Below, piece after piece: positions 1 to 64,000 of a stretch of 64,000 bases of DNA. Source of the stretch: Gottschalkiaceae bacterium SANA (GTDB lineage: Bacteria; Bacillota; Clostridia; Tissierellales; GPF-1); NCBI GenBank assembly GCA_036323355.1, contig AP028876.1:2418001-2482000 (forward strand). The letters run 5' to 3'. A program made the position numbers and the translations under genes. The notes beneath the pieces were generated by a model. It made no database searches. It had not been told where the DNA came from and saw only the letters and a list, made by a program, of their open reading frames with translations. Position 1 is the stretch's first letter, and every line of letters begins with the position of its first letter.

Positions 1-361
1 AATCCGATTGCGCTGGTTGAATGCTCCCAAGACCCGGTCCTCCACGCATAATATTTACGATTACACAAGGTAATTCTGCTCCTGCAATGTAAGAAATGCC
101 TTCTTGTTTTAATGCAATTCCCGGAGAAGAGGAAGATGTCATAACACGAGCACCGCATCCGGCAGCACCGTAAACCATATTAATTGCCGCAACCTCGCTC
201 TCGGCCTGAACGAATACGCCACCAACCTTTGGCAATTCACGCGCCATATATTCCGGTACTTCATTTTGTGGGGTAATGGGATATCCAAAGAAGTATTTAC
301 AGCCAGCTTTAATTGCCGCCGCTCCGATCGCTTCGTTTCCCTTCATTAAAACTTTTGCCAT
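1..361 (-). CDS. vorB: 2-oxoacid:ferredoxin oxidoreductase alpha subunit (VorB/KorA type), 3' end missing
   Basis: Pyrimidine-domain subunit of a 2-oxoacid:ferredoxin oxidoreductase, which oxidises 2-oxoacids with CoA to acyl-CoA and reduced ferredoxin. The visible N-terminus starts [13 protein letters not shown] and contains GYPITPQNE and a [14 protein letters not shown] stretch, typical of VorB/KorA. About 120 residues are present; the rest lies beyond the left edge. An AGGAGG-like site precedes the ATG at 361. It directly follows the ferredoxin gene and is the last visible gene of the ptb-buk operon. Valine-type versus 2-oxoglutarate-type substrate cannot be settled from this fragment; the linked ptb/buk favour branched-chain or butyryl substrates. 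Confidence 0.85.
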
Positions 362-371
362 GTCTATCCTC

Positions 372-602
372 CTATTTTCCTACCGTTCGGTAAACTGTAA
401 TTGCCGTATCCGGACAAATGGTCGCGCAATTTGCACAGCCGATACATTTCTCCGGTTCAACAGCCATCGCGGGATGATATCCCTTGCTGTTGATCTTCGT
501 CGTATCAAGAGCTAGGATCTTGACCGGGCATACCGAAATACAAAGTCCACATCCCTTGCATGCATCCGTATCAAAAACAACTTTTCCTTTTGCTTTACCC
601 AT
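372..602 (-). CDS. 2x[4Fe-4S] ferredoxin-type subunit of the 2-oxoacid oxidoreductase
   Basis: A 76-residue protein with two ferredoxin motifs, [12 protein letters not shown] and [12 protein letters not shown], each able to hold a [4Fe-4S] cluster. Small ferredoxins in this position are the delta (VorD/KorD-like) electron-transfer subunit of four-subunit 2-oxoacid oxidoreductases, consistent with the vorB gene 10 bases downstream. The start MGKAKGKV at 602 is preceded by a strong GGAGG site; a longer reading frame upstream lacks such a site and runs into the ATPase gene. Confidence 0.85.
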
Positions 603-615
603 GCTTCTTCCTCCT

Positions 616-1287
616 TTATAGCATCCATTGTTCACGCAAATATAATTGAAGCGGAAAAATTTCCCCTTCGATATCAACTGGCAATTCGCTTGCAACTGTT
701 TCCAAGCAAGATACAAAACGAATTGGAATGTTTGTTTCCTTAGACAACGCTTGGGTAAGTTTTTGTCCGACTAATACATCTTCAAGCTTGGTACTTTTCA
801 TTAAGTGCGTGTTATTAATCAGTCCCGTCACCCTTTGTCGAGCTGTATCTTCAATTCTCCGAAGATAAGACAAGGCACCTGGAAGATCTGCCGTTTCCGG
901 CCGATAAGCGTTCACCACAAAAAATACATCGATCGGCTCATCTTGAAGATCCTTGTAAAATCGACTCAATACCCGTGCGCCTACGGGATCTCCACCCAAA
1001 TCAATGACGGCTTCATAATCCTTTTGATGCAAGGGTTTCAAAATTGATGCCGACACTGCCGGCACATCAATTGCAGAACCTTTAACAGAGCTAGAAATCA
1101 CTTCGACTCCTAGTTTCTGCAACTCTTCTTCTTTTTCACGTGGCCGAAAATAAGGATTAACGATATCTAAATCCACCAGACAAACTTTTTTACCTTGCTT
1201 GGCTAATGCAACCGCATAATTCACGGCAAACTCGGACTTTCCGCTTCCATAATGCCCGGTGATCACTCGGATTCTACGATCACTCAT
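616..1287 (-). CDS. P-loop ATPase of the MinD/ParA/CobQ type
   Basis: A 223-residue protein opening with a beta strand and a deviant P-loop (GHYGSGKSE), then KVCLVDLDIVNPYFRP, which resembles the switch/Walker A' region of SIMIBI ATPases. An aspartate-rich segment (AVIDLGGDP) would be Walker B. It overlaps the end of buk by 8 bases and precedes the ferredoxin gene, so it is translated with the acyl-CoA energy operon. A maturation or carrier role for the iron-sulfur oxidoreductase is plausible from context but not shown. Confidence 0.7.
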   Translation of the reverse strand: MSDRRIRVITGHYGSGKSEFAVNYAVALAKQGKKVCLVDLDIVNPYFRPREKEEELQKLGVEVISSSVKGSAIDVPAVSASILKPLHQKDYEAVIDLGGDPVGARVLSRFYKDLQDEPIDVFFVVNAYRPETADLPGALSYLRRIEDTARQRVTGLINNTHLMKSTKLEDVLVGQKLTQALSKETNIPIRFVSCLETVASELPVDIEGEIFPLQLYLREQWML

Positions 1288-2347
1288 AGGTCTTCGCCTC
1301 TTCCATATGATGAAGTACGCGTAAGGCTCCATCTGCCAAGGCTTTCAACTCGTCTTCCCCAGGGAAAACAAAAATTGGTGCGATAAATTTAGTTCGCTTT
1401 TCGATCCATGAAACAAATCGATCATTATAGGCAATCCCCCCCGTAATGACGACGCCATCAACTTTTCCCTCTAAAACTGTCGCCATGGCACCTACCGATT
1501 TGGAAACCTGATAGGCCATTGCCTTCAGAACTTCTTCTGCTCGCTTGTCACCCTTATCGATTTTTTCAACGACTTCTCTTACGTCATTCGTACCTAAATG
1601 TGCAACGAGTCCACCTTTCCCTGCAATTTGCTTTTGCAAAGCCTTGGGACCTACAACTTCGGTCAGGTTCATAACCTCCCGTGCAGGTAAAGCTCCGGAA
1701 CGCTCTGGCGTCATCGGTCCTTCTCCATCCAATCCGTTGGTTACATCAACCACCCGACCCTCTGTATGGGCACCAATCGTAATACCGCCACCCAGATGAA
1801 CCACAATCAAATTAACCGCTTCGTATGGCTGATTCAATTGCTTAGCCGCTAGGCGTGCAATCGCCTTTTGATTTAAAGCATGAAAAACTGAGCGTCTTTG
1901 AACCCCTGGAATCCCTGTATATCGGGCCAATGGCTCCATTTCATCAACAACAACCGGATCAACAATAAAGGATGGTTTCCCCATAGGCTCGGCTATTTCA
2001 TAAGCAAGAACTCCACCCAAATTTGAGGCATGCTGTCCCAAAACACCGACCTTGAGATCATTGAGCATGGCATCATTGACACGATACGTTCCACTCGTGA
2101 TCGGTTTCAACAATCCACCCCGACCCACAACGGCATCCAAATCCTGTAATTTTAAGCCAGCCTTCTCTATAGCCGCTTCAATCATTTTTCGTCGAAAATC
2201 AAATTGCTCAAAAATTGTTGAGAAAGAAGCCAACTCTTCCGATGAATGGCGAAGTGTTTCTTCATGTAAAACCTGGTCTTCCTGAAATACCGCGATTTTT
2301 GTGGATGTTGATCCAGGATTGATAACCAAAATATATTTATTCGTCAT
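1280..2347 (-). CDS. buk: butyrate kinase (or branched-chain fatty acid kinase)
   Basis: Acyl-phosphate + ADP to acid + ATP, the substrate-level phosphorylation step. The 355-residue length is normal for Buk. The N-terminus has the acetokinase/ASKHA phosphate loop (INPGSTSTKIAVF); other family segments are VVHLGGGITIGAH, GLDGEGPMTPERSG and GVVITGGIAYND. It follows ptb by 11 bases. Linkage to vor genes suggests it may also handle isobutyryl- or isovaleryl-phosphate. Confidence 0.95.
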   Translation of the reverse strand: MTNKYILVINPGSTSTKIAVFQEDQVLHEETLRHSSEELASFSTIFEQFDFRRKMIEAAIEKAGLKLQDLDAVVGRGGLLKPITSGTYRVNDAMLNDLKVGVLGQHASNLGGVLAYEIAEPMGKPSFIVDPVVVDEMEPLARYTGIPGVQRRSVFHALNQKAIARLAAKQLNQPYEAVNLIVVHLGGGITIGAHTEGRVVDVTNGLDGEGPMTPERSGALPAREVMNLTEVVGPKALQKQIAGKGGLVAHLGTNDVREVVEKIDKGDKRAEEVLKAMAYQVSKSVGAMATVLEGKVDGVVITGGIAYNDRFVSWIEKRTKFIAPIFVFPGEDELKALADGALRVLHHMEEAKTYE

Positions 2348-2358
2348 TTACTTACCTC

Positions 2359-3258
2359 CTACTTTTTTACAGATAAAGCTGCCAGTACAATAGAATTTAG
2401 CTTCGATATCGGCTGATCTGCGCGACTCGTTAGAACAATGGGTACCTTGGCCCCAACAATCAAACCAGCACTGGTCGCATTGCCTAAGAAATTTAATGCT
2501 TTGTATAGAATGTTGCCTGATTCAATTTGAGGCACAATCAAAATATCGGCATCGCCTGCAACGGGATGATCGATCCCTTTGTGTTCGGCAGCCGTTTTTG
2601 AGATCGCATTGTCCAAGGCAAAGGGACCACCAAGGATGCAGCCAGTAATTTCTCCTCGCTGGCCCATTGCAACCAATTTTCCCGCATCCACTGTAGAAGG
2701 CATCTTTTCGTACACCTTCTCCTTTGCAGAAAGAATGGCGACCTTGGGTTCTTCGATGGACAAAGCCTTGGCTACCTCTACGGAGTTTTTAATAATTGCC
2801 GCCTTTTGTTCCAAGGTTGGCGCAATGATCATCGCCGCATCACTCATCATCAAGAGTTTATGATAGGTTGGAATTTCAAATACCGCAACATGAGACAATA
2901 AGGTTTCCCCTCTCAGCTCCGGTCGCTTCAACACGGCCTTGAGAATAATCGAAGTATCAACCAAGCCCTTCATCAAGATATCCGCATTTCCTTTTACAAT
3001 TTCATCAACAGCTATTTCACTGCCATGTATCAAATCATGTTCATTTATAATGGTGAAACGCTTCAAGGAAAATCCAATTCGTCTGGATAATTCTCGAATT
3101 ATTTGCTCATCCCCCACCAAGATCCCTTCTACGATTCCAAGATCGTGGGCCTCTTTGACGGCCAACAATACATCTTCGTCATGGGCGATTGCAACTGAAA
3201 TCCGTTTTGGACCCCTCTTTTGCGCAAGTTTTACCAATTCTTTAAAATTTTTCACCAT
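2359..3258 (-). CDS. ptb: phosphate butyryltransferase
   Basis: Converts butyryl-CoA (or branched acyl-CoA) plus phosphate to acyl-phosphate, which feeds Buk. The 299-residue protein fits the PTA/PTB family: MKGLVDTSIILKAVL, the ILIVPQIESGN segment and a C-terminal glycine-rich GLIVGAKVPIVLTSRAD. Start MVKNFKEL at 3258 is chosen because GGAGGGC lies just upstream; a 16-residue longer frame has no ribosome site. First gene of the visible operon. Confidence 0.93.
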   Translation of the reverse strand: MVKNFKELVKLAQKRGPKRISVAIAHDEDVLLAVKEAHDLGIVEGILVGDEQIIRELSRRIGFSLKRFTIINEHDLIHGSEIAVDEIVKGNADILMKGLVDTSIILKAVLKRPELRGETLLSHVAVFEIPTYHKLLMMSDAAMIIAPTLEQKAAIIKNSVEVAKALSIEEPKVAILSAKEKVYEKMPSTVDAGKLVAMGQRGEITGCILGGPFALDNAISKTAAEHKGIDHPVAGDADILIVPQIESGNILYKALNFLGNATSAGLIVGAKVPIVLTSRADQPISKLNSIVLAALSVKK

Positions 3259-3336
3259 TCGCCCTCCATCTTTTATTGAAAACCTTTTCTTGTTGTTTCC
3301 TTTCAAAAAAAATAACGTTTTGAAGTACCTATTCTT

Positions 3337-3387
3337 ATTATAAACCGATTTTAATCCGTAAAAAAATAAAAATACGAAGATTTCGTA
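3337..3387 (-). promoter_or_regulatory. candidate promoter and small palindrome upstream of ptb
   Basis: On the minus strand a perfect TATAAT (-10) lies at 3342-3337, about 80 bases before the ptb start. No convincing -35 stands 17 bases away. A short perfect palindrome, TACGAA-N3-TTCGTA, sits at 3373-3387 and could be an operator. The rest of 3259-3539 is AT-rich and shows nothing else apart from the terminator at 3481-3527. Confidence 0.35.
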
Positions 3388-3480
3388 AAGAAATTTCGCA
3401 TGATTATTTAACTATTTGATTAAATTTTCATTTTCTTTATGCTCTCTCATAGAATTTACTCATTTCTTGTCTTGTTCTAT

Positions 3481-3527
3481 CAAAAAAACTTTATAAAAAG
3501 AAGCGAAGTTTCAATTTGAAACTTCGC
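3481..3527 (-). terminator. intrinsic terminator after cdaR
   Basis: A 12-base perfect inverted repeat (GCGAAGTTTCAA at 3503-3514 and its complement at 3516-3527) is followed on minus by a T-rich run. It ends the cdaA-cdaR transcript. Confidence 0.8.
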
Positions 3528-3539
3528 AAGATTAATTGA

Positions 3540-4787
3540 TTATTCTTGGTTTTCAACTTCTGGTTCAAGATCTTCCGTCTCATCAATAACAACCACTTCC
3601 ATCTCATTGGGCGAAAGTGAAATCAATTCGCCATCGACCAACAAAACACCCTCGATTGGAACCTTGTAAACGCCAGGAGCAAAGCCTTGAAGATTCACAT
3701 AGAGTCGAAGATTCCGCTGACTCAAATCCTGAATCACTGACTGTGGTGCTTGCACCGTTACAGAAACGGTATGTGGATTGGTGAAGGCGCGCATGCCTTC
3801 ATCTACCTGATAAAATTCAACACGCTCACTCGGAATCTCAATCACAGTCTCCTCCAAAGGTTCAACTTCGATTCTCGCAACAATCCGGTCTCCATTGGCA
3901 GGATGAATTCCTTCCGGTAAATTCAAGGTCACTTCTCTTTCTGTTGTCTGTGACAAAAGTGAAATATCGATTGGCATGGTTTCAACCCGCTCGATTAATT
4001 TCACAAGTTCTGCATCCCCTTGAATCAAAATGGTATCCGGTATCGACTGAACCCCTGACAAAGCATAACCTTCCAATAAGGATCCCGACAAAACAGCCTC
4101 AACTTGAACCTCTTTCATCAATTCGACATCTGCATTTACGCGAACTGTTGATGGTGCGTGACTGACCCCCAAAACCTCGTCGCCAATCTCATTGACAACA
4201 GAGTAGGTAACCACAGATTGAAAATCATTCTGCTTTCCTTCCACATCTACCAGAGCAACTGCATGGCTAACCAAAGAAACAATTTTAGATGGCCCTGCTA
4301 TGGTGACCATTTCCGGTTCAATCACAGGCTTCAATACACGATACTGAGCAACCAAATCACCTTGAAACTCTACCGTTACAGGAACCTGCTTTTCAACCAC
4401 TGAATCCAAAACAAAATAGATCGTCTTTGGAGAATAATTTTGAATAACAAAGGTGCTTCCCTTCTCCACCTCAACAGGAATTTGATACCCGCCTGAACCG
4501 TATCCTTTCAAATCTACCGATGCCGTCAAGTCTTCAGCCTTCAGGCCGTATACATCACTCTGACGCCCAGAAATCTCCACATCAATCTTTGCTGATGTTG
4601 GTTCCATCAACACCACCTGATCACTGGTTAAAAGCTCCTCATTAACAAAAGTGACCGGCACATTCGTAATGGTAGTTCGAACAATTGGATTGACAATAAT
4701 CATCATATAAAACCAGATCACAATTGCCAATAAAATGGAAACAATCAAATAAACCGTCCGTTTTTTATTATTCATTCCTTCGTTCAT
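3540..4787 (-). CDS. cdaR: YbbR-domain protein, c-di-AMP cyclase regulator CdaR
   Basis: A 415-residue protein with one N-terminal membrane segment (VYLIVSILLAIVIWFY) and a long extracytoplasmic part made of repeated YbbR domains, visible as recurring 'VTVEFQGDL', 'VQVEAVLSG' and 'VSVTVQAPQ' beta-rich stretches. YbbR/CdaR partners bind and modulate the diadenylate cyclase CdaA. The reading frame overlaps cdaA by 20 bases, the usual arrangement. No glmM follows; a terminator does. Confidence 0.9.
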   Translation of the reverse strand: MNEGMNNKKRTVYLIVSILLAIVIWFYMMIIVNPIVRTTITNVPVTFVNEELLTSDQVVLMEPTSAKIDVEISGRQSDVYGLKAEDLTASVDLKGYGSGGYQIPVEVEKGSTFVIQNYSPKTIYFVLDSVVEKQVPVTVEFQGDLVAQYRVLKPVIEPEMVTIAGPSKIVSLVSHAVALVDVEGKQNDFQSVVTYSVVNEIGDEVLGVSHAPSTVRVNADVELMKEVQVEAVLSGSLLEGYALSGVQSIPDTILIQGDAELVKLIERVETMPIDISLLSQTTEREVTLNLPEGIHPANGDRIVARIEVEPLEETVIEIPSERVEFYQVDEGMRAFTNPHTVSVTVQAPQSVIQDLSQRNLRLYVNLQGFAPGVYKVPIEGVLLVDGELISLSPNEMEVVVIDETEDLEPEVENQE

Positions 4788-5631
4788 GCTGTTTCCTCCA
4801 TTGATTCACTTTCGAGAAAAAATCAACACTCTCGCCGGAACCATAAACGCCTTCTTCCTTAAGAAATGCAGTCACTCTGGACTTCAATTGATCCAGATCC
4901 AAGTATCGAGTCATGCGACCTTCTTTCGTCATGGAGATCGCACCAGTTTCTTCAGAAATAACGATCGTCATGGCATCAGAATTTTCTGAGATGCCAAGAG
5001 CGGAACGATGACGCGTACCCAATTCTTTTGAAATCGCAGTATTTGATGAAAGTGGCAGTATACATGCAGCCGCAGTGATCCGTCCCTCCTCAATCACAAC
5101 CGCACCATCATGAAGCGGTGTGTTGGGGATAAAAATATTAATCAAGAGTTCACTGGTCACAAGGGAGTCTAGTTTCGTTCCCGTATCAATCACTTCATTT
5201 AGACCGGTTCTTCCCTTTATTACGATCAGTCCGCCAATTCGCTGCCGCGATAAAGAAACCGTCGCTTCTGCAATCGCTGTAACCAAGGAATCCAAGGACT
5301 GCATACCTCCACGGTCTACCGTGAATAATTTTTTCGAAAATAAATTGTTTCTTCCGATATATTCCAAGGCCCGGCGTAGTTCCGGTTGGAATACCACGAT
5401 AATAAAAACAAAAAATACTGTCATAGCCCGTTCCAAAAGCCAATTCAACATATAAAGCCGCGCAAGGCTTGATAGTGGAACCAAAGCCAAAATGACAGCA
5501 ATTCCTTTAAATAGTTGCAAAGCCCTCGTTCCTTCTAACAACATCAAGGCTTTATAAATAATGAACGCAACGATTGCGATGTCGATCACATCGGTTATGC
5601 TGATATTCATAAAAATTTGTATATAATCCAT
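4768..5631 (-). CDS. cdaA: diadenylate cyclase CdaA
   Basis: Membrane-bound synthesis of cyclic di-AMP from two ATP. N-terminal membrane helices (residues about 10-80) precede a DAC domain with the signature PLHDGAVVI and RHRSALGISE motifs that form the active site. About 287 residues, normal for CdaA. Two start codons lie six bases apart; the second (5631) has the better spacing from AGGTGGG. Followed by cdaR. Confidence 0.95.
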   Translation of the reverse strand: MDYIQIFMNISITDVIDIAIVAFIIYKALMLLEGTRALQLFKGIAVILALVPLSSLARLYMLNWLLERAMTVFFVFIIVVFQPELRRALEYIGRNNLFSKKLFTVDRGGMQSLDSLVTAIAEATVSLSRQRIGGLIVIKGRTGLNEVIDTGTKLDSLVTSELLINIFIPNTPLHDGAVVIEEGRITAAACILPLSSNTAISKELGTRHRSALGISENSDAMTIVISEETGAISMTKEGRMTRYLDLDQLKSRVTAFLKEEGVYGSGESVDFFSKVNQWRKQHERRNE

Positions 5632-5659
5632 CGTCATCCCACCTTGTTTTTCTGTTTAT

Positions 5660-5687
5660 ATTGTACCATATTGCAAGGCTCTTTGAA
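5660..5687 (-). promoter_or_regulatory. candidate cdaA promoter
   Basis: On minus, TTCAAA (5687-5682) and TACAAT (5665-5660) stand 16 bases apart in the gap between capA and cdaA, about 30 bases before the start codon. Confidence 0.5.
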
Positions 5688-6875
5688 TTACACGTTCATT
5701 ACGATTTCTGACAATTTTTGTGAATTCTGTTTTCCCGGCACCTGTTCCTTGGTTCGTTCCCAAGATTGCTTGGTCTCCATGTCCTCGGGCGATGCGGGAA
5801 CGATCCGATGGGACCACTCCTCACCGGTCCATTTTCTCTCCACGTGAGTCGGCTGTGCACGAAGATCGATAATCGAGGTTTCCCCAGTCCATGGATTTTT
5901 TGAAAGAGTCATAAATAACAAAACACCATCCTCAGTAAACCGCCAATAAGCCGGCTTTCCAACTCGCTCCCGCTGATTCGAAATTGCATTCCCCAAGGAA
6001 TAAGCAATAAACTGACCATTTGCCCGTACTTCCATAGGTTGAATCACATGGGGGTGAGACCCGATAATCGCATCGGCACCAGCGTCAAACCATCGATCTG
6101 CCAAATTCTTTTGCAAGCGGCTTGGCTGCCGTTGATATTCTTGTCCCCAATGGGGCAGAACAATAACAAAATCCACACTCGCTTTAACAGCTTCAATCTC
6201 GGCCTCAATTCGAGCTCCATCTCCGATTATAGAAATCAAACTGACCCGTTCCTCCGCAGTTAAATAGGATTCCAATCCATTCAATCCATAGGTGGCATTG
6301 ATCATCGCAACGCGGATTCCCTGCACCTCGACAATCAAGACTGCCTCTTCCTCTTCCACCTTTGTTCCTGTATGTTGAAACCCTAACTCATCCAGCACGG
6401 AAAGGGTACGCAAGAGTCCACGTTTTCCACTGTCCACACTGTGGTTGTTGGCAGTCATCAAAACATCGAAACCGGCAGATCGAATTGCTTCAGCCGCTTG
6501 GTCCGGGGTATTGAACTGCGGATATCCCCGATAGGGCAGGCGTTCTCCAGCTAGAGTGGTCTCCAAATTCGCAACGGCCAAATCTGCACCCGAAACCAAC
6601 GATTCGATAGCGGAAAAGGATCCCGAAAAATCGTAGCCGTCTTCATCGTCCTTCTTCGCCCCCTCAATTTGAGGCATATGAAACATCATATCTCCTGTAA
6701 ACAAGAATTCCGCATCCTCCTGCCAATCCTTTAACCTCACGATTTCATCTTCGCTCTGTGCCAAAATGATCTCAGAAAAAGGAAGCGCCTCCACTTCCCC
6801 CGTTTCCTGGGCAAACCCTATAAATCCAGGCATAATCAGTAATCCAATACATACTATTATTCCGACTCGTTTCAT
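5688..6875 (-). CDS. CapA-family metallophosphatase-like protein
   Basis: A 395-residue protein with an N-terminal signal or anchor segment (VGIIVCIGLLIMPGFIGFAQ). It then shows the CapA/PgsA fold motifs: FTGDMMFH, VANLETTLAG, MTANNHSVDSGKRG and GSHPHVIQPME. Family members act in poly-gamma-glutamate or capsule export; the exact substrate is unknown here and no capBC genes are adjacent. Start MKRVGII at 6875 follows GGAGTGAG and lies 4 bases beyond the DUF881 stop. Confidence 0.85.
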   Translation of the reverse strand: MKRVGIIVCIGLLIMPGFIGFAQETGEVEALPFSEIILAQSEDEIVRLKDWQEDAEFLFTGDMMFHMPQIEGAKKDDEDGYDFSGSFSAIESLVSGADLAVANLETTLAGERLPYRGYPQFNTPDQAAEAIRSAGFDVLMTANNHSVDSGKRGLLRTLSVLDELGFQHTGTKVEEEEAVLIVEVQGIRVAMINATYGLNGLESYLTAEERVSLISIIGDGARIEAEIEAVKASVDFVIVLPHWGQEYQRQPSRLQKNLADRWFDAGADAIIGSHPHVIQPMEVRANGQFIAYSLGNAISNQRERVGKPAYWRFTEDGVLLFMTLSKNPWTGETSIIDLRAQPTHVERKWTGEEWSHRIVPASPEDMETKQSWERTKEQVPGKQNSQKLSEIVMNV

Positions 6876-6879
6876 GTTC

Positions 6880-7611
6880 TCACTCCAATGCTTCCAAAAA
6901 TTCAGGTTCAGGTAAACGATCAACATTTGGCAAGTAAACCGGACCACTCTCCGATATAATTGTCAATCCAATGGAATCTCTCAAATATCCCAAGGTAGAT
7001 CCTTGAAAATCAATCCGATCCATAATCTCTTCTGCTGAACCAACCATTGTCAAGATAATCGTCGTCAATCCACTCCCATCCAAGTCGCAAAGGAGATTCT
7101 GATCCAGAATAAGGCAATCCTGATTCCCCCTAAGAGAAGAATAATTGGTATATCGAATACCATTAATCGCAATACCCTCTACGTCAGCCTGATTGATTTC
7201 ACTGATTAGACTCAAAATATATTCCGGGTTATATACCAAAAAAGCAGTCGTTTCTCCCTGTACATAAGGCCGTTCAGGTTCTATGATCTTGATGGTCAAT
7301 CCCTCTCCATCAATAGCTTTCAATCCTGCGGCTTTTTCTTCCGCTTCGATTTGATCCAACAAACCTTCCCGCTCCGAATCGATTCTCGAGATCCTCGATT
7401 TCTCCTTTTCAACCTCTTGGTCAATCATTGCGACCTCTTGGTCCAGTTGATCCAATTGTTCCTGCAAGTCTGCAATTTGTTTTTCCAATTGCTGTGCTTC
7501 CAATTCTGCAGCCGTCTCCGTATTCTCCGCCGTACGATTCGTCCATCCTTGAACAAGCAGGGCGGTCAATACCAAGGCAACAAAGAAGATTTCCCATTTC
7601 TTATTTTTCAT
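6880..7611 (-). CDS. DUF881-family membrane-anchored coiled-coil protein
   Basis: A 243-residue protein: one N-terminal transmembrane helix (residues 6-23), a coiled coil rich in E, Q and L (about 30-90), then a globular DUF881 domain (GLTIKIIEPERPY ... GIAINGIRYTNYSS). DUF881 proteins are common near division or envelope genes in Firmicutes; the molecular role is not established. It overlaps the upstream hydrolase gene by 11 bases and runs into capA, so the three probably form one operon. Confidence 0.75.
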   Translation of the reverse strand: MKNKKWEIFFVALVLTALLVQGWTNRTAENTETAAELEAQQLEKQIADLQEQLDQLDQEVAMIDQEVEKEKSRISRIDSEREGLLDQIEAEEKAAGLKAIDGEGLTIKIIEPERPYVQGETTAFLVYNPEYILSLISEINQADVEGIAINGIRYTNYSSLRGNQDCLILDQNLLCDLDGSGLTTIILTMVGSAEEIMDRIDFQGSTLGYLRDSIGLTIISESGPVYLPNVDRLPEPEFLEALE

Positions 7612-8512
7612 GACGATTCATCCAATCTATCATTGCGTCCATTACCTCATCCCGATTGATTTCATTTAATATTTCATGACGCGCACCAGAAAAGAGCTGC
7701 ATGGAAACCGGTAATTTTTCCTCTTTATACTTATCAGCAAGAGCTTGAATACCCTTTCCAAATTCGCCCACTGGATCCTGCTCCCCTGACATCAAACAAA
7801 TTGGAAGTTTTTTAGGAATTCGCTCCATATTCTCTTTTGAGTTAACCGCTAGCAGACCACCTAATAAATCTCGATAAAATCGGGTGGTGCAAACGAATCC
7901 GCACAAGGGATCCTGAATATACTGATCCACTTCTTCGGTATCCCGGCTCAACCAATCAAACGCTGTTCGATTCGGTTCAAAGGTACGATTATAAGAACCA
8001 AAACTCAATCGATCCATCAATTCATTGGGTTTCTCTGCCACAAAAGGCATTAGTATGGCTGCAAGACCCTGTCCAAGGCGTCCCATCACTCCAGGATCCC
8101 CTGCTGTACCTGAAAGAATGACACCCCGGTATCGCTCTCCTGCCTCTGCAATCAAGCTTCGAGATAAAAATGACCCCATACTGTGCCCAATCAAATAGAC
8201 AGCGTCAGACTTACATTCCTTTTCCAAAAAATCACGCACTTCCTCGAGGTCTTTCACCACGCGATTCCACCCTCCCTTCGAAGGGAAATCACCCAGGGAT
8301 TGTTTCCGCTTGCCCGTTTCTCCGTGTCCCCGATGGTCGTTTGCAATTACTGTATAGCCCGAATTATTTAAAATTTGAGCAAACCGTTCATATCGACCTG
8401 CATGCTCCGCCATGCCATGAACCAACTGCACGGTTGCCTTGGGGTTTTCACTCTCCCAAATTCGTATATAAAGATCAGTTCCATCTGACATTTTCAACCA
8501 TTCTCTACGCAT
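7601..8512 (-). CDS. alpha/beta hydrolase, lysophospholipase/monoacylglycerol lipase type
   Basis: A 303-residue serine hydrolase. The nucleophile elbow is GHSMGS, with an upstream ANDHRGHGET motif and a C-terminal histidine in SGARHEILNE; an acidic residue in SGEQDPVGEFG would complete the triad. This matches the Hydrolase_4 (lysophospholipase) family. Start at 8512 is chosen because GGAGGTAACG ends right before it; an ATG four codons earlier overlaps this site. Confidence 0.85.
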   Translation of the reverse strand: MRREWLKMSDGTDLYIRIWESENPKATVQLVHGMAEHAGRYERFAQILNNSGYTVIANDHRGHGETGKRKQSLGDFPSKGGWNRVVKDLEEVRDFLEKECKSDAVYLIGHSMGSFLSRSLIAEAGERYRGVILSGTAGDPGVMGRLGQGLAAILMPFVAEKPNELMDRLSFGSYNRTFEPNRTAFDWLSRDTEEVDQYIQDPLCGFVCTTRFYRDLLGGLLAVNSKENMERIPKKLPICLMSGEQDPVGEFGKGIQALADKYKEEKLPVSMQLFSGARHEILNEINRDEVMDAMIDWMNRHEK

Positions 8513-8527
8513 CGTTACCTCCATAAG

Positions 8528-8565
8528 AAAAAGACTTCCAGTATTATTATACTAGAAGTCTTTTT
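8528..8565 (-). terminator. strong hairpin terminator after the DUF1667 gene
   Basis: An 11-base outer stem (AAAAAGACTTC / GAAGTCTTTTT) and a 5-base inner stem (AGTAT/ATACT) form a long hairpin ending in five T on either strand. On minus the loop region contains TATAAT, so a promoter for the lysophospholipase gene may be embedded, though its -35 is poor. Confidence 0.8.
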
Positions 8566-8576
8566 GAAAAACCATC

Positions 8577-8927
8577 CTATGCATTTCGTGTTGCAACCAC
8601 ATCGACACCGGTACCCTGCACATTCTTGATTACCACGTCCCCAACTTGAATCGGCGCTTTCATCAAGACACTAGACAGATCCTGCATCACATCGAAGATC
8701 AGCTCCTTAGGAACTGGCGCTTGTGTCTTCACAGAAATCACGGGATACATGCCTTGATCAACTGCAACGGTTGAGGTAATCACACGCTTTGGCGCAATCA
8801 TTTCTTCGATCGCATATTTTTTCCCCCGTGGGCATTTGTTTCCAAAAACTGCAAAACTCTCTCCCTCAGGCTCCAGGGTTAACTGACATCCAATCGGACA
8901 AACTATACAAGTCATTTCTTTTGCCAT
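8577..8927 (-). CDS. DUF1667 protein, cysteine-rich partner of GlpA-like oxidoreductases
   Basis: A 116-residue protein with an N-terminal metal-binding pattern CIVCPIGC and a further cysteine in GNKCPRGKKYA. DUF1667 proteins almost always lie beside GlpA-like and NAD/FAD oxidoreductases, as here, and are thought to be the small iron-sulfur subunit of that complex. It is 2 bases downstream of the second flavoprotein gene. Confidence 0.85.
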   Translation of the reverse strand: MAKEMTCIVCPIGCQLTLEPEGESFAVFGNKCPRGKKYAIEEMIAPKRVITSTVAVDQGMYPVISVKTQAPVPKELIFDVMQDLSSVLMKAPIQVGDVVIKNVQGTGVDVVATRNA

Positions 8928-8929
8928 CT

Positions 8930-10186
8930 CTATACCTCCTCCACAACAAATCGGATTTCTCCGTCCGCCAGGTTGGCCAAAATCTCTTTTTTAATCTTAA
9001 AATTCACCATTTCAGCCGGCAGAAATTTTCGTTCCTTTTTCTCTGCAATCAGGGTGTCACCTTGGTATGCGCGTACAATATGTTTGTCATAGACACTCCG
9101 CACACGCATGTAGAAAGTTACCTGATCATCGACATTGGATAAATTCACCGTTTGTGGCACAACATAGCCGATCCCATCACTATTTGCTGTTGAGAAATTA
9201 GGCGTTGTTTCCAATTCACCCTTCAGGTATTTGGCTACACCTTTTCCACTCAAAGCACCTTCTTCACTTACGAAATCAACCAAATCATGAACATGAACGA
9301 CATTCCCGCAAGCAAATACGCCTTCCATTTCCGTTTGACGAAGTTCACCAACCTTGGGTCCACTGGTGCGTGTATCCACAGCAATTCCCGCATTTTGCGT
9401 AATCTCGTTTTCTGGAATCAAGCCAACACTTAACAAAACCGTATCGCAATCAATTCGCTTAAAGCTTTCTGGTATCGGTTTAAAATTTTCATCTACCTTG
9501 GCGATCGTTACCCCTTCCACTCGGGCTTTTCCATGAACCTTGACAATTGTATGGGAAAGCATCAATGGAATATCGTAATCATCCAAACACTGAACAATAT
9601 TTCGTGTTAGACCGTTAGAGTATGGCATCAATTCACAAACAGCCTCTACCTTGGCACCTTCAAAAGTCATTCGCCTTGCCATAATCAATCCAATATCGCC
9701 AGATCCTAGGATAACAACACGTTTGCCTGGCATATAGCCTTCCATATTGATAAAACGTTGCGCCGTGCCAGCAGTAAAAACACCTGCAGGACGGTCACCC
9801 TGCAATTGAATAGCACCACGGGTACGCTCGCGGCATCCCATAGAGAAGACAACTGCTTTTGCTTCAATTTCCATATAACCACGCTCAGCAGAAATCGCAC
9901 GAACTACTTTTTGCTCTGAAATCTCCAAAACCATGGTGTCAGTCAAGGTCTCAATCGTTGTATCCTTAACCAAGTCAATATAACGTAAGCTATACTCAGG
10001 ACCCGTTAATTCCTCTTTAAATCGGTGCAAACCAAAACCATTATGGATGCACTGATTCAAAATGCCACCCAGTTCCTTGTCCCGTTCCAAGATCAAAATC
10101 TTTCGAACACCTTGTTCATAGGCTTCAACAGCTGCAGACAATCCAGCAGGACCCCCGCCAATAACTACCAATTCATATTTAAGCAT
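8930..10186 (-). CDS. NAD(P)/FAD-dependent oxidoreductase of the glycerol-3-phosphate dehydrogenase-like operon
   Basis: A 418-residue flavoprotein with an N-terminal FAD Rossmann motif (GGGPAGLSAAVEA), a GILNQCIHNGFG segment and a second dinucleotide motif (GSGDIGLIMARRM) for NAD(P). It closes with GVFACGNVVHVHD, the usual second FAD motif. It overlaps the GlpA-like gene by 8 bases. By family context it passes electrons between the GlpA-like subunit and pyridine nucleotide or another carrier. Confidence 0.85.
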   Translation of the reverse strand: MLKYELVVIGGGPAGLSAAVEAYEQGVRKILILERDKELGGILNQCIHNGFGLHRFKEELTGPEYSLRYIDLVKDTTIETLTDTMVLEISEQKVVRAISAERGYMEIEAKAVVFSMGCRERTRGAIQLQGDRPAGVFTAGTAQRFINMEGYMPGKRVVILGSGDIGLIMARRMTFEGAKVEAVCELMPYSNGLTRNIVQCLDDYDIPLMLSHTIVKVHGKARVEGVTIAKVDENFKPIPESFKRIDCDTVLLSVGLIPENEITQNAGIAVDTRTSGPKVGELRQTEMEGVFACGNVVHVHDLVDFVSEEGALSGKGVAKYLKGELETTPNFSTANSDGIGYVVPQTVNLSNVDDQVTFYMRVRSVYDKHIVRAYQGDTLIAEKKERKFLPAEMVNFKIKKEILANLADGEIRFVVEEV

Positions 10187-11636
10187 CTTGTCCCCCTTTT
10201 TCCAATGCGTCTTTTGATCGCTTGGTCAACAGGTAAGATCCCTCTCCCTGCTTTGTAATCTCTTCCATAGATAAGCCAGTTTCCCGCGAAATAATTTCCA
10301 TCACGCGTGGTGCACAGAATCCGCCTTGGCATCGACCCATGCCGGCACGCGTACGTTTTTTTATCGCATCTACTGAAGTAATCGGCAAACCTCGATGAAT
10401 GGCATCTACGATTTCACCTTCTGAAATAGACTCGCAGCGACAGATCACGCGGCCGTATGCCGGCTCTTCCGCGATCAAATTATTTAGTTCTTCCGCTTCC
10501 ATATCGGCAATGCGCTTATAGGGTTTTCTGGTCGGATCAAAGTTTGGATCAGCAGTCAACTCAAGACCCATTTCTTTCAAAATATCGGCCACATGAATCG
10601 CAATGGCCGGCGCCGATGTCAAGCCTGGAGACTCAATGCCCGCTACATTGACAAATCCTTTTACTTTCGTTTCCCCAATAATAAAATCACCGCGATCGCT
10701 ACTGGCTCGATTACCCGAAAAAGAACGAATCACTTTTCTCGTATTGATGGCGTCAATGCTCTTAGAACCCGCTTTCAATATTTTTGCAATCACATCGCTG
10801 GTTGTAGCAACATCATTTTTTTCATCAATGTAATCAGAATTTGGACCCACCAGAATATTATGATGAACCGTCGGTGTTACCAACACGCCCTTCGAACCAT
10901 TTTCCGGTGCTTGAAAAATAACGGTATCCGTCATAAAGGCCTGATCTTTATCTAATAATACATACTGACCTTGTCGAGGATTGATTGTAAAATCGTCTTC
11001 CCCGATCATGGCAGAAATCCGATCTGCGTACAAACCTGCTGCATTGATGACAACCTTGGCTTCGACCGGCCCCTTGCTCGTATGAAGAATAAAATGATCT
11101 TCCACTTTTTCAATGCCGTTTACTTCTGTATAGAAGGAATATTCAACGCCATTTTTCGCAGCGTTTTCTGCCAAGGCAACCGACAACTCATAGGGCGACG
11201 TTACACCTGCCGTTGAGCAGTACAAGGCCTTTGTCACCGATTTGCTCAGATGAGGCTCCATTTCTCTTGCACGATCACCTGAAATGATTTCAAGCCCGCG
11301 GGCACCGTTTTTGATGCCATTTTCCAACAGGCGATCCAATTCCGGTTCTTGGCCTTCATTAAAGGCAACAACAAAGGAACCGGTTTGCCGGAATCCAAAG
11401 TGAAGTTCTTCTTCCAATTGTGGATACATGGCGTTTCCCTTGGCACTAAAGAATCCTTTCAATTTGCCATGAGCCGCATCATAACCACCGTGAACAATGC
11501 CGCTGTTCGCTTTTGTCGTCTCTGTTGCAACATCTTCATTTCTCTCGACGACGCGAACCTTCAACTGGTAACGAGACAATTCGCGGGAAATCGCTGTCCC
11601 GATCACCCCACCTCCGACAATACATACATCTAACAT
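10179..11636 (-). CDS. GlpA-like glycerol-3-phosphate dehydrogenase with C-terminal [2Fe-2S]-BFD domain
   Basis: A protein of about 485 residues. The DAO-type FAD domain opens VCIVGGGVIGTAISREL and is followed by TTKANSGIVHGGYD. The C-terminal third holds a BFD-like [2Fe-2S] domain (VICRCESISEGEIVDAI ... RAGMGRCQGGFC). This architecture is GlpA-like; the substrate is probably glycerol-3-phosphate, but related 2-hydroxyacid oxidases share it. Two adjacent ATGs (11639, 11636) follow AGGAGG; the second has better spacing. Confidence 0.85.
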   Translation of the reverse strand: MLDVCIVGGGVIGTAISRELSRYQLKVRVVERNEDVATETTKANSGIVHGGYDAAHGKLKGFFSAKGNAMYPQLEEELHFGFRQTGSFVVAFNEGQEPELDRLLENGIKNGARGLEIISGDRAREMEPHLSKSVTKALYCSTAGVTSPYELSVALAENAAKNGVEYSFYTEVNGIEKVEDHFILHTSKGPVEAKVVINAAGLYADRISAMIGEDDFTINPRQGQYVLLDKDQAFMTDTVIFQAPENGSKGVLVTPTVHHNILVGPNSDYIDEKNDVATTSDVIAKILKAGSKSIDAINTRKVIRSFSGNRASSDRGDFIIGETKVKGFVNVAGIESPGLTSAPAIAIHVADILKEMGLELTADPNFDPTRKPYKRIADMEAEELNNLIAEEPAYGRVICRCESISEGEIVDAIHRGLPITSVDAIKKRTRAGMGRCQGGFCAPRVMEIISRETGLSMEEITKQGEGSYLLTKRSKDALEKGGQDA

Positions 11637-11660
11637 CATGATCCTCCTATTCATTTCAAC

Positions 11661-11714
11661 CAAAAAAGCTACACGGAAATACCCCTTTTGCACAAAAGGG
11701 CTTTCGTGTAGCTT
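11661..11714 (-). promoter_or_regulatory. terminator-type leader hairpin before the GlpA-like operon
   Basis: The minus-strand leader forms an outer stem of 10 bases (AAGCTACACG, 11666-11675, with 11705-11714) and an inner stem CCCTTTTG/CAAAAGGG. It is followed at once by TTTTTT and then the ribosome site. It lies between a good promoter and the start codon, so it looks like an attenuator. In Bacillus, glpD and glpFK leaders have such terminators that GlpP overrides; that this is the same control is an inference. Confidence 0.7.
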
Positions 11715-11747
11715 CTCATCTTCTCAAGCTGATTTTTAATTAATGAC

Positions 11748-11776
11748 AGTGTAACATAATTATAAATTTTCTGCAA
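11748..11776 (-). promoter_or_regulatory. promoter of the GlpA-like operon
   Basis: On minus, TTGCAG (11776-11771) and TACACT (11753-11748) are separated by 17 bases. They lie about 34 bases before the leader hairpin. Confidence 0.65.
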
Positions 11777-11781
11777 GAGAT

Positions 11782-11810
11782 TTGTATTTGCTCCTTCGAT
11801 GAATTACAAT
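11782..11810 (+). promoter_or_regulatory. promoter of lepB
   Basis: TTGTAT (11782-11787) and TACAAT (11805-11810) with a 17-base spacer, about 30 bases before the ATG. It diverges from the GlpA-like operon promoter. Confidence 0.65.
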
Positions 11811-11841
11811 AAGAACAGGATTTCATCTTAAGGAGGCACAC

Positions 11842-12399
11842 ATGAAACAATGGCTTAAATCCTTTGCAAAAGAGTACGGGGTATTCATCCTTGTGATGGT
11901 ATTGTTCTTTGGCTTTTTCGCCCCCCTCACCACCATCGGATCATCCATGAACGAAACTTTGATAGACGGTGATATTTTGATGCTTCGACGTACAAAAACT
12001 GTCGAGCGTGGCGATATTATTCAATTTCAATCCGATATAAAAATCGATGAATACCATCTGAGTCAACTCAATTGGTTCCAACGCTTAACCGTAGGTGAAA
12101 ATATGAATCTGGTCAAACGTGTTGTCGCCCTTCCTGGTGAACATGTAGAAATGATCCAGGGACTGATCTTTATCGATGGCAACAAATTGGAAGAAACTTA
12201 TATCAGCCACCAGGCAAATGAAATCTATCTCGATTTCGGTATCGTTCCCGAGAATACACTTTTCGTTCTTGGAGACAATCGACCTGTATCAAAGGATAGC
12301 CGCAGTAAAGACGTCGGTTTTGTCGATCAGGATTCCGTCAAGGGACGGGTTACCTTCCGATTCTGGCCACTCTCACGTATTGGAAATGTTCACTCTTAA
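11842..12399 (+). CDS. lepB: signal peptidase I
   Basis: A 185-residue membrane serine protease that cleaves signal peptides. One N-terminal transmembrane helix (about residues 10-30) precedes the catalytic serine motif GSSMNETL; the general-base lysine is in LVKRVVALPGE, and GDNRPVSKDSR is the conserved box E. Single-helix Gram-positive SipS type. AGGAGGCACAC precedes the ATG. Monocistronic, with its own promoter and terminator. Confidence 0.95.
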   Translation: MKQWLKSFAKEYGVFILVMVLFFGFFAPLTTIGSSMNETLIDGDILMLRRTKTVERGDIIQFQSDIKIDEYHLSQLNWFQRLTVGENMNLVKRVVALPGEHVEMIQGLIFIDGNKLEETYISHQANEIYLDFGIVPENTLFVLGDNRPVSKDSRSKDVGFVDQDSVKGRVTFRFWPLSRIGNVHS

Positions 12400-12405
12400 A
12401 GAGAA

Positions 12406-12446
12406 AAGCCAACTGCTTGATCAACAAGCGGTTGGCTTCTTTTTTT
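12406..12446 (+). terminator. lepB terminator
   Basis: A GC-containing stem (AAGCCAAC-GCTTG paired with CAAGC-GTTGGCTT, one mismatch) is followed by seven T. Confidence 0.85.
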
Positions 12447-12450
12447 CCCT

Positions 12451-12567
12451 GTAACTTAGGAAATGCAAGCTACAGGCTTTATTTCTTGAAATATCGATTT
12501 CTGTACGGAAAAACTGTAGCTTACGAAACGCAAGCTACAGGCTCTATTTCTTGAAATATCGATTTCT
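12451..12567. repeat. 52-bp direct duplication of the marR 3' end and its terminator
   Basis: 12451-12502 and 12516-12567 are near-identical 52-base copies offset by 65 bases. The second covers the last codons of the MarR gene (RNRYFKK-stop) and half of its terminator. The first is a silent duplicate in the intergenic space with a few substitutions. Confidence 0.85.
12507..12540 (-). terminator. terminator of the acc-fab-marR operon
   Basis: CTGTAGCTT (12514-12522) pairs with AAGCTACAG (12532-12540); on minus the hairpin is followed by TTTTT. It lies directly after the marR stop codon. Confidence 0.7.
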
Positions 12568-12999
12568 AAAAAAATCACGCAACTGCTCCAAGGAATTCAT
12601 CAAAAGAGGCAACTCTTCAATCTCTAAATCATGAATCAGAGCTTCCACCATTTGATTGTGGAACAATTCATGCGCACGAAAGATCTGACGGCCCGATTTG
12701 GTTAACTCCACCTTCACTACCCGACGGTCCTCTTCCGTTCTTTTTCTTTCTACATAACCCTTCTTCACCAGACGATTAATTCCCGACGTCAAAGACGGCA
12801 GTGTAATGCCTAAGTCTCTCGCCACTTCACCCATAGATCTGGCTTGATTCAAGCCAATGATTTCGATGATATGCATCTCATTCACTGTAATCGACGGACT
12901 GGTTCGTGTTGTAATCGACTGCTCTTCAATTTCTAAGATATCATGAAACAACTCCACCAAGATCTGATTGATCAGGGTTTTCGTGCTGTCTTTCGACAT
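12544..12999 (-). CDS. MarR-family regulator, probable FabT/FabR-like fatty acid repressor
   Basis: About 151 residues with a winged-helix MarR core: ARDLGITLPSLTSGINRLVKKGYVERKRTEEDRRVVKVELT is the HTH plus wing. It is the last gene of the fatty acid operon, 65 bases after fabZ. MarR repressors FabT (lactobacilli, streptococci) and clostridial homologues control these genes, so autoregulation through the accB operator is likely. Start at ATG 12999 with GGTGAG before it; a GTG four codons upstream is possible. Confidence 0.85.
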   Translation of the reverse strand: MSKDSTKTLINQILVELFHDILEIEEQSITTRTSPSITVNEMHIIEIIGLNQARSMGEVARDLGITLPSLTSGINRLVKKGYVERKRTEEDRRVVKVELTKSGRQIFRAHELFHNQMVEALIHDLEIEELPLLMNSLEQLRDFFRNRYFKK

Positions 13000-13064
13000 A
13001 GGCTCACCCACTTTGCTTTCTTCTTCCTATTTTATCCAGAATTACCGTTCCTTGCAATACAAAT

Positions 13065-13490
13065 CTATTGTCCAACAGCAAAGACCAACTCAGCTTTTAC
13101 CGCTATTTTTCCATTGACTCGCGCAATCGCTTGACCAATGCCAATTCCACCCTTGGATTTCACAATGCACGTTTCCAATTCCAGCGCGTCCCCAGGGACA
13201 ACTTTTTTCTTGAATTTAGCTTGATTAATACCGCCAAAATAGGCGATTTTCCCTTTGTTTTCTTCCAAAGATAGAATGGCAACCGCCCCCATCTGAGCCA
13301 AGGCTTCAATGATTAAGACGCCTGGCATAACCTTCTCTTGCGGAAAGTGCCCTTGGAAATAAAACTCATTTCCACTGACCATCTTTACACCCTTGGCAAA
13401 AACACCGGGTTCAAGCTCATCAACGCGATCAATCAGCAAAAAGGGCGCGCGATGAGGAATAATATTTTGAATTTCATCATAGGACAACAT
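13065..13490 (-). CDS. fabZ: 3-hydroxyacyl-ACP dehydratase FabZ
   Basis: Hot-dog dehydratase of the elongation cycle, 141 residues. Signature: IIPHRAPFLLIDRVDE and FQGHFPQEKVMPGVLIIEALAQ, containing the catalytic His and Glu. Start at 13490 overlaps the fabF stop (TAATG), with GGGAGG upstream. No FabA, FabM or FabN homologue is in the cluster, so the route to unsaturated acids is not visible here. Confidence 0.95.
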   Translation of the reverse strand: MLSYDEIQNIIPHRAPFLLIDRVDELEPGVFAKGVKMVSGNEFYFQGHFPQEKVMPGVLIIEALAQMGAVAILSLEENKGKIAYFGGINQAKFKKKVVPGDALELETCIVKSKGGIGIGQAIARVNGKIAVKAELVFAVGQ

Positions 13491-14725
13491 TAGTTTTCCT
13501 CCCATCTTTTAAAGAGCAAGCTTCCATTGTGTCCGCCAAATCCAAGAGAATTGCTCATGGCATACTGAATCTTCGCCTTTCTTGCTTTCCCTGGCACATA
13601 ATCCAGTGTGCAGAATTCACCTGGGTTCTCCAAACCAATGGTCGGCGGAAGAATCTGCTCCTGCAAAGCACGCAGACAGAAAATCGCTTCAACAGCACCT
13701 GCCGCACCCAGCAAATGACCCGTCATAGACTTTGTCGAGCTAACAGCAACCTGAGTATCTGGGCCAAATGTTGAAACAATGGCCATGGACTCATTCTTAT
13801 CATTGTGAGGCGTACTGGTTCCATGGGCATTAATATAACCAACCTCTGCCGCACTAACACCAGCCTGCTTCATGGCTAATTTCATGGCACGAGCTGCTCC
13901 CTCGCCACCATCTGCTGGTGCCGTAATATGAAATGCATCGCAGGTTTGGCCATAGCCAACCACTTCGCCATAGATCTTTGCTCCACGTTTTTTTGCATGC
14001 TCCAATTCTTCCAAAAGAAGAATACCAGCACCCTCGCCCATAACAAATCCGTTTCGTTCCGCATCAAAAGGAATCGACGCACGCATTGGATCCGTGGAAC
14101 GAGACAAGGCTGTCATCTGATTAAACCCAGCAATCGCCAATTTATTAATGGAAGCTTCTGTACCTCCTGTTAAGACCAAAGACTGCTCCCCATAATGGAT
14201 TGCCTTAAATGCCTGACCAACGGCGTCTGTGCCTGAAGCACAGGCTGTAACCACCCCGTAGCATTGTCCTTTGGCACCATACTCAATAGCGAGCTTGCCT
14301 GGAGCAATATTAATAATCGATTTTGGAATAAAGAATGGCGAAACCCGCTTATCGCCCTTTTCCTCGAGCAGCAAGCTTTCCTGGTAAATAGCCGTCAGTC
14401 CACCGACCCCGCTACCCAAAATCACACCAAACTCCTCAGCGTCAATGGTAGCAAGATCCAAGTCCGAGTCTATCATGGCTTCTTTACCAGCAGCCATGGC
14501 GAAGTGAATGAAGCGATCCAACTTCTTCGCTTCCTTCTTTTTCATATAGGTCGTCACGTCAAAGTCTTTGACTTCACCCGCAACTTTAACTTCAAAATTT
14601 TCCGTATCAAAACTAGAGATCGGATTCAATCCGCATTCTCCGGCCTTTACCTTTTCCCAAGAGGACTCAACATTCGTTCCTAACGGGGTAATCGCTCCAA
14701 TCCCTGTTACCACTACTCTTTTCAT
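13490..14725 (-). CDS. fabF: beta-ketoacyl-ACP synthase II
   Basis: A 411-residue condensing enzyme with the Cys-His-His triad: TACASGTDAVGQA (Cys), NAHGTSTPHNDKNE (His) and KSMTGHLLGAAGAVEA (Lys/His). It extends acyl-ACP using malonyl-ACP. Tightly packed between fabG and fabZ. Confidence 0.97.
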   Translation of the reverse strand: MKRVVVTGIGAITPLGTNVESSWEKVKAGECGLNPISSFDTENFEVKVAGEVKDFDVTTYMKKKEAKKLDRFIHFAMAAGKEAMIDSDLDLATIDAEEFGVILGSGVGGLTAIYQESLLLEEKGDKRVSPFFIPKSIINIAPGKLAIEYGAKGQCYGVVTACASGTDAVGQAFKAIHYGEQSLVLTGGTEASINKLAIAGFNQMTALSRSTDPMRASIPFDAERNGFVMGEGAGILLLEELEHAKKRGAKIYGEVVGYGQTCDAFHITAPADGGEGAARAMKLAMKQAGVSAAEVGYINAHGTSTPHNDKNESMAIVSTFGPDTQVAVSSTKSMTGHLLGAAGAVEAIFCLRALQEQILPPTIGLENPGEFCTLDYVPGKARKAKIQYAMSNSLGFGGHNGSLLFKRWEEN

Positions 14726-14735
14726 GCGCTCCTCC

Positions 14736-15476
14736 TTACATCACCATGCCGCCATCAACATTGATGACTTGACCCGTAATGTACTTTGCGTCGTCCGACG
14801 CCAAGAACTTCACTAGATTGGCTACATCTTTCGCGGTTCCAAAATCCTTAAGTGGAATCGCCTTCAACATTTCTTGACGAACATTTTCTGGCAAATTTTC
14901 CGTCATCGCCGTTTTTATAAATCCCGGCGCAATGGCATTGGCACGAATGCCAAACGAGCCGCCTTCCTTGGCCACGGACTTCATCATTCCGATCACTCCG
15001 GCTTTTGATGCTGCATAGTTTGTTTGACCCACATTGCCCATCAGACCAACCACCGATGAAATATTGATCATCACACCGGATTTCTGCTTCATCATGACAC
15101 GCATGGCGTGTTTCATACAATTAAAACTTCCCTTCAGATTGACCTCGATGACTTGATCAAAGGCATCTTCCTTCATCAATGGCAAAAGAGAGTCTTTGGT
15201 GATCCCCGCATTGTTGACCAAGACATCGATCCGACCAAAGGTCTTTTTCGCAAATTGAATCAATCGTTTGGCATCGTCAAAATTACTTACGTCTGCCTGC
15301 ACAATCTCAACGACTCCACCCTTGGCTTCCAAGGCTTCTTTTACTGCCAGGGCTTCTTCTTCCCGGCTTCGATAATTTAATACAAGATCATAGCCGGCCT
15401 CTGAAAGTGTTTCGGCAATGGCACGGCCAATCCCCCGGCTTCCCCCCGTTACAATCGCTATTTTTTTATCCATCAT
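14736..15476 (-). CDS. fabG: 3-oxoacyl-ACP reductase FabG
   Basis: A 246-residue short-chain dehydrogenase. Cofactor motif TGGSRGIGRAIAE, NNAG, catalytic Ser in NISSVVGLMGNVG and YAASKAGVIG (Tyr-x3-Lys). Reduces 3-oxoacyl-ACP with NADPH. AGGAGA precedes two adjacent ATGs. Confidence 0.96.
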   Translation of the reverse strand: MMDKKIAIVTGGSRGIGRAIAETLSEAGYDLVLNYRSREEEALAVKEALEAKGGVVEIVQADVSNFDDAKRLIQFAKKTFGRIDVLVNNAGITKDSLLPLMKEDAFDQVIEVNLKGSFNCMKHAMRVMMKQKSGVMINISSVVGLMGNVGQTNYAASKAGVIGMMKSVAKEGGSFGIRANAIAPGFIKTAMTENLPENVRQEMLKAIPLKDFGTAKDVANLVKFLASDDAKYITGQVINVDGGMVM

Positions 15477-15485
15477 TTTTTCTCC

Positions 15486-16412
15486 TTATTTCGTCTTCAA
15501 CAATTTCGAAAGTCCCTTCAGATTTTCCACCGCATAGCTATTCTTACTCTTGTCGAATCGCTTAACAAAACCCGTCAGCGTTTTCCCGGGACCAATTTCA
15601 ATAAAGGTATTCACCTCGTCCGCCAATAAAGCATTCATGATGGAAACCCAGCGAACCGGACTCGCAACTTGTTCTGCTAAGAGCGCTTTTACCTGGTCTT
15701 GACCCGAATACAAACCGCCTAAAACATTGGCATAAACCGGCACTTCCAAGGGATTGATCTTTATGGATTCTAATTCCTTCGATAGTCCCACCTGAGCGGG
15801 TTTCAACATTTCTGTATGGAATGGCGCACTTACCGGCAGCAGTGAAGCAATCTTCGCTCCCGCTTCCTTTGCACGCAATACAAACCCTTCCAAAGCTTGA
15901 ATTTCGCCCCCCACAACGGTCTGCATGGGCGTATTGTAGTTTGCGATTTTTACAAAACCATCTCTTGTTTCCGCGACAAGTTTTTCGATGGTTTCTATGG
16001 GCAGTCCTACGACTGCTGCCAATCCACCTCTTCCAGCTGGAACGGCATCCTGCATCAATCGTCCTCGAACACGCACCAATTGAACCGCTGTTGAAAAATC
16101 AAATGCCTTGGCATAAACCAGAGCAGCATACTCGCCAAGACTCAGCCCTGCCGCACAATCAGCTTGAAGACCATGGGCTTCTAGAACCCTCAAAATCGCA
16201 ATAGATGTCGTCAAAATTGCTGGCTGTGTAAATTCTGTCAGGTTCAATTTTCCCTCTGGATCAGAAAAGCAAAGACTCTCCATATCCATTGACAGAGCAT
16301 CGGAAGCTTCCTCAAAAATGAGGCGCGCTTCTGAAAACTCATCAACAAATTCTTTGCCCATGCCAAGTTTTTGCGCACCCTGGCCTGGGAATAAAAATGC
16401 TGTTTTTCCCAT
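15486..16412 (-). CDS. fabD: malonyl-CoA:ACP transacylase
   Basis: A 308-residue acyltransferase: FPGQGAQKLGMG at the start, nucleophile elbow GLSLGEYAAL and the active-site histidine in VSAPFHTEML. Loads malonyl groups onto ACP. Its start overlaps the fabK stop by one base. Confidence 0.96.
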   Translation of the reverse strand: MGKTAFLFPGQGAQKLGMGKEFVDEFSEARLIFEEASDALSMDMESLCFSDPEGKLNLTEFTQPAILTTSIAILRVLEAHGLQADCAAGLSLGEYAALVYAKAFDFSTAVQLVRVRGRLMQDAVPAGRGGLAAVVGLPIETIEKLVAETRDGFVKIANYNTPMQTVVGGEIQALEGFVLRAKEAGAKIASLLPVSAPFHTEMLKPAQVGLSKELESIKINPLEVPVYANVLGGLYSGQDQVKALLAEQVASPVRWVSIMNALLADEVNTFIEIGPGKTLTGFVKRFDKSKNSYAVENLKGLSKLLKTK

Positions 16413-17347
16413 TACAATGCCTCCACTTGTTTCTTTAATTGAGCGAAAGGTTCTGATAAGGCTAATAAGGATTCAAGAATTTTCGCTGCTGGCTCAATTT
16501 CACTAACCATGCACGCGCATTGTCCAGCCATAAATGAACCGGTCTTCATATCGCCTTCAATGGCTGCCCGATACAAAGAACCCGCCGAATAGGCCTCAAT
16601 TTCTTCCGCATTCTTTCCAGCTTGATCCATCTTTTTCAATTCCTTCGATAAAGGATTTCTCAAAACTCGGACGGGATGGCCCGTGTTTCGTCCTGTCACA
16701 AAAGAGTCGATATCCTTGGCTTTCATCACCTTTTTCTTATAATTCTCATGTACCGTGCATTCTTCCGCCAAAATAAATCGCGTACCCACCTGTACACCGA
16801 CAGCACCCAAAGCAAAAGAGGCTAAGACACCGCGAGCATCAAAAATACCCCCAGCGGCAATCACCGGCAGATCAATCGCGTCAACAACAGCAGGAACCAG
16901 AGTCATGGTGTTTAATTCACCTACATGACCCCCAGCTTCGCCACCCTCGGCTATAATTGCATCAACACCAAGACGAACCATGCGTTTTGCCAAAGCAACA
17001 CTGGCAACCACAGGGATCACCTTAGTACCATTACTCTGCCACGCCTTAATAAAGCGGCTGGGATCGCCTGCGCCTGTAATGACAACGGGCACTTTCTCTT
17101 CCGTTGCGATCAAGGCCACCTCTTCCACATAGGGACTGAGGAGCATAACATTTAATCCATAGGGCTTATCTGTCAATTGACGAATCTTTTGAATCTGCTC
17201 TCGCACATAGGATCCAGGTGCATTTCCACAGGCGATTACACCAAGTCCACCAGCATTCGAAACAGCAGCTGCAAGACTTGCATCAGAAATCCATGCCATG
17301 CCCCCTTGAATAACGGGGTATTGAATATTTAAAACGTCTTGTATCAC
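16412..17347 (-). CDS. fabK: FMN-dependent enoyl-ACP reductase FabK
   Basis: A 311-residue TIM-barrel flavoprotein related to nitronate monooxygenases: YPVIQGGMAWISD, EGGEAGGHVGE and AVGVQVGTRFILAEE. Last step of the elongation cycle. The cluster has no FabI or FabL, so FabK is the only enoyl reductase seen. Preceded by a hairpin between acpP and fabK. Confidence 0.94.
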   Translation of the reverse strand: MIQDVLNIQYPVIQGGMAWISDASLAAAVSNAGGLGVIACGNAPGSYVREQIQKIRQLTDKPYGLNVMLLSPYVEEVALIATEEKVPVVITGAGDPSRFIKAWQSNGTKVIPVVASVALAKRMVRLGVDAIIAEGGEAGGHVGELNTMTLVPAVVDAIDLPVIAAGGIFDARGVLASFALGAVGVQVGTRFILAEECTVHENYKKKVMKAKDIDSFVTGRNTGHPVRVLRNPLSKELKKMDQAGKNAEEIEAYSAGSLYRAAIEGDMKTGSFMAGQCACMVSEIEPAAKILESLLALSEPFAQLKKQVEAL

Positions 17348-17366
17348 AGGCCTTCCTCCTTTAGCA

Positions 17367-17408
17367 AAAGAATCTAACGTTTTGACAGATCTCGCCGCGT
17401 TAGATTCT
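17367..17408 (-). other. intercistronic hairpin between acpP and fabK
   Basis: AAGAATCTAACG (17367-17378) pairs perfectly with CGTTAGATTCTT (17397-17408), loop 18 bases. Only four T follow on minus, so it is a weak terminator at best. It could stabilise or attenuate the transcript after acpP, whose product is needed in excess. Confidence 0.6.
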
Positions 17409-17418
17409 TCTTATTTCT

Positions 17419-17646
17419 CTATGCTTGTTTCTTCTCGATGTAAGCGACCAAGTCACCAACCGTAAGGATGGTTGCCAGTTCTTCTGTTTCTACTTCGATC
17501 TCAAATTCTTCTTCAATTTCCATAACCAATTGCATCATATCCAGAGAATCTGCTTCCAAGTCCTCTTTAAAATTTGCTTCAAGCGTTACCGCTTCCATTT
17601 CTACGTCTAGTTCTTCCACCAAAATTGCTTTTAATTTTTCCATCAT
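17419..17646 (-). CDS. acpP: acyl carrier protein
   Basis: A 75-residue acidic four-helix protein with the phosphopantetheine site DSLDMMQLV. Carries the growing acyl chain. Two adjacent ATGs follow a GGAGG site. Its place right after fabH and before fabK is typical of clostridial clusters. Confidence 0.96.
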
Positions 17647-17680
17647 TGTTTTTTTCCTCCTTAGAATTACCCGTTAATAA

Positions 17681-18649
17681 TTACCATTGAATAAGGGCTG
17701 TGCCCCATGTTAAGCCCGCGCCGAAACCAACGAGCAAAATTTTATCTCCCTTAGCCAGTAATCCCTTTTGATTCATTTCACTTAAAGCGAGGGGAATACT
17801 TGCTGCGGAGGTATTTCCATATTCATTTAAATTGAGATAGAACTTTTCGGGATCCATCTTCAATTTTGAAGCCGCAAAATCAAAAATACGTTTATTAGCC
17901 TGATGGGGAACAACCCAGCGAATATCATCGTTGGTTAGGTCATGCTTTTTCATCATTTCCTTCAAGCTTTTCGCAACCACCTTTGTGGCAAATTTGAATA
18001 CATCCTGCCCCTTCATAGAAAGAGCCTCATAGTCAGCCTTCGTTTCTCCCATGGGATTTTTCACTGGAATGGTTGGAATGACAATCAGATCATTTAAATC
18101 TCCATCGGTGTAGATCTTGGTATCTTGAAGACCGTTTCGCTCGCTCTTAGCGACCACTGCCGCACCAGCACCATCCCCAAACAAAATACAAGTGTTACGG
18201 TCGGTCCAATCGAGATGTTTTGACAAAACCTCAGCACCAATTACCAGTATTTTTTGATAGGAACCCGAGGCAATCAGATTTTTTGCCAGATCAAGACCAT
18301 AGACAAAACCCGTACATCCCGCCGAAATATCCATAGCGACGGCGTTCTTCGCCCCAATTTTTTTCTGAACCAGTCCCGCTGTACTTGGGGATAAATGATC
18401 AGGCGAGGTTGTCGCCAACAAAATCATATCTAGGTCTTCTGCTTCCATGCTGGCATCTTTGAGCGCAGCAATAGCGGCTTTCAGAGCCAAGTCAGAGGTG
18501 TTTTCTCCCTCAGAAACATGTCGATTCGCAATCCCTGTACGCGATTGAATCCACTCATCGGAGGTCTCTACGAGCTTCTCCAAATCAAAGTTCGTCATCA
18601 CCGCTTTCGGTGCGTAGGCACCAATACCCAGAATCTCTGTATAGATCAT
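17681..18649 (-). CDS. fabH: beta-ketoacyl-ACP synthase III
   Basis: A 322-residue initiating condensing enzyme using acyl-CoA primers. Active-site Cys in DISAGCTGFVYGL, His in VPHQANKRI and Asn in NEYGNTSAASIP. Overlaps the accA stop by 4 bases. In an organism with ptb/buk and VOR, branched-chain acyl-CoA primers would be available, but primer specificity cannot be read from sequence. Confidence 0.96.
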   Translation of the reverse strand: MIYTEILGIGAYAPKAVMTNFDLEKLVETSDEWIQSRTGIANRHVSEGENTSDLALKAAIAALKDASMEAEDLDMILLATTSPDHLSPSTAGLVQKKIGAKNAVAMDISAGCTGFVYGLDLAKNLIASGSYQKILVIGAEVLSKHLDWTDRNTCILFGDGAGAAVVAKSERNGLQDTKIYTDGDLNDLIVIPTIPVKNPMGETKADYEALSMKGQDVFKFATKVVAKSLKEMMKKHDLTNDDIRWVVPHQANKRIFDFAASKLKMDPEKFYLNLNEYGNTSAASIPLALSEMNQKGLLAKGDKILLVGFGAGLTWGTALIQW

Positions 18650-19587
18650 TCCAGTACCTCCTTTTCACTTACCTTTCCCATGACTCTAAATCTTTCATAG
18701 CGCTTCTTCAAAAGCGTTTCAACAGGCAATGCTTGATAGGATGCTATCGTTTCTAGAATTTCCTTGCGAAGCAATTCAACCACAGCTGGCAAGGTCTCTG
18801 TTGAAAATTCTACAGGTTCTTTCACCACACGATCTACCATCCCAAAGGATTCAAGATTCTGAGCGGTGATTTTCATCACCTCAGAAGCCTCTTGGGCTCG
18901 CGATGCATCTTTCCATAATATCGAAGCAAATCCCTCTGGTGATAAAACGGAGTAAATGCTGTTTTCCATCATCCAAACTTCATCGGCTACAGCCATGGCC
19001 AAAGCACCGCCAGATCCGCCTTCACCAATCACGATGGTAATAACAGGTACGGTAAGCCCCGCCATAATGGTCAGGCTTTCAGCAATTGCCTGTCCTTGAC
19101 CACGCTCTTCCGCCCCCAATCCACAGAAAGCTCCTGGGGTATCTACCAAACATAGAATCGGTCGATTGAATTTTTCAGCCTGCTTCATTAAACGCTGGGC
19201 TTTTCTGTACCCTTCCGGATTCAGCATGCCAAAGTTTCGTTTCACTCGGTCCTTGGTGCCAATGCCTTTTTCCTGTCCGAGAATGGTGAAAGCCGTTTGG
19301 CCAATCCAGCCGATCCCGCCAATCAAAGCCGGATCATCGCCATATCTTCGGTCACCATGAAATTCCATAAAATCGTCCACAAGGCCCTTGATATAATGAG
19401 AAGCAACGGGTCGCTTGGCATCCCGTGCTTTTGTCACACGATCCCACGCTTCCACAGGCATGTCGACTTTAATTGCCTGTAATTCCTCTTTGCGTTTATT
19501 TATAGCTTCCGATACATCAATACCATCTGCCTGTAGCGCCTCAAGACGCTTCAGTTCACCTTCTAGGCGTTTCATCTTTTCTCTCAT
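18646..19587 (-). CDS. accA: acetyl-CoA carboxylase carboxyltransferase alpha subunit
   Basis: A 313-residue carboxyltransferase alpha subunit: GDRRYGDDPALIGGIGWI, DTPGAFCGLGAEERGQGQAIAE and the oxyanion-hole glycines in GEGGSGGALAM. Forms the carboxyltransferase with AccD. Overlaps accD by 4 bases. Confidence 0.96.
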   Translation of the reverse strand: MREKMKRLEGELKRLEALQADGIDVSEAINKRKEELQAIKVDMPVEAWDRVTKARDAKRPVASHYIKGLVDDFMEFHGDRRYGDDPALIGGIGWIGQTAFTILGQEKGIGTKDRVKRNFGMLNPEGYRKAQRLMKQAEKFNRPILCLVDTPGAFCGLGAEERGQGQAIAESLTIMAGLTVPVITIVIGEGGSGGALAMAVADEVWMMENSIYSVLSPEGFASILWKDASRAQEASEVMKITAQNLESFGMVDRVVKEPVEFSTETLPAVVELLRKEILETIASYQALPVETLLKKRYERFRVMGKVSEKEVLE

Positions 19588-20459
19588 CTTATCCCTCCAT
19601 GGAGCCTCAGAATCCCACTTAAGGTATCCTTCATCTCATTACGGGGAATGATTCGATCCACAAATCCCTTTTCCAATAAGAATTCCGCTCGCTGGAATCC
19701 TTCAGGCAGGGTCTGTCGAATCGTCTGCTCAATAACCCGACGACCAGCAAATCCAATCAAGGCACCCGGTTCAGCCATAATCAGGTCGCCCTGCATGGCA
19801 AAACTTGCCGTTACACCACCGGTTGTTGGATCAGTCAATACCGATACATAGAGCCCGCCTGACTTGGAATAGGCTTCTATTGCCAGGCTGATCTTTGCCA
19901 TCTGCATCAAGGAATAAATTCCCTCCTGCATGCGGGCACCTCCGGATGCACAAAAAATAATCAAGGGTAGGGCTTCCTCTTTTGCACGTTCAACCGCCAG
20001 GGTAATTTTCTCCCCAACTACACTGCCCATGCTACCCATCATAAAACTTGCATCCATAACCGCCAATATACAGGCTTGCTTGTCAATCTTTGCAAATCCA
20101 GTAACGACGCCTTCTGCTTCCTGGCTTCGCTGGCGATTGCTTTCCAATTTCTTTTCATACCCTGGAAAATCCAAGGGATTTGTTTCTTCCATAAGCATAT
20201 GGAATTCATCGAAAGCATCCGTAATTTGCGCAATGCGTTCCCGCGCGCCTAATCGCAAATGCTGTCCACATTTTTGACATACACCCTCGGTTGTCTTCAA
20301 AATTTCTGAATAAAAAATTTCTCCACAATTAGGACATTTATGAAAATCGCCTTCCGGTATCAATTCTCCCCGGCTAATGGGATCCGCCTCTGTCTGCACA
20401 AATGGTTCTTTGGTCTTCGGCAATTGTATGGTTGCATAGGTCCGTTTCTTAAAAAGCAT
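19584..20459 (-). CDS. accD: acetyl-CoA carboxylase carboxyltransferase beta subunit
   Basis: A 291-residue protein with the N-terminal zinc ribbon (CPNCGEIFYSE ... CQKCG), then the crotonase-like domain with SGGARMQEGIYSLMQMAK and DPTTGGVTASFAMQGD. Partner of AccA. Confidence 0.96.
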   Translation of the reverse strand: MLFKKRTYATIQLPKTKEPFVQTEADPISRGELIPEGDFHKCPNCGEIFYSEILKTTEGVCQKCGQHLRLGARERIAQITDAFDEFHMLMEETNPLDFPGYEKKLESNRQRSQEAEGVVTGFAKIDKQACILAVMDASFMMGSMGSVVGEKITLAVERAKEEALPLIIFCASGGARMQEGIYSLMQMAKISLAIEAYSKSGGLYVSVLTDPTTGGVTASFAMQGDLIMAEPGALIGFAGRRVIEQTIRQTLPEGFQRAEFLLEKGFVDRIIPRNEMKDTLSGILRLHGGIR

Positions 20460-20471
20460 ATTCGATTCCCC

Positions 20472-21809
20472 CTATTTCCAATCCGTCTCCAGCCATTTCG
20501 TATGAATCCGCTGCTCCAAGAAATCTGGATGATTTAGAATTTCTAAATGAAAGGCTTGGTTGGTTTTGAGTCCTTCGATTTCCAGCTCCGAAAGGGCCTG
20601 CAACATCTTTGCAATGGCCAATTCTCGTGTCTCTGCATGAACAATCAACTTCCCTACCATAGAATCATAGTAAGGCAACACTTCATATCCGGCATAAACA
20701 GCACTATCCATGCGCACGCCAAATCCACCCGGTACCCGCAGGCTTGTGATTTTTCCTGGGGAAGGTCGAAATTGATGCGCAGGATCTTCCGCATTTAGTC
20801 GACATTCGATAGAATGTCCCTGAATTTCAATTTTTTCTTGCTCGATGTCAAAGGGTTCCCCCTGGGCTACAAGCAATTGCGCTTGAATCAAATCAATTCC
20901 TGTCACCATTTCGGTGATTGGGTGCTCAACCTGAATTCTTGTGTTCATTTCAATAAAGTAGAAAGAATAATCATTGCTAACAACAAATTCAATGGTTCCC
21001 GCGTTTTCATAATCCACGACGGAAGCTGCTTTGACAGCCGCAGCTGAAATTTCAGCCCGAACCTCTTCTGGTAAAAAAGTAGCCGGTGCCTCTTCCATTA
21101 CCTTCTGATTCCTTCGTTGCAGCGAGCAATCCCTTGTTCCCAAGTGACGAACATTACCATGTTGATCCGCAATGACCTGTACCTCGATATGCCGCGGATT
21201 GACGATCAGTTTCTCTAAGTACATGCGTCCGTCGCCAAATGCCAAATCAGCCTCTTGTCTAGCCGCTTGAAAATGCAGTTCAAATTCCTCTTCCGATTGA
21301 ATCACACGCATCCCACGACCACCACCGCCGGCTGCAGCCTTAACCAAAACTGGATAACCCAGTGTCTTTGCAATTTCTTTTCCTTCTGTCGCCGTCTCAA
21401 TCAAGCCATCAGAACCAGGCACCACCGGTACACCCGCATCAATCATCGTTGCACGGGCAACTGATTTATCTCCCATCTTCTCAATCACAGCAGCAGATGG
21501 ACCAATAAACTTCACCCCAACCTGCTCACAAAGACGTGCAAATTCTGGATTCTCCGATAGAAAGCCAAATCCCGGATGCACTGCATCCGCATGAGACAAG
21601 CCCACTGCAACCAGAATATTGTTCATATTTAAATAACTGTCTTTTAAATCTTTTGATCCGATACAAAAGGCTTCATCTGCAAGTTGCACATGCAGACTGT
21701 CTCGATCCACATCAGAATACACCGCAACGGTTTCAATCCCTAATTGACGACAGGCGCGTATAATGCGCACAGCAATCTCCCCGCGGTTCGCTACCAATAC
21801 TTTTTTCAT
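20472..21809 (-). CDS. accC: biotin carboxylase
   Basis: A 445-residue ATP-grasp enzyme: KVLVANRGEIAVRIIRA at the N-terminus, the glycine-rich ATP loop AAAGGGGRGMRV and EMNTRIQVEHPITEMVTG near the active site. Carboxylates biotin on AccB. Slightly shorter than average at the C-terminus but complete. Confidence 0.97.
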   Translation of the reverse strand: MKKVLVANRGEIAVRIIRACRQLGIETVAVYSDVDRDSLHVQLADEAFCIGSKDLKDSYLNMNNILVAVGLSHADAVHPGFGFLSENPEFARLCEQVGVKFIGPSAAVIEKMGDKSVARATMIDAGVPVVPGSDGLIETATEGKEIAKTLGYPVLVKAAAGGGGRGMRVIQSEEEFELHFQAARQEADLAFGDGRMYLEKLIVNPRHIEVQVIADQHGNVRHLGTRDCSLQRRNQKVMEEAPATFLPEEVRAEISAAAVKAASVVDYENAGTIEFVVSNDYSFYFIEMNTRIQVEHPITEMVTGIDLIQAQLLVAQGEPFDIEQEKIEIQGHSIECRLNAEDPAHQFRPSPGKITSLRVPGGFGVRMDSAVYAGYEVLPYYDSMVGKLIVHAETRELAIAKMLQALSELEIEGLKTNQAFHLEILNHPDFLEQRIHTKWLETDWK

Positions 21810-21811
21810 AC

Positions 21812-22276
21812 TTACACCTTCTTCACTCGGAATAATGGTTGTCCATACTCAACGGGCTGTCCATCCTCAATTAAACATTCAAGAATTTCGCAGTCTTCTT
21901 CCGCTGTTACTTCATTCATCAGCTTCATCGCTTCTACAATACAAACGGTCTGATCCTTCTTAACGATTGTACCAACTTCTACGTAGTTGTCAGCATCAGG
22001 ACCTGGTGCTGCATAGAAACTTCCAATAATTGGCGATGTAATTGTTGACCCTTCCAACTCTATTGTTTCTTCCATAAACGGCTCGACCGTCTCTTCTCTT
22101 TTTCTGTTTACTTGCGGGCTTTCTACAGCTACAGGCACGCTTGTGCTCTGAACTTGTACCGGTCCTTTCGACTTGTCTGTGATCAACCGCAATCCATCTG
22201 TTTCAATTTCTACTCGAATTAGAGATAGTGAATCAATGGTTTGAAGCAAGTTTTGAATCTCTTCTATTTTCATCAT
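21812..22276 (-). CDS. accB: biotin carboxyl carrier protein
   Basis: A 154-residue carrier: N-terminal alpha helical part, an acidic Val/Pro-rich linker, and a biotinyl domain with the lysine motif EAMKLMNEV near residue 115. First gene of the fatty acid operon, directly behind the operator and promoter at 22293-22352. Confidence 0.95.
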   Translation of the reverse strand: MMKIEEIQNLLQTIDSLSLIRVEIETDGLRLITDKSKGPVQVQSTSVPVAVESPQVNRKREETVEPFMEETIELEGSTITSPIIGSFYAAPGPDADNYVEVGTIVKKDQTVCIVEAMKLMNEVTAEEDCEILECLIEDGQPVEYGQPLFRVKKV

Positions 22277-22292
22277 TCTCTCTCCGTTTTTT

Positions 22293-22311
22293 TATTTAGT
22301 CTGTCTAACTA
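22293..22311. promoter_or_regulatory. candidate MarR/FabT-type operator at accB
   Basis: TATTTAGTCTGTCTAACTA is an imperfect palindrome with TTAG/CTAA arms and TA flanks. It covers roughly +6 to +24 relative to the predicted start, a position where a bound repressor would block transcription. The MarR regulator at the end of the operon is the obvious candidate. Confidence 0.6.
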
Positions 22312-22323
22312 TTTGACTATATA

Positions 22324-22352
22324 AGTATACGGGCGTTACAAGGGTGTGTCAA
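22324..22352 (-). promoter_or_regulatory. consensus promoter of the acc-fab operon
   Basis: On minus, a perfect TTGACA (22352-22347) and TATACT (22329-22324) with a 17-base spacer. It lies about 50 bases before the accB start. Confidence 0.85.
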
Positions 22353-22383
22353 CGAATTTCAGAATGAATTTTTTGTTAACAAT

Positions 22384-22412
22384 TAAAAAGAACCCCTCAT
22401 ATCGAGGGGTTC
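22384..22412 (-). terminator. rubrerythrin terminator
   Basis: GAACCCCTC (22390-22398) pairs with GAGGGGTTC (22404-22412); TTTTTAATT follows on minus. Confidence 0.85.
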
Positions 22413-22420
22413 CATTCGCA

Positions 22421-22975
22421 TTACGCTTTAAATTTTTCGTATTTTTCAGCCTTCACTCCGCAAACTGGGCAAACGTCTTTTGCCTCACCAGCCAGGGTAT
22501 GTCCGCAGACTGGACAAACAGAAACCAAGGCCGCTGCCTCGTAATCCACTCCAGCATCAACAGCCGTTTTTGCCGCTAGAAACAAGCCCGCATGGGTTTT
22601 TTCTGCTTCAATGGCGAATTTCATGGAACGAATTGCTTGTTTTTCATCTTGCGCTTCCGCCACAGATAAAAAGGCTGGATACATTTGCTCCACTTCGTGC
22701 AATTCTCCATTTCTTGCCCATTCCAAATGGTCCGATGTTTTTGCAATGCCAAAGCCAGCTCCGGCTGGCACCAGAAAATCACCTGTTTCATTTTTCAAGA
22801 CTCTAAAATGGCCGTGTGCATGAATTTGTTCTGCATAAGCGATAGCCGCAAACAGATTAGCAACCTTTGAAAACCCTTCTTTTGCCGCTTCATTTCCCCA
22901 AAGCAAATATCTCATATGGGCTTGGCTCTCTCCCCCAAATGCAGATCGTAAGTTATCAGCTGTCATAGCGTTCAT
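22421..22975 (-). CDS. rbr: rubrerythrin
   Basis: Non-haem diiron peroxidase that detoxifies hydrogen peroxide in anaerobes. The 184-residue protein has an N-terminal four-helix diiron domain (FGGESQAHMRYLLWG, YAEQIHAHGHFR) and a C-terminal rubredoxin-like [Fe(Cys)4] domain (CPVCGHTLAGE ... CPVCGVKAEKYEKF). AGGAGG precedes ATG 22975. It is a single-gene unit. Confidence 0.95.
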   Translation of the reverse strand: MNAMTADNLRSAFGGESQAHMRYLLWGNEAAKEGFSKVANLFAAIAYAEQIHAHGHFRVLKNETGDFLVPAGAGFGIAKTSDHLEWARNGELHEVEQMYPAFLSVAEAQDEKQAIRSMKFAIEAEKTHAGLFLAAKTAVDAGVDYEAAALVSVCPVCGHTLAGEAKDVCPVCGVKAEKYEKFKA

Positions 22976-23005
22976 GATGTATCCTCCTATTTTTTCGATA
23001 AGATA

Positions 23006-23033
23006 AGTATACCATAATATACATTAATTTCAA
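23006..23033 (-). promoter_or_regulatory. rubrerythrin promoter with internal palindrome
   Basis: On minus, TTGAAA (23033-23028) and TATACT (23011-23006), spacer 16. A palindrome GTATA-N6-TATAC overlaps the -10. An AT-rich TTATAAT stretch further upstream (23045-23051) recalls half of a PerR box, but no full box is evident. Confidence 0.55.
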
Positions 23034-23140
23034 GATTAAATTCATTATAATTTTGTTATTATTACAATTAACCAATTATCAACTTTTTTCAATTTTCTGA
23101 TGTTTTTGCGGTATAATAATGACAAGTGGAGGTTGACCCT

Positions 23141-23653
23141 ATGAAACGTAAAATACGATCCAATCTACTGTCATTGATTCCATTAATTTTATTCTGGTTT
23201 CTTTTGGTTCCTTCTCTGGAACCCATCTTGGTGGTGCAAGGTCTTCTAGCCATCGGCTTCGTTCTGCTCTTCACCCGATCCTGGGTTTCTTCATCGCAAT
23301 ATACCAAATACCACGCCTCTCAACTGCTGGTCTGCATGCCCAAATACGTCTGGGTCTTGTTTCGAAATATCTATCGCTCTGCATTTTCTGTGATTGCAAC
23401 CATTCTAAAACATAACGCACACCCCAGTGTTGTAGAAGTTCCCATTCAAGCAAAAACACCCTTGGTTCAAACCCTGATTGCCAATGCGATCACCTTGACA
23501 CCTGGAACCATCACCTTGGACATTCAAGATACAACGCTTTTCGTTTTGTCCATTTATTCAGATGAGGAAACAAACCTACAAATCATCAAAACAATTCAAA
23601 CCGAACTGGAACCCTTGGTCCTTCCCATCGAAAGGAGGATTCAATATGATTGA
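23141..23653 (+). CDS. mrpE: Mrp/Mbh antiporter subunit E
   Basis: A 170-residue MnhE/MrpE protein: two N-terminal hydrophobic segments, a LLVCMPKYVWVLFRNIYRSA stretch and the family segment ANAITLTPGTITLDI. Start at 23141 follows GGAGG. A TATAAT at 23112-23117 is a likely -10 for the operon, with a poor -35. First of nine genes read EFG-(MbhD)-(MbhE)-B-C-D-D. Confidence 0.9.
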   Translation: MKRKIRSNLLSLIPLILFWFLLVPSLEPILVVQGLLAIGFVLLFTRSWVSSSQYTKYHASQLLVCMPKYVWVLFRNIYRSAFSVIATILKHNAHPSVVEVPIQAKTPLVQTLIANAITLTPGTITLDIQDTTLFVLSIYSDEETNLQIIKTIQTELEPLVLPIERRIQYD

Positions 23654-23906
23654 AAACCTTACCATGGCTTTTCTTGTGGGCGCCATCGTTTTTTCTGCCA
23701 TCTTACTCATCCGAGGCCCCTCGGTTTGGGAACGTCTATTGGCCTTAAACCTATTTATGGCAAAATCCGTAATCTTATTGACGGTTTATTCCGTCGTCAC
23801 CAATCGCACCTTCCTATTAGATCTTGTTATTGCCTATGCGATGATAGGATTTATTGGCATCACCTTAATCTGTCGATTTTTATTGAGAGGGGGTCGTACA
23901 AAATGA
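23646..23906 (+). CDS. mrpF: Mrp antiporter subunit F
   Basis: An 86-residue MrpF with three hydrophobic helices and the motif RGPSVWERLLALNL followed by LDLVIAYAMIGFIG. Start at 23646 overlaps mrpE and follows AGGAGG. Confidence 0.9.
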   Translation: MIENLTMAFLVGAIVFSAILLIRGPSVWERLLALNLFMAKSVILLTVYSVVTNRTFLLDLVIAYAMIGFIGITLICRFLLRGGRTK

Positions 23907-24202
23907 TCGCATCATTGTTATTAATTATCGGCTGTTTGTTTATCGGTTTCAGCATCTTTGGCATTGTTCAGTATCGCAATATCTTCACAAAAATTCTTTT
24001 AATATCTAAAGTCGATACAGTTGCCACCCTTACCGTCATTATCGGTTTAATTTTTTATCAAGGTTTTGATGCCTCTTCAATCAAGCTAATCATTTTGATC
24101 GTCTTCTTAATGATCACCAATCCCATCAACACCCATATGATTGCACGGGTAGCATGGCTACATGGGGTTCCCTTCGAAGACTCAGTGAGGACGAAATCAT
24201 GA
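23903..24202 (+). CDS. mrpG: Mrp antiporter subunit G
   Basis: A 99-residue MnhG/MrpG protein with three membrane helices; family features are the KVDTVATLTVIIGL stretch and NPINTHMIARVA. Start overlaps the mrpF stop (ATGA). Confidence 0.88.
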   Translation: MIASLLLIIGCLFIGFSIFGIVQYRNIFTKILLISKVDTVATLTVIIGLIFYQGFDASSIKLIILIVFLMITNPINTHMIARVAWLHGVPFEDSVRTKS

Positions 24203-24744
24203 TTCCCATGGAAGAGTTGATCCTCCCCATTTTCTTAGGAATTTTAATAGCCTTGGCCGTTGCCATTAACCTCACAAACAACCACCTAACCGATGTATTC
24301 TTATTATCTGGATTCTCACTGTTAGCGGCTTTTTGCTATGTATTGTTTCAAGCGCCAGACGTATCCTTAGCCGAGGTGGCTGTGGGAAGCGCAATTCTTC
24401 CCCTGATCTTCATTATCTCCATTTCCAAACATCGCAGTTTTGTCGTACTCAATCTTCTACCACAAAACTGTACCCTGGAATTAGAGGCCTTGACCTTATT
24501 ACAAGAATTTTGTGACCGATATCGACTACAATTGGTTCTCGTCTCAGACTTAGCCCTAGATGATGTGGAGTTCAAAGTTTTTAGAAAACGCAATATCGAC
24601 CTGATCATTGAATCCCATGAATATGACATTTGCACATTTACCGGGGTCACCACAAGCTTGATGATGAATCGTTTGGAGTCACGAATTCAATCTTATGACC
24701 ATTTTGAAATGAAGGAAATTAAAGAAGGTGAATTTATTGTCTAG
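24199..24744 (+). CDS. MbhD-like subunit (DUF4040, split-off MrpA segment)
   Basis: A 181-residue protein whose first half is membrane-embedded and carries FQAPDVSLAEVAVGSAILPLI, the DUF4040/MbhD signature that in classic Mrp complexes is part of MrpA. The C-terminal half is soluble (ELEALTLLQEFCDRYRL...) and not typical of short MbhD proteins. Starts within the mrpG stop (ATGA). Confidence 0.8.
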   Translation: MIPMEELILPIFLGILIALAVAINLTNNHLTDVFLLSGFSLLAAFCYVLFQAPDVSLAEVAVGSAILPLIFIISISKHRSFVVLNLLPQNCTLELEALTLLQEFCDRYRLQLVLVSDLALDDVEFKVFRKRNIDLIIESHEYDICTFTGVTTSLMMNRLESRIQSYDHFEMKEIKEGEFIV

Positions 24745-25012
24745 ACGATTGATTGCAGTATTGGTTCCCTTTGGGTTAGCAATCCTATTTATTCAGTTTG
24801 CTCAATTAATCCCCGAACTGACAAGTCCACAATTCGAAAATGCAAAAGACTATATTATGCAAAGAGGCTATGCGGAAACAGGAGCCAAAAACCTCGTCTC
24901 TGCCATATACCTTGACTATCGCCTGTTCGATTCTCTTTTTGAAGCCGGAATTCTTTTGATTACGGTTGTTGGCATAGTCTTTATGGCAAAATCAGACGAA
25001 GACGTATACTAG
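24728..25012 (+). CDS. MbhE-like subunit (split-off MrpA/MrpB N-terminal segment)
   Basis: A protein of about 94 residues with two hydrophobic helices and the RGYAETGAKNLVSAIYLDYRLFD segment found in MbhE-type subunits. Start codon is GTG 24728 or, with better spacing from GAAGGTG, TTG 24737. It overlaps the upstream gene. Confidence 0.75.
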   Translation: MNLLSRRLIAVLVPFGLAILFIQFAQLIPELTSPQFENAKDYIMQRGYAETGAKNLVSAIYLDYRLFDSLFEAGILLITVVGIVFMAKSDEDVY

Positions 25013-25023
25013 GAGGCTGTACA

Positions 25024-25431
25024 ATGAAACAATCCATTCTGGTCATCACCATCAGTCGCATTATGTTGCCCTTTGTCTTTCTTTATGGCTTTTATATCAT
25101 CCTCCATGGCGATCTATCACCAGGAGGCGGCTTTCAAGGCGGGGCAATCCTTGCCACTGGGTTTTTATTGACTTACTTTATCGATGATGAACGGCGGGTT
25201 GATCTAAATCGTCTCTTGCGCCGAGAAAAGCTTTTATACCTCAGCATATTGTTGACGGGCAGTCTTTCTGTGATCACCCGTGGAGAACTCTTCACTAATT
25301 TTCTATCTCCAGATTTTCCACTAGAAGTTCGAAGGATCTTCTTCCTTCTATTGAATGTCTTAATCAGTCTCAAGGTTGCCCTGGGTTTAACCGCCATCGT
25401 GGAGACATTTCTTGAGGAGGGCCAAGGATGA
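25024..25431 (+). CDS. mrpB: Mrp antiporter subunit B
   Basis: A 135-residue MnhB-domain protein: four helices with the diagnostic HGDLSPGGGFQGGAILATG loop. AGGAGG precedes the ATG. Confidence 0.93.
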   Translation: MKQSILVITISRIMLPFVFLYGFYIILHGDLSPGGGFQGGAILATGFLLTYFIDDERRVDLNRLLRREKLLYLSILLTGSLSVITRGELFTNFLSPDFPLEVRRIFFLLLNVLISLKVALGLTAIVETFLEEGQG

Positions 25432-25763
25432 AACTATCATTACTGCTAATCTTTCTTTTGTTTTGCATCGGTTTTTACGGACTCTGTGTAGGCAAGACCG
25501 TTATCAAATCTATCTTTAACTTAACCATTGCCCAAACAGCCCTCATTCTCCTCTTCTTTCAATTGGCCTATGCACCCAATGCATCACCGCCAATACTGAA
25601 TCAAGGAAGCACAGGAATTTGGGTTGATCCCTACCCCCAAGCACTAATGATCACTGATATCGTGATCGGAGCATCCATAACCAGTCTCGCACTTATGTTC
25701 AGCATTAAAATTTATCATCATTACGGAACCTTGACTTGGAAAAAATTTATGAATAAGGACTGA
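25428..25763 (+). CDS. mrpC: Mrp antiporter subunit C (NuoK-like)
   Basis: A 111-residue NuoK-like membrane protein with three helices; family traits are TIAQTALILLFF and DPYPQALMITDIVIGASITSLAL. It overlaps mrpB by 4 bases. Confidence 0.92.
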   Translation: MKLSLLLIFLLFCIGFYGLCVGKTVIKSIFNLTIAQTALILLFFQLAYAPNASPPILNQGSTGIWVDPYPQALMITDIVIGASITSLALMFSIKIYHHYGTLTWKKFMNKD

Positions 25764-25767
25764 TTCG

Positions 25768-27363
25768 ATGAATGCCATGCCCTTGATCTTTATTTTTTTA
25801 CCGATCCTCATCGCCTTGCTCATCTACCTCATCCATCGACCTTGGATCAGTACTCTGGGTTTTCTTTGTCAGGGCGTTATCAGTGTTGCTTTATTTTTCT
25901 ACACCAGATTCATTCAAATAACCGGAAGTCACGAAATCATCGTCGGTCCCTGGAGCAAAACCATCGGTATAGGTCTTAGAAACGACCTTCTCTCCCTTGG
26001 TTTTCTTTGGCTCACCCTGCTATTTTGGTGGGTAATTCTTGCCTATATTTGGTCGGACCGAAAACAAGATTATAAATTTCTTTTCTTTTTTTTCTTTCTA
26101 GAAGGTACCTTTATGGGACTTTTGCAAAGCAACGATCTATTCAATTTTTTCATCTTTATCGATATCACTACCATCCTTTCTACGATTCTAATCATCTATG
26201 AGAAGGATGGTTTTGCCATCAAAAGCGGTGTCTACTATCTCTTGTTTAATTCGGTCGGCATGCTCTTCTATCAATTGGGCTTTATCTTTATATATTCTTC
26301 CATGGGCACCCTAAATATGACCCTACTGGCGGAACGATTGGCACTTGCTCCCCACTCTCCCTTGATTCGATTTTCTTTTTTGTTTTTCTTGGTTGCTGTC
26401 GGAGTAAAATCTGCTGTTTTTCCTGTCTACAACTGGCTACCTAAAGCCCATAGTGCTGCGCCGAGCGCAATTTCAGCCCTGCTTTCTGGACTCTTGGTAA
26501 AAAGTGGCCTGTATGCGTTTTTACGGATCCGGACCCTTTTCAGCTTTGACTTTATGAATGAATTTTTCTTTTTTCTTGGATTATTTTCCGCCCTGAGCGG
26601 CGTAATTTTCGCTCTGAGCCAAAAAGATTTGAAACAGATTCTCGCCTATCATACCGTCTCGCAGATTGGCTTGATCGTCATGGGAATCAGTCAGCCGAAT
26701 ACCCAACTTTACTTGGGCGGCATCAGCCACCTAATCAATCATGCACTCTTTAAGGCACTGCTCTTTCTATGTGCCGGGATTATTATTCATCACTATCAAA
26801 AACGAAGGGTCACTGAAATACGGGGTGTTTTTTCTACCATGCCTTTTGTTTCTATCACAATGATCATCGCCATAATCTCCATAACCGGTGGCTTCTTCAC
26901 CAACGGCTATATCTCGAAAAGCCTTCTCACGTATGGATTGGCAGAACATGCCAGTTGGATACGATTGCTATTTCAAGTCATCAATCTGGGTACTATGGCT
27001 TCCTTTATTAAAATCTCGCAGATTTTCTTTGGACCCGGCCTAGCAAAACGACAGCAAATCAATCCAGGCCAATGGATTGCAATTACAACACTAAGCCTTG
27101 CTTGTTTGATAATTCCTTGGACCTATGAACCCTTGGGAACCGCATTTGGTCTCCATATATCACATGTCTCGCTCTTCACGCCAGAAAAACTCTTACTCTA
27201 CCTAATCCAAGCTAGTCTAGGTTTTGGAATCGTTCGATGGCTTATGAAGAAAGATCCCAAATCAGTACGTGCCATTCGTCACTTTCAGCTTAGTTTTGGC
27301 GCTTCCAATGCATTAATGCTTCTTTTCTTACTTCTGATGATCGTATCGGCTAGCCCGCTATAG
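25768..27363 (+). CDS. mrpD: antiporter-like subunit MrpD, first copy
   Basis: A 531-residue NuoM/NuoN-like subunit with about 14 helices. The lysine-bearing segment VKSAVFPVYNWLPKAHSAAPSAISALLSGLLVKSG and the LKQILAYHTVSQIGLI motif identify the family. At residue 132 the motif reads FIDITTILS: the acid is Asp where NuoM/MrpD proteins normally have Glu. Forms a proton or sodium channel unit of the complex. Confidence 0.93.
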   Translation: MNAMPLIFIFLPILIALLIYLIHRPWISTLGFLCQGVISVALFFYTRFIQITGSHEIIVGPWSKTIGIGLRNDLLSLGFLWLTLLFWWVILAYIWSDRKQDYKFLFFFFFLEGTFMGLLQSNDLFNFFIFIDITTILSTILIIYEKDGFAIKSGVYYLLFNSVGMLFYQLGFIFIYSSMGTLNMTLLAERLALAPHSPLIRFSFLFFLVAVGVKSAVFPVYNWLPKAHSAAPSAISALLSGLLVKSGLYAFLRIRTLFSFDFMNEFFFFLGLFSALSGVIFALSQKDLKQILAYHTVSQIGLIVMGISQPNTQLYLGGISHLINHALFKALLFLCAGIIIHHYQKRRVTEIRGVFSTMPFVSITMIIAIISITGGFFTNGYISKSLLTYGLAEHASWIRLLFQVINLGTMASFIKISQIFFGPGLAKRQQINPGQWIAITTLSLACLIIPWTYEPLGTAFGLHISHVSLFTPEKLLLYLIQASLGFGIVRWLMKKDPKSVRAIRHFQLSFGASNALMLLFLLLMIVSASPL

Positions 27364-27416
27364 AGAGAAACGATTCTTGCCTCCCTTTAAGCGGACTCTA
27401 TTAAAAGGATGATTCC

Positions 27417-29012
27417 ATGGATATAATGCCCGTCACTTTGATTGTCATACCAATTATAACTGCATGCTTGATCCATCTCATCCACAAACCATGGATCAGC
27501 ATCTTGGCTTTTGTCTGTCAAGGACTCTTAACGATTCTCTTGCTTCAATACTCCGCATTCATACAAGTTGTTGGCATCCACGATCTTATCATTGGTCCGT
27601 GGGACTCCTGGATTGGAATTGGACTAAGGAACGATCTTTTGTCCCTTTGTTTTCTTTGGCTCACTCTGTTATTTTGGTGGATCACCCTTTTCTACATCTG
27701 GTCGTCACACAAAGAAAACTATAAATTTTTATTCTTTCTCCTGTTCTTAGAAGCTACATTTTTGGGTCTGCTTCAATGCAATGACCTATTCAGCCTTTTT
27801 GTCTTTATAGAAATCACAACCATCTTATCCACAATTTTAATCATTTATGAAAAAAATGGCTATGCTATCAAAAGTGGCATTTATTACTTGCTCTTCAATT
27901 CAGTGGGTATGCTCTTTTATCAACTCGGATTTATTTTTCTATATACAACCATGGGAACCCTGAATATGACATTATTGACGGAACGGCTTGCAGTCGTACC
28001 TCATTCCAGCATACTTCGACTAGCCAATCTTTTCTTCCTAGTTGCCATTTGCGTAAAATCAGCTATTTTCCCCGTTTACAATTGGCTGCCAAGAGCCCAT
28101 AGTGCAGCACCAAGTGCGATTTCCGCTCTATTATCCGGACTCTTAGTAAAAAGTGGCATCTATGCCTTTATTAGAATTCAAGCCCTCTTTGGGCTCACCT
28201 TTATGAATTCATTCTTTTTTTCTCTAGGTCTCTTGTCCGCTGTCAGCGGCATGATATTTGCTTTAAGTCAAAAAGATCTCAAACAAATACTCGCTTATTC
28301 AACAGTCTCACAAATCGGATTAATTGTCATGGGTCTCAGTCAACCAAACACCATGATGTATCTAGGCGGCATAACCCACCTAGTCAATCATAGTCTGATC
28401 AAAAGTCTGCTCTTTCTTTGTGCGGGTGTAATCATTCATCATACAGGCAAAAGAAAGATTACAGAAATTCGGGGCATTTTCAAAACGATGCCACTCCTTT
28501 CGATCGCAATGATCGTCGGCATGGTTTCCATCACTGGTGGTTTTCTTACAAATGGCTACCTTTCAAAAAGTCTTTTGGTTTATGGACTCCAGAAGCAGGG
28601 GATAACGGCTAGACTCGTTTATGAAGTCATTAATTTGGGCACCATAACTTACTTCATGAAGATCGCACAAATTTTCTTTGGTCCGCCTTGCACGAAACCG
28701 CAAAAAATCGTTCTTGGCCAAAGAGTTGCCATTAGTCTTTTGGCGAGTATCTGTCTGATCATTCCTTGGTTTTATTCATCGATTTGGGGATTTTTCGGGC
28801 TTGATCTACCCACACTCACGCTATTTTCTTGGTCAAAGTTCTTCCTCTTAAGTTTCCAGGTTGCAATCGGTTTTGTTTGTCTGAAATGGATGATGAATCA
28901 GGAGCCAAAATTCATGTCAACCATTCGTCATTTTCAATTGAGTTTTGGTGCATCCAATGGCTTGATGCTCTTCTTTTTAATTCTAATGATTGCAGCTGCT
29001 GATCTCTTGTAG
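27417..29012 (+). CDS. mrpD: antiporter-like subunit MrpD, second copy
   Basis: A second 531-residue paralogue, 53 bases after the first and colinear with it without gaps by eye, so a tandem duplication. It keeps the usual Glu at residue 132 (FIEITTILS) and the same VKSAIFPVYNWLPRAHSAAPS segment. It may take the place of the antiporter-like N-terminal domain of MrpA, which is missing from this operon. AAGGATGATTCC precedes the ATG. Confidence 0.92.
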   Translation: MDIMPVTLIVIPIITACLIHLIHKPWISILAFVCQGLLTILLLQYSAFIQVVGIHDLIIGPWDSWIGIGLRNDLLSLCFLWLTLLFWWITLFYIWSSHKENYKFLFFLLFLEATFLGLLQCNDLFSLFVFIEITTILSTILIIYEKNGYAIKSGIYYLLFNSVGMLFYQLGFIFLYTTMGTLNMTLLTERLAVVPHSSILRLANLFFLVAICVKSAIFPVYNWLPRAHSAAPSAISALLSGLLVKSGIYAFIRIQALFGLTFMNSFFFSLGLLSAVSGMIFALSQKDLKQILAYSTVSQIGLIVMGLSQPNTMMYLGGITHLVNHSLIKSLLFLCAGVIIHHTGKRKITEIRGIFKTMPLLSIAMIVGMVSITGGFLTNGYLSKSLLVYGLQKQGITARLVYEVINLGTITYFMKIAQIFFGPPCTKPQKIVLGQRVAISLLASICLIIPWFYSSIWGFFGLDLPTLTLFSWSKFFLLSFQVAIGFVCLKWMMNQEPKFMSTIRHFQLSFGASNGLMLFFLILMIAAADLL

Positions 29013-29079
29013 CAAGGTCCCACTAGACAAAGAGAGGATTCCTATGTCATACTAAATCTAACAGTTTAAGGAGGACCTT

Positions 29080-29373
29080 ATGATTACAACCTGCAGCAAT
29101 TGTCAGCATCGCTTTTCATGGATGGACCGCACTCGCGAAATCTGGATGAAAAGCAATAGCCTTCGTTGTCCACAGTGTCGCCAAGTTTATCGCCAGTCCT
29201 TGGTTTCACGAGTACTCTTGTTAGTTCTGATTCCTTTGCCCCTCATATTGAGATATGCGATTCCAACAATCCCGCCATATGCGTTTTTTATTTGGATGGG
29301 TATTCTTGTAGCCTTGGCGCCCTATCTTACTTGGTTTGTTCCCATTGAGGATAAAGAAAAACGAATTCAATAA
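29080..29373 (+). CDS. small zinc-ribbon membrane protein (TIGR04104-like)
   Basis: A 97-residue protein: N-terminal zinc ribbon CSNCQHRF ... CPQCRQVY, then two hydrophobic helices (about 45-63 and 67-86). Resembles the small CxxC...CxxC membrane proteins of Firmicutes; function unknown. AAGGAGG precedes the ATG. Same strand as the Mrp operon and 67 bases after it. Confidence 0.75.
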   Translation: MITTCSNCQHRFSWMDRTREIWMKSNSLRCPQCRQVYRQSLVSRVLLLVLIPLPLILRYAIPTIPPYAFFIWMGILVALAPYLTWFVPIEDKEKRIQ

Positions 29374-29386
29374 AAAAAGATAAAAA

Positions 29387-29420
29387 AAAGCCATGATCTG
29401 AAATAACAGATCATGGCTTT
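29387..29420. terminator. bidirectional terminator between the Mrp region and ferritin
   Basis: AAAGCCATGATCTG (29387-29400) pairs perfectly with CAGATCATGGCTTT (29407-29420). A-rich sequence on the left gives a T tract for minus; on plus TTTGCTTTTG follows. Confidence 0.8.
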
Positions 29421-29427
29421 GCTTTTG

Positions 29428-29937
29428 CTATTTTACCGGTGGTGTAAAAACACGTGCAGCCAATTGCTCATCATAATGATAGAAAGCCGATTGATTGTCA
29501 CCAATGCGGTTAAGCTTGTCAATCATACTTTGCATGTTATCTTCTTCTTCCACCTGCTCGTCCACGTACCAATTCAAGAAGCTGATGGTTGCATACTCAC
29601 GTTCCTTTGTTGCAATATCCATTAGATTATAGATCCGTGCAGTCACGCGTCTTTCATGCTCTAGTGCCTCTTCAACAATAGCCAATACGGAATCATAGCT
29701 GTTGATAGATTCTGGGATCGCAGCAATTTTAGCATGTCCGCCCTGCTCATTGATATAGTTGTAGAATTTCATTGCATGGAATCTTTCTTCTGCCGCCTGT
29801 ACCATAAAGTAGTTGGCGAATCCATCCAATCCATCTTTCTTCAAGTGAGCCGCCATTGCGATGTACGCAAATTCAGACAAAAGCTCATAATTCATTTGAT
29901 CGACCATTGCATCCATTAATTCTTTAGAAATTTTCAT
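29428..29937 (-). CDS. ftn: ferritin
   Basis: A 169-residue bacterial ferritin storing iron. Four-helix bundle with ferroxidase residues in YELLSEFAYIAMAAHL, QAAEERFHAMKFYNYI and NWYVDEQVEEEDNMQ. AGGAGGAACTC precedes the ATG. Monocistronic. Confidence 0.95.
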   Translation of the reverse strand: MKISKELMDAMVDQMNYELLSEFAYIAMAAHLKKDGLDGFANYFMVQAAEERFHAMKFYNYINEQGGHAKIAAIPESINSYDSVLAIVEEALEHERRVTARIYNLMDIATKEREYATISFLNWYVDEQVEEEDNMQSMIDKLNRIGDNQSAFYHYDEQLAARVFTPPVK

Positions 29938-29973
29938 TTTGAGTTCCTCCTTTTCATGTCTCTATACCATATA

Positions 29974-31080
29974 TTACCGCTTTTCATCGGAAATAATCAA
30001 GGGATTTTCAAAATAAACACTTTGAGAGGGAAAAGCAATCCCAACACCCTCTTTTTCGAGATAATTCAGGATCTCCAAATTAACTGTTTCCCGTACTTCC
30101 ATCAAAGTTCCGTACTCGGATGAATCCGCGAAATAGGTAATAAGAAAATTCAAACTGGAATCTCCAAATTCCGTGAAGCGAACCATTACAGAGTTTTCAT
30201 CCACCTGAGGATGAGCTTGAATTAAATCCTTCATTCCCCCCTGTATTTTCTTAAGGGTTTCCGCCTTTGTCCCATAAACAACACCCAGCTGATATTTAAC
30301 TCGTCGTTGCTGGCGGCGAGAATAATTGTAAACCGGCGAATTTGCAATATTAGAATTGGGCATAATTATCATTTCCTTCTCGAAGGTGCGAATTCGTGTC
30401 GTTCGAAACTTAATTTCTTCCACAACACCTTCCTCTGAACCAATCCGAACAATATCCCCCAAATCAAAATGTCCATCCAAGATAATGAAAATACCTGCAA
30501 CAAAATTTGATATGGTATCCTGAGCCGCCAATGCGATCGCCAAGGATCCAATACCAAGACCAGCTACCAAGGAATTAAGATTATACCCAAACTCATTCAA
30601 TAGGATACTGACAGAAATCACCAAAATCACTACCTGCAAAATCTTTCCAATCATACGATTGACAGCACCCTTCGCTTCCAGTTGAATATGGCTGGCAGCC
30701 GCAGATTCAATTCGTTGCTCCAAGAGCTTACTCGCCTGAACCAGAGCATAAGTCACAATCATAATGCCAGCGATACGTACCCCCTTGTCCAATCCGGCGG
30801 GAACCTTTCCCTCCCAGTTTGGATAGTGGGCACCTAGTATAATTCGAAAAGAAACATAGAGATTCACGATATTCAAAATCCATTTCACGGGGTTTCGAAA
30901 AGCTTGATTCACCTGATCAAATGTCTTTAATTGAAACCTAGAAAAGATTCGCTCCAACAAACGCTGGTACCGTGGAAAGCCCACCCGAATCAAGATACGA
31001 AATCCAATAAAAACACCAAGGGCAATTAAGATTCTCTCCATCGAAATACCCATCAAACTCCATTCAAGCACTTGTTTCAT
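29974..31080 (-). CDS. MscS-family mechanosensitive ion channel
   Basis: A 368-residue channel: four hydrophobic helices, the pore helix SLVAGLGIGSLAIALAAQDTISNFVAGIFI, then the beta domain (FDLGDIVRIGSEEGVVEEIKFRTTRIRT) and the cytoplasmic alpha/beta domain. Opens under membrane tension to release solutes. Start at 31080 has GGAGG upstream and overlaps eamA by 17 bases. Confidence 0.93.
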   Translation of the reverse strand: MKQVLEWSLMGISMERILIALGVFIGFRILIRVGFPRYQRLLERIFSRFQLKTFDQVNQAFRNPVKWILNIVNLYVSFRIILGAHYPNWEGKVPAGLDKGVRIAGIMIVTYALVQASKLLEQRIESAAASHIQLEAKGAVNRMIGKILQVVILVISVSILLNEFGYNLNSLVAGLGIGSLAIALAAQDTISNFVAGIFIILDGHFDLGDIVRIGSEEGVVEEIKFRTTRIRTFEKEMIIMPNSNIANSPVYNYSRRQQRRVKYQLGVVYGTKAETLKKIQGGMKDLIQAHPQVDENSVMVRFTEFGDSSLNFLITYFADSSEYGTLMEVRETVNLEILNYLEKEGVGIAFPSQSVYFENPLIISDEKR

Positions 31081-32014
31081 CTGTCATCCTCCGATTCGCA
31101 CCATTTCCATTTACCATCCAAATACCTAAAACAACTAAAATGAGAGCACCTCCATGAATATAGGTGAACTGCTCCTTTAAGAAAACTGCAGACAAAACGC
31201 TGCCAAAAATAGGAATTAGGAATTTATACAAACTAATTTCCCCAGCCTTATTGAAGACCAACAGGGTATACCAAAGCCCGAAGGCAATTGCGGATAATAG
31301 AGATGCATATAAGAGCAAACCCAGCCCCAAAGCCGTCCACTGAATGCTACCTGCCTGAATCCCCATCAAACCACCAACTAGGAGAATTGCTGCTCCAATA
31401 CACATTTGACTCCCCGTCATAACCAAGATGTTCATTTTCTTCCCAAGCTCTTTACCGTAAATCGCAGCAATGGAGCTTACTGTCACCGAAACCAAAAGAA
31501 AGCCTTCGCCATTCCACTGAATATGAAACTCTAAAGGTCCCTTTAACAGAGCCACCGACGCGACACCAATCATTCCAAGTGTCAAGCCAGCAATTTTACG
31601 CTTGGTCAAACTGTCATCGGGATAATAGAAGTGCGCCATAATCGCAACGAGAAAGGTGCCCAGTCCTACCATAATCGATGAGGTAACCCCTGTTGTATGG
31701 GCCAATCCATTATAGAAGAAAAAGTATTGTAAGGTTGTACCTAAAATTCCCATACCAATAATGGCTTTCTTAAAGCCCTTGATCTCAGATAACAACGAAT
31801 TCTTATGACGAATCCGCGTAAACACGAGGATCATCACACCTGCTAAAAAGAAGCGGACACCTGCAAAAACCATTTTTGCATAAATATCATCAGGTGCCAT
31901 CTGAAGCTCTTGGTAGCTGATTTTCAAAACAGGAAATGCGCTCCCCCACAACAATCCACAGATTGTCGCAACAAAGGCAATGACCGAACGTTTTTGCCAT
32001 ATCTTCGCTTCCAT
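31064..32014 (-). CDS. EamA/DMT-family transporter
   Basis: A 316-residue membrane protein with ten hydrophobic helices in two EamA repeats (CGLLWGSAFPVLKISYQEL, and GTLLQ..GLAHTTGVTSSIMVGLGTFLVAI). Drug/metabolite exporter; substrate unknown. Its ribosome site AGGAGG is preceded at once by the terminator at 32028-32051, which marks the likely prophage boundary, so its original promoter may have been displaced. Confidence 0.9.
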   Translation of the reverse strand: MEAKIWQKRSVIAFVATICGLLWGSAFPVLKISYQELQMAPDDIYAKMVFAGVRFFLAGVMILVFTRIRHKNSLLSEIKGFKKAIIGMGILGTTLQYFFFYNGLAHTTGVTSSIMVGLGTFLVAIMAHFYYPDDSLTKRKIAGLTLGMIGVASVALLKGPLEFHIQWNGEGFLLVSVTVSSIAAIYGKELGKKMNILVMTGSQMCIGAAILLVGGLMGIQAGSIQWTALGLGLLLYASLLSAIAFGLWYTLLVFNKAGEISLYKFLIPIFGSVLSAVFLKEQFTYIHGGALILVVLGIWMVNGNGANRRMTDETSA

Positions 32015-32027
32015 TAATTCCTCCTAT

Positions 32028-32051
32028 AAAAAAACCGGGTATCAAACCCAG
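32028..32051 (-). terminator. short terminator directly upstream of the eamA ribosome site
   Basis: On minus CTGGGT-N4-TACCCGG is followed by TTTTTTT and then TATAGGAGG. It would stop transcripts entering eamA from the prophage side. Confidence 0.6.
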
Positions 32052-32080
32052 CTATTTGTTAATCCTTTTATGCGATAAAA

Positions 32081-32110
32081 CCGCCTATTTTCAATGCCTT
32101 CAACGGCTTC
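32081..32110. other. candidate attachment site, left end of prophage remnant A
   Basis: Shares a 14-base identical core TTTCAATGCCTTCA (32089-32102) and similar flanks (CCGC before it) with 39140-39165. In both places the site lies just left of dam sequence and right of a terminator. Proposed attL; the partner at the far right end is outside the window. Confidence 0.5.
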
Positions 32111-32221
32111 TGCTATTCTGTGCATCGTGTCTTGTTCACTTCTAATATACTACCACTTTTCACCTATCAAAGAAAGGACGTAATTTCAGCTATTACATAG
32201 AAGACTTTTTCCCATTCACAA

Positions 32222-32378
32222 TCAAAATATCATCTTGATCTGTGTCGGCTTATAATTGGTTATGATTATTCCTTCACCTTGCCGCAGGCATCTTTGTCTC
32301 TGCTGATCGAATAGACCGTATTCACTTCTTCTATATTAGCCCAGGAATACCGTTCACGAACCTTTGAATAATCATTTG
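32222..32378 (-). pseudogene. 3' fragment of a D12-class DNA adenine methylase (dam-like)
   Basis: About 52 codons matching the C-terminus of the intact methylase at 39282-40088 (YSISRDKDACGKVK, ITNY.P.QIKM). A one-base deletion in the GAATTAATC region breaks the frame and all upstream sequence is lost. The rest of 32015-32867 is AT-rich with no supportable gene apart from this fragment, the att-like site and the promoter near 32800. Confidence 0.75.
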
Positions 32379-32776
32379 TTCTCATACATTTGAAGTTTAT
32401 TCTCTATATACTTCAACATCATCGTCGCCATAGCTATCACTGTGAAATCCATTAGGATAAATATACCATTCAACATTAATTAAAGACCATTTACTAACGC
32501 GAATAATGCACCAAAAACAATGCAAAGCACAAAATAAGCCCTAATTACTTTAAATGTTTTTTATGAATTACTTTCTAATTTCTTATTTTACTTATTTGCC
32601 TTTGATCCGCAATTCTTTAAAATACTTAATTCATTTTAACATTTGATATTAATTCTTCATAATTACACTAATATTATCAATAATTCTCAATAGCATAATA
32701 GATATCTCCGCATATTAATACACTATTTTTGTAACAATGATTTTATATGTACACTGCATTAGAGCATGTAAAAAAA

Positions 32777-32805
32777 TGGTAAACTAAACATTTTTAGTGT
32801 ATAAT
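32777..32805 (+). promoter_or_regulatory. promoter and palindrome of the two-gene cassette
   Basis: TATAAT at 32800-32805 with TGGTAA as a poor -35 (17-base spacer). Between them is a perfect palindrome ACTAAA-CATT-TTTAGT (32783-32798), well placed for a repressor. The start codon follows about 60 bases later behind GAGGTGA. Confidence 0.55.
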
Positions 32806-32867
32806 TATAAATAAGTCAAAAACAAATGATGTTTTGTAGAGTTAAAATTCTGATATGAGGTGACTAT

Positions 32868-33842
32868 ATGCAAAATTTAAGTTTTACAGCTTGCAGTTTT
32901 ATAATAAGAGAATCATACTCAAAAAGTAATGATAAAGTTCTTAGGTTGAATGAAGAAATTGATATCATAGATGAGAATAACAATCAAATATCGATATCGA
33001 TCAGTGAATTATTTACTTCTTTCTTTAATAATTATCACGAAACAATAACTGAGGAATCAATTAATAAGACTTTCTCAATTGAATTCAAAGAAACCAACAA
33101 AGGTGAGAATGAAGAATTCCTATATTTATACGCAATTATCAGATCCGGTTATTTTGGGAATTACTCAGAAATTACAAATATTGAAAGTAAGCAAGTCAAA
33201 TACAAAAAAGGACCAAAAGATGCAGATGAAATGAAGTTCTATATGTATATTGTAATTCCACGTGATAACGCTAAAGTCAAAGTCCAGAAAGGTATGATGT
33301 TTTTTTCAAATATTAGTGTTTTTGGAGTAAAATCAATTACCACTAGACATCTCCAGAGTTATATAAAAACAAAGTACTCCTTGTCAATTAATTTTAAGAG
33401 TATTGCTCCCAAACTTTTTCTTGAAAAAAACTTGACTAGAAAAAGTCTTAATAGAATGGTGTTAACAAGAAACCACAAATCTACAAATACTGCCAATGAT
33501 TTCTACTCTGGTTACGGTCGAGAAACCAAAATGTTCAGTAATATGAATTTAACTGAAAAAGCGTGGGATAAATTAATAAAGAAAATAACATATTTTGTAA
33601 ATGGTAATTTCCGACTATTTGAATTAGATCAGGTTGAATATGAAAATGTAAGAGTAGAAGTTCTTATCGGAGAAAAAAAAAGAATGATCAATTTGAACAA
33701 TCTAGAAAATCTAAGTATTATTGAAGCAATCCCAAATAGTGTGAAAAAAAAGGACGGTCAGATTGATGAGAAAAAACTAATTACTCATCTTGAAGAAACG
33801 TCTTTGGATTATTTATCAGAAATGGTTTTAGAAATAACGTGA
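32868..33842 (+). CDS. uncharacterised 324-residue cytosolic protein, first gene of a two-gene cassette
   Basis: I do not recognise the family. The protein is soluble, with no signal or membrane segment. It is rich in Asn, Ile, Lys and Ser, with a beta-rich first half and a lysine-rich middle (RKSLNRMVLTRNHKS) that could bind nucleic acid. The C-terminus ends EETSLDYLSEMVLEIT. It is transcribed opposite to the prophage genes, has its own promoter and palindrome, and is visibly more AT-rich than the chromosome. The next gene is a membrane protein 10 bases on. A soluble plus membrane pair in a prophage cargo slot suggests phage defence or exclusion; this is inference. Confidence 0.8.
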   Translation: MQNLSFTACSFIIRESYSKSNDKVLRLNEEIDIIDENNNQISISISELFTSFFNNYHETITEESINKTFSIEFKETNKGENEEFLYLYAIIRSGYFGNYSEITNIESKQVKYKKGPKDADEMKFYMYIVIPRDNAKVKVQKGMMFFSNISVFGVKSITTRHLQSYIKTKYSLSINFKSIAPKLFLEKNLTRKSLNRMVLTRNHKSTNTANDFYSGYGRETKMFSNMNLTEKAWDKLIKKITYFVNGNFRLFELDQVEYENVRVEVLIGEKKRMINLNNLENLSIIEAIPNSVKKKDGQIDEKKLITHLEETSLDYLSEMVLEIT

Positions 33843-33852
33843 GGAGCTTATC

Positions 33853-34419
33853 ATGACTAATAACATAATAGGTTTTCTATTGCTTCATCGTACAGAGATT
33901 ATGTTTATCATTGGTTTTTCAATATTCTTCTTATTTTCATTAAAAAATAATGATAACTTCATAACTATAAAAGAATTGTTCAATAATCATTTGGCAATTT
34001 TCTCTAACGACAAATCACAAATCATTTTATTTTACATAATGCCTCTCTTCTTGTCTCTAGGTTGCGTTTTTTTTAAACTTGTATCCTCTAATTTATTAAG
34101 CAGTATAATAATTGTATTATCAATTTTACTTACAATGCTCTTCACTCTAATAGGGACTTTAATAAATTCAAAACATAATGAAACAAAAAAAATGAAAAAG
34201 CTATTGAATGAAACTACTACTACTATTCTTTATGAATCAACTATGTGCATTATATTGCTTCTAATTTGTATATTATTATTGTTTGTTGATATCTGGAAAC
34301 CAACAGCGCTAATTACAACATCTAGTTTCTTCGTATATTACTTGATGATCCATATAATTACTAATATTTTCATAATAGTTCAAAGAATTAACATAATATT
34401 TTCCGAACTACTAAATTAA
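33853..34419 (+). CDS. uncharacterised 188-residue membrane protein, second gene of the cassette
   Basis: Family not recognised. Four to five hydrophobic helices: about residues 8-27, 53-72, 77-98, 125-146 and 152-178. A polar lysine/threonine stretch (HNETKKMKKLLNETTTT) links the two halves. GAGG precedes the ATG and the gap to the first gene is 10 bases, so the two are co-translated. Followed by a terminator. The size and layout recall membrane-plus-soluble defence pairs such as Kiwa, but I see no motif that proves it. Confidence 0.78.
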   Translation: MTNNIIGFLLLHRTEIMFIIGFSIFFLFSLKNNDNFITIKELFNNHLAIFSNDKSQIILFYIMPLFLSLGCVFFKLVSSNLLSSIIIVLSILLTMLFTLIGTLINSKHNETKKMKKLLNETTTTILYESTMCIILLLICILLLFVDIWKPTALITTSSFFVYYLMIHIITNIFIIVQRINIIFSELLN

Positions 34420-34487
34420 CATTAATTTTCATAAAATAATTACAACTTTTACAATTTCATTTTCATCTAAATCTAATTTATAAAAAC

Positions 34488-34525
34488 CTGAAAACCCAGT
34501 ATTCATCGAGGTTTCAGTTTTTTTT
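34488..34525 (+). terminator. terminator of the two-gene cassette
   Basis: CTGAAAACC (34488-34496) pairs with GGTTTCAG (34510-34517) with one bulge; eight T follow. Confidence 0.75.
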
Positions 34526-34635
34526 ACATTCTATTACACTACTTTTTCACCGCATCATGAATTCTTAGTATCATTCTAGTATCAAACCAACACAATAGGA
34601 ACTTGCCTTTCAATATTTTCGTTCCATCTAGCTAC

Positions 34636-34902
34636 TTATTTAAACACTCTACGGGTATCTAATTCGTCTATTGATTTGAATTTCACTCTTATTGTTTTCT
34701 TTTCAACACAACCATTCTTTTCACATATGACATTATAGAAATCCGCTGGAAAGGTTAGTTCGTTCGCTGCGTTATACCACGCTTGACTTAGAAACGATGA
34801 GAATTGTACTTCTATATTTTTGTAGCCTTGGTTTTCAAGCCACTCCACTATCTTACTCTCATTGGTTTCACCTTTACCAAACAAGGCTGCAGATAAAAAC
34901 AA
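34636..34902 (-). pseudogene. small protein remnant, N-terminus lost
   Basis: An open frame of up to 88 residues (KIVEWLENQGYKNIEVQF ... RVKFKSIDELDTRRVFK) reads like a real soluble or exported small protein. It has only a TTG near the beginning, with a TAG directly before it and no ribosome site. The upstream bases look like the tail of a signal peptide, so it is probably a truncated gene. 34420-34635 and 34903-35171 are AT-rich; apart from the cassette terminator (34488-34525) I see no gene there. Confidence 0.4.
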
Positions 34903-35171
34903 CTACTACGACTATATAAACGTCCACAAACTCCTCTGTTCTTCATCAGATTTTTACTGCCAGTTTATAAAATCAAATTATTATCCATAGTAATCAGTTG
35001 ATTTCAGTTCATTTCATGGCTCTATTACACTGATTTTCACGAGTATGAATGTATAATGACAAAACAATTGTCATTCTTTTGTCTCAAATCATATTCAACT
35101 CAGTATTCATTATTATGTATAAATCAGATCGTTCATTCAACAACTCCCATTTATCCATACTAGAAAATCGA

Positions 35172-35702
35172 TTACCAGGTATTTAGCTGTTTGATTATTT
35201 CTTGATTTCGCTGTTCCGTTATTTGTCTTTCATACTCTATTTTCTGAAACACTTGATCAGTTTCTGAACTTGTAAGTAATTCTTCAGGTGAATAGTTTGT
35301 AATTCCGCATTTATTATCTCTGCACACTATTTCAGATTTTGTTTTCCTAATAACAGACAATTTTCGTGGAGATGATAAATTTTCTTCTATTCTTAATATA
35401 ACAACTTCACCCGGCTTAAACTTATTGACATTATCATTAGCAGGATTTTGTAATTCTTCATTCTCTAATTTTAACTCTCCGTTTTTCTTTTTCAGATCAA
35501 ACATCTTAATAACTAGTATTGTCACAACAGCAACAAAGCCAATAATGATAGGAAGCTTAATCGTAATCTCTATAGATTTAATGCTTTCGATAAAGTTCGA
35601 AACAGGTCCAAGCATTAGTAATAAAACATATTTAATAGCTGCTTTAAAATTCTCATTCACACTCTCTCTTATTACCTCAAATAATTCTTCCATTAATTTC
35701 AT
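35172..35702 (-). CDS. uncharacterised membrane-anchored protein with soluble C-terminal domain
   Basis: A 176-residue protein: an amphipathic N-terminus, hydrophobic helices at about 23-35 and 50-66 (IIIGFVAVVTILVIKMF), a short coiled coil (KKKNGELKLENEEL), then a small beta-rich domain (FKPGEVVILRIEENL ... IVCRDNKCGITNYSPEEL) and a charged tail. Start at ATG 35702 behind GGGAGACG. Cargo of prophage remnant A; family not recognised. Confidence 0.65.
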   Translation of the reverse strand: MKLMEELFEVIRESVNENFKAAIKYVLLLMLGPVSNFIESIKSIEITIKLPIIIGFVAVVTILVIKMFDLKKKNGELKLENEELQNPANDNVNKFKPGEVVILRIEENLSSPRKLSVIRKTKSEIVCRDNKCGITNYSPEELLTSSETDQVFQKIEYERQITEQRNQEIIKQLNTW

Positions 35703-35902
35703 CAAAACGTCTCCCTTTATTTGGAATATACTAATTTAACTTTACTTCAACGATTATAAACTTTCAATAGCTTTTATAGAATCCAGAAAATAAATCAACC
35801 ATTCATAATAATCATAGGTGAGGTTACAAAACATCTTACTCTTCGTAATACCACTCACCTTTTGTGATATCTCTTGAAATTAACAAATATTAGGAGCATA
35901 CT

Positions 35903-35929
35903 ATGCATGTCCTTAACCTTTTCAAGGAC
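35903..35929. other. hairpin downstream of the remnant holin
   Basis: CATGTCCTT and AAGGACATG form a 9-base stem with a short loop. A TGATGCATCA palindrome lies just beyond (35935-35944), the same core that is repeated in the array of prophage B at 41770-42022. Confidence 0.5.
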
Positions 35930-35968
35930 ATGTCTGATGCATCATGCGAAAGAGTAGCCCAGGTCACG

Positions 35969-36352
35969 TTACTCTTTTGCTATCTCAAAAAGAAAAACTT
36001 GCAACTGTACTACTGCAACTTCAAGCATTTCACTAATCGCCTGTTCAGTCACAAACAACTTCACTATACTCGAGATCATCGAGTACGCCTTCCACAAAAC
36101 ATAATTGTATTTAATCTTCCCAGTTCCGGATCCGTAAATCTACTCGGCCTCAATCACCAAAGAGAGCAGGATCTTCTTCACCACTCCAATCTGCCCCATG
36201 TTAATTAGTATCAGAAGTACACTTATGAATATGCCTGTAGCAACCACATTCATGGCCACCGGCATGGGAATCACTTCTTGGATCCCCAAAATCAAAACTC
36301 CCAGCAGAACTACTGCCAGGAGCAACATCAAACCTTTAATTATTTTTTTCAT
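35969..36352 (-). pseudogene. LLH-type holin with one nonsense codon
   Basis: Homologous over its whole length to the holin at 42109-42501. The frame starts MKKIIKGL at 36352 behind GAGGAGG, but the codon after LVIEAE is TAG where the intact gene has CAG. The frame reopens and runs to TAA at 35969, so a single point change inactivates it. Confidence 0.85.
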
Positions 36353-36701
36353 TCTTCTCATCCTCCTCTGCATATCGCGCAAGAACTGTAAGAATCAACC
36401 ATGTTGGTGATGGCTTTACACCAGTTCACTTTCCGCATTCCACTTAGCTAGATCATTTAAATCCCTCGCACGGCCAATTCCTTCCAGCACAACACCCACT
36501 AAGGCGGCGGGTATCTCTCGTTGGATCCGTGCTCAGCGCATCGATGCGCTGCTGAATCAAGTGCCTCTTCCGTGAACTCCCCAGTCCAATTCTTATAGCG
36601 CATCTTTATCCCAAAGGCATAATCGCTTGGATAATGAGGATAGTTGACTAATTGAATGCTTGGTGTAGGTCTTTAATCCCAGATGATAAGCAAGATCCGT
36701 T
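36336..36701 (-). pseudogene. endolysin 3' remnant (amidase)
   Basis: Nucleotide similarity to the C-terminal two thirds of the amidase at 42485-43225, with several frameshifts and small deletions. It ends abruptly near 36701, where recombinase sequence begins. This is the junction left by loss of the head, tail and packaging genes. Confidence 0.75.
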
Positions 36702-36705
36702 TTTG

Positions 36706-37127
36706 TAATGCAAATAAAAATGGTACCCGATTATTTCTCATTGAATGAATACTTAATCGAACACCATACTTTTCTCCAGCTCCTATGATGATCTAATAGG
36801 CACGTTGCCTGCTGATCAAATTATCGTCATTCTCCCTAGACTGAGTCAAATAGTCTTCATTATCCTTTCCTGAAACATAACTTGCAATCTCTCGCTTCAA
36901 TTCAGGATTGATTATGATCATCCGGAGGTTCCCCGTCTTCTGTTCTGTCACCATGAAGTAATCCCGGTCCTTACATCCGAGACCTTCAGCTTCAGTTTAT
37001 CGCTAATCCGAAGTCTGTAATAGATCCCCAGCAAGAAAAGAATATAATACCGATCTCTCTGCAGTTTCAAATATTGAATTATGTCTTTCAGTACCCGCTT
37101 GTCACAGATTTAATTTGCCGCTACCAT
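36706..37127 (-). pseudogene. tyrosine recombinase remnant, sister of 58587-59138
   Basis: Clear similarity along its length to the intact recombinase. It starts ATG GTA GCG GCA AAT then TAA, so the sixth codon is a stop, and later frameshifts disrupt it. The catalytic HxxR and Tyr end is truncated by the deletion junction. Confidence 0.8.
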
Positions 37128-37143
37128 AATTTCACCTCATATA

Positions 37144-37172
37144 AAAAGAGAACTGCTCTAGGCAATTCTCCT
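37144..37172 (-). terminator. terminator directly before the recombinase remnant
   Basis: Same hairpin as at 59152-59180 (GAGAATTGC/GCAGTTCTC on minus, then T5), conserved in both prophages. Confidence 0.75.
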
Positions 37173-37228
37173 TGATATCATATAATAATATATTTACCAC
37201 TAACAAATTATTAGTTTATTGTTAGGTC

Positions 37229-38230
37229 TCACTTCATCATAAAACTTGAGAAAATCAAAAATACACTTGTAATTACCAACTCAATTATTATTAAGGAACT
37301 ATATCCTGATTTTTTCTTCTTCCAACCTTTTATAACTTCTTCATTTGCCAAATATATATAATCAATCCTTAAGTAATCAACTAACATGAAGATTAGGGTA
37401 ATTGTCACAACAATCGATCCATTTAGAGCAAAGACCCCAAATATTGAATTAACCACAATTAAATCAGCAATATAACTAAAATTAATGCCAATCAGCGCAA
37501 ATAATGCAATAAAAACACCCATAAAAGTAAAAATGTTTTTTTCAATACTGTTTATTCTATTCTTTGCGCTTTTCGCATCTGATGAAAATACATCCATTTT
37601 TTGCTCAATATTTTTCTTGAGTTTTAAAGTCGATCCTACTAAATACTCTAACTCTCCTTTTTCTGTGAAATAGAAATATATTTCTCCTCCACTAGCGTAT
37701 CTTTCAAAATCACTCGTTGACATAAATTCAACCATTTTAATTTCCCGAATTTGTTCTTCAATATCGTCAAGCGGTAGTATCTGTCGACCATCAATGTTTT
37801 TCCCTCTTAAATGATATCCTTCTTTAATATCCTCAGTTATTATTAATGTTTCAGTATCAATTCTATATGTTTCTAACAAAAAGGAATCCTGCTCTTGAGT
37901 ACACCCTTCTGGCACAGCTGGATATAACTTAATAAATCCATTTAGTATTAGATATTGAAGATATTTGTTTATTACTTTTCCCGAAATATCCAACTCTGTT
38001 GTTAATTGCTTGCTCACGACATCTACACGCATAATATGATTGTCGTCTGCAGTAGAATTTTTTAACTGAAGCTTATTTTCTCGGCTGAAATTACACAAAT
38101 ATATATCAACGATCCACTCATTTACATTTGGAAAAGACTTAAAAAAATTATTCAATACTATTCTTTTTCTGTAATGTTTTTCAAATAATAATTCAATTTC
38201 ATCACTATAATAATTTCCATCAATCTGCAA
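37229..38230 (-). CDS. prophage membrane protein, variable N-terminal domain plus conserved C-terminal membrane module
   Basis: A 333-residue protein. Residues 1-200 are soluble and of unknown type (a winged-helix-like stretch QLTTELDISGKVINKYLQYL can be seen). About 200-235 is a coiled coil, then hydrophobic helices (FMGVFIALFALIGINF, VFALNGSIVVTITLIFMLV, a C-terminal SLIIIELVITSVFLIF). The C-terminal third is homologous to the protein at 60031-61047, the N-terminal part is not. It is intact in an otherwise decayed prophage. Start is TTG 38230 behind GGGGAAA. Confidence 0.75.
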   Translation of the reverse strand: MQIDGNYYSDEIELLFEKHYRKRIVLNNFFKSFPNVNEWIVDIYLCNFSRENKLQLKNSTADDNHIMRVDVVSKQLTTELDISGKVINKYLQYLILNGFIKLYPAVPEGCTQEQDSFLLETYRIDTETLIITEDIKEGYHLRGKNIDGRQILPLDDIEEQIREIKMVEFMSTSDFERYASGGEIYFYFTEKGELEYLVGSTLKLKKNIEQKMDVFSSDAKSAKNRINSIEKNIFTFMGVFIALFALIGINFSYIADLIVVNSIFGVFALNGSIVVTITLIFMLVDYLRIDYIYLANEEVIKGWKKKKSGYSSLIIIELVITSVFLIFSSFMMK

Positions 38231-38231
38231 T

Positions 38232-38575
38232 TCATTTCCCCTTTCTTACAAATACTTGGTTCCTATAACCATAACTATAGTTTAACTCTTCTGTAATTTT
38301 TTTCAAGGATTTTCCTTCTATCCTATTCTTAAAAGCAATTCCGCACTTCATACCATCCATATTATCAATCCGTTCTTCAATCGCCTGCTTGAAGCCGTTG
38401 ATCTTCTCAAGTAGCATTTGTTATTTTTCTTATCCTTCTTCAAGGATTAAACATGAGGCAATTGCTCCATCATATTCAATTTACAATGATTCTCTTGGAC
38501 TCATAGTATTGATTAATCAATTTCATATATTTCAAACTCCATGTATAGATCTTGATAACTTTTCACAAATTCCCT
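38232..38575 (-). pseudogene. HTH regulator remnant, sister of 61028-61474
   Basis: The last 61 codons are open (RIDNMDGMKCGIAFKNRIEG.SLKKITEELNYSYGYRNQ) and match the C-terminal sigma-like HTH of the intact gene. The N-terminal half is recognisable by nucleotide similarity but has an internal deletion and frameshifts. Confidence 0.75.
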
Positions 38576-38614
38576 CTTCATCACTCCGCTCGTAAAGAAA
38601 AAGACACTCCTGAC

Positions 38615-38653
38615 GTGTTACTCAGAAGTGTTACTCAGAAGTGTTACTCAGAA
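38615..38653. repeat. three 13-bp tandem repeats in a terminator loop
   Basis: GTGTTACTCAGAA occurs three times without spacer inside the hairpin that precedes the HTH remnant. The homologous hairpin at 61497-61531 has one related copy, so the unit was amplified in the remnant. Confidence 0.85.
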
Positions 38654-38779
38654 GTGTCCACCAGTATGTCCGGTAGGGTTGCTATATTTCTTTCTTTTCC
38701 TTGAGTTGCAGATTAAAACTCAAACATTCATAGGGAGGCTACTTTAAGGTTCTTGAAACAAAACCTAAAGTGGAATCCG

Positions 38780-39005
38780 CAAGGGTCCAATTGCGAAGAA
38801 GATTCTACTCTTTTTCGATGAGCTTAAAATGACCCACAGACCACATGACACACGCCACACAAGCATTTCCACGCTCATTATGGCAAACGTGAAACCCAAC
38901 TACCCTCAAAATGAAATTGGCTATACCAACGCAATGAGACTCACTGAGAGGGTCTATGCCCACTTCGAAATTCAACCGCTGCTGGAAGCCATTGACTCCA
39001 TTTGA
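38780..39005 (+). pseudogene. C-terminal fragment of a phage integrase
   Basis: The plus strand encodes LFFDELKMTHRPHDTRHTSIS ... TERVYAHFEIQPLLEAIDSI then TGA. This is the end of a tyrosine integrase with the catalytic RH pair and the Tyr nucleophile. Part of the segment around the GH motif is lost and no N-terminal two thirds exist. It points to the right end of remnant A, next to an attachment site. Confidence 0.75.
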
Positions 39006-39065
39006 TTTGCAAGTTGTTTGCATGTTGCAGCTAAAATAGGTCATTATTCAAAGTCATGAAAGCAT

Positions 39066-39102
39066 AAAAAAACCCTGCAAGGTATAAAACCTTGCAGGGT
39101 TT
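39066..39102. terminator. bidirectional terminator at the prophage A/B junction
   Basis: AAACCCTGCAAGG pairs perfectly with CCTTGCAGGGTTT; on minus seven T follow (end of dam transcript). Confidence 0.85.
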
Positions 39103-39139
39103 GACTTGTATACTGATTAACGTTTTGATAATATGCAAT

Positions 39140-39170
39140 CCGCTGATTTCAATGCCTTCAGCGACCTTTG
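39140..39170. other. candidate attachment site at the A/B prophage junction
   Basis: Contains TTTCAATGCCTTCA (39147-39160), identical to the core near the left end at 32089-32102. Its order, integrase end - terminator - core - dam, is that of a phage attP, as expected where two related prophages lie head to tail. Confidence 0.5.
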
Positions 39171-39281
39171 TATATTACGTGTATATTGTTGTAATTTACT
39201 TCAAGCATAGCCAATCAATAAATGGATGAAATTTCGGCTATCTATTCGGCTATATAATGGAAGGAATCTTTTCATTTATTA

Positions 39282-40088
39282 TCAGAACAGCATCTTGATC
39301 TGTGCCGGCTCATAATTGGTTATGATTAATTCCTTCACCTTGCCGCAGGCATCTTTATCTCTACTGATCGAATAAACCGTATTTACTTCTTCGATGTTTG
39401 CCCAGGAATACCATTCACGAACCTCAGGATGATCATTGATGGTCACCAGGAACTTTCCTTTTATTCCCTTTAGACAATCCACTAACCGCATCTGATCTTT
39501 TAACGTAAACTCTGATTCATACCCTGCAGTTTCATAGTATGGCGGATCACAAAAGAAAAAAGACTTCGGGCGATCATATTTTGGGATCAGCTCCTCGAAG
39601 TCCAAATTCTCAACATAGGTATTCCTCAAGCGCTTCTGAATCTCCAAAAGATCCCTTTCACCAAATACGATCCCTCGCGGCTTTGTTGATGTCCCGTATC
39701 CATAGTTTCCACCTTTGGCCGCGAAGCTTTGACTATTCAAGTAGATGAATCGGATCGCTCGTTGAATCTCGGTCAACACTTTTGGATCCGCATGCTTATA
39801 GTATTCAAATTCATCTCTGCAGCTTAATTCGTACTGAAGCATTCTTTGCAGCTCGCTCGCATGATGTTTCATCATCCGGAAGAGATTCACCAACTCTCCT
39901 TCCACATCATTTATAACCTCAACCTTGCTGGGCTCTTTCCCAAAATACACCCAACCAGCTCCAAAGAATGTTTCAACATAGCAGGTATGCTCTGGCAACC
40001 TGCTGATAATTTCTTTCCTTAATTTTGATTTCCCACCCATCCGAGAGATAGGTGGATTCATATTGTTATAATGGTTTGCTTTAATCAC
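39282..40088 (-). CDS. dam: D12-class DNA N6-adenine methyltransferase
   Basis: A protein of about 268 residues: PPISRMGGKSKLRKEI (AdoMet motif I region), YVETFFGAGWVYFG, and the catalytic DPPYYET motif near residue 185. Methylates adenine in a short site, probably to protect phage DNA or tune transcription. GTG start at 40088; a later ATG (MNPPIS) is possible. Last gene of the prophage B late region. Confidence 0.9.
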   Translation of the reverse strand: MIKANHYNNMNPPISRMGGKSKLRKEIISRLPEHTCYVETFFGAGWVYFGKEPSKVEVINDVEGELVNLFRMMKHHASELQRMLQYELSCRDEFEYYKHADPKVLTEIQRAIRFIYLNSQSFAAKGGNYGYGTSTKPRGIVFGERDLLEIQKRLRNTYVENLDFEELIPKYDRPKSFFFCDPPYYETAGYESEFTLKDQMRLVDCLKGIKGKFLVTINDHPEVREWYSWANIEEVNTVYSISRDKDACGKVKELIITNYEPAQIKMLF

Positions 40089-40170
40089 CCTTTCTTTACA
40101 CTAAAAGAAGGCGCTACAACGCACCTTCAAAATTTGGCTTTCATTTAGTCAACTTACGCTCAACCGTTAC

Positions 40171-41052
40171 TCAAAATGTATTTGTAATAGTATCGATGGA
40201 TAGTCCGTTGGAAAATATAAAATATACAATAATAGTCGCTGTAATACTAAATAGAGTTCCAAGCAAATAGTACTCTGCAAATTCTTGTTCATGTACAATT
40301 CTATCATACCTCGTTATCGATTTTGCAGCAAATATAAACCCAATTGCAGAATACTGGTTAGCCATTAATAACAAAAAAACCAGTAATCTCTCCAAATTTC
40401 CAATACTTCTACCTGCATTCCTATCAATAACTTTTTCATTTTTACTTTGTTCAATTTCATTTTCTTTTTGTTTAATTTCTGGTTTATATTCTTTAATAAT
40501 TGTATTGAAAGTTATATTGGTTGGTTTAAATATAATTAATAAACCCGTTAGCATACGTATACCAATTTCTATTTCTTCTGGTATAAAAAACGAATACCCA
40601 GACTTTATAACCTTCAAAATCACTAGAATAATTACAACGATATGTAATAGCTGATCAACCACATATACATATGGTTTAATCTGCTCTTTATAACCTTCCT
40701 TTATTTTCTTTTGAGATATTTCGGTTCTTTTATGATTCATTGTTTCTTTCTTAGATTTTTTCTTAACAAATAGGATAGACGCCTCATATTTTACCGCATC
40801 AATAAAAAAATGCAGAACTGAAAATATCAAAGCATATAGTATTACCACTTTCATCTCTAATCTATAAGTAATAATATGTGAAATTAACTTTATGCTTAAC
40901 ACAATTATAAACATCGCTAATGAGTACAGCAAACTATGCTCTACAACACCCAAAAAAAATTCATCTTTATAATCTGCCAATTTTTGAGACTGAAAATAAT
41001 AGTCTCCAAGAACATGTCCAATTATAGCTATGAGGAACAAATTATAACTCAT
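40171..41052 (-). CDS. DUF3307 membrane protein, partner of SatD
   Basis: A 293-residue membrane protein. The N-terminus has GHVLGDYYFQSQKLADYK, the DUF3307 signature, and about seven hydrophobic segments follow, with a charged cytoplasmic loop (EYKPEIKQKENEIEQSKNEKV). DUF3307 genes are regularly next to SatD genes; here the reading frames overlap by 11 bases. Function unknown. AT-rich. Confidence 0.85.
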   Translation of the reverse strand: MSYNLFLIAIIGHVLGDYYFQSQKLADYKDEFFLGVVEHSLLYSLAMFIIVLSIKLISHIITYRLEMKVVILYALIFSVLHFFIDAVKYEASILFVKKKSKKETMNHKRTEISQKKIKEGYKEQIKPYVYVVDQLLHIVVIILVILKVIKSGYSFFIPEEIEIGIRMLTGLLIIFKPTNITFNTIIKEYKPEIKQKENEIEQSKNEKVIDRNAGRSIGNLERLLVFLLLMANQYSAIGFIFAAKSITRYDRIVHEQEFAEYYLLGTLFSITATIIVYFIFSNGLSIDTITNTF

Positions 41053-41716
41053 TTTGATCCTCCCAAACGTCCATAATTATTTCTTGAAGAGTTTCTTTTG
41101 CATTTCTATAAGAAAAATAATTACTAGTTACAAGTCTCCTTTGAATGCTTGATTGTGTGACCTGCAATTTCTGAGCGATTTCTCGCTGAGTCTGATCCGT
41201 AAATTCCATTTCATTTATCACTTCAAACTGCTTTTCCGACCATTCATTTTCTATCACATTGCACAGAGATATTGCTGTATTAATAGCTGTATATAGAGCT
41301 CGATTTCCATTCGTTTGTCCATAAATTAGAATATCCCTTGTTACACTTTCTTTCTTATTTCGTTTTTGCTCTTCTTTAATATTTTCGATTGCTTTTCTCG
41401 CAACATGATACGCTGGTCCATCCGAACCAATTGCCTGGGCTCTTATCTCCGTTTGCATTTCACCAAACCCAACTCCAAACCGAATATTACTCCATTCAAA
41501 ATTCATCTTTATATAGTCTATAATCTTTAACAAATGAATTGGTGTATTTAGAAGTCCCTGAAACTCATCACCTAATGTAATGATAAATTTAGATTCAATA
41601 TCTTCACTGAATATACTATTCACATCATTCAAGATATTATTCAACTTTACTTGAGCTTCTGATCTCTCCACTATCGTTCTAGATTTCACAATGTCGCCAA
41701 TTATTGCACAATACAT
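41042..41716 (-). CDS. SatD-family protein with C-terminal HTH
   Basis: A 224-residue SatD-like protein: MYCAIIGDIVKSRTI at the start and FIITLGDEFQGLL around residue 50, resembling a nucleotidyl-cyclase-like fold. The C-terminal 70 residues carry a helix-turn-helix (DQTQREIAQKLQVTQSSIQRRL). GGAGGTGATTCT precedes the ATG. Behind it are a near-perfect promoter and a nine-unit repeat array, so the HTH may bind that array. Biochemical function of SatD is not established. Confidence 0.88.
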   Translation of the reverse strand: MYCAIIGDIVKSRTIVERSEAQVKLNNILNDVNSIFSEDIESKFIITLGDEFQGLLNTPIHLLKIIDYIKMNFEWSNIRFGVGFGEMQTEIRAQAIGSDGPAYHVARKAIENIKEEQKRNKKESVTRDILIYGQTNGNRALYTAINTAISLCNVIENEWSEKQFEVINEMEFTDQTQREIAQKLQVTQSSIQRRLVTSNYFSYRNAKETLQEIIMDVWEDQNEL

Positions 41717-41736
41717 AGAATCACCTCCATATGAAA

Positions 41737-41765
41737 ATTATAACTATATTTCCATGCATCGTCAA
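41737..41765 (-). promoter_or_regulatory. near-consensus promoter of satD-DUF3307
   Basis: On minus TTGACG (41765-41760) and TATAAT (41742-41737), 17-base spacer. The spacer itself contains ATGCAT, the half-site core of the repeat array that starts 5 bases upstream of the -35. Confidence 0.8.
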
Positions 41766-41769
41766 TTTT

Positions 41770-42022
41770 GATGCATCTACAACTGCATCACGGGCAATGA
41801 TGCATCTACAACTGCATCACGGACAATGATGCATCTACAACTGCATCACGGACAATGATGCATCTACAACTGCATCACGGGCAATGATGCATCTACAACT
41901 GCATCACGGGCAATGATGCATCTGCAACTGCATCACGGGCAATGATGCATCTACAACTGCATCACGGGCAATGATGCATCTACAACTGCATCACGGGCAA
42001 TGATGCGTCTACAACTGCATCA
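41770..42022. repeat. tandem array of 29-bp palindromic repeats upstream of satD
   Basis: Eight full units and a ninth partial one, with no spacers. Each unit is TGATGCA-N8-TGCATCA followed by about seven bases (CGGGCAA or CGGACAA). Only a few single-base differences separate the units. The regular 29-base phasing, the inverted repeat inside each unit and the position just upstream of a promoter suggest a protein-binding array. It is not a CRISPR, as unique spacers are absent. The remaining bases of the gap 42023-42108 hold an AT-rich palindrome. Confidence 0.9.
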
Positions 42023-42070
42023 TCACCTATGATCCATCCGAAAAAAATTAATAATAATAATATATTTACA

Positions 42071-42098
42071 TTATATTACATAACTATATGTAATATAA
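42071..42098. terminator. AT-rich palindrome after the lysis genes
   Basis: TTATATTACATA and TATGTAATATAA form a perfect 12-base stem with a four-base loop, 11 bases after the holin stop codon. No strict T tract follows, so it is a probable but not certain terminator for the late transcript. Confidence 0.5.
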
Positions 42099-42108
42099 GA
42101 TCACAATC

Positions 42109-42501
42109 TCAGCTATAAAAATTTTTTGCTGTCTCAGAAAGAAAAATCTGCAGTTGATCAACCGCCGTTTCTAGCATCTTACTAATCGTCTGTTCGGTTA
42201 CAAATAACTTCATCACGCTCGGAATCATCGAATACGCCTTCCCCAACACATAATTGTATTTCATCTTCCCTGTTCCGGATCCATAGATTTGCTCCGCTTC
42301 AATCACCAATGAAAGCAGGATCTTCTTCACCACTTCGACCTGCCCCATGTAGGTTAACACCAAGAGCACCCCAATGAATACGCCTACCGCCACCACATTT
42401 ATGGCCATCGGCATCGGCATCACTTCCTGGATCCCCAAAAGTAAAACTCCCAGCAGGACAACTACCAAGACCACCATCAATCCCTTAATTGTTTTTTTCA
42501 T
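42109..42501 (-). CDS. phage holin, LLH-like
   Basis: A 130-residue protein with two closely spaced hydrophobic segments (GLMVVLVVVLLGVLLLGIQ and MAINVVAVGVFIGVLLVLTYMG), then a basic/amphipathic C-terminal domain (VIEAEQIYGSGTGKMKYNYVLGKAYSMIP) typical of LLH-type holins. Start MKKTIKGL at 42501 follows GAGGAGG and overlaps the endolysin stop by 17 bases. Confidence 0.8.
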   Translation of the reverse strand: MKKTIKGLMVVLVVVLLGVLLLGIQEVMPMPMAINVVAVGVFIGVLLVLTYMGQVEVVKKILLSLVIEAEQIYGSGTGKMKYNYVLGKAYSMIPSVMKLFVTEQTISKMLETAVDQLQIFLSETAKNFYS

Positions 42502-43225
42502 TCTTCTCATCCTCCTCTGCATATCGCGCAAGAACTGTAAGCATCAACCATGTTGGTGCCGGCTTTGCCAGTTCATCTTCCCGATTCCACTTATCTGGAT
42601 CATTCAAGATCCCTCGTTCACTCAGTTCTTTCACGGCCTTTCGACCAAGTTCTCTTTGCCACTTCTCAAGTTGTTTCGGCATCACAATCTCCTTTACTCT
42701 CTCTTTGAATTCTTGAAACGCCACCGGCTTCTTCACAAACCACCGCGGGCATTCCTTCCACCCCACCACTTGCTGATGGGTCCAGATATCACGAATCGGA
42801 TCCAAATCATACTTCAGACAAAGATCTGCACATCGATGCGCTGCGGAATCCAACGTTTCTTCCGTAAACTCCCCAGTCCAATCCTTATGGCAAAACTCAA
42901 GCCCATAGGTATAATCGTTTGGATATGAGGATAGCCGACTAAGCGCACGCCTGGTGTATTTCTTCGATCCCACATGATAGGCAAGCTCGGCTTCCGGAAT
43001 GCAGATCAGCCGCTCTCCGTTGATCCCAATGATCTCATGAGCAGATCCAAAGCCATCCTTTCCCAGCTTTCGATTCTCAAAGTAATCCCGGTTCCCTCTC
43101 GGCGTTGAGCCGGGGTTAGCAACCCAATGGACCACTAACCCCCTCATGCCTTTTAAACGCCTACCTGGGCGGGAATATCGATTCTGAGTAATAAGCTTCA
43201 CACTTGTCTTATACTCGGTTTTCAT
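42485..43225 (-). CDS. N-acetylmuramoyl-L-alanine amidase endolysin
   Basis: A 246-residue Amidase_2/PGRP enzyme. Zinc ligands are expected at GLVVHWVANPGS (His), LEFCHKDWTG and the C-terminal IWTHQQVVGWKECPRW. It cuts the peptidoglycan stem peptide for lysis. Start MKTEYK at 43225 has GGGAGG nine bases upstream. No separate cell-wall-binding repeats are seen; the C-terminal 80 residues may serve. Confidence 0.9.
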   Translation of the reverse strand: MKTEYKTSVKLITQNRYSRPGRRLKGMRGLVVHWVANPGSTPRGNRDYFENRKLGKDGFGSAHEIIGINGERLICIPEAELAYHVGSKKYTRRALSRLSSYPNDYTYGLEFCHKDWTGEFTEETLDSAAHRCADLCLKYDLDPIRDIWTHQQVVGWKECPRWFVKKPVAFQEFKERVKEIVMPKQLEKWQRELGRKAVKELSERGILNDPDKWNREDELAKPAPTWLMLTVLARYAEEDEKNEKNN

Positions 43226-43739
43226 AATCTTCATCCTCCCTGCCACTTCCATGGTACTCATCAATCTCAGTCTCTAAGATCTGCCGTTGCTTTCTCTTCA
43301 CCCAAAAAAGAAGCCATCCAAGATCAGCTCCTCCATCTACTAAATTTTCAACAACCGACTGCCCTTCCCGAAGGAACATCACTCCATAAACCACAGTGGC
43401 AAAGAAGATCCCCATCTCCTTCAGGGGAGCTACCCGGTAACTAAGTCCCGCTAGGATCATGATACAAAGGTAAGAAAATAGCTTCACCTTAGTCTTGTCC
43501 CAAAGGGTCTTTGAATATATTGCTCTCGTTTTCACAGCTTCCCTGTACCCTTTGTTCTGCTTGGCCAAGGACCAAAACTTCGTCAGGATATCTAGAACCA
43601 TAGCAACCCCCACAGCAACAATGCTGGTGAAAAATGCTTGATCCGGAAAGAGTAAATAACTGATCGCAGAAAGGGCAAACCCAATCGCCGGGTTGGATCC
43701 ATCTAGTACCTTTGAAAGGTATTCCTGTAATTGTGTCAT
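43209..43739 (-). CDS. phage holin, Cph1/holin-4 type
   Basis: A 176-residue protein with three to four hydrophobic segments (AIGFALSAISYLLFPD, TSIVAVGVAMVLDILTKFW, LFSYLCIMILAGLSY, MGIFFATVVYGVMFLREG). The DILTKFW and EGQSVVENL features are those of toxin-secretion/phage-lysis holins. Second holin of the cassette, so one may act as antiholin. Confidence 0.85.
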   Translation of the reverse strand: MTQLQEYLSKVLDGSNPAIGFALSAISYLLFPDQAFFTSIVAVGVAMVLDILTKFWSLAKQNKGYREAVKTRAIYSKTLWDKTKVKLFSYLCIMILAGLSYRVAPLKEMGIFFATVVYGVMFLREGQSVVENLVDGGADLGWLLFWVKRKQRQILETEIDEYHGSGREDEDYENRV

Positions 43740-43841
43740 CTATCCCTCCTGTACGATTGAATCTTTCTCTTCCTGGGTAATCCAGCCGGCTTCAACTGCC
43801 CGGTCAAGAAAAGCCTCATCAATGATATTCCATGCAAACAT
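43740..43841 (-). CDS. XkdX-like small tail-region protein
   Basis: A 33-residue protein (MFAWNIIDEAFLDRAVEAGW, then ITQEEKDSIVQEG). The FV/AVEAGWIT..E pattern is that of XkdX-type proteins found between tail fibre and holin genes. An in-frame GTG six codons upstream could also be used. Confidence 0.65.
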   Translation of the reverse strand: MFAWNIIDEAFLDRAVEAGWITQEEKDSIVQEG

Positions 43842-43866
43842 TCGCCCCAAATCACTCACCGAATAT

Positions 43867-44178
43867 CTAGACACCAGGATCCACCTCCTGACTCTTCAGC
43901 GTTTCTTCTAAGTCACGCTGCACTTGCTTCTGAAGAAGAAAATCAAGCTTCTCTTCCACACGCTGAAGGGGATCGACTCCACCAGAAGGTCCATCTTCAT
44001 TTGAAAGGCCTTTCCCTTCCGCATCGACATATTCTCCTCGAGTGAGGTCAAATTGATAGGTGATGCCAGCAACTACTTTCTCTTGATCTCCGACTTCTGA
44101 TTTTGAAGTCACTTTCTTTCCGCTTCTGGTTGTAAGCTCTTCTATTTGATGAATCTTCCCATTCTCTTCGACATACAT
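43867..44178 (-). CDS. small phage tail-appendage protein
   Basis: A 103-residue acidic protein beginning MYVEENGKIHQIEEL, with a C-terminal predicted coiled coil (LQRVEEKLDFLLQKQVQRDLEET). Start 44178 follows GGGGGGCGAAAT. Position between tail fibre genes and XkdX suggests a distal tail or accessory role. Confidence 0.65.
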   Translation of the reverse strand: MYVEENGKIHQIEELTTRSGKKVTSKSEVGDQEKVVAGITYQFDLTRGEYVDAEGKGLSNEDGPSGGVDPLQRVEEKLDFLLQKQVQRDLEETLKSQEVDPGV

Positions 44179-44191
44179 ATTTCGCCCCCCT

Positions 44192-44581
44192 TTATTCGAG
44201 TAATGCTGTGTATCCTCTGTTCCTTGCAACTGAATTTTTAAAACGATAGGTGATGACGATCGAAGTGTTAAACCTAATAAATAACGGCAAGACACCGCCT
44301 TGTCCACCATAAGTCCCACTATATTTATAGGAGCTTAAAACCTCAGATGTTGAAGCACCTCCATCAACACTGAAGCTGACTCTTGCTTCTTTACTACCAT
44401 CAGAACCACCGTCTGCATGAGCTATAATATTCGTCAAATATCCAGCACCTGTTATCGTTTCTGTATAGCTATACCACAGATTTTTCGTCGTGTTTGCAAT
44501 CTCCACGATCATTTTATTGAGCGGAGTCAAAGCAGACCAATCAATGCCTCTACCAGCTGCTACATTTGTTCCACCAATCAT
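44192..44581 (-). CDS. phage tail appendage protein, unknown
   Basis: A 129-residue glycine/serine-rich beta protein (MIGGTNVAAGRGIDWSALTP ... LPLFIRFNTSIVITYRF). No family recognised; probably part of a fibre or receptor-binding assembly. Start 44581 overlaps the upstream stop (ATGA) and has AGGTGGTG before it. Confidence 0.65.
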   Translation of the reverse strand: MIGGTNVAAGRGIDWSALTPLNKMIVEIANTTKNLWYSYTETITGAGYLTNIIAHADGGSDGSKEARVSFSVDGGASTSEVLSSYKYSGTYGGQGGVLPLFIRFNTSIVITYRFKNSVARNRGYTALLE

Positions 44582-45027
44582 GTGCTCACCACCTTCGAAA
44601 AATAGATTGTCACCTGGATATCTTGGGTTTGATCCTGAGTCGAGTAGATCTTCATGGATCCTGCTAAAGTTTCTGTATGTGTCCAAGAACCTGCAGCCTT
44701 TTCTTTTTCAGTAGGCGTTGCCACCACATCGGCCACCGTCTCTGCATCAATGATCGGATCTGCAATGGTATATTCCCACAGGCTCCCATTCTGCACCCAC
44801 CCGGATGCCAAAATGGTTGCACTCTTTGAGATTGAAACCTTTTTGTCCAGGAACTCCAACTCATCGTCAATCTTTTGCATGTTGCCCACACTCAAAGGGG
44901 TTCCCCCTTGAATCACATTCCCGAATGCCGGTGTCAAGGTAATGGTCCCATCCTCGTTTTCAACCCTTGTAAATCGGTTGGGAAACTCGACCTGACGCTC
45001 TCCCCATGTTGTTTTGTTGTAATTCAT
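44578..45027 (-). CDS. phage tail fibre-like protein
   Basis: A 149-residue protein starting MNYNKTTWGERQVEFPNRFT. Its N-terminus with TLTPAFGNVIQGGTPLSVGNMQKIDDEL is characteristic of fibre proteins of clostridial siphoviruses; the C-terminus is beta-rich. Likely distal tail adhesin. Confidence 0.7.
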   Translation of the reverse strand: MNYNKTTWGERQVEFPNRFTRVENEDGTITLTPAFGNVIQGGTPLSVGNMQKIDDELEFLDKKVSISKSATILASGWVQNGSLWEYTIADPIIDAETVADVVATPTEKEKAAGSWTHTETLAGSMKIYSTQDQTQDIQVTIYFSKVVST

Positions 45028-45037
45028 CTAATCACCC

Positions 45038-45388
45038 CTATCCCGCTTCCACAGTGATCTCAATGCTCACCGTGATGGATTCATATTGATCCTTGTCCAC
45101 ATCGATCTCCGAACCAGCAAAGAGTTTGCCTGTTCCAAGAGCAGCTGTCGCCCCGTCACCAAAGACACCTGCAGAAGTTAAATGAATACCATTCCCTTCT
45201 GTTTCATCCAGATATACTTCCTTGATCAGCGTTTCCCCATCGATGGTTGTGGCTGCCGCCTTTCGAATGACTTCTTGATCAAGGCTCTCTGAACTTACAT
45301 CCGGAGGCAATCCAGATCCCAGTCCAAAGAATTCGAGGTCCTGATTAATGAGTGCCAGGACTCTCGCCAAACCTGCATCTGTAATCAA
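45038..45388 (-). CDS. phage tail-collar/fibre N-terminal-like protein
   Basis: A 116-residue protein (MITDAGLARVLALINQDLEF ... GVFGDGATAALGTGKLFAG ... ESITVSIEITVEAG). The GDGATAALGTG and 'ITVSIEI' segments are typical of phage fibre heads. Five packed small genes here form the distal tail block. Confidence 0.7.
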   Translation of the reverse strand: MITDAGLARVLALINQDLEFFGLGSGLPPDVSSESLDQEVIRKAAATTIDGETLIKEVYLDETEGNGIHLTSAGVFGDGATAALGTGKLFAGSEIDVDKDQYESITVSIEITVEAG

Positions 45389-45399
45389 TCCTCCACCTC

Positions 45400-45600
45400 C
45401 TAGATAAAGAGATCATCTGAAGGAAACAGTTCACTCGATGCAAAGTGATACTTGTGCCGGCGAAGCTTCACCGACATGGTGACCTTCAGATCTCCATAGA
45501 ATTTCGTTATCCTGGCAATCGTTGAATTCGAATTGAAATCCGCTCCCTCAAGCGCGGTCACCCTCGAATTCTGATTTGCCAATGCATCTGTCAGCTTCAT
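45400..45600 (-). CDS. small phage protein, tail block
   Basis: A 66-residue protein (MKLTDALANQNSRVTALEGAD ...). It overlaps the tail hub gene by 4 bases and is packed in the tail operon, which supports it as real. Function unknown. Confidence 0.6.
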   Translation of the reverse strand: MKLTDALANQNSRVTALEGADFNSNSTIARITKFYGDLKVTMSVKLRRHKYHFASSELFPSDDLFI

Positions 45601-46802
45601 AGTATTTCCTCCAATTCAAGCGCATAAACCGTATGCCCTGGAACAATCTCCTCAGTTACGCTTTTCACCAGGAAGGATCCACGAACATCCCATTGGTCTG
45701 TGAGAATGTCGATCTCGCATTTCTGGCCGATTTTTCTTTCTTCTAATGTCGTAAGACTTATCATTCGCTTTGTCCTGGCCTGTTTCTTCAGCATGGCCTT
45801 GCCAACCTTTCTGGCAGACAAGCGGTCGGTAATGTCCTTACTTTTCACCACAGCTTCTAAGAGACCATGTGCCTTGATACTCTTCGGATCCTCGAAGTAG
45901 TCCACCACTTGAATCGTTGGTCGGTAATGAATTTTGATTTGCCCTGCAGGGATTGGATTGATGTTTCCAGGGATGCTCAACACCTTCCCTTCCTTGTCGA
46001 TCAGGAAGTCTTGGGTCCCATCATCGTTCTTCAGAAGCTTCCACTTCAAAGGCTCTCCACCATCCAAAGTGATCTCCGCATAATTCGGTAAATAGGCCAA
46101 AGGAAAGAAGCGCTGCACACCATCCGATGTGAAATACTGATCAATGAAATCAGGTGAGGCTTGTTTAGATCCCACAATCCAAATCCGATTCGCCCCTTCT
46201 TCTCCCTGGTAGGAAACATTCAAACTGTTGATCTGGAAATTGTAAGCATCTCCAACCTTGCCAAACTTACCGCCAAGGCTTTCAAATCCCTTGAAGAAAT
46301 GCAGATCATTCTCTCCATCCACATACCAATGCCAATTGGCCAAGTGCTTCATGATCCGATTCATCACCTCGCTCATGTAGATGTACTCCAGATACAACTC
46401 ATCGATCACTTCCTTACATTCCTGCACCGCATTTGTTGTAAGTTCTGGAACATACCGCCCGAGCAAGTACTTTAAAATCAGATCCGGCCGGCCCTGGTAG
46501 ATATCATCAGAGCCAAGCCTTTCAGCCACCACTCTCTTTTTCAAGTAGAATGCATTGTCACTACAAGATAAAGCCACAGCCTTCAGGCTTCCTCCATCGG
46601 ATTCCTGCTGATCTGTCACTTGGCCAACTGCAAAGAGCGTTGGATATTCCTTGTAAAACCGCAGAGTCTTATACTTCAAATTCTCTGCGATATTAAAACC
46701 CGTAAGAGAAATGGATCCAAATCCATCAAGAACCGTTTTTCTTGTGACCTTGGCCACATTCTTAAGCAAGGTGTCTCCTGTGCTATTGATATAAACCTTC
46801 AC
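45597..46802 (-). CDS. phage tail protein, baseplate hub/Gp37-like
   Basis: A 401-residue protein directly downstream of the tape measure gene, where distal tail or hub proteins lie. Visible features: FGSISLTGFNIAENLKYKTLRFYKE, a YLLGRYVPELTTNAVQECKEVIDELYLEYIYMSEVMNRIMKHLANWHWYVDG middle and a C-terminal RMISLTTLEERKIGQKCEI segment, as in siphovirus 'ReqiPepy6 Gp37-like' proteins. GTG start. Confidence 0.75.
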   Translation of the reverse strand: MKVYINSTGDTLLKNVAKVTRKTVLDGFGSISLTGFNIAENLKYKTLRFYKEYPTLFAVGQVTDQQESDGGSLKAVALSCSDNAFYLKKRVVAERLGSDDIYQGRPDLILKYLLGRYVPELTTNAVQECKEVIDELYLEYIYMSEVMNRIMKHLANWHWYVDGENDLHFFKGFESLGGKFGKVGDAYNFQINSLNVSYQGEEGANRIWIVGSKQASPDFIDQYFTSDGVQRFFPLAYLPNYAEITLDGGEPLKWKLLKNDDGTQDFLIDKEGKVLSIPGNINPIPAGQIKIHYRPTIQVVDYFEDPKSIKAHGLLEAVVKSKDITDRLSARKVGKAMLKKQARTKRMISLTTLEERKIGQKCEIDILTDQWDVRGSFLVKSVTEEIVPGHTVYALELEEIL

Positions 46803-48815
46803 CTACACACCCCCAACACCGACTAAACGATTCCCCAAGGATTCATCCATGCCCTCATAAATCTTTCTGCCATCCAGGTAAACCACAATGGTTTTCGCTT
46901 CCCCTGAAGAACCATATCCCTTTGATAATGGGATCACCGCTTCAGGACCCGCCTCACCAATCATGGCCAAGGTTGGTCTTGTGACAATACCGCCTGCAGC
47001 AAGCATTGGAATCTTAGGAATATTAATCCCAAAACTCTTCCCGCCAACACCAGGAACCCAATCCGGAATACTAAAGGAGATCGAATTCATCCCCGAGATC
47101 AGCATGTTGATACCTCGAATAATGAAGTTGATCGTCCCTCGGATCCCGTTTCCAATGGAATCCCAAATAGATAACGCCTTTGTCTTTAATCCTTCAAAGG
47201 CACCGATCGCTCCGGTTTGAATCCCAACAAAAATGGCCACAGCCCCAGTCTTCAGACCCGTCCATTTTGTTGTCAGCCAATTATTCATCTTCTCCACAGT
47301 TCCCGTCACAGACGTAGACAACTCTTCAAACTTTTGCGCTGCCCCTTCTCGAAGGCTTGTTACCGTTTCAAGAATCCAACCCTTCACTGCATCCCAGTTT
47401 TGGTAAAGCAGTACAAGGGCCGCAATCACTGCTGCAATCACAAGAACAATTGGATTGGCAACAATAAAGGCAAATAGTGCCTGAAGCCCAGCCATCAAAG
47501 GACCGGCTATAATGCCGACCACCTTTCCGATCCACCCAAACACCGTTCCAAATCCGGTACTGATCATCCCTAAGAATTTAAACATCAAGGAAAACTGTGT
47601 GGTAATGGCACCCACCACAGAGATCCCTTTGCCAATCGTAAGGAGCACCGGTCCAATCGCTGCAACCAACAATGCAAACTTCACGATATTTTCTTGCGTG
47701 GATTGATCCAATCCCTTAAACCACTGAACCAACTCCCCAACCTTTTCAATCCCTTTGCTAAAGTAGGGAAGAATAATGTCCCCCAACATGATCCCAAGGT
47801 TTTGAAGTTGCACCCAGGTATCCGCTAAAGAATCATTAAAACCCTGATTCATCTTGTCATAGGCCGCCTGGGTTGCCCCGCTACTTGTCGCCATCGCATC
47901 GAGCGCTCCTGCAAAGTCCTCGGCTCCCGTTGTCGCTAGAACCGTCACCGCATTTAAAGCTTCAGTGGATCCAAATAGCGTGGCCATTGCATCGGCATTC
48001 CCTCCGGTTTTCTCACTGATTTCAGACAAGAACCCGGCCCATCCCACAGACTGTAAGTGAGCTGAATTAAACTCAAGCCCCAACTCAGCCGCCATATCAG
48101 ACGCTTGCTTCGAGGGCTTCAAGATATTCGAATACGCCCCCTTCAGTCCTGTAATGGCCTGAGAGGTTTGAATACCATTCTTCGTTAGGGTCGCAATCGA
48201 TGCAAACAGTTCGCCCGTGGATACATCCAGTGCTGAAGCAATGGGAATCACGTTACCAATTGAAGAAGCCATTTCACCAAAGGTAGTCTTACCATAATTC
48301 TGTGCCATCAACATCTGATCGGATACCGACTGCATGGCCTCAGCCCCTTGAAGTCCGTAAGAGTTCATGACCGTGGTCAATCCATCCACAGAGGTTTCTA
48401 TGTCTGAAAAACCGCCCTCTGCGGCTTTCGCCGCTACTTCTACATAGGAAAATGCATTGGCAGTGTCACCTGTTGCAGATATTGTTTGATACAGAGCTTC
48501 TGTGATTCCACCACTAGAAACCCCCATCTTATCTGAGAGATCTAATGATTTCTTCTCGATATCCTCCAGGGACATCACCGTTTGATCTGCAATGGTGCTG
48601 ACCTTATTCAGTCCAACTTCAAAGTCACCAGCCATCTTTCCTGCAGCAAGGCCAGCGCCCACAACCGGCATAGTAAATGTACTGGTCATGGTTCCACCGG
48701 CATTCTCTAATTTCCTCGAGGTGCGGTTCAGATCTCGGGTTACTTTGTTCATGCCTTTTTCGAAGCTACTCAAATTCGCTCCGATGTTGACCATTAAACT
48801 TGCAACTGTTGCCAT
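46803..48815 (-). CDS. phage tail tape measure protein, TP901 family
   Basis: A 670-residue protein. N-terminal coiled region (NLSSFEKGMNKVTRDLNRTSRKLE), the TP901 core (AGDFEVGLNKVSTIADQ ... TIATLTKNGIQTSQAITGLKGAYSNILKPSKQA), then several hydrophobic segments (IAGPLMAGLQALFAFIVANPIVLVIAAVIAALVLLY). It ends with AAGGIVTRPTLAMIGEAGPEAVIPLSKG. Rather short, so the tail should also be short. Confidence 0.95.
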   Translation of the reverse strand: MATVASLMVNIGANLSSFEKGMNKVTRDLNRTSRKLENAGGTMTSTFTMPVVGAGLAAGKMAGDFEVGLNKVSTIADQTVMSLEDIEKKSLDLSDKMGVSSGGITEALYQTISATGDTANAFSYVEVAAKAAEGGFSDIETSVDGLTTVMNSYGLQGAEAMQSVSDQMLMAQNYGKTTFGEMASSIGNVIPIASALDVSTGELFASIATLTKNGIQTSQAITGLKGAYSNILKPSKQASDMAAELGLEFNSAHLQSVGWAGFLSEISEKTGGNADAMATLFGSTEALNAVTVLATTGAEDFAGALDAMATSSGATQAAYDKMNQGFNDSLADTWVQLQNLGIMLGDIILPYFSKGIEKVGELVQWFKGLDQSTQENIVKFALLVAAIGPVLLTIGKGISVVGAITTQFSLMFKFLGMISTGFGTVFGWIGKVVGIIAGPLMAGLQALFAFIVANPIVLVIAAVIAALVLLYQNWDAVKGWILETVTSLREGAAQKFEELSTSVTGTVEKMNNWLTTKWTGLKTGAVAIFVGIQTGAIGAFEGLKTKALSIWDSIGNGIRGTINFIIRGINMLISGMNSISFSIPDWVPGVGGKSFGINIPKIPMLAAGGIVTRPTLAMIGEAGPEAVIPLSKGYGSSGEAKTIVVYLDGRKIYEGMDESLGNRLVGVGGV

Positions 48816-48827
48816 TCACCCGCCCCC

Positions 48828-49390
48828 TTATTCAAAAGTCGAAAGGCCACTGCCCTTCGACTTAGACTTCATCTTCTTTTGTTCTTCTTCCATCTTTCTT
48901 TTCTTAATGGAGAAGTAGGCTTGCCACTCCGAGACTTCTTTACTGCTCATCTCTAAAAGCATGCGCTTCACACTCGCATAGCCAAGTTCTTCAGCCAGCT
49001 GGTAGTAAAAGAAGCCTTCCGGGTGGCTTAAGAGTTTTTTTCCTGTTCCTCGATCTCATCTTCCAGTCCCGAAAGAGCGGCTGCTTTCTTGAACACTCGG
49101 TCCAAGGCCTTCGCGCTTTTCTTCGACAAAGCATCTCGATCTTCATCCGAGAAGATCCGTTCTTTCGTTTCCGGATCTAAAGAACACTCAATAATCATGA
49201 TCGGATACATCTTGTCTAGATCCGTCTTGGTCTGCTTGGTTCTCGAATTCACTTTCACACATTCCTGGATCAACTTACTCCGCTTGTCTCCCGTCATTCC
49301 CCGGACCAGAATCGAACAATCCCATTCCGGAACAGCCACCAACTCTTCTTCCAAATCCACACTTTGTAAAATTTTATCTCGTAACTTCAT
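48828..49390 (-). CDS. tail assembly chaperone GT fusion, made by -1 frameshift
   Basis: The G frame (49028-49390) slips back one base at the A AAA AAC heptamer (49040-49034) and continues in the -1 frame to TAA at 48828. The extension is open for about 67 codons (KKLLSHPEGFFYYQLAEELG ... MSSKEVSEWQAYFSIKKRKMEEEQ). It reads like the T part of siphovirus tail chaperones, including the EWQAYF motif. There is no independent start with a ribosome site for it. Confidence 0.85.
49028..49390 (-). CDS. tail assembly chaperone G protein
   Basis: A 120-residue acidic helical protein (MKLRDKILQSVDLEEELVAV ... FKKAAALSGLEDEIEEQEKNS) between the tail tube and tape measure genes, the standard position of the G chaperone. 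It ends two codons after the slippery heptamer. Confidence 0.85.
   Translation of the reverse strand: MKLRDKILQSVDLEEELVAVPEWDCSILVRGMTGDKRSKLIQECVKVNSRTKQTKTDLDKMYPIMIIECSLDPETKERIFSDEDRDALSKKSAKALDRVFKKAAALSGLEDEIEEQEKNS
49034..49040 (-). other. slippery heptamer for programmed -1 frameshift
   Basis: On minus the bases read A AAA AAC in register with zero-frame codons GAA AAA AAC, the canonical X XXY YYZ pattern. The zero-frame stop TAA follows two codons later. Confidence 0.85.
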
Positions 49391-49399
49391 TTCACCCTC

Positions 49400-49984
49400 C
49401 TACATCCATTTTTCTTTTGTTCCGAACGATACCGATTCATTGACTGAATCTGCAATCGCTGAACTCACTTCATCTGATTCCAGTATTCCAAAGATTCGGA
49501 TCGGATCCACATTCGCCCCTGGATACATTTCAATCACCAATGGCTTCCCACTGATCAGCACGTTGATAAAATACAAATCGATCTCAAACCACTGACTTAA
49601 ATTCCCACTTCCGCTTCGAAGCCCCGGCTCTCTACGCTTATATTCCATCCCAAATGCCGTTGTGTCTCTGGACTCCGCATCCATGGTAAAAGAATACTCA
49701 TAGCACTCTGCTGCCACTGACAATGGCAAAAAGGAAGCGGACACCGTAACGGCACCCGCTTGCTCTTCATCAAATACAATTTGCCCCGAGATTCGCTTGA
49801 TCACAAATCCCGTATTCACCACTACACCATCAACTTTCACAATCACCGGTGTTTCCAAATCCAAGACCCGTTTCGACTCAGCGGAGATTTGAAAGGCCTT
49901 TTGATCGCTTGTGGTTGTTGCTTCATCAACAAAGGGAACCGGTGATCCACTCACCATTACCTTTGCAAGTCTCCCTGCTTCCAT
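49400..49984 (-). CDS. phage tail protein (tube-like)
   Basis: A 194-residue beta-rich protein (FQISAESKRVLDLETPVIVKVDG ... NVDPIRIFGILESDEVSSAIADSVNESVSF). It sits between the tube gene and chaperone G, so it may be a second tube-like or tail completion subunit. ATG 49984 follows AGGAGGG. Confidence 0.65.
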   Translation of the reverse strand: MEAGRLAKVMVSGSPVPFVDEATTTSDQKAFQISAESKRVLDLETPVIVKVDGVVVNTGFVIKRISGQIVFDEEQAGAVTVSASFLPLSVAAECYEYSFTMDAESRDTTAFGMEYKRREPGLRSGSGNLSQWFEIDLYFINVLISGKPLVIEMYPGANVDPIRIFGILESDEVSSAIADSVNESVSFGTKEKWM

Positions 49985-49994
49985 CAAATCCCTC

Positions 49995-50378
49995 CTAGAT
50001 AATTGTTAAAGCACCCGTTGATTCTAATGAGTAAGAAGCGGTTACTTCTCCGGATGCAGATGCGCCCGTTTCAAAACTCGTTACCAGATAATCACCCCGG
50101 AATCCTGCCGCTCCATCCACCAGATAATCCACCGAGATCGATGTGCCATTTAAGAGCGCAGCCTGAAGAGCACCTTGCCCCAAGGCATCATCCTTTTCAT
50201 AGAATCCACTCAAGCTCATGGCAAAATCCTTGAGTCCTGAGATTCGTTCTTTCCACCCAGCACTTTCAAAAGTGGTTACATCAATCGTTTCTCCATTCAA
50301 GTTGAAACTTGCATCGTTCAATCCCTTAATCGGATTGGCTCCCGTTTTGATTCTCAAATTCTTTGCAGCTAAACTCAT
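49995..50378 (-). CDS. major tail tube protein
   Basis: A 127-residue protein, MSLAAKNLRIKTGANPIKGL ... ETIDVTTFESAGWKERISGLKDFAMSLSGFYEKDD, matching TP901-1-type tail tube proteins in length and in the 'ID.T...S.GW.E...GL.D...S..G' pattern. Confidence 0.85.
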   Translation of the reverse strand: MSLAAKNLRIKTGANPIKGLNDASFNLNGETIDVTTFESAGWKERISGLKDFAMSLSGFYEKDDALGQGALQAALLNGTSISVDYLVDGAAGFRGDYLVTSFETGASASGEVTASYSLESTGALTII

Positions 50379-50539
50379 ACTTCCACCTCCTGATCAAACC
50401 TAATAATTGCCTCACACTTCTTGCAGCGAAAGGTTCGTTCTTCATCACCGAAGGTAGTCAACTCCACCAAATCATCATGGGGGCAACTGACTGCAATCGG
50501 CTTTTTCTTTTTCCATTTCATCCACGAAAACAGCTTCAT
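50375..50539 (-). CDS. small phage zinc-ribbon protein
   Basis: A 54-residue basic protein with one visible metal pattern CPHDD ... CKKC. It sits between head-tail and tail tube genes. Start MKLFSW at 50539 behind GGGAGGG. Overlaps the tail tube gene by 4 bases. Confidence 0.6.
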   Translation of the reverse strand: MKLFSWMKWKKKKPIAVSCPHDDLVELTTFGDEERTFRCKKCEAIIRFDQEVEV

Positions 50540-50540
50540 C

Positions 50541-50930
50541 CTAACCCTCCCCGGCAACCCGGCATCTCAAATCTAGTTGAAATGTCTGGTCCTTCTCATC
50601 TTCAGAAAACAATTCATCTTCTACTTCTAAATTAAAGAAACCAAGTGCCGGCACAGAAACCGTCTCGAGGATCCGCTCGATCTCCGCTTCAATCTCCATC
50701 AACTCAAGCTTCCCATCATATTTACTGAAAACCTGAAGCGCAATGCTCCCTTCCTTGCCCCTGCTACCAAAGGTATTTCTAGGCGTGAATTGCAAATCTC
50801 CGATCACAAGAAAGGGGAATTCTTGTTCTTCCTCACCCGGAAGATAATCCGTTATGGATTTCACCTTCCTGATCAGCGTTTCATCATTACTCAAGGCTTG
50901 AAAAATCGCCCCTTGAATCTCCTTGATCAT
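50541..50930 (-). CDS. tail terminator / DUF3168-like protein
   Basis: A 129-residue acidic protein (IQGAIFQALSNDETLIRKV ... ITDYLPGEEEQEFPFLVIGD) whose position and EFPFLVIGD pattern match tail-terminator (gp17/DUF3168) proteins. Confidence 0.75.
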   Translation of the reverse strand: MIKEIQGAIFQALSNDETLIRKVKSITDYLPGEEEQEFPFLVIGDLQFTPRNTFGSRGKEGSIALQVFSKYDGKLELMEIEAEIERILETVSVPALGFFNLEVEDELFSEDEKDQTFQLDLRCRVAGEG

Positions 50931-50931
50931 C

Positions 50932-51309
50932 TCACTTCACTCCCTTTTTAAGCATGGCGGCAAGCTTGGCCAAGAGTTCTGGCTTCTGGATATTGTAGGC
51001 CGGAAAGAGAAAGGGCTTGGCTGGATTTCGCTTGGTACCAAGTTCCCAAAACCGAGCATAGAAAATTCGTTTTGGAACATACACCCGGTAGGAATAATCA
51101 CCAGCCTTCCTAGTTCGGATATTCTTTGAGAGTTCTCCGGTATTCACAAGCCCCTTGGCACGAACATTGGCTTTCGCATTCTTCCGGATCGATTGTGCCG
51201 CTTTCTTCAACTCTTTTTGCGCATCTGCCTGTTTCTGTTTCTCCAGCTGCTTGAAGTTAAAAACTGCCTTTTCAACACCTTCAATCTTCACATGAATTTG
51301 ATCACGCAT
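50932..51309 (-). CDS. HK97-gp10-like head-tail protein
   Basis: A 125-residue protein with a basic helical N-terminus (KELKKAAQSIRKNAKANVRAKGLVNTGELSKNI) and the C-terminal FYARFWELGTKRNPAKPFLFPA motif, which define the HK97 gp10 family. Confidence 0.88.
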   Translation of the reverse strand: MRDQIHVKIEGVEKAVFNFKQLEKQKQADAQKELKKAAQSIRKNAKANVRAKGLVNTGELSKNIRTRKAGDYSYRVYVPKRIFYARFWELGTKRNPAKPFLFPAYNIQKPELLAKLAAMLKKGVK

Positions 51310-51310
51310 C

Positions 51311-51586
51311 CTACACTTCCTCGCATTCCAGTTTCATTTCCCTTCGCCGCCCACTCGGATCCGAAGTATCTGTAATTTCATAGGTCCTTCCATCGTGAAG
51401 AAGAAACTGTCCTGCAGCTACATCTTTCCTATGACGAATGGTGATGGTTCTCTTCTCTGCTTCCTTTTTCACATTCGCCCAAAGAGTCAACCGAGCTTCG
51501 TAAGCATTCGTGGATCCACCCACGCCATCAGAGCTACGCACACGATCCATAATTACGATGCGTTCATTTAATGCGCCTGCTCTCAT
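51311..51586 (-). CDS. phage head closure protein
   Basis: A 91-residue head-tail adaptor (SPP1 gp16-like): MRAGALNERIVIMDRVRSSD and the YEITDTSDPSGRRREMKLECEEV ending are diagnostic. Confidence 0.88.
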   Translation of the reverse strand: MRAGALNERIVIMDRVRSSDGVGGSTNAYEARLTLWANVKKEAEKRTITIRHRKDVAAGQFLLHDGRTYEITDTSDPSGRRREMKLECEEV

Positions 51587-52146
51587 ACATTCACCACCCG
51601 ATCTGCTGCCAGTAATGCTTTTACACCAAATGGAATCTCAAAAAGATTCACAGGAGACAAGTTCTCTCGATTCTCATAGAACTGGCCAATGACGAGAAGC
51701 AATGCCTGTGCATAAGACTCCGGAATTTTCTCATATCCCGATTCAAAGGTGATTTGAAAGCCTGATGGCTCGATCTCAAATCCTGCATACTTCCATGGGT
51801 CCTTCATAATCATCCGGCCACAAAAAGAAGCCGTATCCACATAATAATCAGCAGAAGGAATCGTAAGCTCTGTACCATCTTGAAGTTTCAACTTCACATC
51901 CACTACTGCTGCCAAAGGAGGAAATGGCAATTTCACGAATGAAGGAATGTGGTCAGAAAAGTTTCGATAGGTCTTTTTTGAATACACTCGCCCCTGGTAC
52001 TGCTCGCAGATTCCTTCCGCTGCTCTGATAAACTGAGTCAATAAAACATCTTCAGACAAATCCTCCACTTCCAATCGAAGATGCTGTTTCACTAAAGCAA
52101 GTTCCACCGGCAAAGTAACGGCCGGTGTAATCAACTTGGTAGACAC
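51583..52146 (-). CDS. phage head-tail connector protein (gp6-like)
   Basis: A 187-residue helical connector: VELALVKQHLRLEVEDLSEDVLLTQFIRAAEGICEQY at the N-terminus is typical of gp6-like proteins. GTG start behind GAGGGTGATG. It overlaps both neighbours by a few bases. Confidence 0.85.
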   Translation of the reverse strand: MSTKLITPAVTLPVELALVKQHLRLEVEDLSEDVLLTQFIRAAEGICEQYQGRVYSKKTYRNFSDHIPSFVKLPFPPLAAVVDVKLKLQDGTELTIPSADYYVDTASFCGRMIMKDPWKYAGFEIEPSGFQITFESGYEKIPESYAQALLLVIGQFYENRENLSPVNLFEIPFGVKALLAADRVVNV

Positions 52147-52472
52147 TATTCATCACCCTCTTGATCAGCTCCATTACCTGAAGCCTTCTCTTCTTGTTCC
52201 TGCAGATAATCAACCAAAGCTTTTTCAGCCTTGTCTTTCCCCTTGATCCGCTCACCATTGGGTAGTTCAAAGTAACCACCACCCACATGATTGAGTAAGG
52301 AATCCGGATCCTCTTCATGATCTTCTTGAGGTTCACTCTCTTCTGGCTCAAGAGAAACAGCTGCACCCACCAAAACCAACGACTCTGCAAATTCAGTCTC
52401 GAGATCATACTCTCGATTGTTTAAAAAGACACCCGCGCTAGACGCGGATGTCTTCTTCATCTTCACTCTCAT
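52146..52472 (-). CDS. small acidic phage protein after the capsid gene
   Basis: A 108-residue acidic protein (LEPEESEPQEDHEEDPDS ... QEGDE). Such short acidic genes commonly follow the major capsid gene in HK97-type modules; function unknown. Start MRVKMKK at 52472 behind AGGAGG. Confidence 0.65.
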   Translation of the reverse strand: MRVKMKKTSASSAGVFLNNREYDLETEFAESLVLVGAAVSLEPEESEPQEDHEEDPDSLLNHVGGGYFELPNGERIKGKDKAEKALVDYLQEQEEKASGNGADQEGDE

Positions 52473-52482
52473 CAACTTCCTC

Positions 52483-53718
52483 CTATCCCAGCTTAATGCG
52501 GGCAAAGGCTTCTTCCATCACCGGCTGGCCATCAGTCTCTTTACGGCCAATGAAGCCAACTTGATTGCTTTCAGCATAAAGCTCAACAAGACGCTGGATC
52601 TTCATATCCAATGCATCTGCAATCCAGTAATGGCTGAAATCACCCAAAAGACCAACATATTGAGCAGTGGTGAAGGTATTCGGTGCAAACTCTGAAGTAT
52701 GATACGGCATGTTTAAAATCTTATCCGCTTCAGGCAGATTCGGATTCAAGACATACTGACCATTTCCATCTTTCAGCTGCATGATCTGAAGAACTGCATC
52801 CCGGTGGAACATCCAGCGCGCTTTTCGGCGGTACCCTTCTTTCAATGAAAGCTTGGTCGCCAATAGGCCATCATAGGTGATCGACTCAGCAGTATTACCT
52901 GCAGCAATGTCACGACCTGTTGAAATACCATTTGCACTTGGCGTAAATACTCCCAACGGCTTCCCATTTCCATCTCCAGTCAAGAATGCTTTCTCTTCAG
53001 CTACTGCGAATTTATACATCAAACGCTCTCGAATGATGTCCTCAACCGGCAAGGCTGCCATGCGGATCAAGGTGTTTGAAGCTTTGATGCGCTTTGCCAA
53101 AGCCTGTGGCTTCAACTCTCGCTTACCAAATTCCAAGGTGCCTTCGTTGCCTGTTCCCAGTTCAGTTGTCCAGTCCGCATCTGCGATATCCGTATCAAGT
53201 GTTGGAATGCCCATGCTCAAAGCAGTCGTAAGTTCAAACACTGTTGCGAATTGACGCATCCACACAGCATCCTTCAATCCCGCCAAAAGCTTTCGCATAA
53301 ACTCTTGTGGGGCTGTGATGTTGCCGCCATTGATTGCAACACTCGCTTGAAGTGCTCGAGACTCTTCAGTCGTAAAAGCAGCCGTTCGGCCATCGACCAA
53401 AAACTTACCAAATGCTGAACGATATTCTGGCGTATTTGTCGGGTGAATCACACCACCACGAGTGCCTAAATCAATCTGACCCGCTTGTGGGTTTCCACTG
53501 CCTTCAATAGATTGCTCCAATGCTGACAGTTGATCATTTCGCTCTTCCGTAGCGATCTGATCATCAAACTTTCGCACATCGTCCATGTGTTTGTCCCAGA
53601 TCACCTTCTCATCAGCGTTCATGCTTCGCTTTTCTTTTCCAGCCTTGTCAACCAAAGTACGGGCTTGACCAATTAGGTTCGCGCGTTGTTGCCGTAATTC
53701 TCTTACTCTTTCATTCAT
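52483..53718 (-). CDS. HK97-type major capsid protein
   Basis: A 411-residue protein. N-terminal coiled-coil delta domain (residues 1-90, rich in R, E, Q), probably removed by the protease. Then the HK97 fold with RKLLAGLKDAVWMRQFA, EEKAFLTGDGNGKPLGVFT and GDFSHYWIADALDMKIQRLVE. Forms the icosahedral shell. Confidence 0.95.
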   Translation of the reverse strand: MNERVRELRQQRANLIGQARTLVDKAGKEKRSMNADEKVIWDKHMDDVRKFDDQIATEERNDQLSALEQSIEGSGNPQAGQIDLGTRGGVIHPTNTPEYRSAFGKFLVDGRTAAFTTEESRALQASVAINGGNITAPQEFMRKLLAGLKDAVWMRQFATVFELTTALSMGIPTLDTDIADADWTTELGTGNEGTLEFGKRELKPQALAKRIKASNTLIRMAALPVEDIIRERLMYKFAVAEEKAFLTGDGNGKPLGVFTPSANGISTGRDIAAGNTAESITYDGLLATKLSLKEGYRRKARWMFHRDAVLQIMQLKDGNGQYVLNPNLPEADKILNMPYHTSEFAPNTFTTAQYVGLLGDFSHYWIADALDMKIQRLVELYAESNQVGFIGRKETDGQPVMEEAFARIKLG

Positions 53719-54333
53719 CTATTTTCCCTCCATCTCTAAAAGATCCAATTCCAATTTCATCAACTCAAGCTCTACAGCACTTTCACTCACGCTTGCTCGT
53801 GAATCAAAAACATCTTGTGCCGATCTTGCCGATGCAACACTCTGCGGATATGCCGGAATAGTCACCGGACAAACCTCAAATAAATCAGCTTCAAGAACCG
53901 TTCGCACCGCCATATCCGGATCCGTTTCATCCCACTCTTCCTTTGTTGCATGAAAGATAAATGAACTTCCCCGCACATCTCCGCGCTCGATCGTTTCGAT
54001 ATGTCTCTCTGCCCAAGAAGGTGGATCGATTTCATACCGAAGACCAACTTCATCCTCCAGCACCGACAAAGTACCAGGGGTTCTTCCTAGGACTTCTTCC
54101 ATCCGATGTTGCCATGTAGCAACAACTTCTTGATTCGACAAGGATTTCTGAAAAGCACCCCTTCGAAACTGTTCTTGAAACAATCCCCAAATCGGTTTTG
54201 ATCGCTGATTCCACTTCACAGCGTATCCAACAATCTTTTTCATCTTTCCTTCTTCTTCAGCTGCACGAAGTTCAACACTTGGTAAAAACACATTACTTCT
54301 TTGTTCTCGTTCCTTCCTATTCACTCTTCTCAC
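53719..54333 (-). CDS. HK97 prohead protease
   Basis: A protein of about 204 residues. KIVGYAVKWNQRSKPIW is the N-terminal signature; catalytic His in VATWQHRMEEVLGRTPGTL and Ser in DVRGSSFIFHATKEEW. Cleaves the capsid delta domain and itself. GTG start, overlapping the portal gene by 17 bases. Confidence 0.92.
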   Translation of the reverse strand: MRRVNRKEREQRSNVFLPSVELRAAEEEGKMKKIVGYAVKWNQRSKPIWGLFQEQFRRGAFQKSLSNQEVVATWQHRMEEVLGRTPGTLSVLEDEVGLRYEIDPPSWAERHIETIERGDVRGSSFIFHATKEEWDETDPDMAVRTVLEADLFEVCPVTIPAYPQSVASARSAQDVFDSRASVSESAVELELMKLELDLLEMEGK

Positions 54334-55537
54334 CCCCCTGAAGAATTTCCTTCACCGGTCTCATGTTTCCATTGATGAAGTATTCATCCAATCCATCTTT
54401 CAGCTCCATGTTTTCAAGCTTCCTCACATCGTTCCCACTCATCCAACCATCGTTGATCGCAAAATGATATCCTTTGTACCGCGTATTAATGTCGCCTCGA
54501 AGAAGGCCATCCACGTTGTACTCGATTGAATACCGCTTTCTCTCAATCGATGTTAAAAGAGAACGAACCATCGACTGCTCCCATCGAACCAACCAAGGAC
54601 GAATCGTGTGCTTCACAAAAGAAATGTCCTGATGCTCAATGTTTGAGAAAGTCGCTTTGTCCAAAACTCCAATCAAGTGCTGCGGTACCCGGTAGATCCT
54701 TGCGATTTCTTCAAGTTGGAACTTGCGAGTTTCAAGAAATTGCGCATCCTTCTGAGGGATCCCAATTTGCTTATAGGTTAAGCCCTCTTCTAGAATCGCA
54801 ATTCGATGTGAGTTCTCAAGTCCTTGATGCATTTCATTCCATGACTCTTTTAGATTACTCTGCGCATCCTTTCCTAAAACCTTTGGATGCTCAAGCACAC
54901 CTCCTGGGGTTGCATTGTTCCCAAAGAATCGGGATCCGAACTCCTCAGCTGAAAGTCCCAGGCCAATTGCTTCCCTGGCTAACCCAATTGGAGAAATCCC
55001 TTGAACCCCATCAAGTGTCAGTCCTACCAAATGAAGAACATTCGATGCAGGTAGTATCACCTGTTTCCCATTGGGAAGTGAGACCCGGTAGCGAAGCTTC
55101 CTGGTTCCTTGCTCCCGTTCTAAATTCGTTGTAGCTGGATTTAGTGGCCACAATGCTTTTGGATATCCATCATTTCCCCACTGAATCTCCGCATAAGCAT
55201 TCCCCCATAAGAGAAGGTGCGCCTGCATCATCGATCGAAAGGATGTTGAAGTCATTTCAGGATTTGGCTGATCATGCAACAATCCATACAAGGGGTGATC
55301 CCTGGCCTTGGTGCGAGTGTCTTGATTCTTCTCATAGAGAAACAACGGCAAAGATGCGATTGTATCACTGATCACATTTACACAGGCAAGCACCCCCGAA
55401 TAGGTCAGCGCATTCCCTTCTGTAACCACCTTGCCGGTATAGCTTTGTATGCCACCAGTCAAGAAACTCACCGTCGAATTCGATGGATTTGCAATTGAAT
55501 CACCGCGCCTCTCTACAAGCTTTCCGAAAAATCCCAT
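54317..55537 (-). CDS. HK97-family portal protein
   Basis: A 406-residue portal subunit: VLACVNVISDTIASLPLFLYE, LLHDQPNPEMTSTSFRSMMQAHLLLWGNAYAEI and FRVPQHLIGV-like YRVPQHLIGVLDKATFSNIEHQ are typical. Twelve copies form the DNA channel at the capsid vertex. Confidence 0.95.
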   Translation of the reverse strand: MGFFGKLVERRGDSIANPSNSTVSFLTGGIQSYTGKVVTEGNALTYSGVLACVNVISDTIASLPLFLYEKNQDTRTKARDHPLYGLLHDQPNPEMTSTSFRSMMQAHLLLWGNAYAEIQWGNDGYPKALWPLNPATTNLEREQGTRKLRYRVSLPNGKQVILPASNVLHLVGLTLDGVQGISPIGLAREAIGLGLSAEEFGSRFFGNNATPGGVLEHPKVLGKDAQSNLKESWNEMHQGLENSHRIAILEEGLTYKQIGIPQKDAQFLETRKFQLEEIARIYRVPQHLIGVLDKATFSNIEHQDISFVKHTIRPWLVRWEQSMVRSLLTSIERKRYSIEYNVDGLLRGDINTRYKGYHFAINDGWMSGNDVRKLENMELKDGLDEYFINGNMRPVKEILQGGEKSE

Positions 55538-55544
55538 TTACTTA

Positions 55545-55730
55545 TCACCTCCTCGCCAAAAGAAAACTAAACCCCATCATCAAAACACCCGCTGCAATGA
55601 ATGCAGCGGGTATCGATATGAGATGGATCCCATAAATCAAAAGGCACATGCCTAGTAATAAAAACAGATCATCAAGGTGCTTTAGAAAACTCTCCCCAAT
55701 CCATCTGATTCCTTTCTTCAGTTTCATCAT
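55545..55730 (-). CDS. small phage membrane protein between terminase and portal
   Basis: A 61-residue protein with two hydrophobic helices (LFLLLGMCLLIYGIHLI, AAFIAAGVLMMGFSFLLA). Overlaps the terminase stop by 4 bases, which supports translation. Small membrane proteins at this position are common; role unknown. Confidence 0.65.
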   Translation of the reverse strand: MMKLKKGIRWIGESFLKHLDDLFLLLGMCLLIYGIHLISIPAAFIAAGVLMMGFSFLLARR

Positions 55731-57424
55731 ATAAATGCAATCCCTCTCTCTGAATACACGCTTCTTGATTCATTTTCATATGGTCGAAGAATCGCGCGCA
55801 CATGGCTAATCACTGCTGCAACCGCAGGATCAATTCGGTACTGTGCTTTCGACTTATCCAGTTTGATATTGCCGGCTGGGTCCGAAACAGCAACCGCATT
55901 ACTCATTGCCCAGGACAATACTGGATTATTGTTGTGAATGTATTTGCCCCGAAGAACCAACTTGTACACATCCTTGGTCGGTTCAGAAAGCGTCTTATAC
56001 CCTTGGCGAATCTCCACACAAAGGAAACCTTCATTGGTCAAGGTGTTGGCCATCTGCGTTGCATTCCATGGATCATAACAAATCTCTTTGATATCCCAAA
56101 CCTCAGCTTTCGTCATGATGTATGAAATGATCCAATCATAATCAACCACGCCTCCAGGAGTGAAAGTCAAATACCCTTGTTTCTCCCACAAGCGATATGG
56201 TACCTTGTCACGCTTGATCTTCTCATCTACTTTGTCTTCCGGAATAAAGGAATGACTATGAACAAATACACGGCCATCCGGCAAAGAAAATTCAAAATTG
56301 ATACTCGTGATATCTGTCGTTGCAGATAAATCCACCCCAACTATGCAAGGAATCTCTTCAAGCTTTAGCGCCTTTACTTCTTCCTTGGACAATGTTGGAC
56401 ACTTGCGCCACTTCTCCATATCCATCCAGCGCACTTCGCTATTCACCCAAACGTTCAAATGCTTACACAGAAAGTTGTTTTGCGCTGCTGGAATCTCCAT
56501 GGCCTTTTTCACTTTTGCTTCCAGATCCTCAAGCTTCACAGAAACCCCAAGGTTGGGATTCGCCTTCGCCCAAGTCTCAGGATCCCGCCAATCATCTTCC
56601 GGATCCATCTGAGCGATATAAGCGAAGTAGCGATCATCTTCCATGCCAGCGGTATTCTTTAAAATCTTTGTTGAATATTCATACTGCTCATAACAGATGC
56701 CGTTGTGATTAAAGCCGGCTGTTGTGATCGGGAACATCAATGGTTGTCGCCGCGCCCCGGTTGCCGTTTCAAGAACGTCCCAAAGTTCACGCGTTTTATG
56801 GGCATGTAACTCATCGATCAATGCAAAGTAAACATTCAATCCATCCAGGCTATCCGCTTCTGAAGCCAATGGTTCAAACTTGCTAAAGGTAGCCGGCACA
56901 CTCAAATTCAGCTTGTAAATATCGACCATGTCCTTCAGTTCGCTCGATGTCATTACCATCCGCTTGGCTTCTTCAAATATGATCTTCGCTTGGTCACGCT
57001 TGGTGGCAGCGGAATAAATCTCCGCTCTAGCCTCTCCATCTGCCAGCAATCCATAAAGGGCAATACCTGCAGCTAAAGTAGACTTTCCATTCTTCCTGGG
57101 TACCTGGACATAAGCCGTTCGGAAGCGGCGAACCCCATCTGACTTTCGGACCCATCCGAAGACGGATCCAACGATAAAGCACTGCCAGAGTTCCAATTCT
57201 ATTGGCCGCCCTGCCCATTCACCAGTAGTGTGCTTCAAGAATGGGAAGAAATTGATCGCTCGATCCGCAAGTTCCTTATCAAACTTATAGGGATACTTTT
57301 TCCGAACCGACTTCTTCAGGTCATTCATGTGCCGCTTACAGGCCAACTTAACCAGTTCATTGGCCGGGATATTGCCGGCTAAAACTTCCCTGGCATACTT
57401 GGTTGTTCTATCCACTTCGACCAC
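55727..57424 (-). CDS. terminase large subunit
   Basis: A 565-residue packaging motor. ATPase: YVQVPRKNGKSTLAAGIALYG (Walker A-like) and YFALIDELHAHKTRELW (Walker B). Nuclease domain: GVDLSATTDITSINF and the C-terminal DKSKAQYRIDPAVAA. HK97/lambda-like TerL of Terminase_1 type. Confidence 0.95.
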   Translation of the reverse strand: MVEVDRTTKYAREVLAGNIPANELVKLACKRHMNDLKKSVRKKYPYKFDKELADRAINFFPFLKHTTGEWAGRPIELELWQCFIVGSVFGWVRKSDGVRRFRTAYVQVPRKNGKSTLAAGIALYGLLADGEARAEIYSAATKRDQAKIIFEEAKRMVMTSSELKDMVDIYKLNLSVPATFSKFEPLASEADSLDGLNVYFALIDELHAHKTRELWDVLETATGARRQPLMFPITTAGFNHNGICYEQYEYSTKILKNTAGMEDDRYFAYIAQMDPEDDWRDPETWAKANPNLGVSVKLEDLEAKVKKAMEIPAAQNNFLCKHLNVWVNSEVRWMDMEKWRKCPTLSKEEVKALKLEEIPCIVGVDLSATTDITSINFEFSLPDGRVFVHSHSFIPEDKVDEKIKRDKVPYRLWEKQGYLTFTPGGVVDYDWIISYIMTKAEVWDIKEICYDPWNATQMANTLTNEGFLCVEIRQGYKTLSEPTKDVYKLVLRGKYIHNNNPVLSWAMSNAVAVSDPAGNIKLDKSKAQYRIDPAVAAVISHVRAILRPYENESRSVYSERGIAFI

Positions 57425-57902
57425 CCTTTATGAAACTAGCAAAGGGGCTCTCCATTTTTTCAGCCTGCTCCATTGACAATGAAGTTCTAGAGCTTGGAGT
57501 CAAACCAAACTCTTTGCAGAAAGTCACCATCAACTTCATCGCAGTATTCGCGATCCCAACTTCAGGACGCTGAATGATATTTCCCTTGTCTGACGTAAAT
57601 GTCAGGCCTTTTTCTTTAACCAGCTTCTCAGCCTGCACCCATCGAGAAAAGTTAGCGCAGTATGCCGCCAGTGCCGCTTCGTCTGCTTTTGTTAACAATC
57701 CGACTTTGTGAAGGAGTGGGGCAATCCGCTTCCATTCCTTCTTGGCCAAGCTGTCCAAGTATGTTGGTGGCTTAACTGTTCCCTTTGCATCTAATTCATA
57801 TTTCTCAAACTCCGGCTCATTTTTATTCAAGGACCTTTTGCCAGGGTTCCCCTGAAGTGATTTCAAAGCCGTTGGTTTTGGTTTTCTTCCTGGTTGTCCC
57901 AA
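57408..57902 (-). CDS. terminase small subunit, P27 family
   Basis: A 164-residue DNA-binding packaging protein: GRKPKPTALKSLQGNPGKRSLN at the N-terminus and NIIQRPEVGIANTAMKLMVTFCKEFGLTPSSR at the C-terminus are P27 hallmarks. TTG start behind GGGGGGTC. Overlaps terL by 17 bases. Confidence 0.92.
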   Translation of the reverse strand: MGQPGRKPKPTALKSLQGNPGKRSLNKNEPEFEKYELDAKGTVKPPTYLDSLAKKEWKRIAPLLHKVGLLTKADEAALAAYCANFSRWVQAEKLVKEKGLTFTSDKGNIIQRPEVGIANTAMKLMVTFCKEFGLTPSSRTSLSMEQAEKMESPFASFIKGGRSG

Positions 57903-57950
57903 TTTGACCCCCCCTATTCTAATTCGCGGGTGTGTGAGTGAAGGGCCACC

Positions 57951-57974
57951 GAACGGTCCCCTTCGGAACCGTTC
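57951..57974. other. hairpin between terS and HNH genes, possible cos-region element
   Basis: GAACGGT and ACCGTTC form a 7-base stem with a 10-base loop. Several C runs flank it (57908-57914 and 57987-57992). HNH-TerS phages often keep their cohesive-end site near here; no direct proof. Confidence 0.35.
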
Positions 57975-57995
57975 TAGAGATCTAACCCCCCCTAC

Positions 57996-58364
57996 CTATC
58001 TACCGAAACCACCATCTTCGGTTGCAGTCTTCACATTATGGCATTCCTCACAGAGCGGTTGCCAGTTACTCACATCCCAGAACAAGTCTGGATCACCCTT
58101 ATGAGGGATGATGTGGTCAACAACTGTCGCCTGTCGAACGATTCCTTTGGCTGCACACCGAGTACATAGTGGATTCCGTAATAAAAAAGACCTTCGCGCT
58201 TTCCGCCAACGATGATCATATCCTCGCTGACTTGCCGATGGTCTTTGTTTATCCTTTTGTCGTTTTACCTTTTTCTTTTCTGCCTTGTGCTCTTCACAAT
58301 AATAGCCAGATGTGAGGTTCTTACACCCGATCTTGGCACATGGTTTCAGTGGTCTGTTTGCCAT
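57996..58364 (-). CDS. HNH endonuclease
   Basis: A 122-residue HNH nuclease: paired cysteines CAKIGCKNLTSGYYCEEH, CTRCAAKG, then the core VVDHIIPHKGDPDLFWDVSNWQPLCEECHNVKT. Needed with TerS/TerL for cleavage at cos sites in HK97-like phages. Start behind GGAGGTG. Confidence 0.93.
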   Translation of the reverse strand: MANRPLKPCAKIGCKNLTSGYYCEEHKAEKKKVKRQKDKQRPSASQRGYDHRWRKARRSFLLRNPLCTRCAAKGIVRQATVVDHIIPHKGDPDLFWDVSNWQPLCEECHNVKTATEDGGFGR

Positions 58365-58513
58365 TTTCCCAAAATCACCTCCTAAATCATAGGACAGCCC
58401 GCATGACTACTAGGCTTAAAGGTGTTTTCCTAACACCCTTTTGAGTTTGTCGTATCTATGATTTTGTTAAACTCGTGAAAAAGCACTCAATCCCCGTCAT
58501 ATCAACGGCTTTC

Positions 58514-58541
58514 CTTGTATCGTAAAATCACAGTTTAACAA
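58514..58541 (-). promoter_or_regulatory. candidate late promoter before the HNH-terminase block
   Basis: On minus TTGTTA (58541-58536) and TACAAG (58519-58514), 16-base spacer, in the 220-base gap between recombinase and HNH genes. A hairpin GGTGTT/AACACC follows near 58420-58440. Weak match to consensus. Confidence 0.35.
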
Positions 58542-58586
58542 GCTATCCATTTTGACAAGCTCAACAGAAAAAAATATAAAAACAGG

Positions 58587-59138
58587 TCAAAATCGAAAGT
58601 TCTTCAACGTTCTATCGAGATAGTCCTGTTCCACTCCAATGTAATCCAAAGTTTGCACTTCACTCCTGTGTCCGTAAATCTTCATCAAGACAGGCAATGC
58701 ATTCCTCTCGCCACACTGCAAATAAAAATGGTGTCCAAATGTTTTCCGCATACTATGCGTACTCAACTTGACACCATATTTCCCTCCAGCTGCATTAATA
58801 ATCTGATATGCTCGTTGCCTTGTGATCGGCCGGTTGTAATTCTGCCTGGACCGAATCAAGTAATCTTCATTATCTTTATCACAAACATACAGGGCAACCT
58901 CTCGCCTCAACTCCGGATTAACGATAATCTTTCGAACGTTCCCTGTCTTCTGCTCGGTCACCATGAAATACTCTTGGTCCCTAACATCCGACACCTTCAG
59001 CTTCAGTATGTCGCTAATCCGAAGTCCGGAATAGATCCCCAGCATGAAGAGAATATAGTCCCGATCACTTTGCATCTTCAGGTATTCAGTTATGTCTTTC
59101 AGTACCCGCTTGTCACGGATTGGATTCGCTGCTGCCAT
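58587..59138 (-). CDS. catalytic-domain-only tyrosine recombinase
   Basis: A 183-residue protein with the full set of catalytic residues: Arg in YSGLRISDILKL, Lys in EQKTGNVRKI, HxxR in STHSMRKTFG, His in IYGHRS and Tyr in LDYIGVEQDY. It lacks the N-terminal arm-binding domain of a normal integrase, and it lies inside the phage genome between regulators and terminase. Probably a resolvase- or XerC-like helper. A terminator lies directly before its ribosome site. Confidence 0.88.
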   Translation of the reverse strand: MAAANPIRDKRVLKDITEYLKMQSDRDYILFMLGIYSGLRISDILKLKVSDVRDQEYFMVTEQKTGNVRKIIVNPELRREVALYVCDKDNEDYLIRSRQNYNRPITRQRAYQIINAAGGKYGVKLSTHSMRKTFGHHFYLQCGERNALPVLMKIYGHRSEVQTLDYIGVEQDYLDRTLKNFRF

Positions 59139-59151
59139 TATTTCACCTCAC

Positions 59152-59180
59152 AAAAAAGAGAACTGCTCTAGGCAATTCTC
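59152..59180 (-). terminator. terminator directly before the recombinase start
   Basis: On minus GAGAATTGC/GCAGTTCTC (one loop of five) then TTTTTT, then GTGAGGTGAAATA and the ATG, only 14 bases away. The same hairpin stands before the recombinase remnant at 37144-37172. Confidence 0.85.
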
Positions 59181-59241
59181 CTTAATATCACTATAACATG
59201 GGGATATGGCATTAAATGTTCCCTAATTGTTCCTTGATCAA

Positions 59242-59952
59242 TTATACACCGTTAGCTCTTCTTATTAATTGATTACTTTTTATTTTCACAAATACAATCT
59301 TCTCTAGTTTATTAAAACTATCTCTTATTATTGAGATCTCTTTCATTAACTCATCGATCTCTTTTTCACATTCACGTCTGTCTTCATGCTCTGGACATAC
59401 TTGATTTTTCATAAATATTCTACTTCGTATATTATTTGAGGAAACGGCCAATTGTTTTTCCCAATGATCATTAAACTCATCTAAGTTTTCATATATTTCA
59501 ACTGCATCACTATAACATTTTTCAAATTCTTCAATCGGTATCAACTTCAAAAAATCATAGTAACCCATAATATCACTTCTAAAAGAATCCATTCTCTTAA
59601 TGGACAACTCAAACATTCCCTCTGTAATCTCATCGTTATCATACACTTTTTTTATTTTATTCATCTCTTCGTATATAGCACCCGAAAGGATTTTATTCAA
59701 TTTAGCTGCAGCCCTAAACTGTATAGCCAAAGCATCTATTTCTCTTTCGTACATACGCTTTTGTAGTCCGGTTGTTGTTTGCTGAACCCGTAACAATAAA
59801 AATGAAATAGCCAAGGTTATTAGAGCACTAAAAACTTCAACACCACTAGACTCTTTGAAAAAACCAAAAAAAACGATTACCTCAGAACTCATCAGTACTA
59901 TCAGAGTAATAATAAATAAAGTTTCAATCAATTCAAGGATTTTCTCTTTCAC
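59242..59952 (-). CDS. uncharacterised 2-TM prophage protein
   Basis: A 236-residue protein with two N-terminal hydrophobic helices (about 8-31 and 39-55) and a long, charged, mostly helical cytoplasmic part with CPEHEDRREC. Architecture resembles small two-helix effectors that couple to a cytosolic domain, but the family is not recognised. GTG start behind AGGAGGATACT. It is the last gene before the recombinase leader terminator. Confidence 0.7.
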   Translation of the reverse strand: MKEKILELIETLFIITLIVLMSSEVIVFFGFFKESSGVEVFSALITLAISFLLLRVQQTTTGLQKRMYEREIDALAIQFRAAAKLNKILSGAIYEEMNKIKKVYDNDEITEGMFELSIKRMDSFRSDIMGYYDFLKLIPIEEFEKCYSDAVEIYENLDEFNDHWEKQLAVSSNNIRSRIFMKNQVCPEHEDRRECEKEIDELMKEISIIRDSFNKLEKIVFVKIKSNQLIRRANGV

Positions 59953-60030
59953 AGTATCCTCCTAGGCAATTCTTATTAATAACATATTGCAATATTTTTA
60001 TACTGGCTATTATTCCCTAACTGTTCGATT

Positions 60031-61047
60031 TTAGTTAAGTATGCTTGCTAAAAACCATGTAATTCCAATTACCGCAATAACAAGATACAGATAATTTTTC
60101 CGTCGAAACTTCATGATTTTTCTGTATTCTGTGCTAGTACTAACTTTACTACTAATTTGAATAAAATCAATTAATGTAAAAATAACAATTATTGTTACAA
60201 TTATCGAACCATTCAATACTATTACGCCGCCATACGATCCGTTATTTATAAGCGTTGAAACATAATTGAAATTAATACCAAGCAAACTAAATATAGCTAT
60301 AAAAACACTCATATACAAAAACAAATTGGATTCGATTTTTATAATGCGCTCTTCAATATTTTTCATTTTTTCAACAGATTCGCTAGTTTTATTTTGAGCT
60401 TGTAAAGCTTGATTTTTCAACATATCATTTTCACTTATCATTCTATTTATATGATCCAAACTATTCTTTGTCGCTATAAAAAAATAGTATTTCTCTCCAA
60501 ATTCTGTTATTGACAACGAGGAAAGATTCGTTGAAGTATAACTTTCGACATCCGATGTGTCCGATATACAATCTATAATATGATGTTGATCAATAAGATT
60601 GAGGAGTTCCTCGCGAGTATAAGCTTCATATGTCTCTTCATCCAAATATTGACCGTCCATCTTCTCAACCATCATTCTGATATCCATATATTTATCTATC
60701 TTGAAATCTAAATCACGAACATTTTTTTCATTCCAATCAAAGGTCTCTTCAATATCATGTAAGTTCCTAAGTCTTATATGTCCTCTAAGAATCGCATAAA
60801 AAATAAAATTTAAGGCGTCATAATCTCCAATCCCCATCACTTTAGAAGCTCTTTTTATTGAATATCTAAGAGGTTCAGATATAATGTTCGATATATTTTC
60901 TTCAATGTTATCGATTTTGAACGAGGATATATACTTTACTAATTGCGCATCATAGTCATTATTATAAATCGCCGACAATTTATGTATTAAGTACTTACGC
61001 TCCTTTAAAAATTGATATATTTTTTCCTTATCTTTCTTCTCCATCAT
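60031..61047 (-). CDS. prophage membrane protein, variable N-terminal domain plus conserved C-terminal membrane module
   Basis: A 338-residue protein, not recognised as a named family. The N-terminal 200 residues are soluble and helical; the middle (about 200-235) is a coiled coil (MISENDMLKNQALQAQNKTSESVEKM). The C-terminal third has membrane helices (LYMSVFIAIFSLLGINFNYV, VIVLNGSIIVTIIVIFTLIDF, YLYLVIAVIGITWFLA) homologous to the protein at 37229-38230. It overlaps the HTH regulator gene by 20 bases, so the two are translated together. Possible exclusion or abortive infection role is inference. Confidence 0.75.
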   Translation of the reverse strand: MMEKKDKEKIYQFLKERKYLIHKLSAIYNNDYDAQLVKYISSFKIDNIEENISNIISEPLRYSIKRASKVMGIGDYDALNFIFYAILRGHIRLRNLHDIEETFDWNEKNVRDLDFKIDKYMDIRMMVEKMDGQYLDEETYEAYTREELLNLIDQHHIIDCISDTSDVESYTSTNLSSLSITEFGEKYYFFIATKNSLDHINRMISENDMLKNQALQAQNKTSESVEKMKNIEERIIKIESNLFLYMSVFIAIFSLLGINFNYVSTLINNGSYGGVIVLNGSIIVTIIVIFTLIDFIQISSKVSTSTEYRKIMKFRRKNYLYLVIAVIGITWFLASILN

Positions 61048-61474
61048 CTTTCCTCCATAAAATCTTCGAGTGAATTTTCCTAATATAAGAATAACTATAA
61101 TTTAACTTTAATGCAATTTTTTTCAAATTATCCCCTTCGATAGCAACCATGTAAGCAATTCGGTATTCAATCCCATCCATGTTTTTGATTCGATCCACAA
61201 TGGCCTTTTGACAATCTTTAACTTTATCAAGCAGTAACTTATACTTCTCAATATCTTTCTCCAATGCTTCAATCTGTGGCAATTGCTCCATCATATCCAA
61301 TTTGCAATGATTCTCCTGCACCCTGGGTGCTGAGTAATCAATCCCAGAAATATCACTAATCGGCTTCAACCACCCTTCCACAATCGCATCATGCTGAGCA
61401 ATAAGTGACTCAAGCCGATCCTCATAAATCTCAATTTCTCTACATAAATCCTGATAACACTTCACAAATTCCAT
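61028..61474 (-). CDS. sigma-like HTH phage regulator (DUF1492/ArpU-like)
   Basis: A 148-residue protein: long helical N-terminus, then MEQLPQIEALEKDIEKYKLLLDKVKDCQKAIVDRIKNMDGIEYRIAYMVAIEGDNLKKIALKLNYSYSYIRKIHSKIL, a sigma-70 region 4-like HTH. Such genes stand before the late region of Firmicute phages and switch on late transcription. Start MEFVKCY at 61474 has GGGGAGAGGTG upstream. A terminator precedes it. Confidence 0.8.
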   Translation of the reverse strand: MEFVKCYQDLCREIEIYEDRLESLIAQHDAIVEGWLKPISDISGIDYSAPRVQENHCKLDMMEQLPQIEALEKDIEKYKLLLDKVKDCQKAIVDRIKNMDGIEYRIAYMVAIEGDNLKKIALKLNYSYSYIRKIHSKILWRKDDGEER

Positions 61475-61496
61475 CTTCACCTCTCCCCTCGCAAAT

Positions 61497-61531
61497 AAAA
61501 AGACACTCCTGACGTTTTGCTCAGAAGTGTC
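61497..61531 (-). terminator. terminator directly before the HTH regulator
   Basis: On minus GACACTTCTGA pairs with TCAGGAGTGTC (one U-G pair) and TTTTT follows, 20 bases before the ribosome site. The same element, with tandem repeats in the loop, precedes the sister remnant near 38600-38660. Confidence 0.82.
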
Positions 61532-61554
61532 CGCCGGCATGTCCGGTAGGACTG

Positions 61555-61731
61555 CTATATTTTTTCTCTCTCTTTCAAATTCAAATTATAACTCAAAGTT
61601 CCCTGATGAATACTTATCGAAATATCGAAGTGATCCAATCGCCCTTGGGCTTCGACTGTCGATAAAGTTACCCGAATATACTCAGTTAACTTTGCCTCTA
61701 TTTTCTGCCTCTTATCAATCTGTCCTGGCAT
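61555..61731 (-). CDS. small phage protein of unknown function
   Basis: A 58-residue protein (MPGQIDKRQKIEAKLTEYIR ... TLSYNLNLKEREKI). A GGTGAGAG site precedes the ATG, and the C-terminal end is still recognisable next to remnant A (near 38680-38700), which supports it as real. Confidence 0.65.
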   Translation of the reverse strand: MPGQIDKRQKIEAKLTEYIRVTLSTVEAQGRLDHFDISISIHQGTLSYNLNLKEREKI

Positions 61732-61734
61732 CTC

Positions 61735-61872
61735 TCACCGTCCATTTATTATTTTCTGTTTCATTTTCTCGTTCAATCGAATCAAATCATCTTGAACCAA
61801 TGGGTCACTCAAATCATGCAAATCAATTATCACCAACTGCTGACAAAGAATATCTCTCAGTTCTTCTTTCAT
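61735..61872 (-). CDS. small phage protein of unknown function
   Basis: A 45-residue helical protein (MKEELRDILCQQLVIIDLHD ... RLNEKMKQKIINGR). GGAGAGGGCG precedes the ATG, and its gene is packed between ssb and the 58-residue gene. A faint similarity to short Spo0E-like phosphatases is not convincing. Confidence 0.6.
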   Translation of the reverse strand: MKEELRDILCQQLVIIDLHDLSDPLVQDDLIRLNEKMKQKIINGR

Positions 61873-61881
61873 CGCCCTCTC

Positions 61882-62316
61882 CTAAAATGGTATTTCATCA
61901 TCATTCCTGAACTCTTCAAAATCTGCCATGGGATCTGTTTCCACTTTCTGATCCGGCTCGGCCTGCTGTTTCTTTTGACTCGCCCAGTCAATAATCTCCA
62001 CCCGTTCGGCCATGATCTCTGTGACATAATGACGTACTCCATCCCGATCATAAGTACCGCTTCGGAGCTTCCCTTCAATAAGAACCCGCTTCCCTTTCTT
62101 TGAGTACTTTGAAAGAAATACTGCCGGAGCTCCAATCGCCTTCACCAAGAAGAAATCCGCAGTCGGCTTTCCTTGCTGCTCTCGTTTCGCTCTCATGTCT
62201 TTTGAATATCCCCGATCCACTGCTAGCTGAGTTGTCGCCAAGGGGGTTCCATTTAGTGCTTCGTAGTCCAAACTTACATCTACTGAAAGCCGTCCCATCT
62301 CTATACATTTATTCAT
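61882..62316 (-). CDS. ssb: single-stranded DNA-binding protein
   Basis: A 144-residue SSB: OB fold (MGRLSVDVSLDYEALNG ... DFFLVKAIGAPAVFLSKYSKKGKRVLIEGKLRSG), Gln-rich linker and the acidic tail EEFRNDDEIPF that binds partner proteins. Replication module of the prophage. Confidence 0.94.
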   Translation of the reverse strand: MNKCIEMGRLSVDVSLDYEALNGTPLATTQLAVDRGYSKDMRAKREQQGKPTADFFLVKAIGAPAVFLSKYSKKGKRVLIEGKLRSGTYDRDGVRHYVTEIMAERVEIIDWASQKKQQAEPDQKVETDPMADFEEFRNDDEIPF

Positions 62317-62327
62317 CTGCTCACCTC

Positions 62328-62894
62328 TTATGAAAAATTAGTATTCCGAAACCGCTTAACAACTGCTCCTTCAGAATCAAATACAAAAATCTTACCCAAT
62401 GACAAAATCACATAATCCTCTTTGATCTTTTCTCCACCCATCGCCATTTGCATGAACGATTTTTCCCGCTCATCCCGGCCAAATATTCCAGTAATATGCG
62501 CCTCAATCTTCTCTCCTGTATGCTCGTTTTCTTCCTGAAGATATCGATTCAGAATCAATACATCTCCAACTTCAAAGAGTCGATCATCCTTGAGAAGCTC
62601 AAACAACTTTTCTCCTTTTACCATCACATCAAAGCTCTGACTCTCCATTTTCAATTCATGGACTTTATGGATTCCAATATCCAGATCTTCCTGGCTTAAA
62701 AATGCAGCTGCAAAACAATCATTGCAGATCATCCCAATTCCAATTTTCCCGACCCAATCTTTGAGTACCGGGGAATCTAATTTTAGATCATTAGGGAACA
62801 ACAACGGCATCACGTTCTTCGAACCGCACCAGGGGCATTCTTCATATTCCTTTAATTTCTCAATCCATTCTGTTGCCGTAACAAATGTTTCCAT
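62328..62894 (-). CDS. DUF3850 (ASCH/PUA-like) protein with N-terminal zinc motif
   Basis: A 188-residue protein. The N-terminus has CPWCGSKN ... CNDCFAAAF, a likely zinc site. The C-terminus, HKVHELKMESQSFDVMVKGEKLFELLKDDRLFEVGDVLILN, is a DUF3850 domain of the ASCH-like RNA-binding superfamily. Found in many clostridial phages; role unknown. Start METF at 62894 behind GAGGAGG. Confidence 0.8.
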   Translation of the reverse strand: METFVTATEWIEKLKEYEECPWCGSKNVMPLLFPNDLKLDSPVLKDWVGKIGIGMICNDCFAAAFLSQEDLDIGIHKVHELKMESQSFDVMVKGEKLFELLKDDRLFEVGDVLILNRYLQEENEHTGEKIEAHITGIFGRDEREKSFMQMAMGGEKIKEDYVILSLGKIFVFDSEGAVVKRFRNTNFS

Positions 62895-62905
62895 CTTCGA
62901 CCTCC

Positions 62906-63085
62906 TCATTTCATCATTTTCAGTGACTTCGGATCCATCTCCAGCATTTTCTTTGCTCCCTCGTCATAGATAATAATTTTGCCGTTATCTTCAGACTTGT
63001 ACAACACCATCTCAGGACTTAATCGCATCTGGTAACTGTACAATGCCGGTGCATCAACTTCCACTTTGAATTCTACTTTATGCAT
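62906..63085 (-). CDS. small phage protein of unknown function
   Basis: A 59-residue protein (MHKVEFKVEVDAPALYSYQM ... LEMDPKSLKMMK). It overlaps the upstream gene by 8 bases and its end abuts the next ribosome site, so translational coupling is likely. Confidence 0.6.
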   Translation of the reverse strand: MHKVEFKVEVDAPALYSYQMRLSPEMVLYKSEDNGKIIIYDEGAKKMLEMDPKSLKMMK

Positions 63086-63359
63086 ATTTCTCTTCCTCCT
63101 GCTCCATTTGCCATTGAGGTCTTCGGCCGATCACAATTTCATCAATTCCAAATTCCTCAACCACTCGATCATGGCCTTCCCAATACTCAACAAAGATCCG
63201 CTTTTTCAAATGCATGTAGTACCAACCTGAAATACCTCTGCCCTTTATATAAATCTGATTCAAGCACCTCCCGCAAAATGCCTTTCCTCCGATCACAATC
63301 AAATCTGTGTTTCTCACCGATCGATTGCAAGCAGTGCAGTTGATTAATCTATTGGCCAT
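63078..63359 (-). CDS. small phage zinc-finger protein
   Basis: A 93-residue protein with CTACNRSVRN ... CGRCLNQIYIKG, a four-cysteine zinc ribbon, and a charged C-terminus. Start MANRLIN at 63359 overlaps the DnaC-like stop. Function unknown. Confidence 0.65.
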   Translation of the reverse strand: MANRLINCTACNRSVRNTDLIVIGGKAFCGRCLNQIYIKGRGISGWYYMHLKKRIFVEYWEGHDRVVEEFGIDEIVIGRRPQWQMEQEEEKYA

Positions 63360-64000
63360 AAAACCTGTGATCCAGCTTTGGATCCTTGAATTCAACGATG
63401 TTGCCGCGGGCATACTCAACCAATCGTCCTGTAATTGCTCGATCCATATTTCTTAATTCTTCAATCGTTTTTTCGCAGGTAACCACAATTCCCTTTTTCT
63501 TGAAATAGCGATAATCAATGATCTGAAACATAGAGTCGATATGGCTCATCAAAGGATTCTTCTGACCATTCCACTCTCGGATCGTTGTCCGGAAAATGTC
63601 GTCAATTACCAAAAGCTCAGCATCCTTGTACTGATTGATCACTTTGTACAGATCCTTTTCTTTCTTTGCATTTGCAAAGGTAGCTAGCAAATCTTGGAAT
63701 GTCACATAACGCACCAACACATTCTTCTTAATCAAAGCATTTGCTATCCCGATAGATAAATGAGTTTTACCCGCGCCATTTTGCCCCATCAACATAAAAT
63801 TCATATGCATGTTGTCATACTCCCCAAAGATCTCAACAAACCGTTTAGACCGACTCAATGCAACTTCCTGAACCTCATTCTTGGGGATGTAATTATCCAG
63901 GGTCCGATCCTGAAAAGCCTCTGCAATCCCTGAATCCTTCAAAGCACTGATCGCCTTCTTACGTTTCAAACACTCGCATGGCCGGCATGCTTCCCGCCCA
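63349..64000 (-). CDS. DnaC/IstB-like helicase loader, 5' end missing
   Basis: An AAA+ ATPase: Walker A in LMGQNGAGKTHLSIG, Walker B in ELLVIDDIF, and a sensor-like CEKTIEELRNMDRAITGRLVE. The frame stays open to the right edge without a clear start and gives ACRPCECLKRKK, so it carries an upstream cysteine cluster and continues beyond the window. Loads the replicative helicase on phage DNA. Confidence 0.88.
   Translation of the reverse strand, partial: GREACRPCECLKRKKAISALKDSGIAEAFQDRTLDNYIPKNEVQEVALSRSKRFVEIFGEYDNMHMNFMLMGQNGAGKTHLSIGIANALIKKNVLVRYVTFQDLLATFANAKKEKDLYKVINQYKDAELLVIDDIFRTTIREWNGQKNPLMSHIDSMFQIIDYRYFKKKGIVVTCEKTIEELRNMDRAITGRLVEYARGNIVEFKDPKLDHRFYGQ

Follow-up and report, generated by a model that had tools for sequence, protein, structure and literature searches.

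A tandem array of nine palindromes at 29-bp intervals precedes satD and a gene for a DUF3307 membrane protein in the 64,000-nucleotide stretch of DNA analyzed here (hereafter the window). We consider it likely, in the absence of binding or expression data, that this array is the operator of a SatD-DUF3307 cassette, where SatD dimers bind cooperatively and repress a probably harmful DUF3307 protein, with a nucleotide as the likely signal. SatD (PF16264) and DUF3307 (PF11750) are an uncharacterized pair, and the two genes in the window match both families above the Pfam cut-offs. The recurring switch before these genes seems to have been previously unnoticed. It brings two unexplained families into one regulated unit with an operator that is variable in sequence and rigid in geometry, which gives them testable functions, namely SatD as a repressor and DUF3307 as a regulated membrane protein.

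Proposed operator array and promoter in the window

The original prediction of a nine-unit array of 29-bp palindromic repeats was confirmed by Tandem Repeats Finder (period exactly 29, 8.8 copies, 97% matches, score 480; the second best of its six rows scored 86), with the start moved from position 41770 to 41769 (Table 1). The motif TGATGCA-N8-TGCATCA, which had been assigned to each unit, is exact in eight of them, and the ninth (at 42001) has a TGATGCG arm instead. In the 3.49-Mb genome, the exact pattern occurs eight times, always within the array, and exact matches to the reversed pattern are absent. When three mismatches were allowed, we found 383 matches in the whole genome for the pattern versus 37 for its reverse. 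Because the dinucleotides of this control differ and sites were available only among the matches listed, no wider regulon is claimed. A CRISPR array was ruled out for these repeats; the units are contiguous, and their linkers are nearly identical and do not form unique spacers.

Table 1. Features of the satD region, given as positions of the window.
Feature	Position	Strand	Evidence
Proposed operator array; 22-bp palindromes TGATGCR-N8-TGCATCA (nine) separated by 7-bp linkers; period 29	41769..42022		Repeat and sequence analysis
Right half-site TGCATCG, in register, within the promoter spacer and adjacent to the -35 hexamer; a half-decayed tenth unit	41755..41761		Sequence
Half-site TGATCCA, degenerate, in register, at distal end of array	42030..42036		Sequence
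satD promoter TTGACG-N17-TATAAT, 11/12 consensus	41737..41765 (-35 41765-41760; -10 41742-41737)	-	Sequence
Shine-Dalgarno-like GGAGGTGAT ahead of satD	41720..41728	-	Sequence
satD, 224 aa: cyclase/palm-like domain (~1-156) and C-terminal HTH (~160-224)	41042..41716	-	Pfam PF16264, AlphaFold, Foldseek, VIA
DUF3307 membrane protein, 293 aa; 11-bp overlap with satD	40171..41052	-	Pfam PF11750, phrog_2470, all-helical model
Exchangeable cassette: array, satD, and DUF3307	40092..42136		Sister-prophage homology stops at both edges

The TTGACG/TATAAT promoter expected beside the array was found on the minus strand, and transcription of satD and DUF3307 reads leftward from it; its -35 hexamer lies 3 bases beyond the array end, rather than 5 as had been counted. 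The additional ATGCAT core noted in the promoter spacer is also present and falls exactly in the 29-bp register. The proposal that the sites lie on one face of the DNA was wrong, as 29 bp falls well short of 31.5 bp. At 10.5 bp per turn, each unit spans 2.76 turns and is rotated by about -86 degrees relative to the previous one, such that the units do not share one face. As palindromes can fold as RNA, the repeats might also be transcribed hairpins that act as a terminator or attenuator. We give this reading almost no credence, as the satD promoter is downstream of the array, no Rfam family was found in positions 41500-42600, the arm sequence is constant between units, and mismatches between arms have no clear G-U preference (GT 21, AC 14, and AA 26).

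The satD product matched PF16264 with an E-value of 4.4e-45 (154.3 bits; curated cut-off 29), and the product of the gene that follows matched PF11750 with an E-value of 3.7e-14 (53.3 bits; curated cut-off 23). The latter also matched phrog_2470, a "moron" membrane protein (E 2.6e-12); the sole other Pfam family listed for it was a sub-threshold match to TctB.

Recurrence of the 28/29-bp geometry among SatD loci

Both SatD and DUF3307 are widespread, and SatD was found in 19 of 150 order-relative genomes, 28 of 391 genomes of the class, and 69 of 398 sampled genomes of the phylum (the window's own genome is included in each set). Not every match became a locus; genome contigs provided 10 loci, and five of 10 plasmid records were used. 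ORFs without the N-terminal part of the SatD model were excluded, and the 138 ORFs with it were reduced to 118 by dropping short or similar upstream regions. The window locus (L026) is itself one of these 118.

Exact 7-mer direct repeats, searched without any sequence prior, were found upstream of satD at a lag of 29 bp in 31 of the 118 loci and at lags of 28 and 58 bp in 13 loci each; other lags mostly gave 0-5. In a first control set, lags 28 and 29 occurred in 12 and 10 of 201 regions, respectively (mean 3.3 per lag), and this excess is probably due to regions that hold arrays downstream of satD. A later control omitted the whole satD-DUF3307 block. The control ORFs were mechanically defined ORFs of at least 150 aa.

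Paired similar 22-bp palindromes at a lag of 28 or 29 bp (score >=29) were found before satD or DUF3307 in 47 of the 118 loci, compared with only one of 158 control upstream regions from the same loci (Fisher 2e-19) and none of 354 mononucleotide shuffles (maximum score 28). At a laxer score of 27, the counts were 62/118 and 9/158. In these comparisons, the 31 loci with a gap between the two genes were scanned over two regions, and the controls over one 200-bp region each. The comparison among lags is the cleanest control because it uses the same DNA: 19 loci have such pairs at lag 28, 30 loci at lag 29, and 0-2 loci at each remaining lag between 22 and 45. The original prediction had suggested a multi-site regulatory array of the SatD/DUF3307 system, to be refuted if no comparable repeats occurred near other satD genes and neither SatD nor any phage regulator bound them. 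Such repeats do occur, and the suggestion is strongly supported by these counts, by the array position before a separate DUF3307 gene, and by the tracking between half-sites and the SatD HTH described below.

The 47 positive loci include one on a haloarchaeal plasmid (L141) and others on Sphingomonas and Agrobacterium plasmids (L143 and L144); the spacing of 28-29 bases is thus shared by numerous bacteria and also occurs in at least one archaeon. Among the relatives found, L005 is the closest (51% identity) and has tandem TGATGCR-N8-TGCATCA palindromes with diverged centers and linkers, ending at TTGACT/TATAAT. The other 71 loci are below the threshold; by eye, some have only single palindromes and others have none. 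A gap scan based on single palindromes was uninformative, with nearly all gaps scoring above the shuffles. Upstream of satD in six loci (L020-L023, L050, and L052), TTATAACC/GAATA palindromes were seen by eye near the -10 element, below the array threshold. They may be lone operators of the array type.

Between neighboring units at lag 29 (29 loci, window excluded), identity is 0.66-1.0 at the outer seven positions of the two arms (at least 0.83 for nine of the 14 positions), compared with 0.48-0.79 for the centers and 0.14-0.45 for the following 7 bp. The contrast is weaker at lag 28 (17 loci; arms 0.65-1.0 vs. centers 0.53-0.82). The 22-bp segments were picked by identity and palindromy, and only the following bases were unselected; in two-unit loci, the following 7-bp stretches are not both linkers. 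When each locus was scored with its own half-site, the window had nine operators, the highest count of the 47 loci, and the other 46 had 2-5. The unit expansion in the window is recent, since the nine units are almost identical, and together with the high count this would fit a functionless tandem repeat that grew by slippage. We regard such neutral growth as a very improbable explanation: other loci keep the arms and the period while the centers and following bases differ, and the enrichment is lag-specific across unrelated sequences.

Position of the array relative to satD and DUF3307

In 92 of the 118 loci, DUF3307 is encoded 3' of satD in the same orientation and no more than 600 bp away; it overlaps or abuts satD (<40 bp) in 61 of these and follows a 40-600-bp gap in 31. 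It is also annotated beside SatD on two haloarchaeal plasmids. Based on exact 7-mer repeats, the array is upstream of satD in 28 of the abutting loci and between the genes in none; for the gapped loci, it is in the gap in 17 (one also upstream), only upstream in seven, and in neither place in seven. At score >=29, the abutting loci have 22 arrays, all upstream of satD, although a gap of <40 bp could hardly hold one. The gapped loci have 13 in the gap directly before DUF3307, five only before satD, and 13 with neither. For example, L009 has four 29-bp units inside its 204-bp gap. The difference between the two groups (Fisher 7e-7) is exaggerated, since the abutting genes hardly have space for an array between them. 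In most cases, the array therefore lies before the transcription unit that carries DUF3307.

Of the short SatD ORFs, which number 12, L012 is short only because its contig ends, and the other 11 are palm-only genes without an HTH. As an exception to the arrangement above, six of these 11 have an array upstream though DUF3307 is outside their unit; an array also precedes L012. In nine of the 11, DUF3307 is on the opposite strand close to where the short gene ends, usually with its own second, long SatD, and this separate long SatD is presumed to be the reader of the array at palm-only loci. Two SatDs, one palm-only (~120-135 aa) and one long, were observed in L028, L030, L061, and L130-L132, where DUF3307 is often tail to tail with the short gene. 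L054 and L010 encode a 720-732-aa protein with a SatD start followed by repeats that, by eye, are tetratricopeptide-like; L054 ends within the gene.

Operator position varies: in the window and in L005, the operators are upstream of the -35 hexamer; in others (e.g., L025, by eye), they cover the presumed -35; and in L089, L107, L060, and L115, they are 3-18 nt upstream of the assigned start codon. We favor cooperative repression by SatD because a repressor tolerates such a spread from upstream of the -35 to the start codon and an activator would not. Evidence against repression is that the full operators in the window and L005 end upstream of the -35, which is also a position for an activator, with the last one only 3 bp from a near-consensus -35 hexamer in both. 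It is possible, though unlikely, that the array is an upstream activating sequence, ending just before the -35, through which the promoter is activated by SatD or a partner. The window promoter already matches the consensus at 11 of 12 positions and has an in-register half-site inside it, and the sites that overlap the presumed -35 or sit next to the start codon elsewhere are unsuited for activation.

Prophage context and the exchangeable cassette

This region of the window is the end of a prophage late operon (terminase, portal, capsid, tape measure, and amidase), with a holin match just below its cut-off; the ORFs scanned near the array include lysis genes, satD, DUF3307, and a Dam methylase gene. 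The same genome carries a sister prophage with 93.5% identity over positions 42137-45000 of the window and 86% over 39248-40091 (the Dam methylase region). At the site of the cassette (L181:2153-3838), this prophage has a different gene, a 562-aa ORF that replaces the array, satD, and DUF3307. Because the homology breaks at both edges, this comparison indicates that the array, satD, and DUF3307 are one exchangeable cassette of ~2.05 kb, and that the array travels with satD rather than with the phage. In a third prophage, which belongs to a different species of the genus, the shared part covers the lysis cassette up to 42148, and other genes follow. The site between the lysis genes and the Dam methylase gene looks like a cargo hotspot. 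The 562-aa ORF has no PADLOC match; by eye, its N-terminus is hydrophobic.

Although the cassette in the window ends a prophage late region, no phage record with SatD was found. A tblastn search (E 1e-5) of INPHARED phages gave no SatD, and IMG/VR had neither SatD nor an exact match to the two-unit array pattern. The window has no tRNA. Beyond the Dam gene, positions 38615-38657 are a perfect 13-bp tandem repeat of 3.3 copies (GTGTTACTCAGAA), and a short ORF at 38829-39005 looks, by eye, like the end part of a tyrosine integrase, with no Pfam match at E 0.01. Positions 36001-36715 have ~80-84% identity to the sister prophage's amidase region and represent a second partial lysis cassette beside that of the window.

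Predicted structures of SatD and DUF3307

In the AlphaFold model of SatD (pLDDT 93.4), residues 1-156 resemble the class III cyclase Rv1900c (1ybt; Foldseek E 1.2e-4, TMq 0.39), and the Panoptes mCpol OptS (9pd0) is the fourth-ranked Foldseek match (E 5.8e-4). VIA aligned the model with GTP cyclohydrolase III 2qv6 (Z 11.9, rmsd 2.7, 113 aligned), guanylate cyclase 3et6 (Z 10.2, rmsd 3.7, 131 aligned), type III-B effector 9l7d (Z 10.1, rmsd 4.9, 154 aligned), and GGDEF 8wcn (Z 10.0, rmsd 2.6, 111 aligned). The modeled N-terminus meets the cyclase homology fold; these matches define a fold superfamily rather than a class. Residues D8, S12, G49-D50-E51, R107, and others are invariant in all 36 sequences compared. 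Judged from position alone, without superposition, D8 and D50 may be equivalent to the two metal-ligand aspartates of class III cyclases. The predicted C-terminal HTH was borne out by the model, with only sub-threshold family matches. Based on sequence alone, SatD had no PDB match, and a profile search gave mostly weak HTH matches (e.g., MarR-type repressors and Cro) and a thiamine enzyme at residues 7-95. From the fold and the Panoptes analogy, we infer that the N-terminal domain probably binds or converts a nucleotide; there are no ligand data.

The model of DUF3307 is all-helical (pLDDT 87), with invariant polar residues D17, H81, D85, H137, E221, R222, K244, and R248 (28/28), which suggests that it may be a membrane enzyme or channel. 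It had no meaningful PDB match by structure (best Foldseek E 8.3; best VIA Z 5.7, rmsd 6.8, 119 aligned), and no match was found by sequence either. That the protein is probably harmful when overproduced or active is an inference from the fold, the Panoptes analogy, and the essentiality of satD in S. pyogenes despite its accessory status.

Covariation of half-sites with the SatD HTH and a proposed mechanism

Half-sites differ by clade together with the SatD HTH motif: TGATGCA occurs with QSS[IV]QRR, AGATTCA with QSSV[NS]K, TTGCA with ESAMSRR, CACC with QN[VI]xKRC, and GCAACC with RQSxxK. Across 47 loci, half-site distance is correlated with HTH distance when the N-terminal domain is accounted for (partial Spearman 0.25, permutation p 0.0005), and less clearly with N-terminal distance given the HTH (0.11, p 0.053). 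These 47 loci have a score >=28 and proteins of 200-299 aa, and differ from the 47 with a score >=29. The covariation is moderate; related sequences are not independent, and relatedness was only partly corrected.

SatD binding itself is inferred, and prophages bring their own repressors, such that the reader of the array could be another phage or host regulator (e.g., a prophage repressor, sigma factor, or nucleoid protein). This seems improbable: the geometry follows SatD across bacteria and onto a haloarchaeal plasmid, no exact site is present elsewhere in the genome, the sister prophage lacks both the cassette and the array, and the half-sites track the SatD HTH.

With SatD as the reader, its dimers would recognize the 22-bp palindromes through the C-terminal HTH. 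The 28/29-bp spacing would bring neighboring dimers into contact, which may allow cooperative loading along the array. In the window, loading would extend into the promoter, with the tenth half-site as the point of occlusion. Binding would shut off the transcription unit that carries the polytopic membrane protein DUF3307, and in overlapping satD-DUF3307 operons SatD would also be autoregulated. The nucleotide level may be sensed through the N-terminal domain, loosening or tightening the binding to DNA. SatD would tie a cyclase-like fold directly to transcription control, and its loci offer natural HTH-operator pairs for decoding specificity.

Comparison with known systems

The original work on the sat operon of S. 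mutans belongs to the subscription literature. In the accessible portions of the literature found, SatD is named only for secretion and acid tolerance. Within those portions, no SatD operator or SatD-DUF3307 system is described among the matches listed (including PMC11323703, PMC10326533, PMC8504454, and PMC12657218); subscription papers were mostly outside this scope, hence this is no proof of novelty. In S. pyogenes, satD is reported to be accessory (178 of 249 genomes) yet essential in transposon screens, and to be the single essential accessory gene (PMC11323703). Such a pattern would be expected of a gene that silences a toxic partner, provided that the S. pyogenes gene, which was not compared with SatD of the window, is a true relative.

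Panoptes (OptS mCpol and OptE membrane effector) is likewise a two-gene operon of a palm-fold protein and a membrane protein, and its effector is described as inhibiting growth unless restrained (PMC12657218). SatD differs in having an HTH and an operator array, and no cyclic nucleotide has been shown for it. Membership in Panoptes was rejected, as the criterion of an S-2TM-beta effector OptE is unmet and the partner is DUF3307 by Pfam. Compared with class III adenylyl cyclases (Rv1900c and Ma1120), SatD residues 1-156 have a similar predicted fold with invariant D8 and G49-D50-E51, but are fused to an HTH, and no activity has been shown. Autoregulated repressors of defense and toxin-antitoxin systems (BrxR/CapW and lambda-type operators) have palindromic operators before an operon of regulator and effector, as in the SatD cassette. 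What sets the SatD system apart is its sensor domain, which is cyclase-like, and the fixed 28/29-bp phasing of its 2-9 operators. We tentatively speculate that SatD-DUF3307 may be an undescribed cross-domain signaling or immunity cassette, a transcriptional counterpart of Panoptes. A cyclase-fold nucleotide sensor or synthase would also be the repressor, forming a cooperative filament on the phased array, and loss of the nucleotide signal (e.g., under phage attack) would release the membrane effector.

Among the matches listed for 104 neighbor proteins of 13 SatD loci (25 of 43 families), there are BREX and Wadjet genes; those listed for 118 control proteins of 13 regions (25 of 63 families) include type III CRISPR genes. 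In L165, a Wadjet JetA gene is nearby, and in L009 a type II restriction gene precedes satD. In L146 (9505-12142), SatD and DUF3307 immediately precede the BREX genes brxA and brxB.
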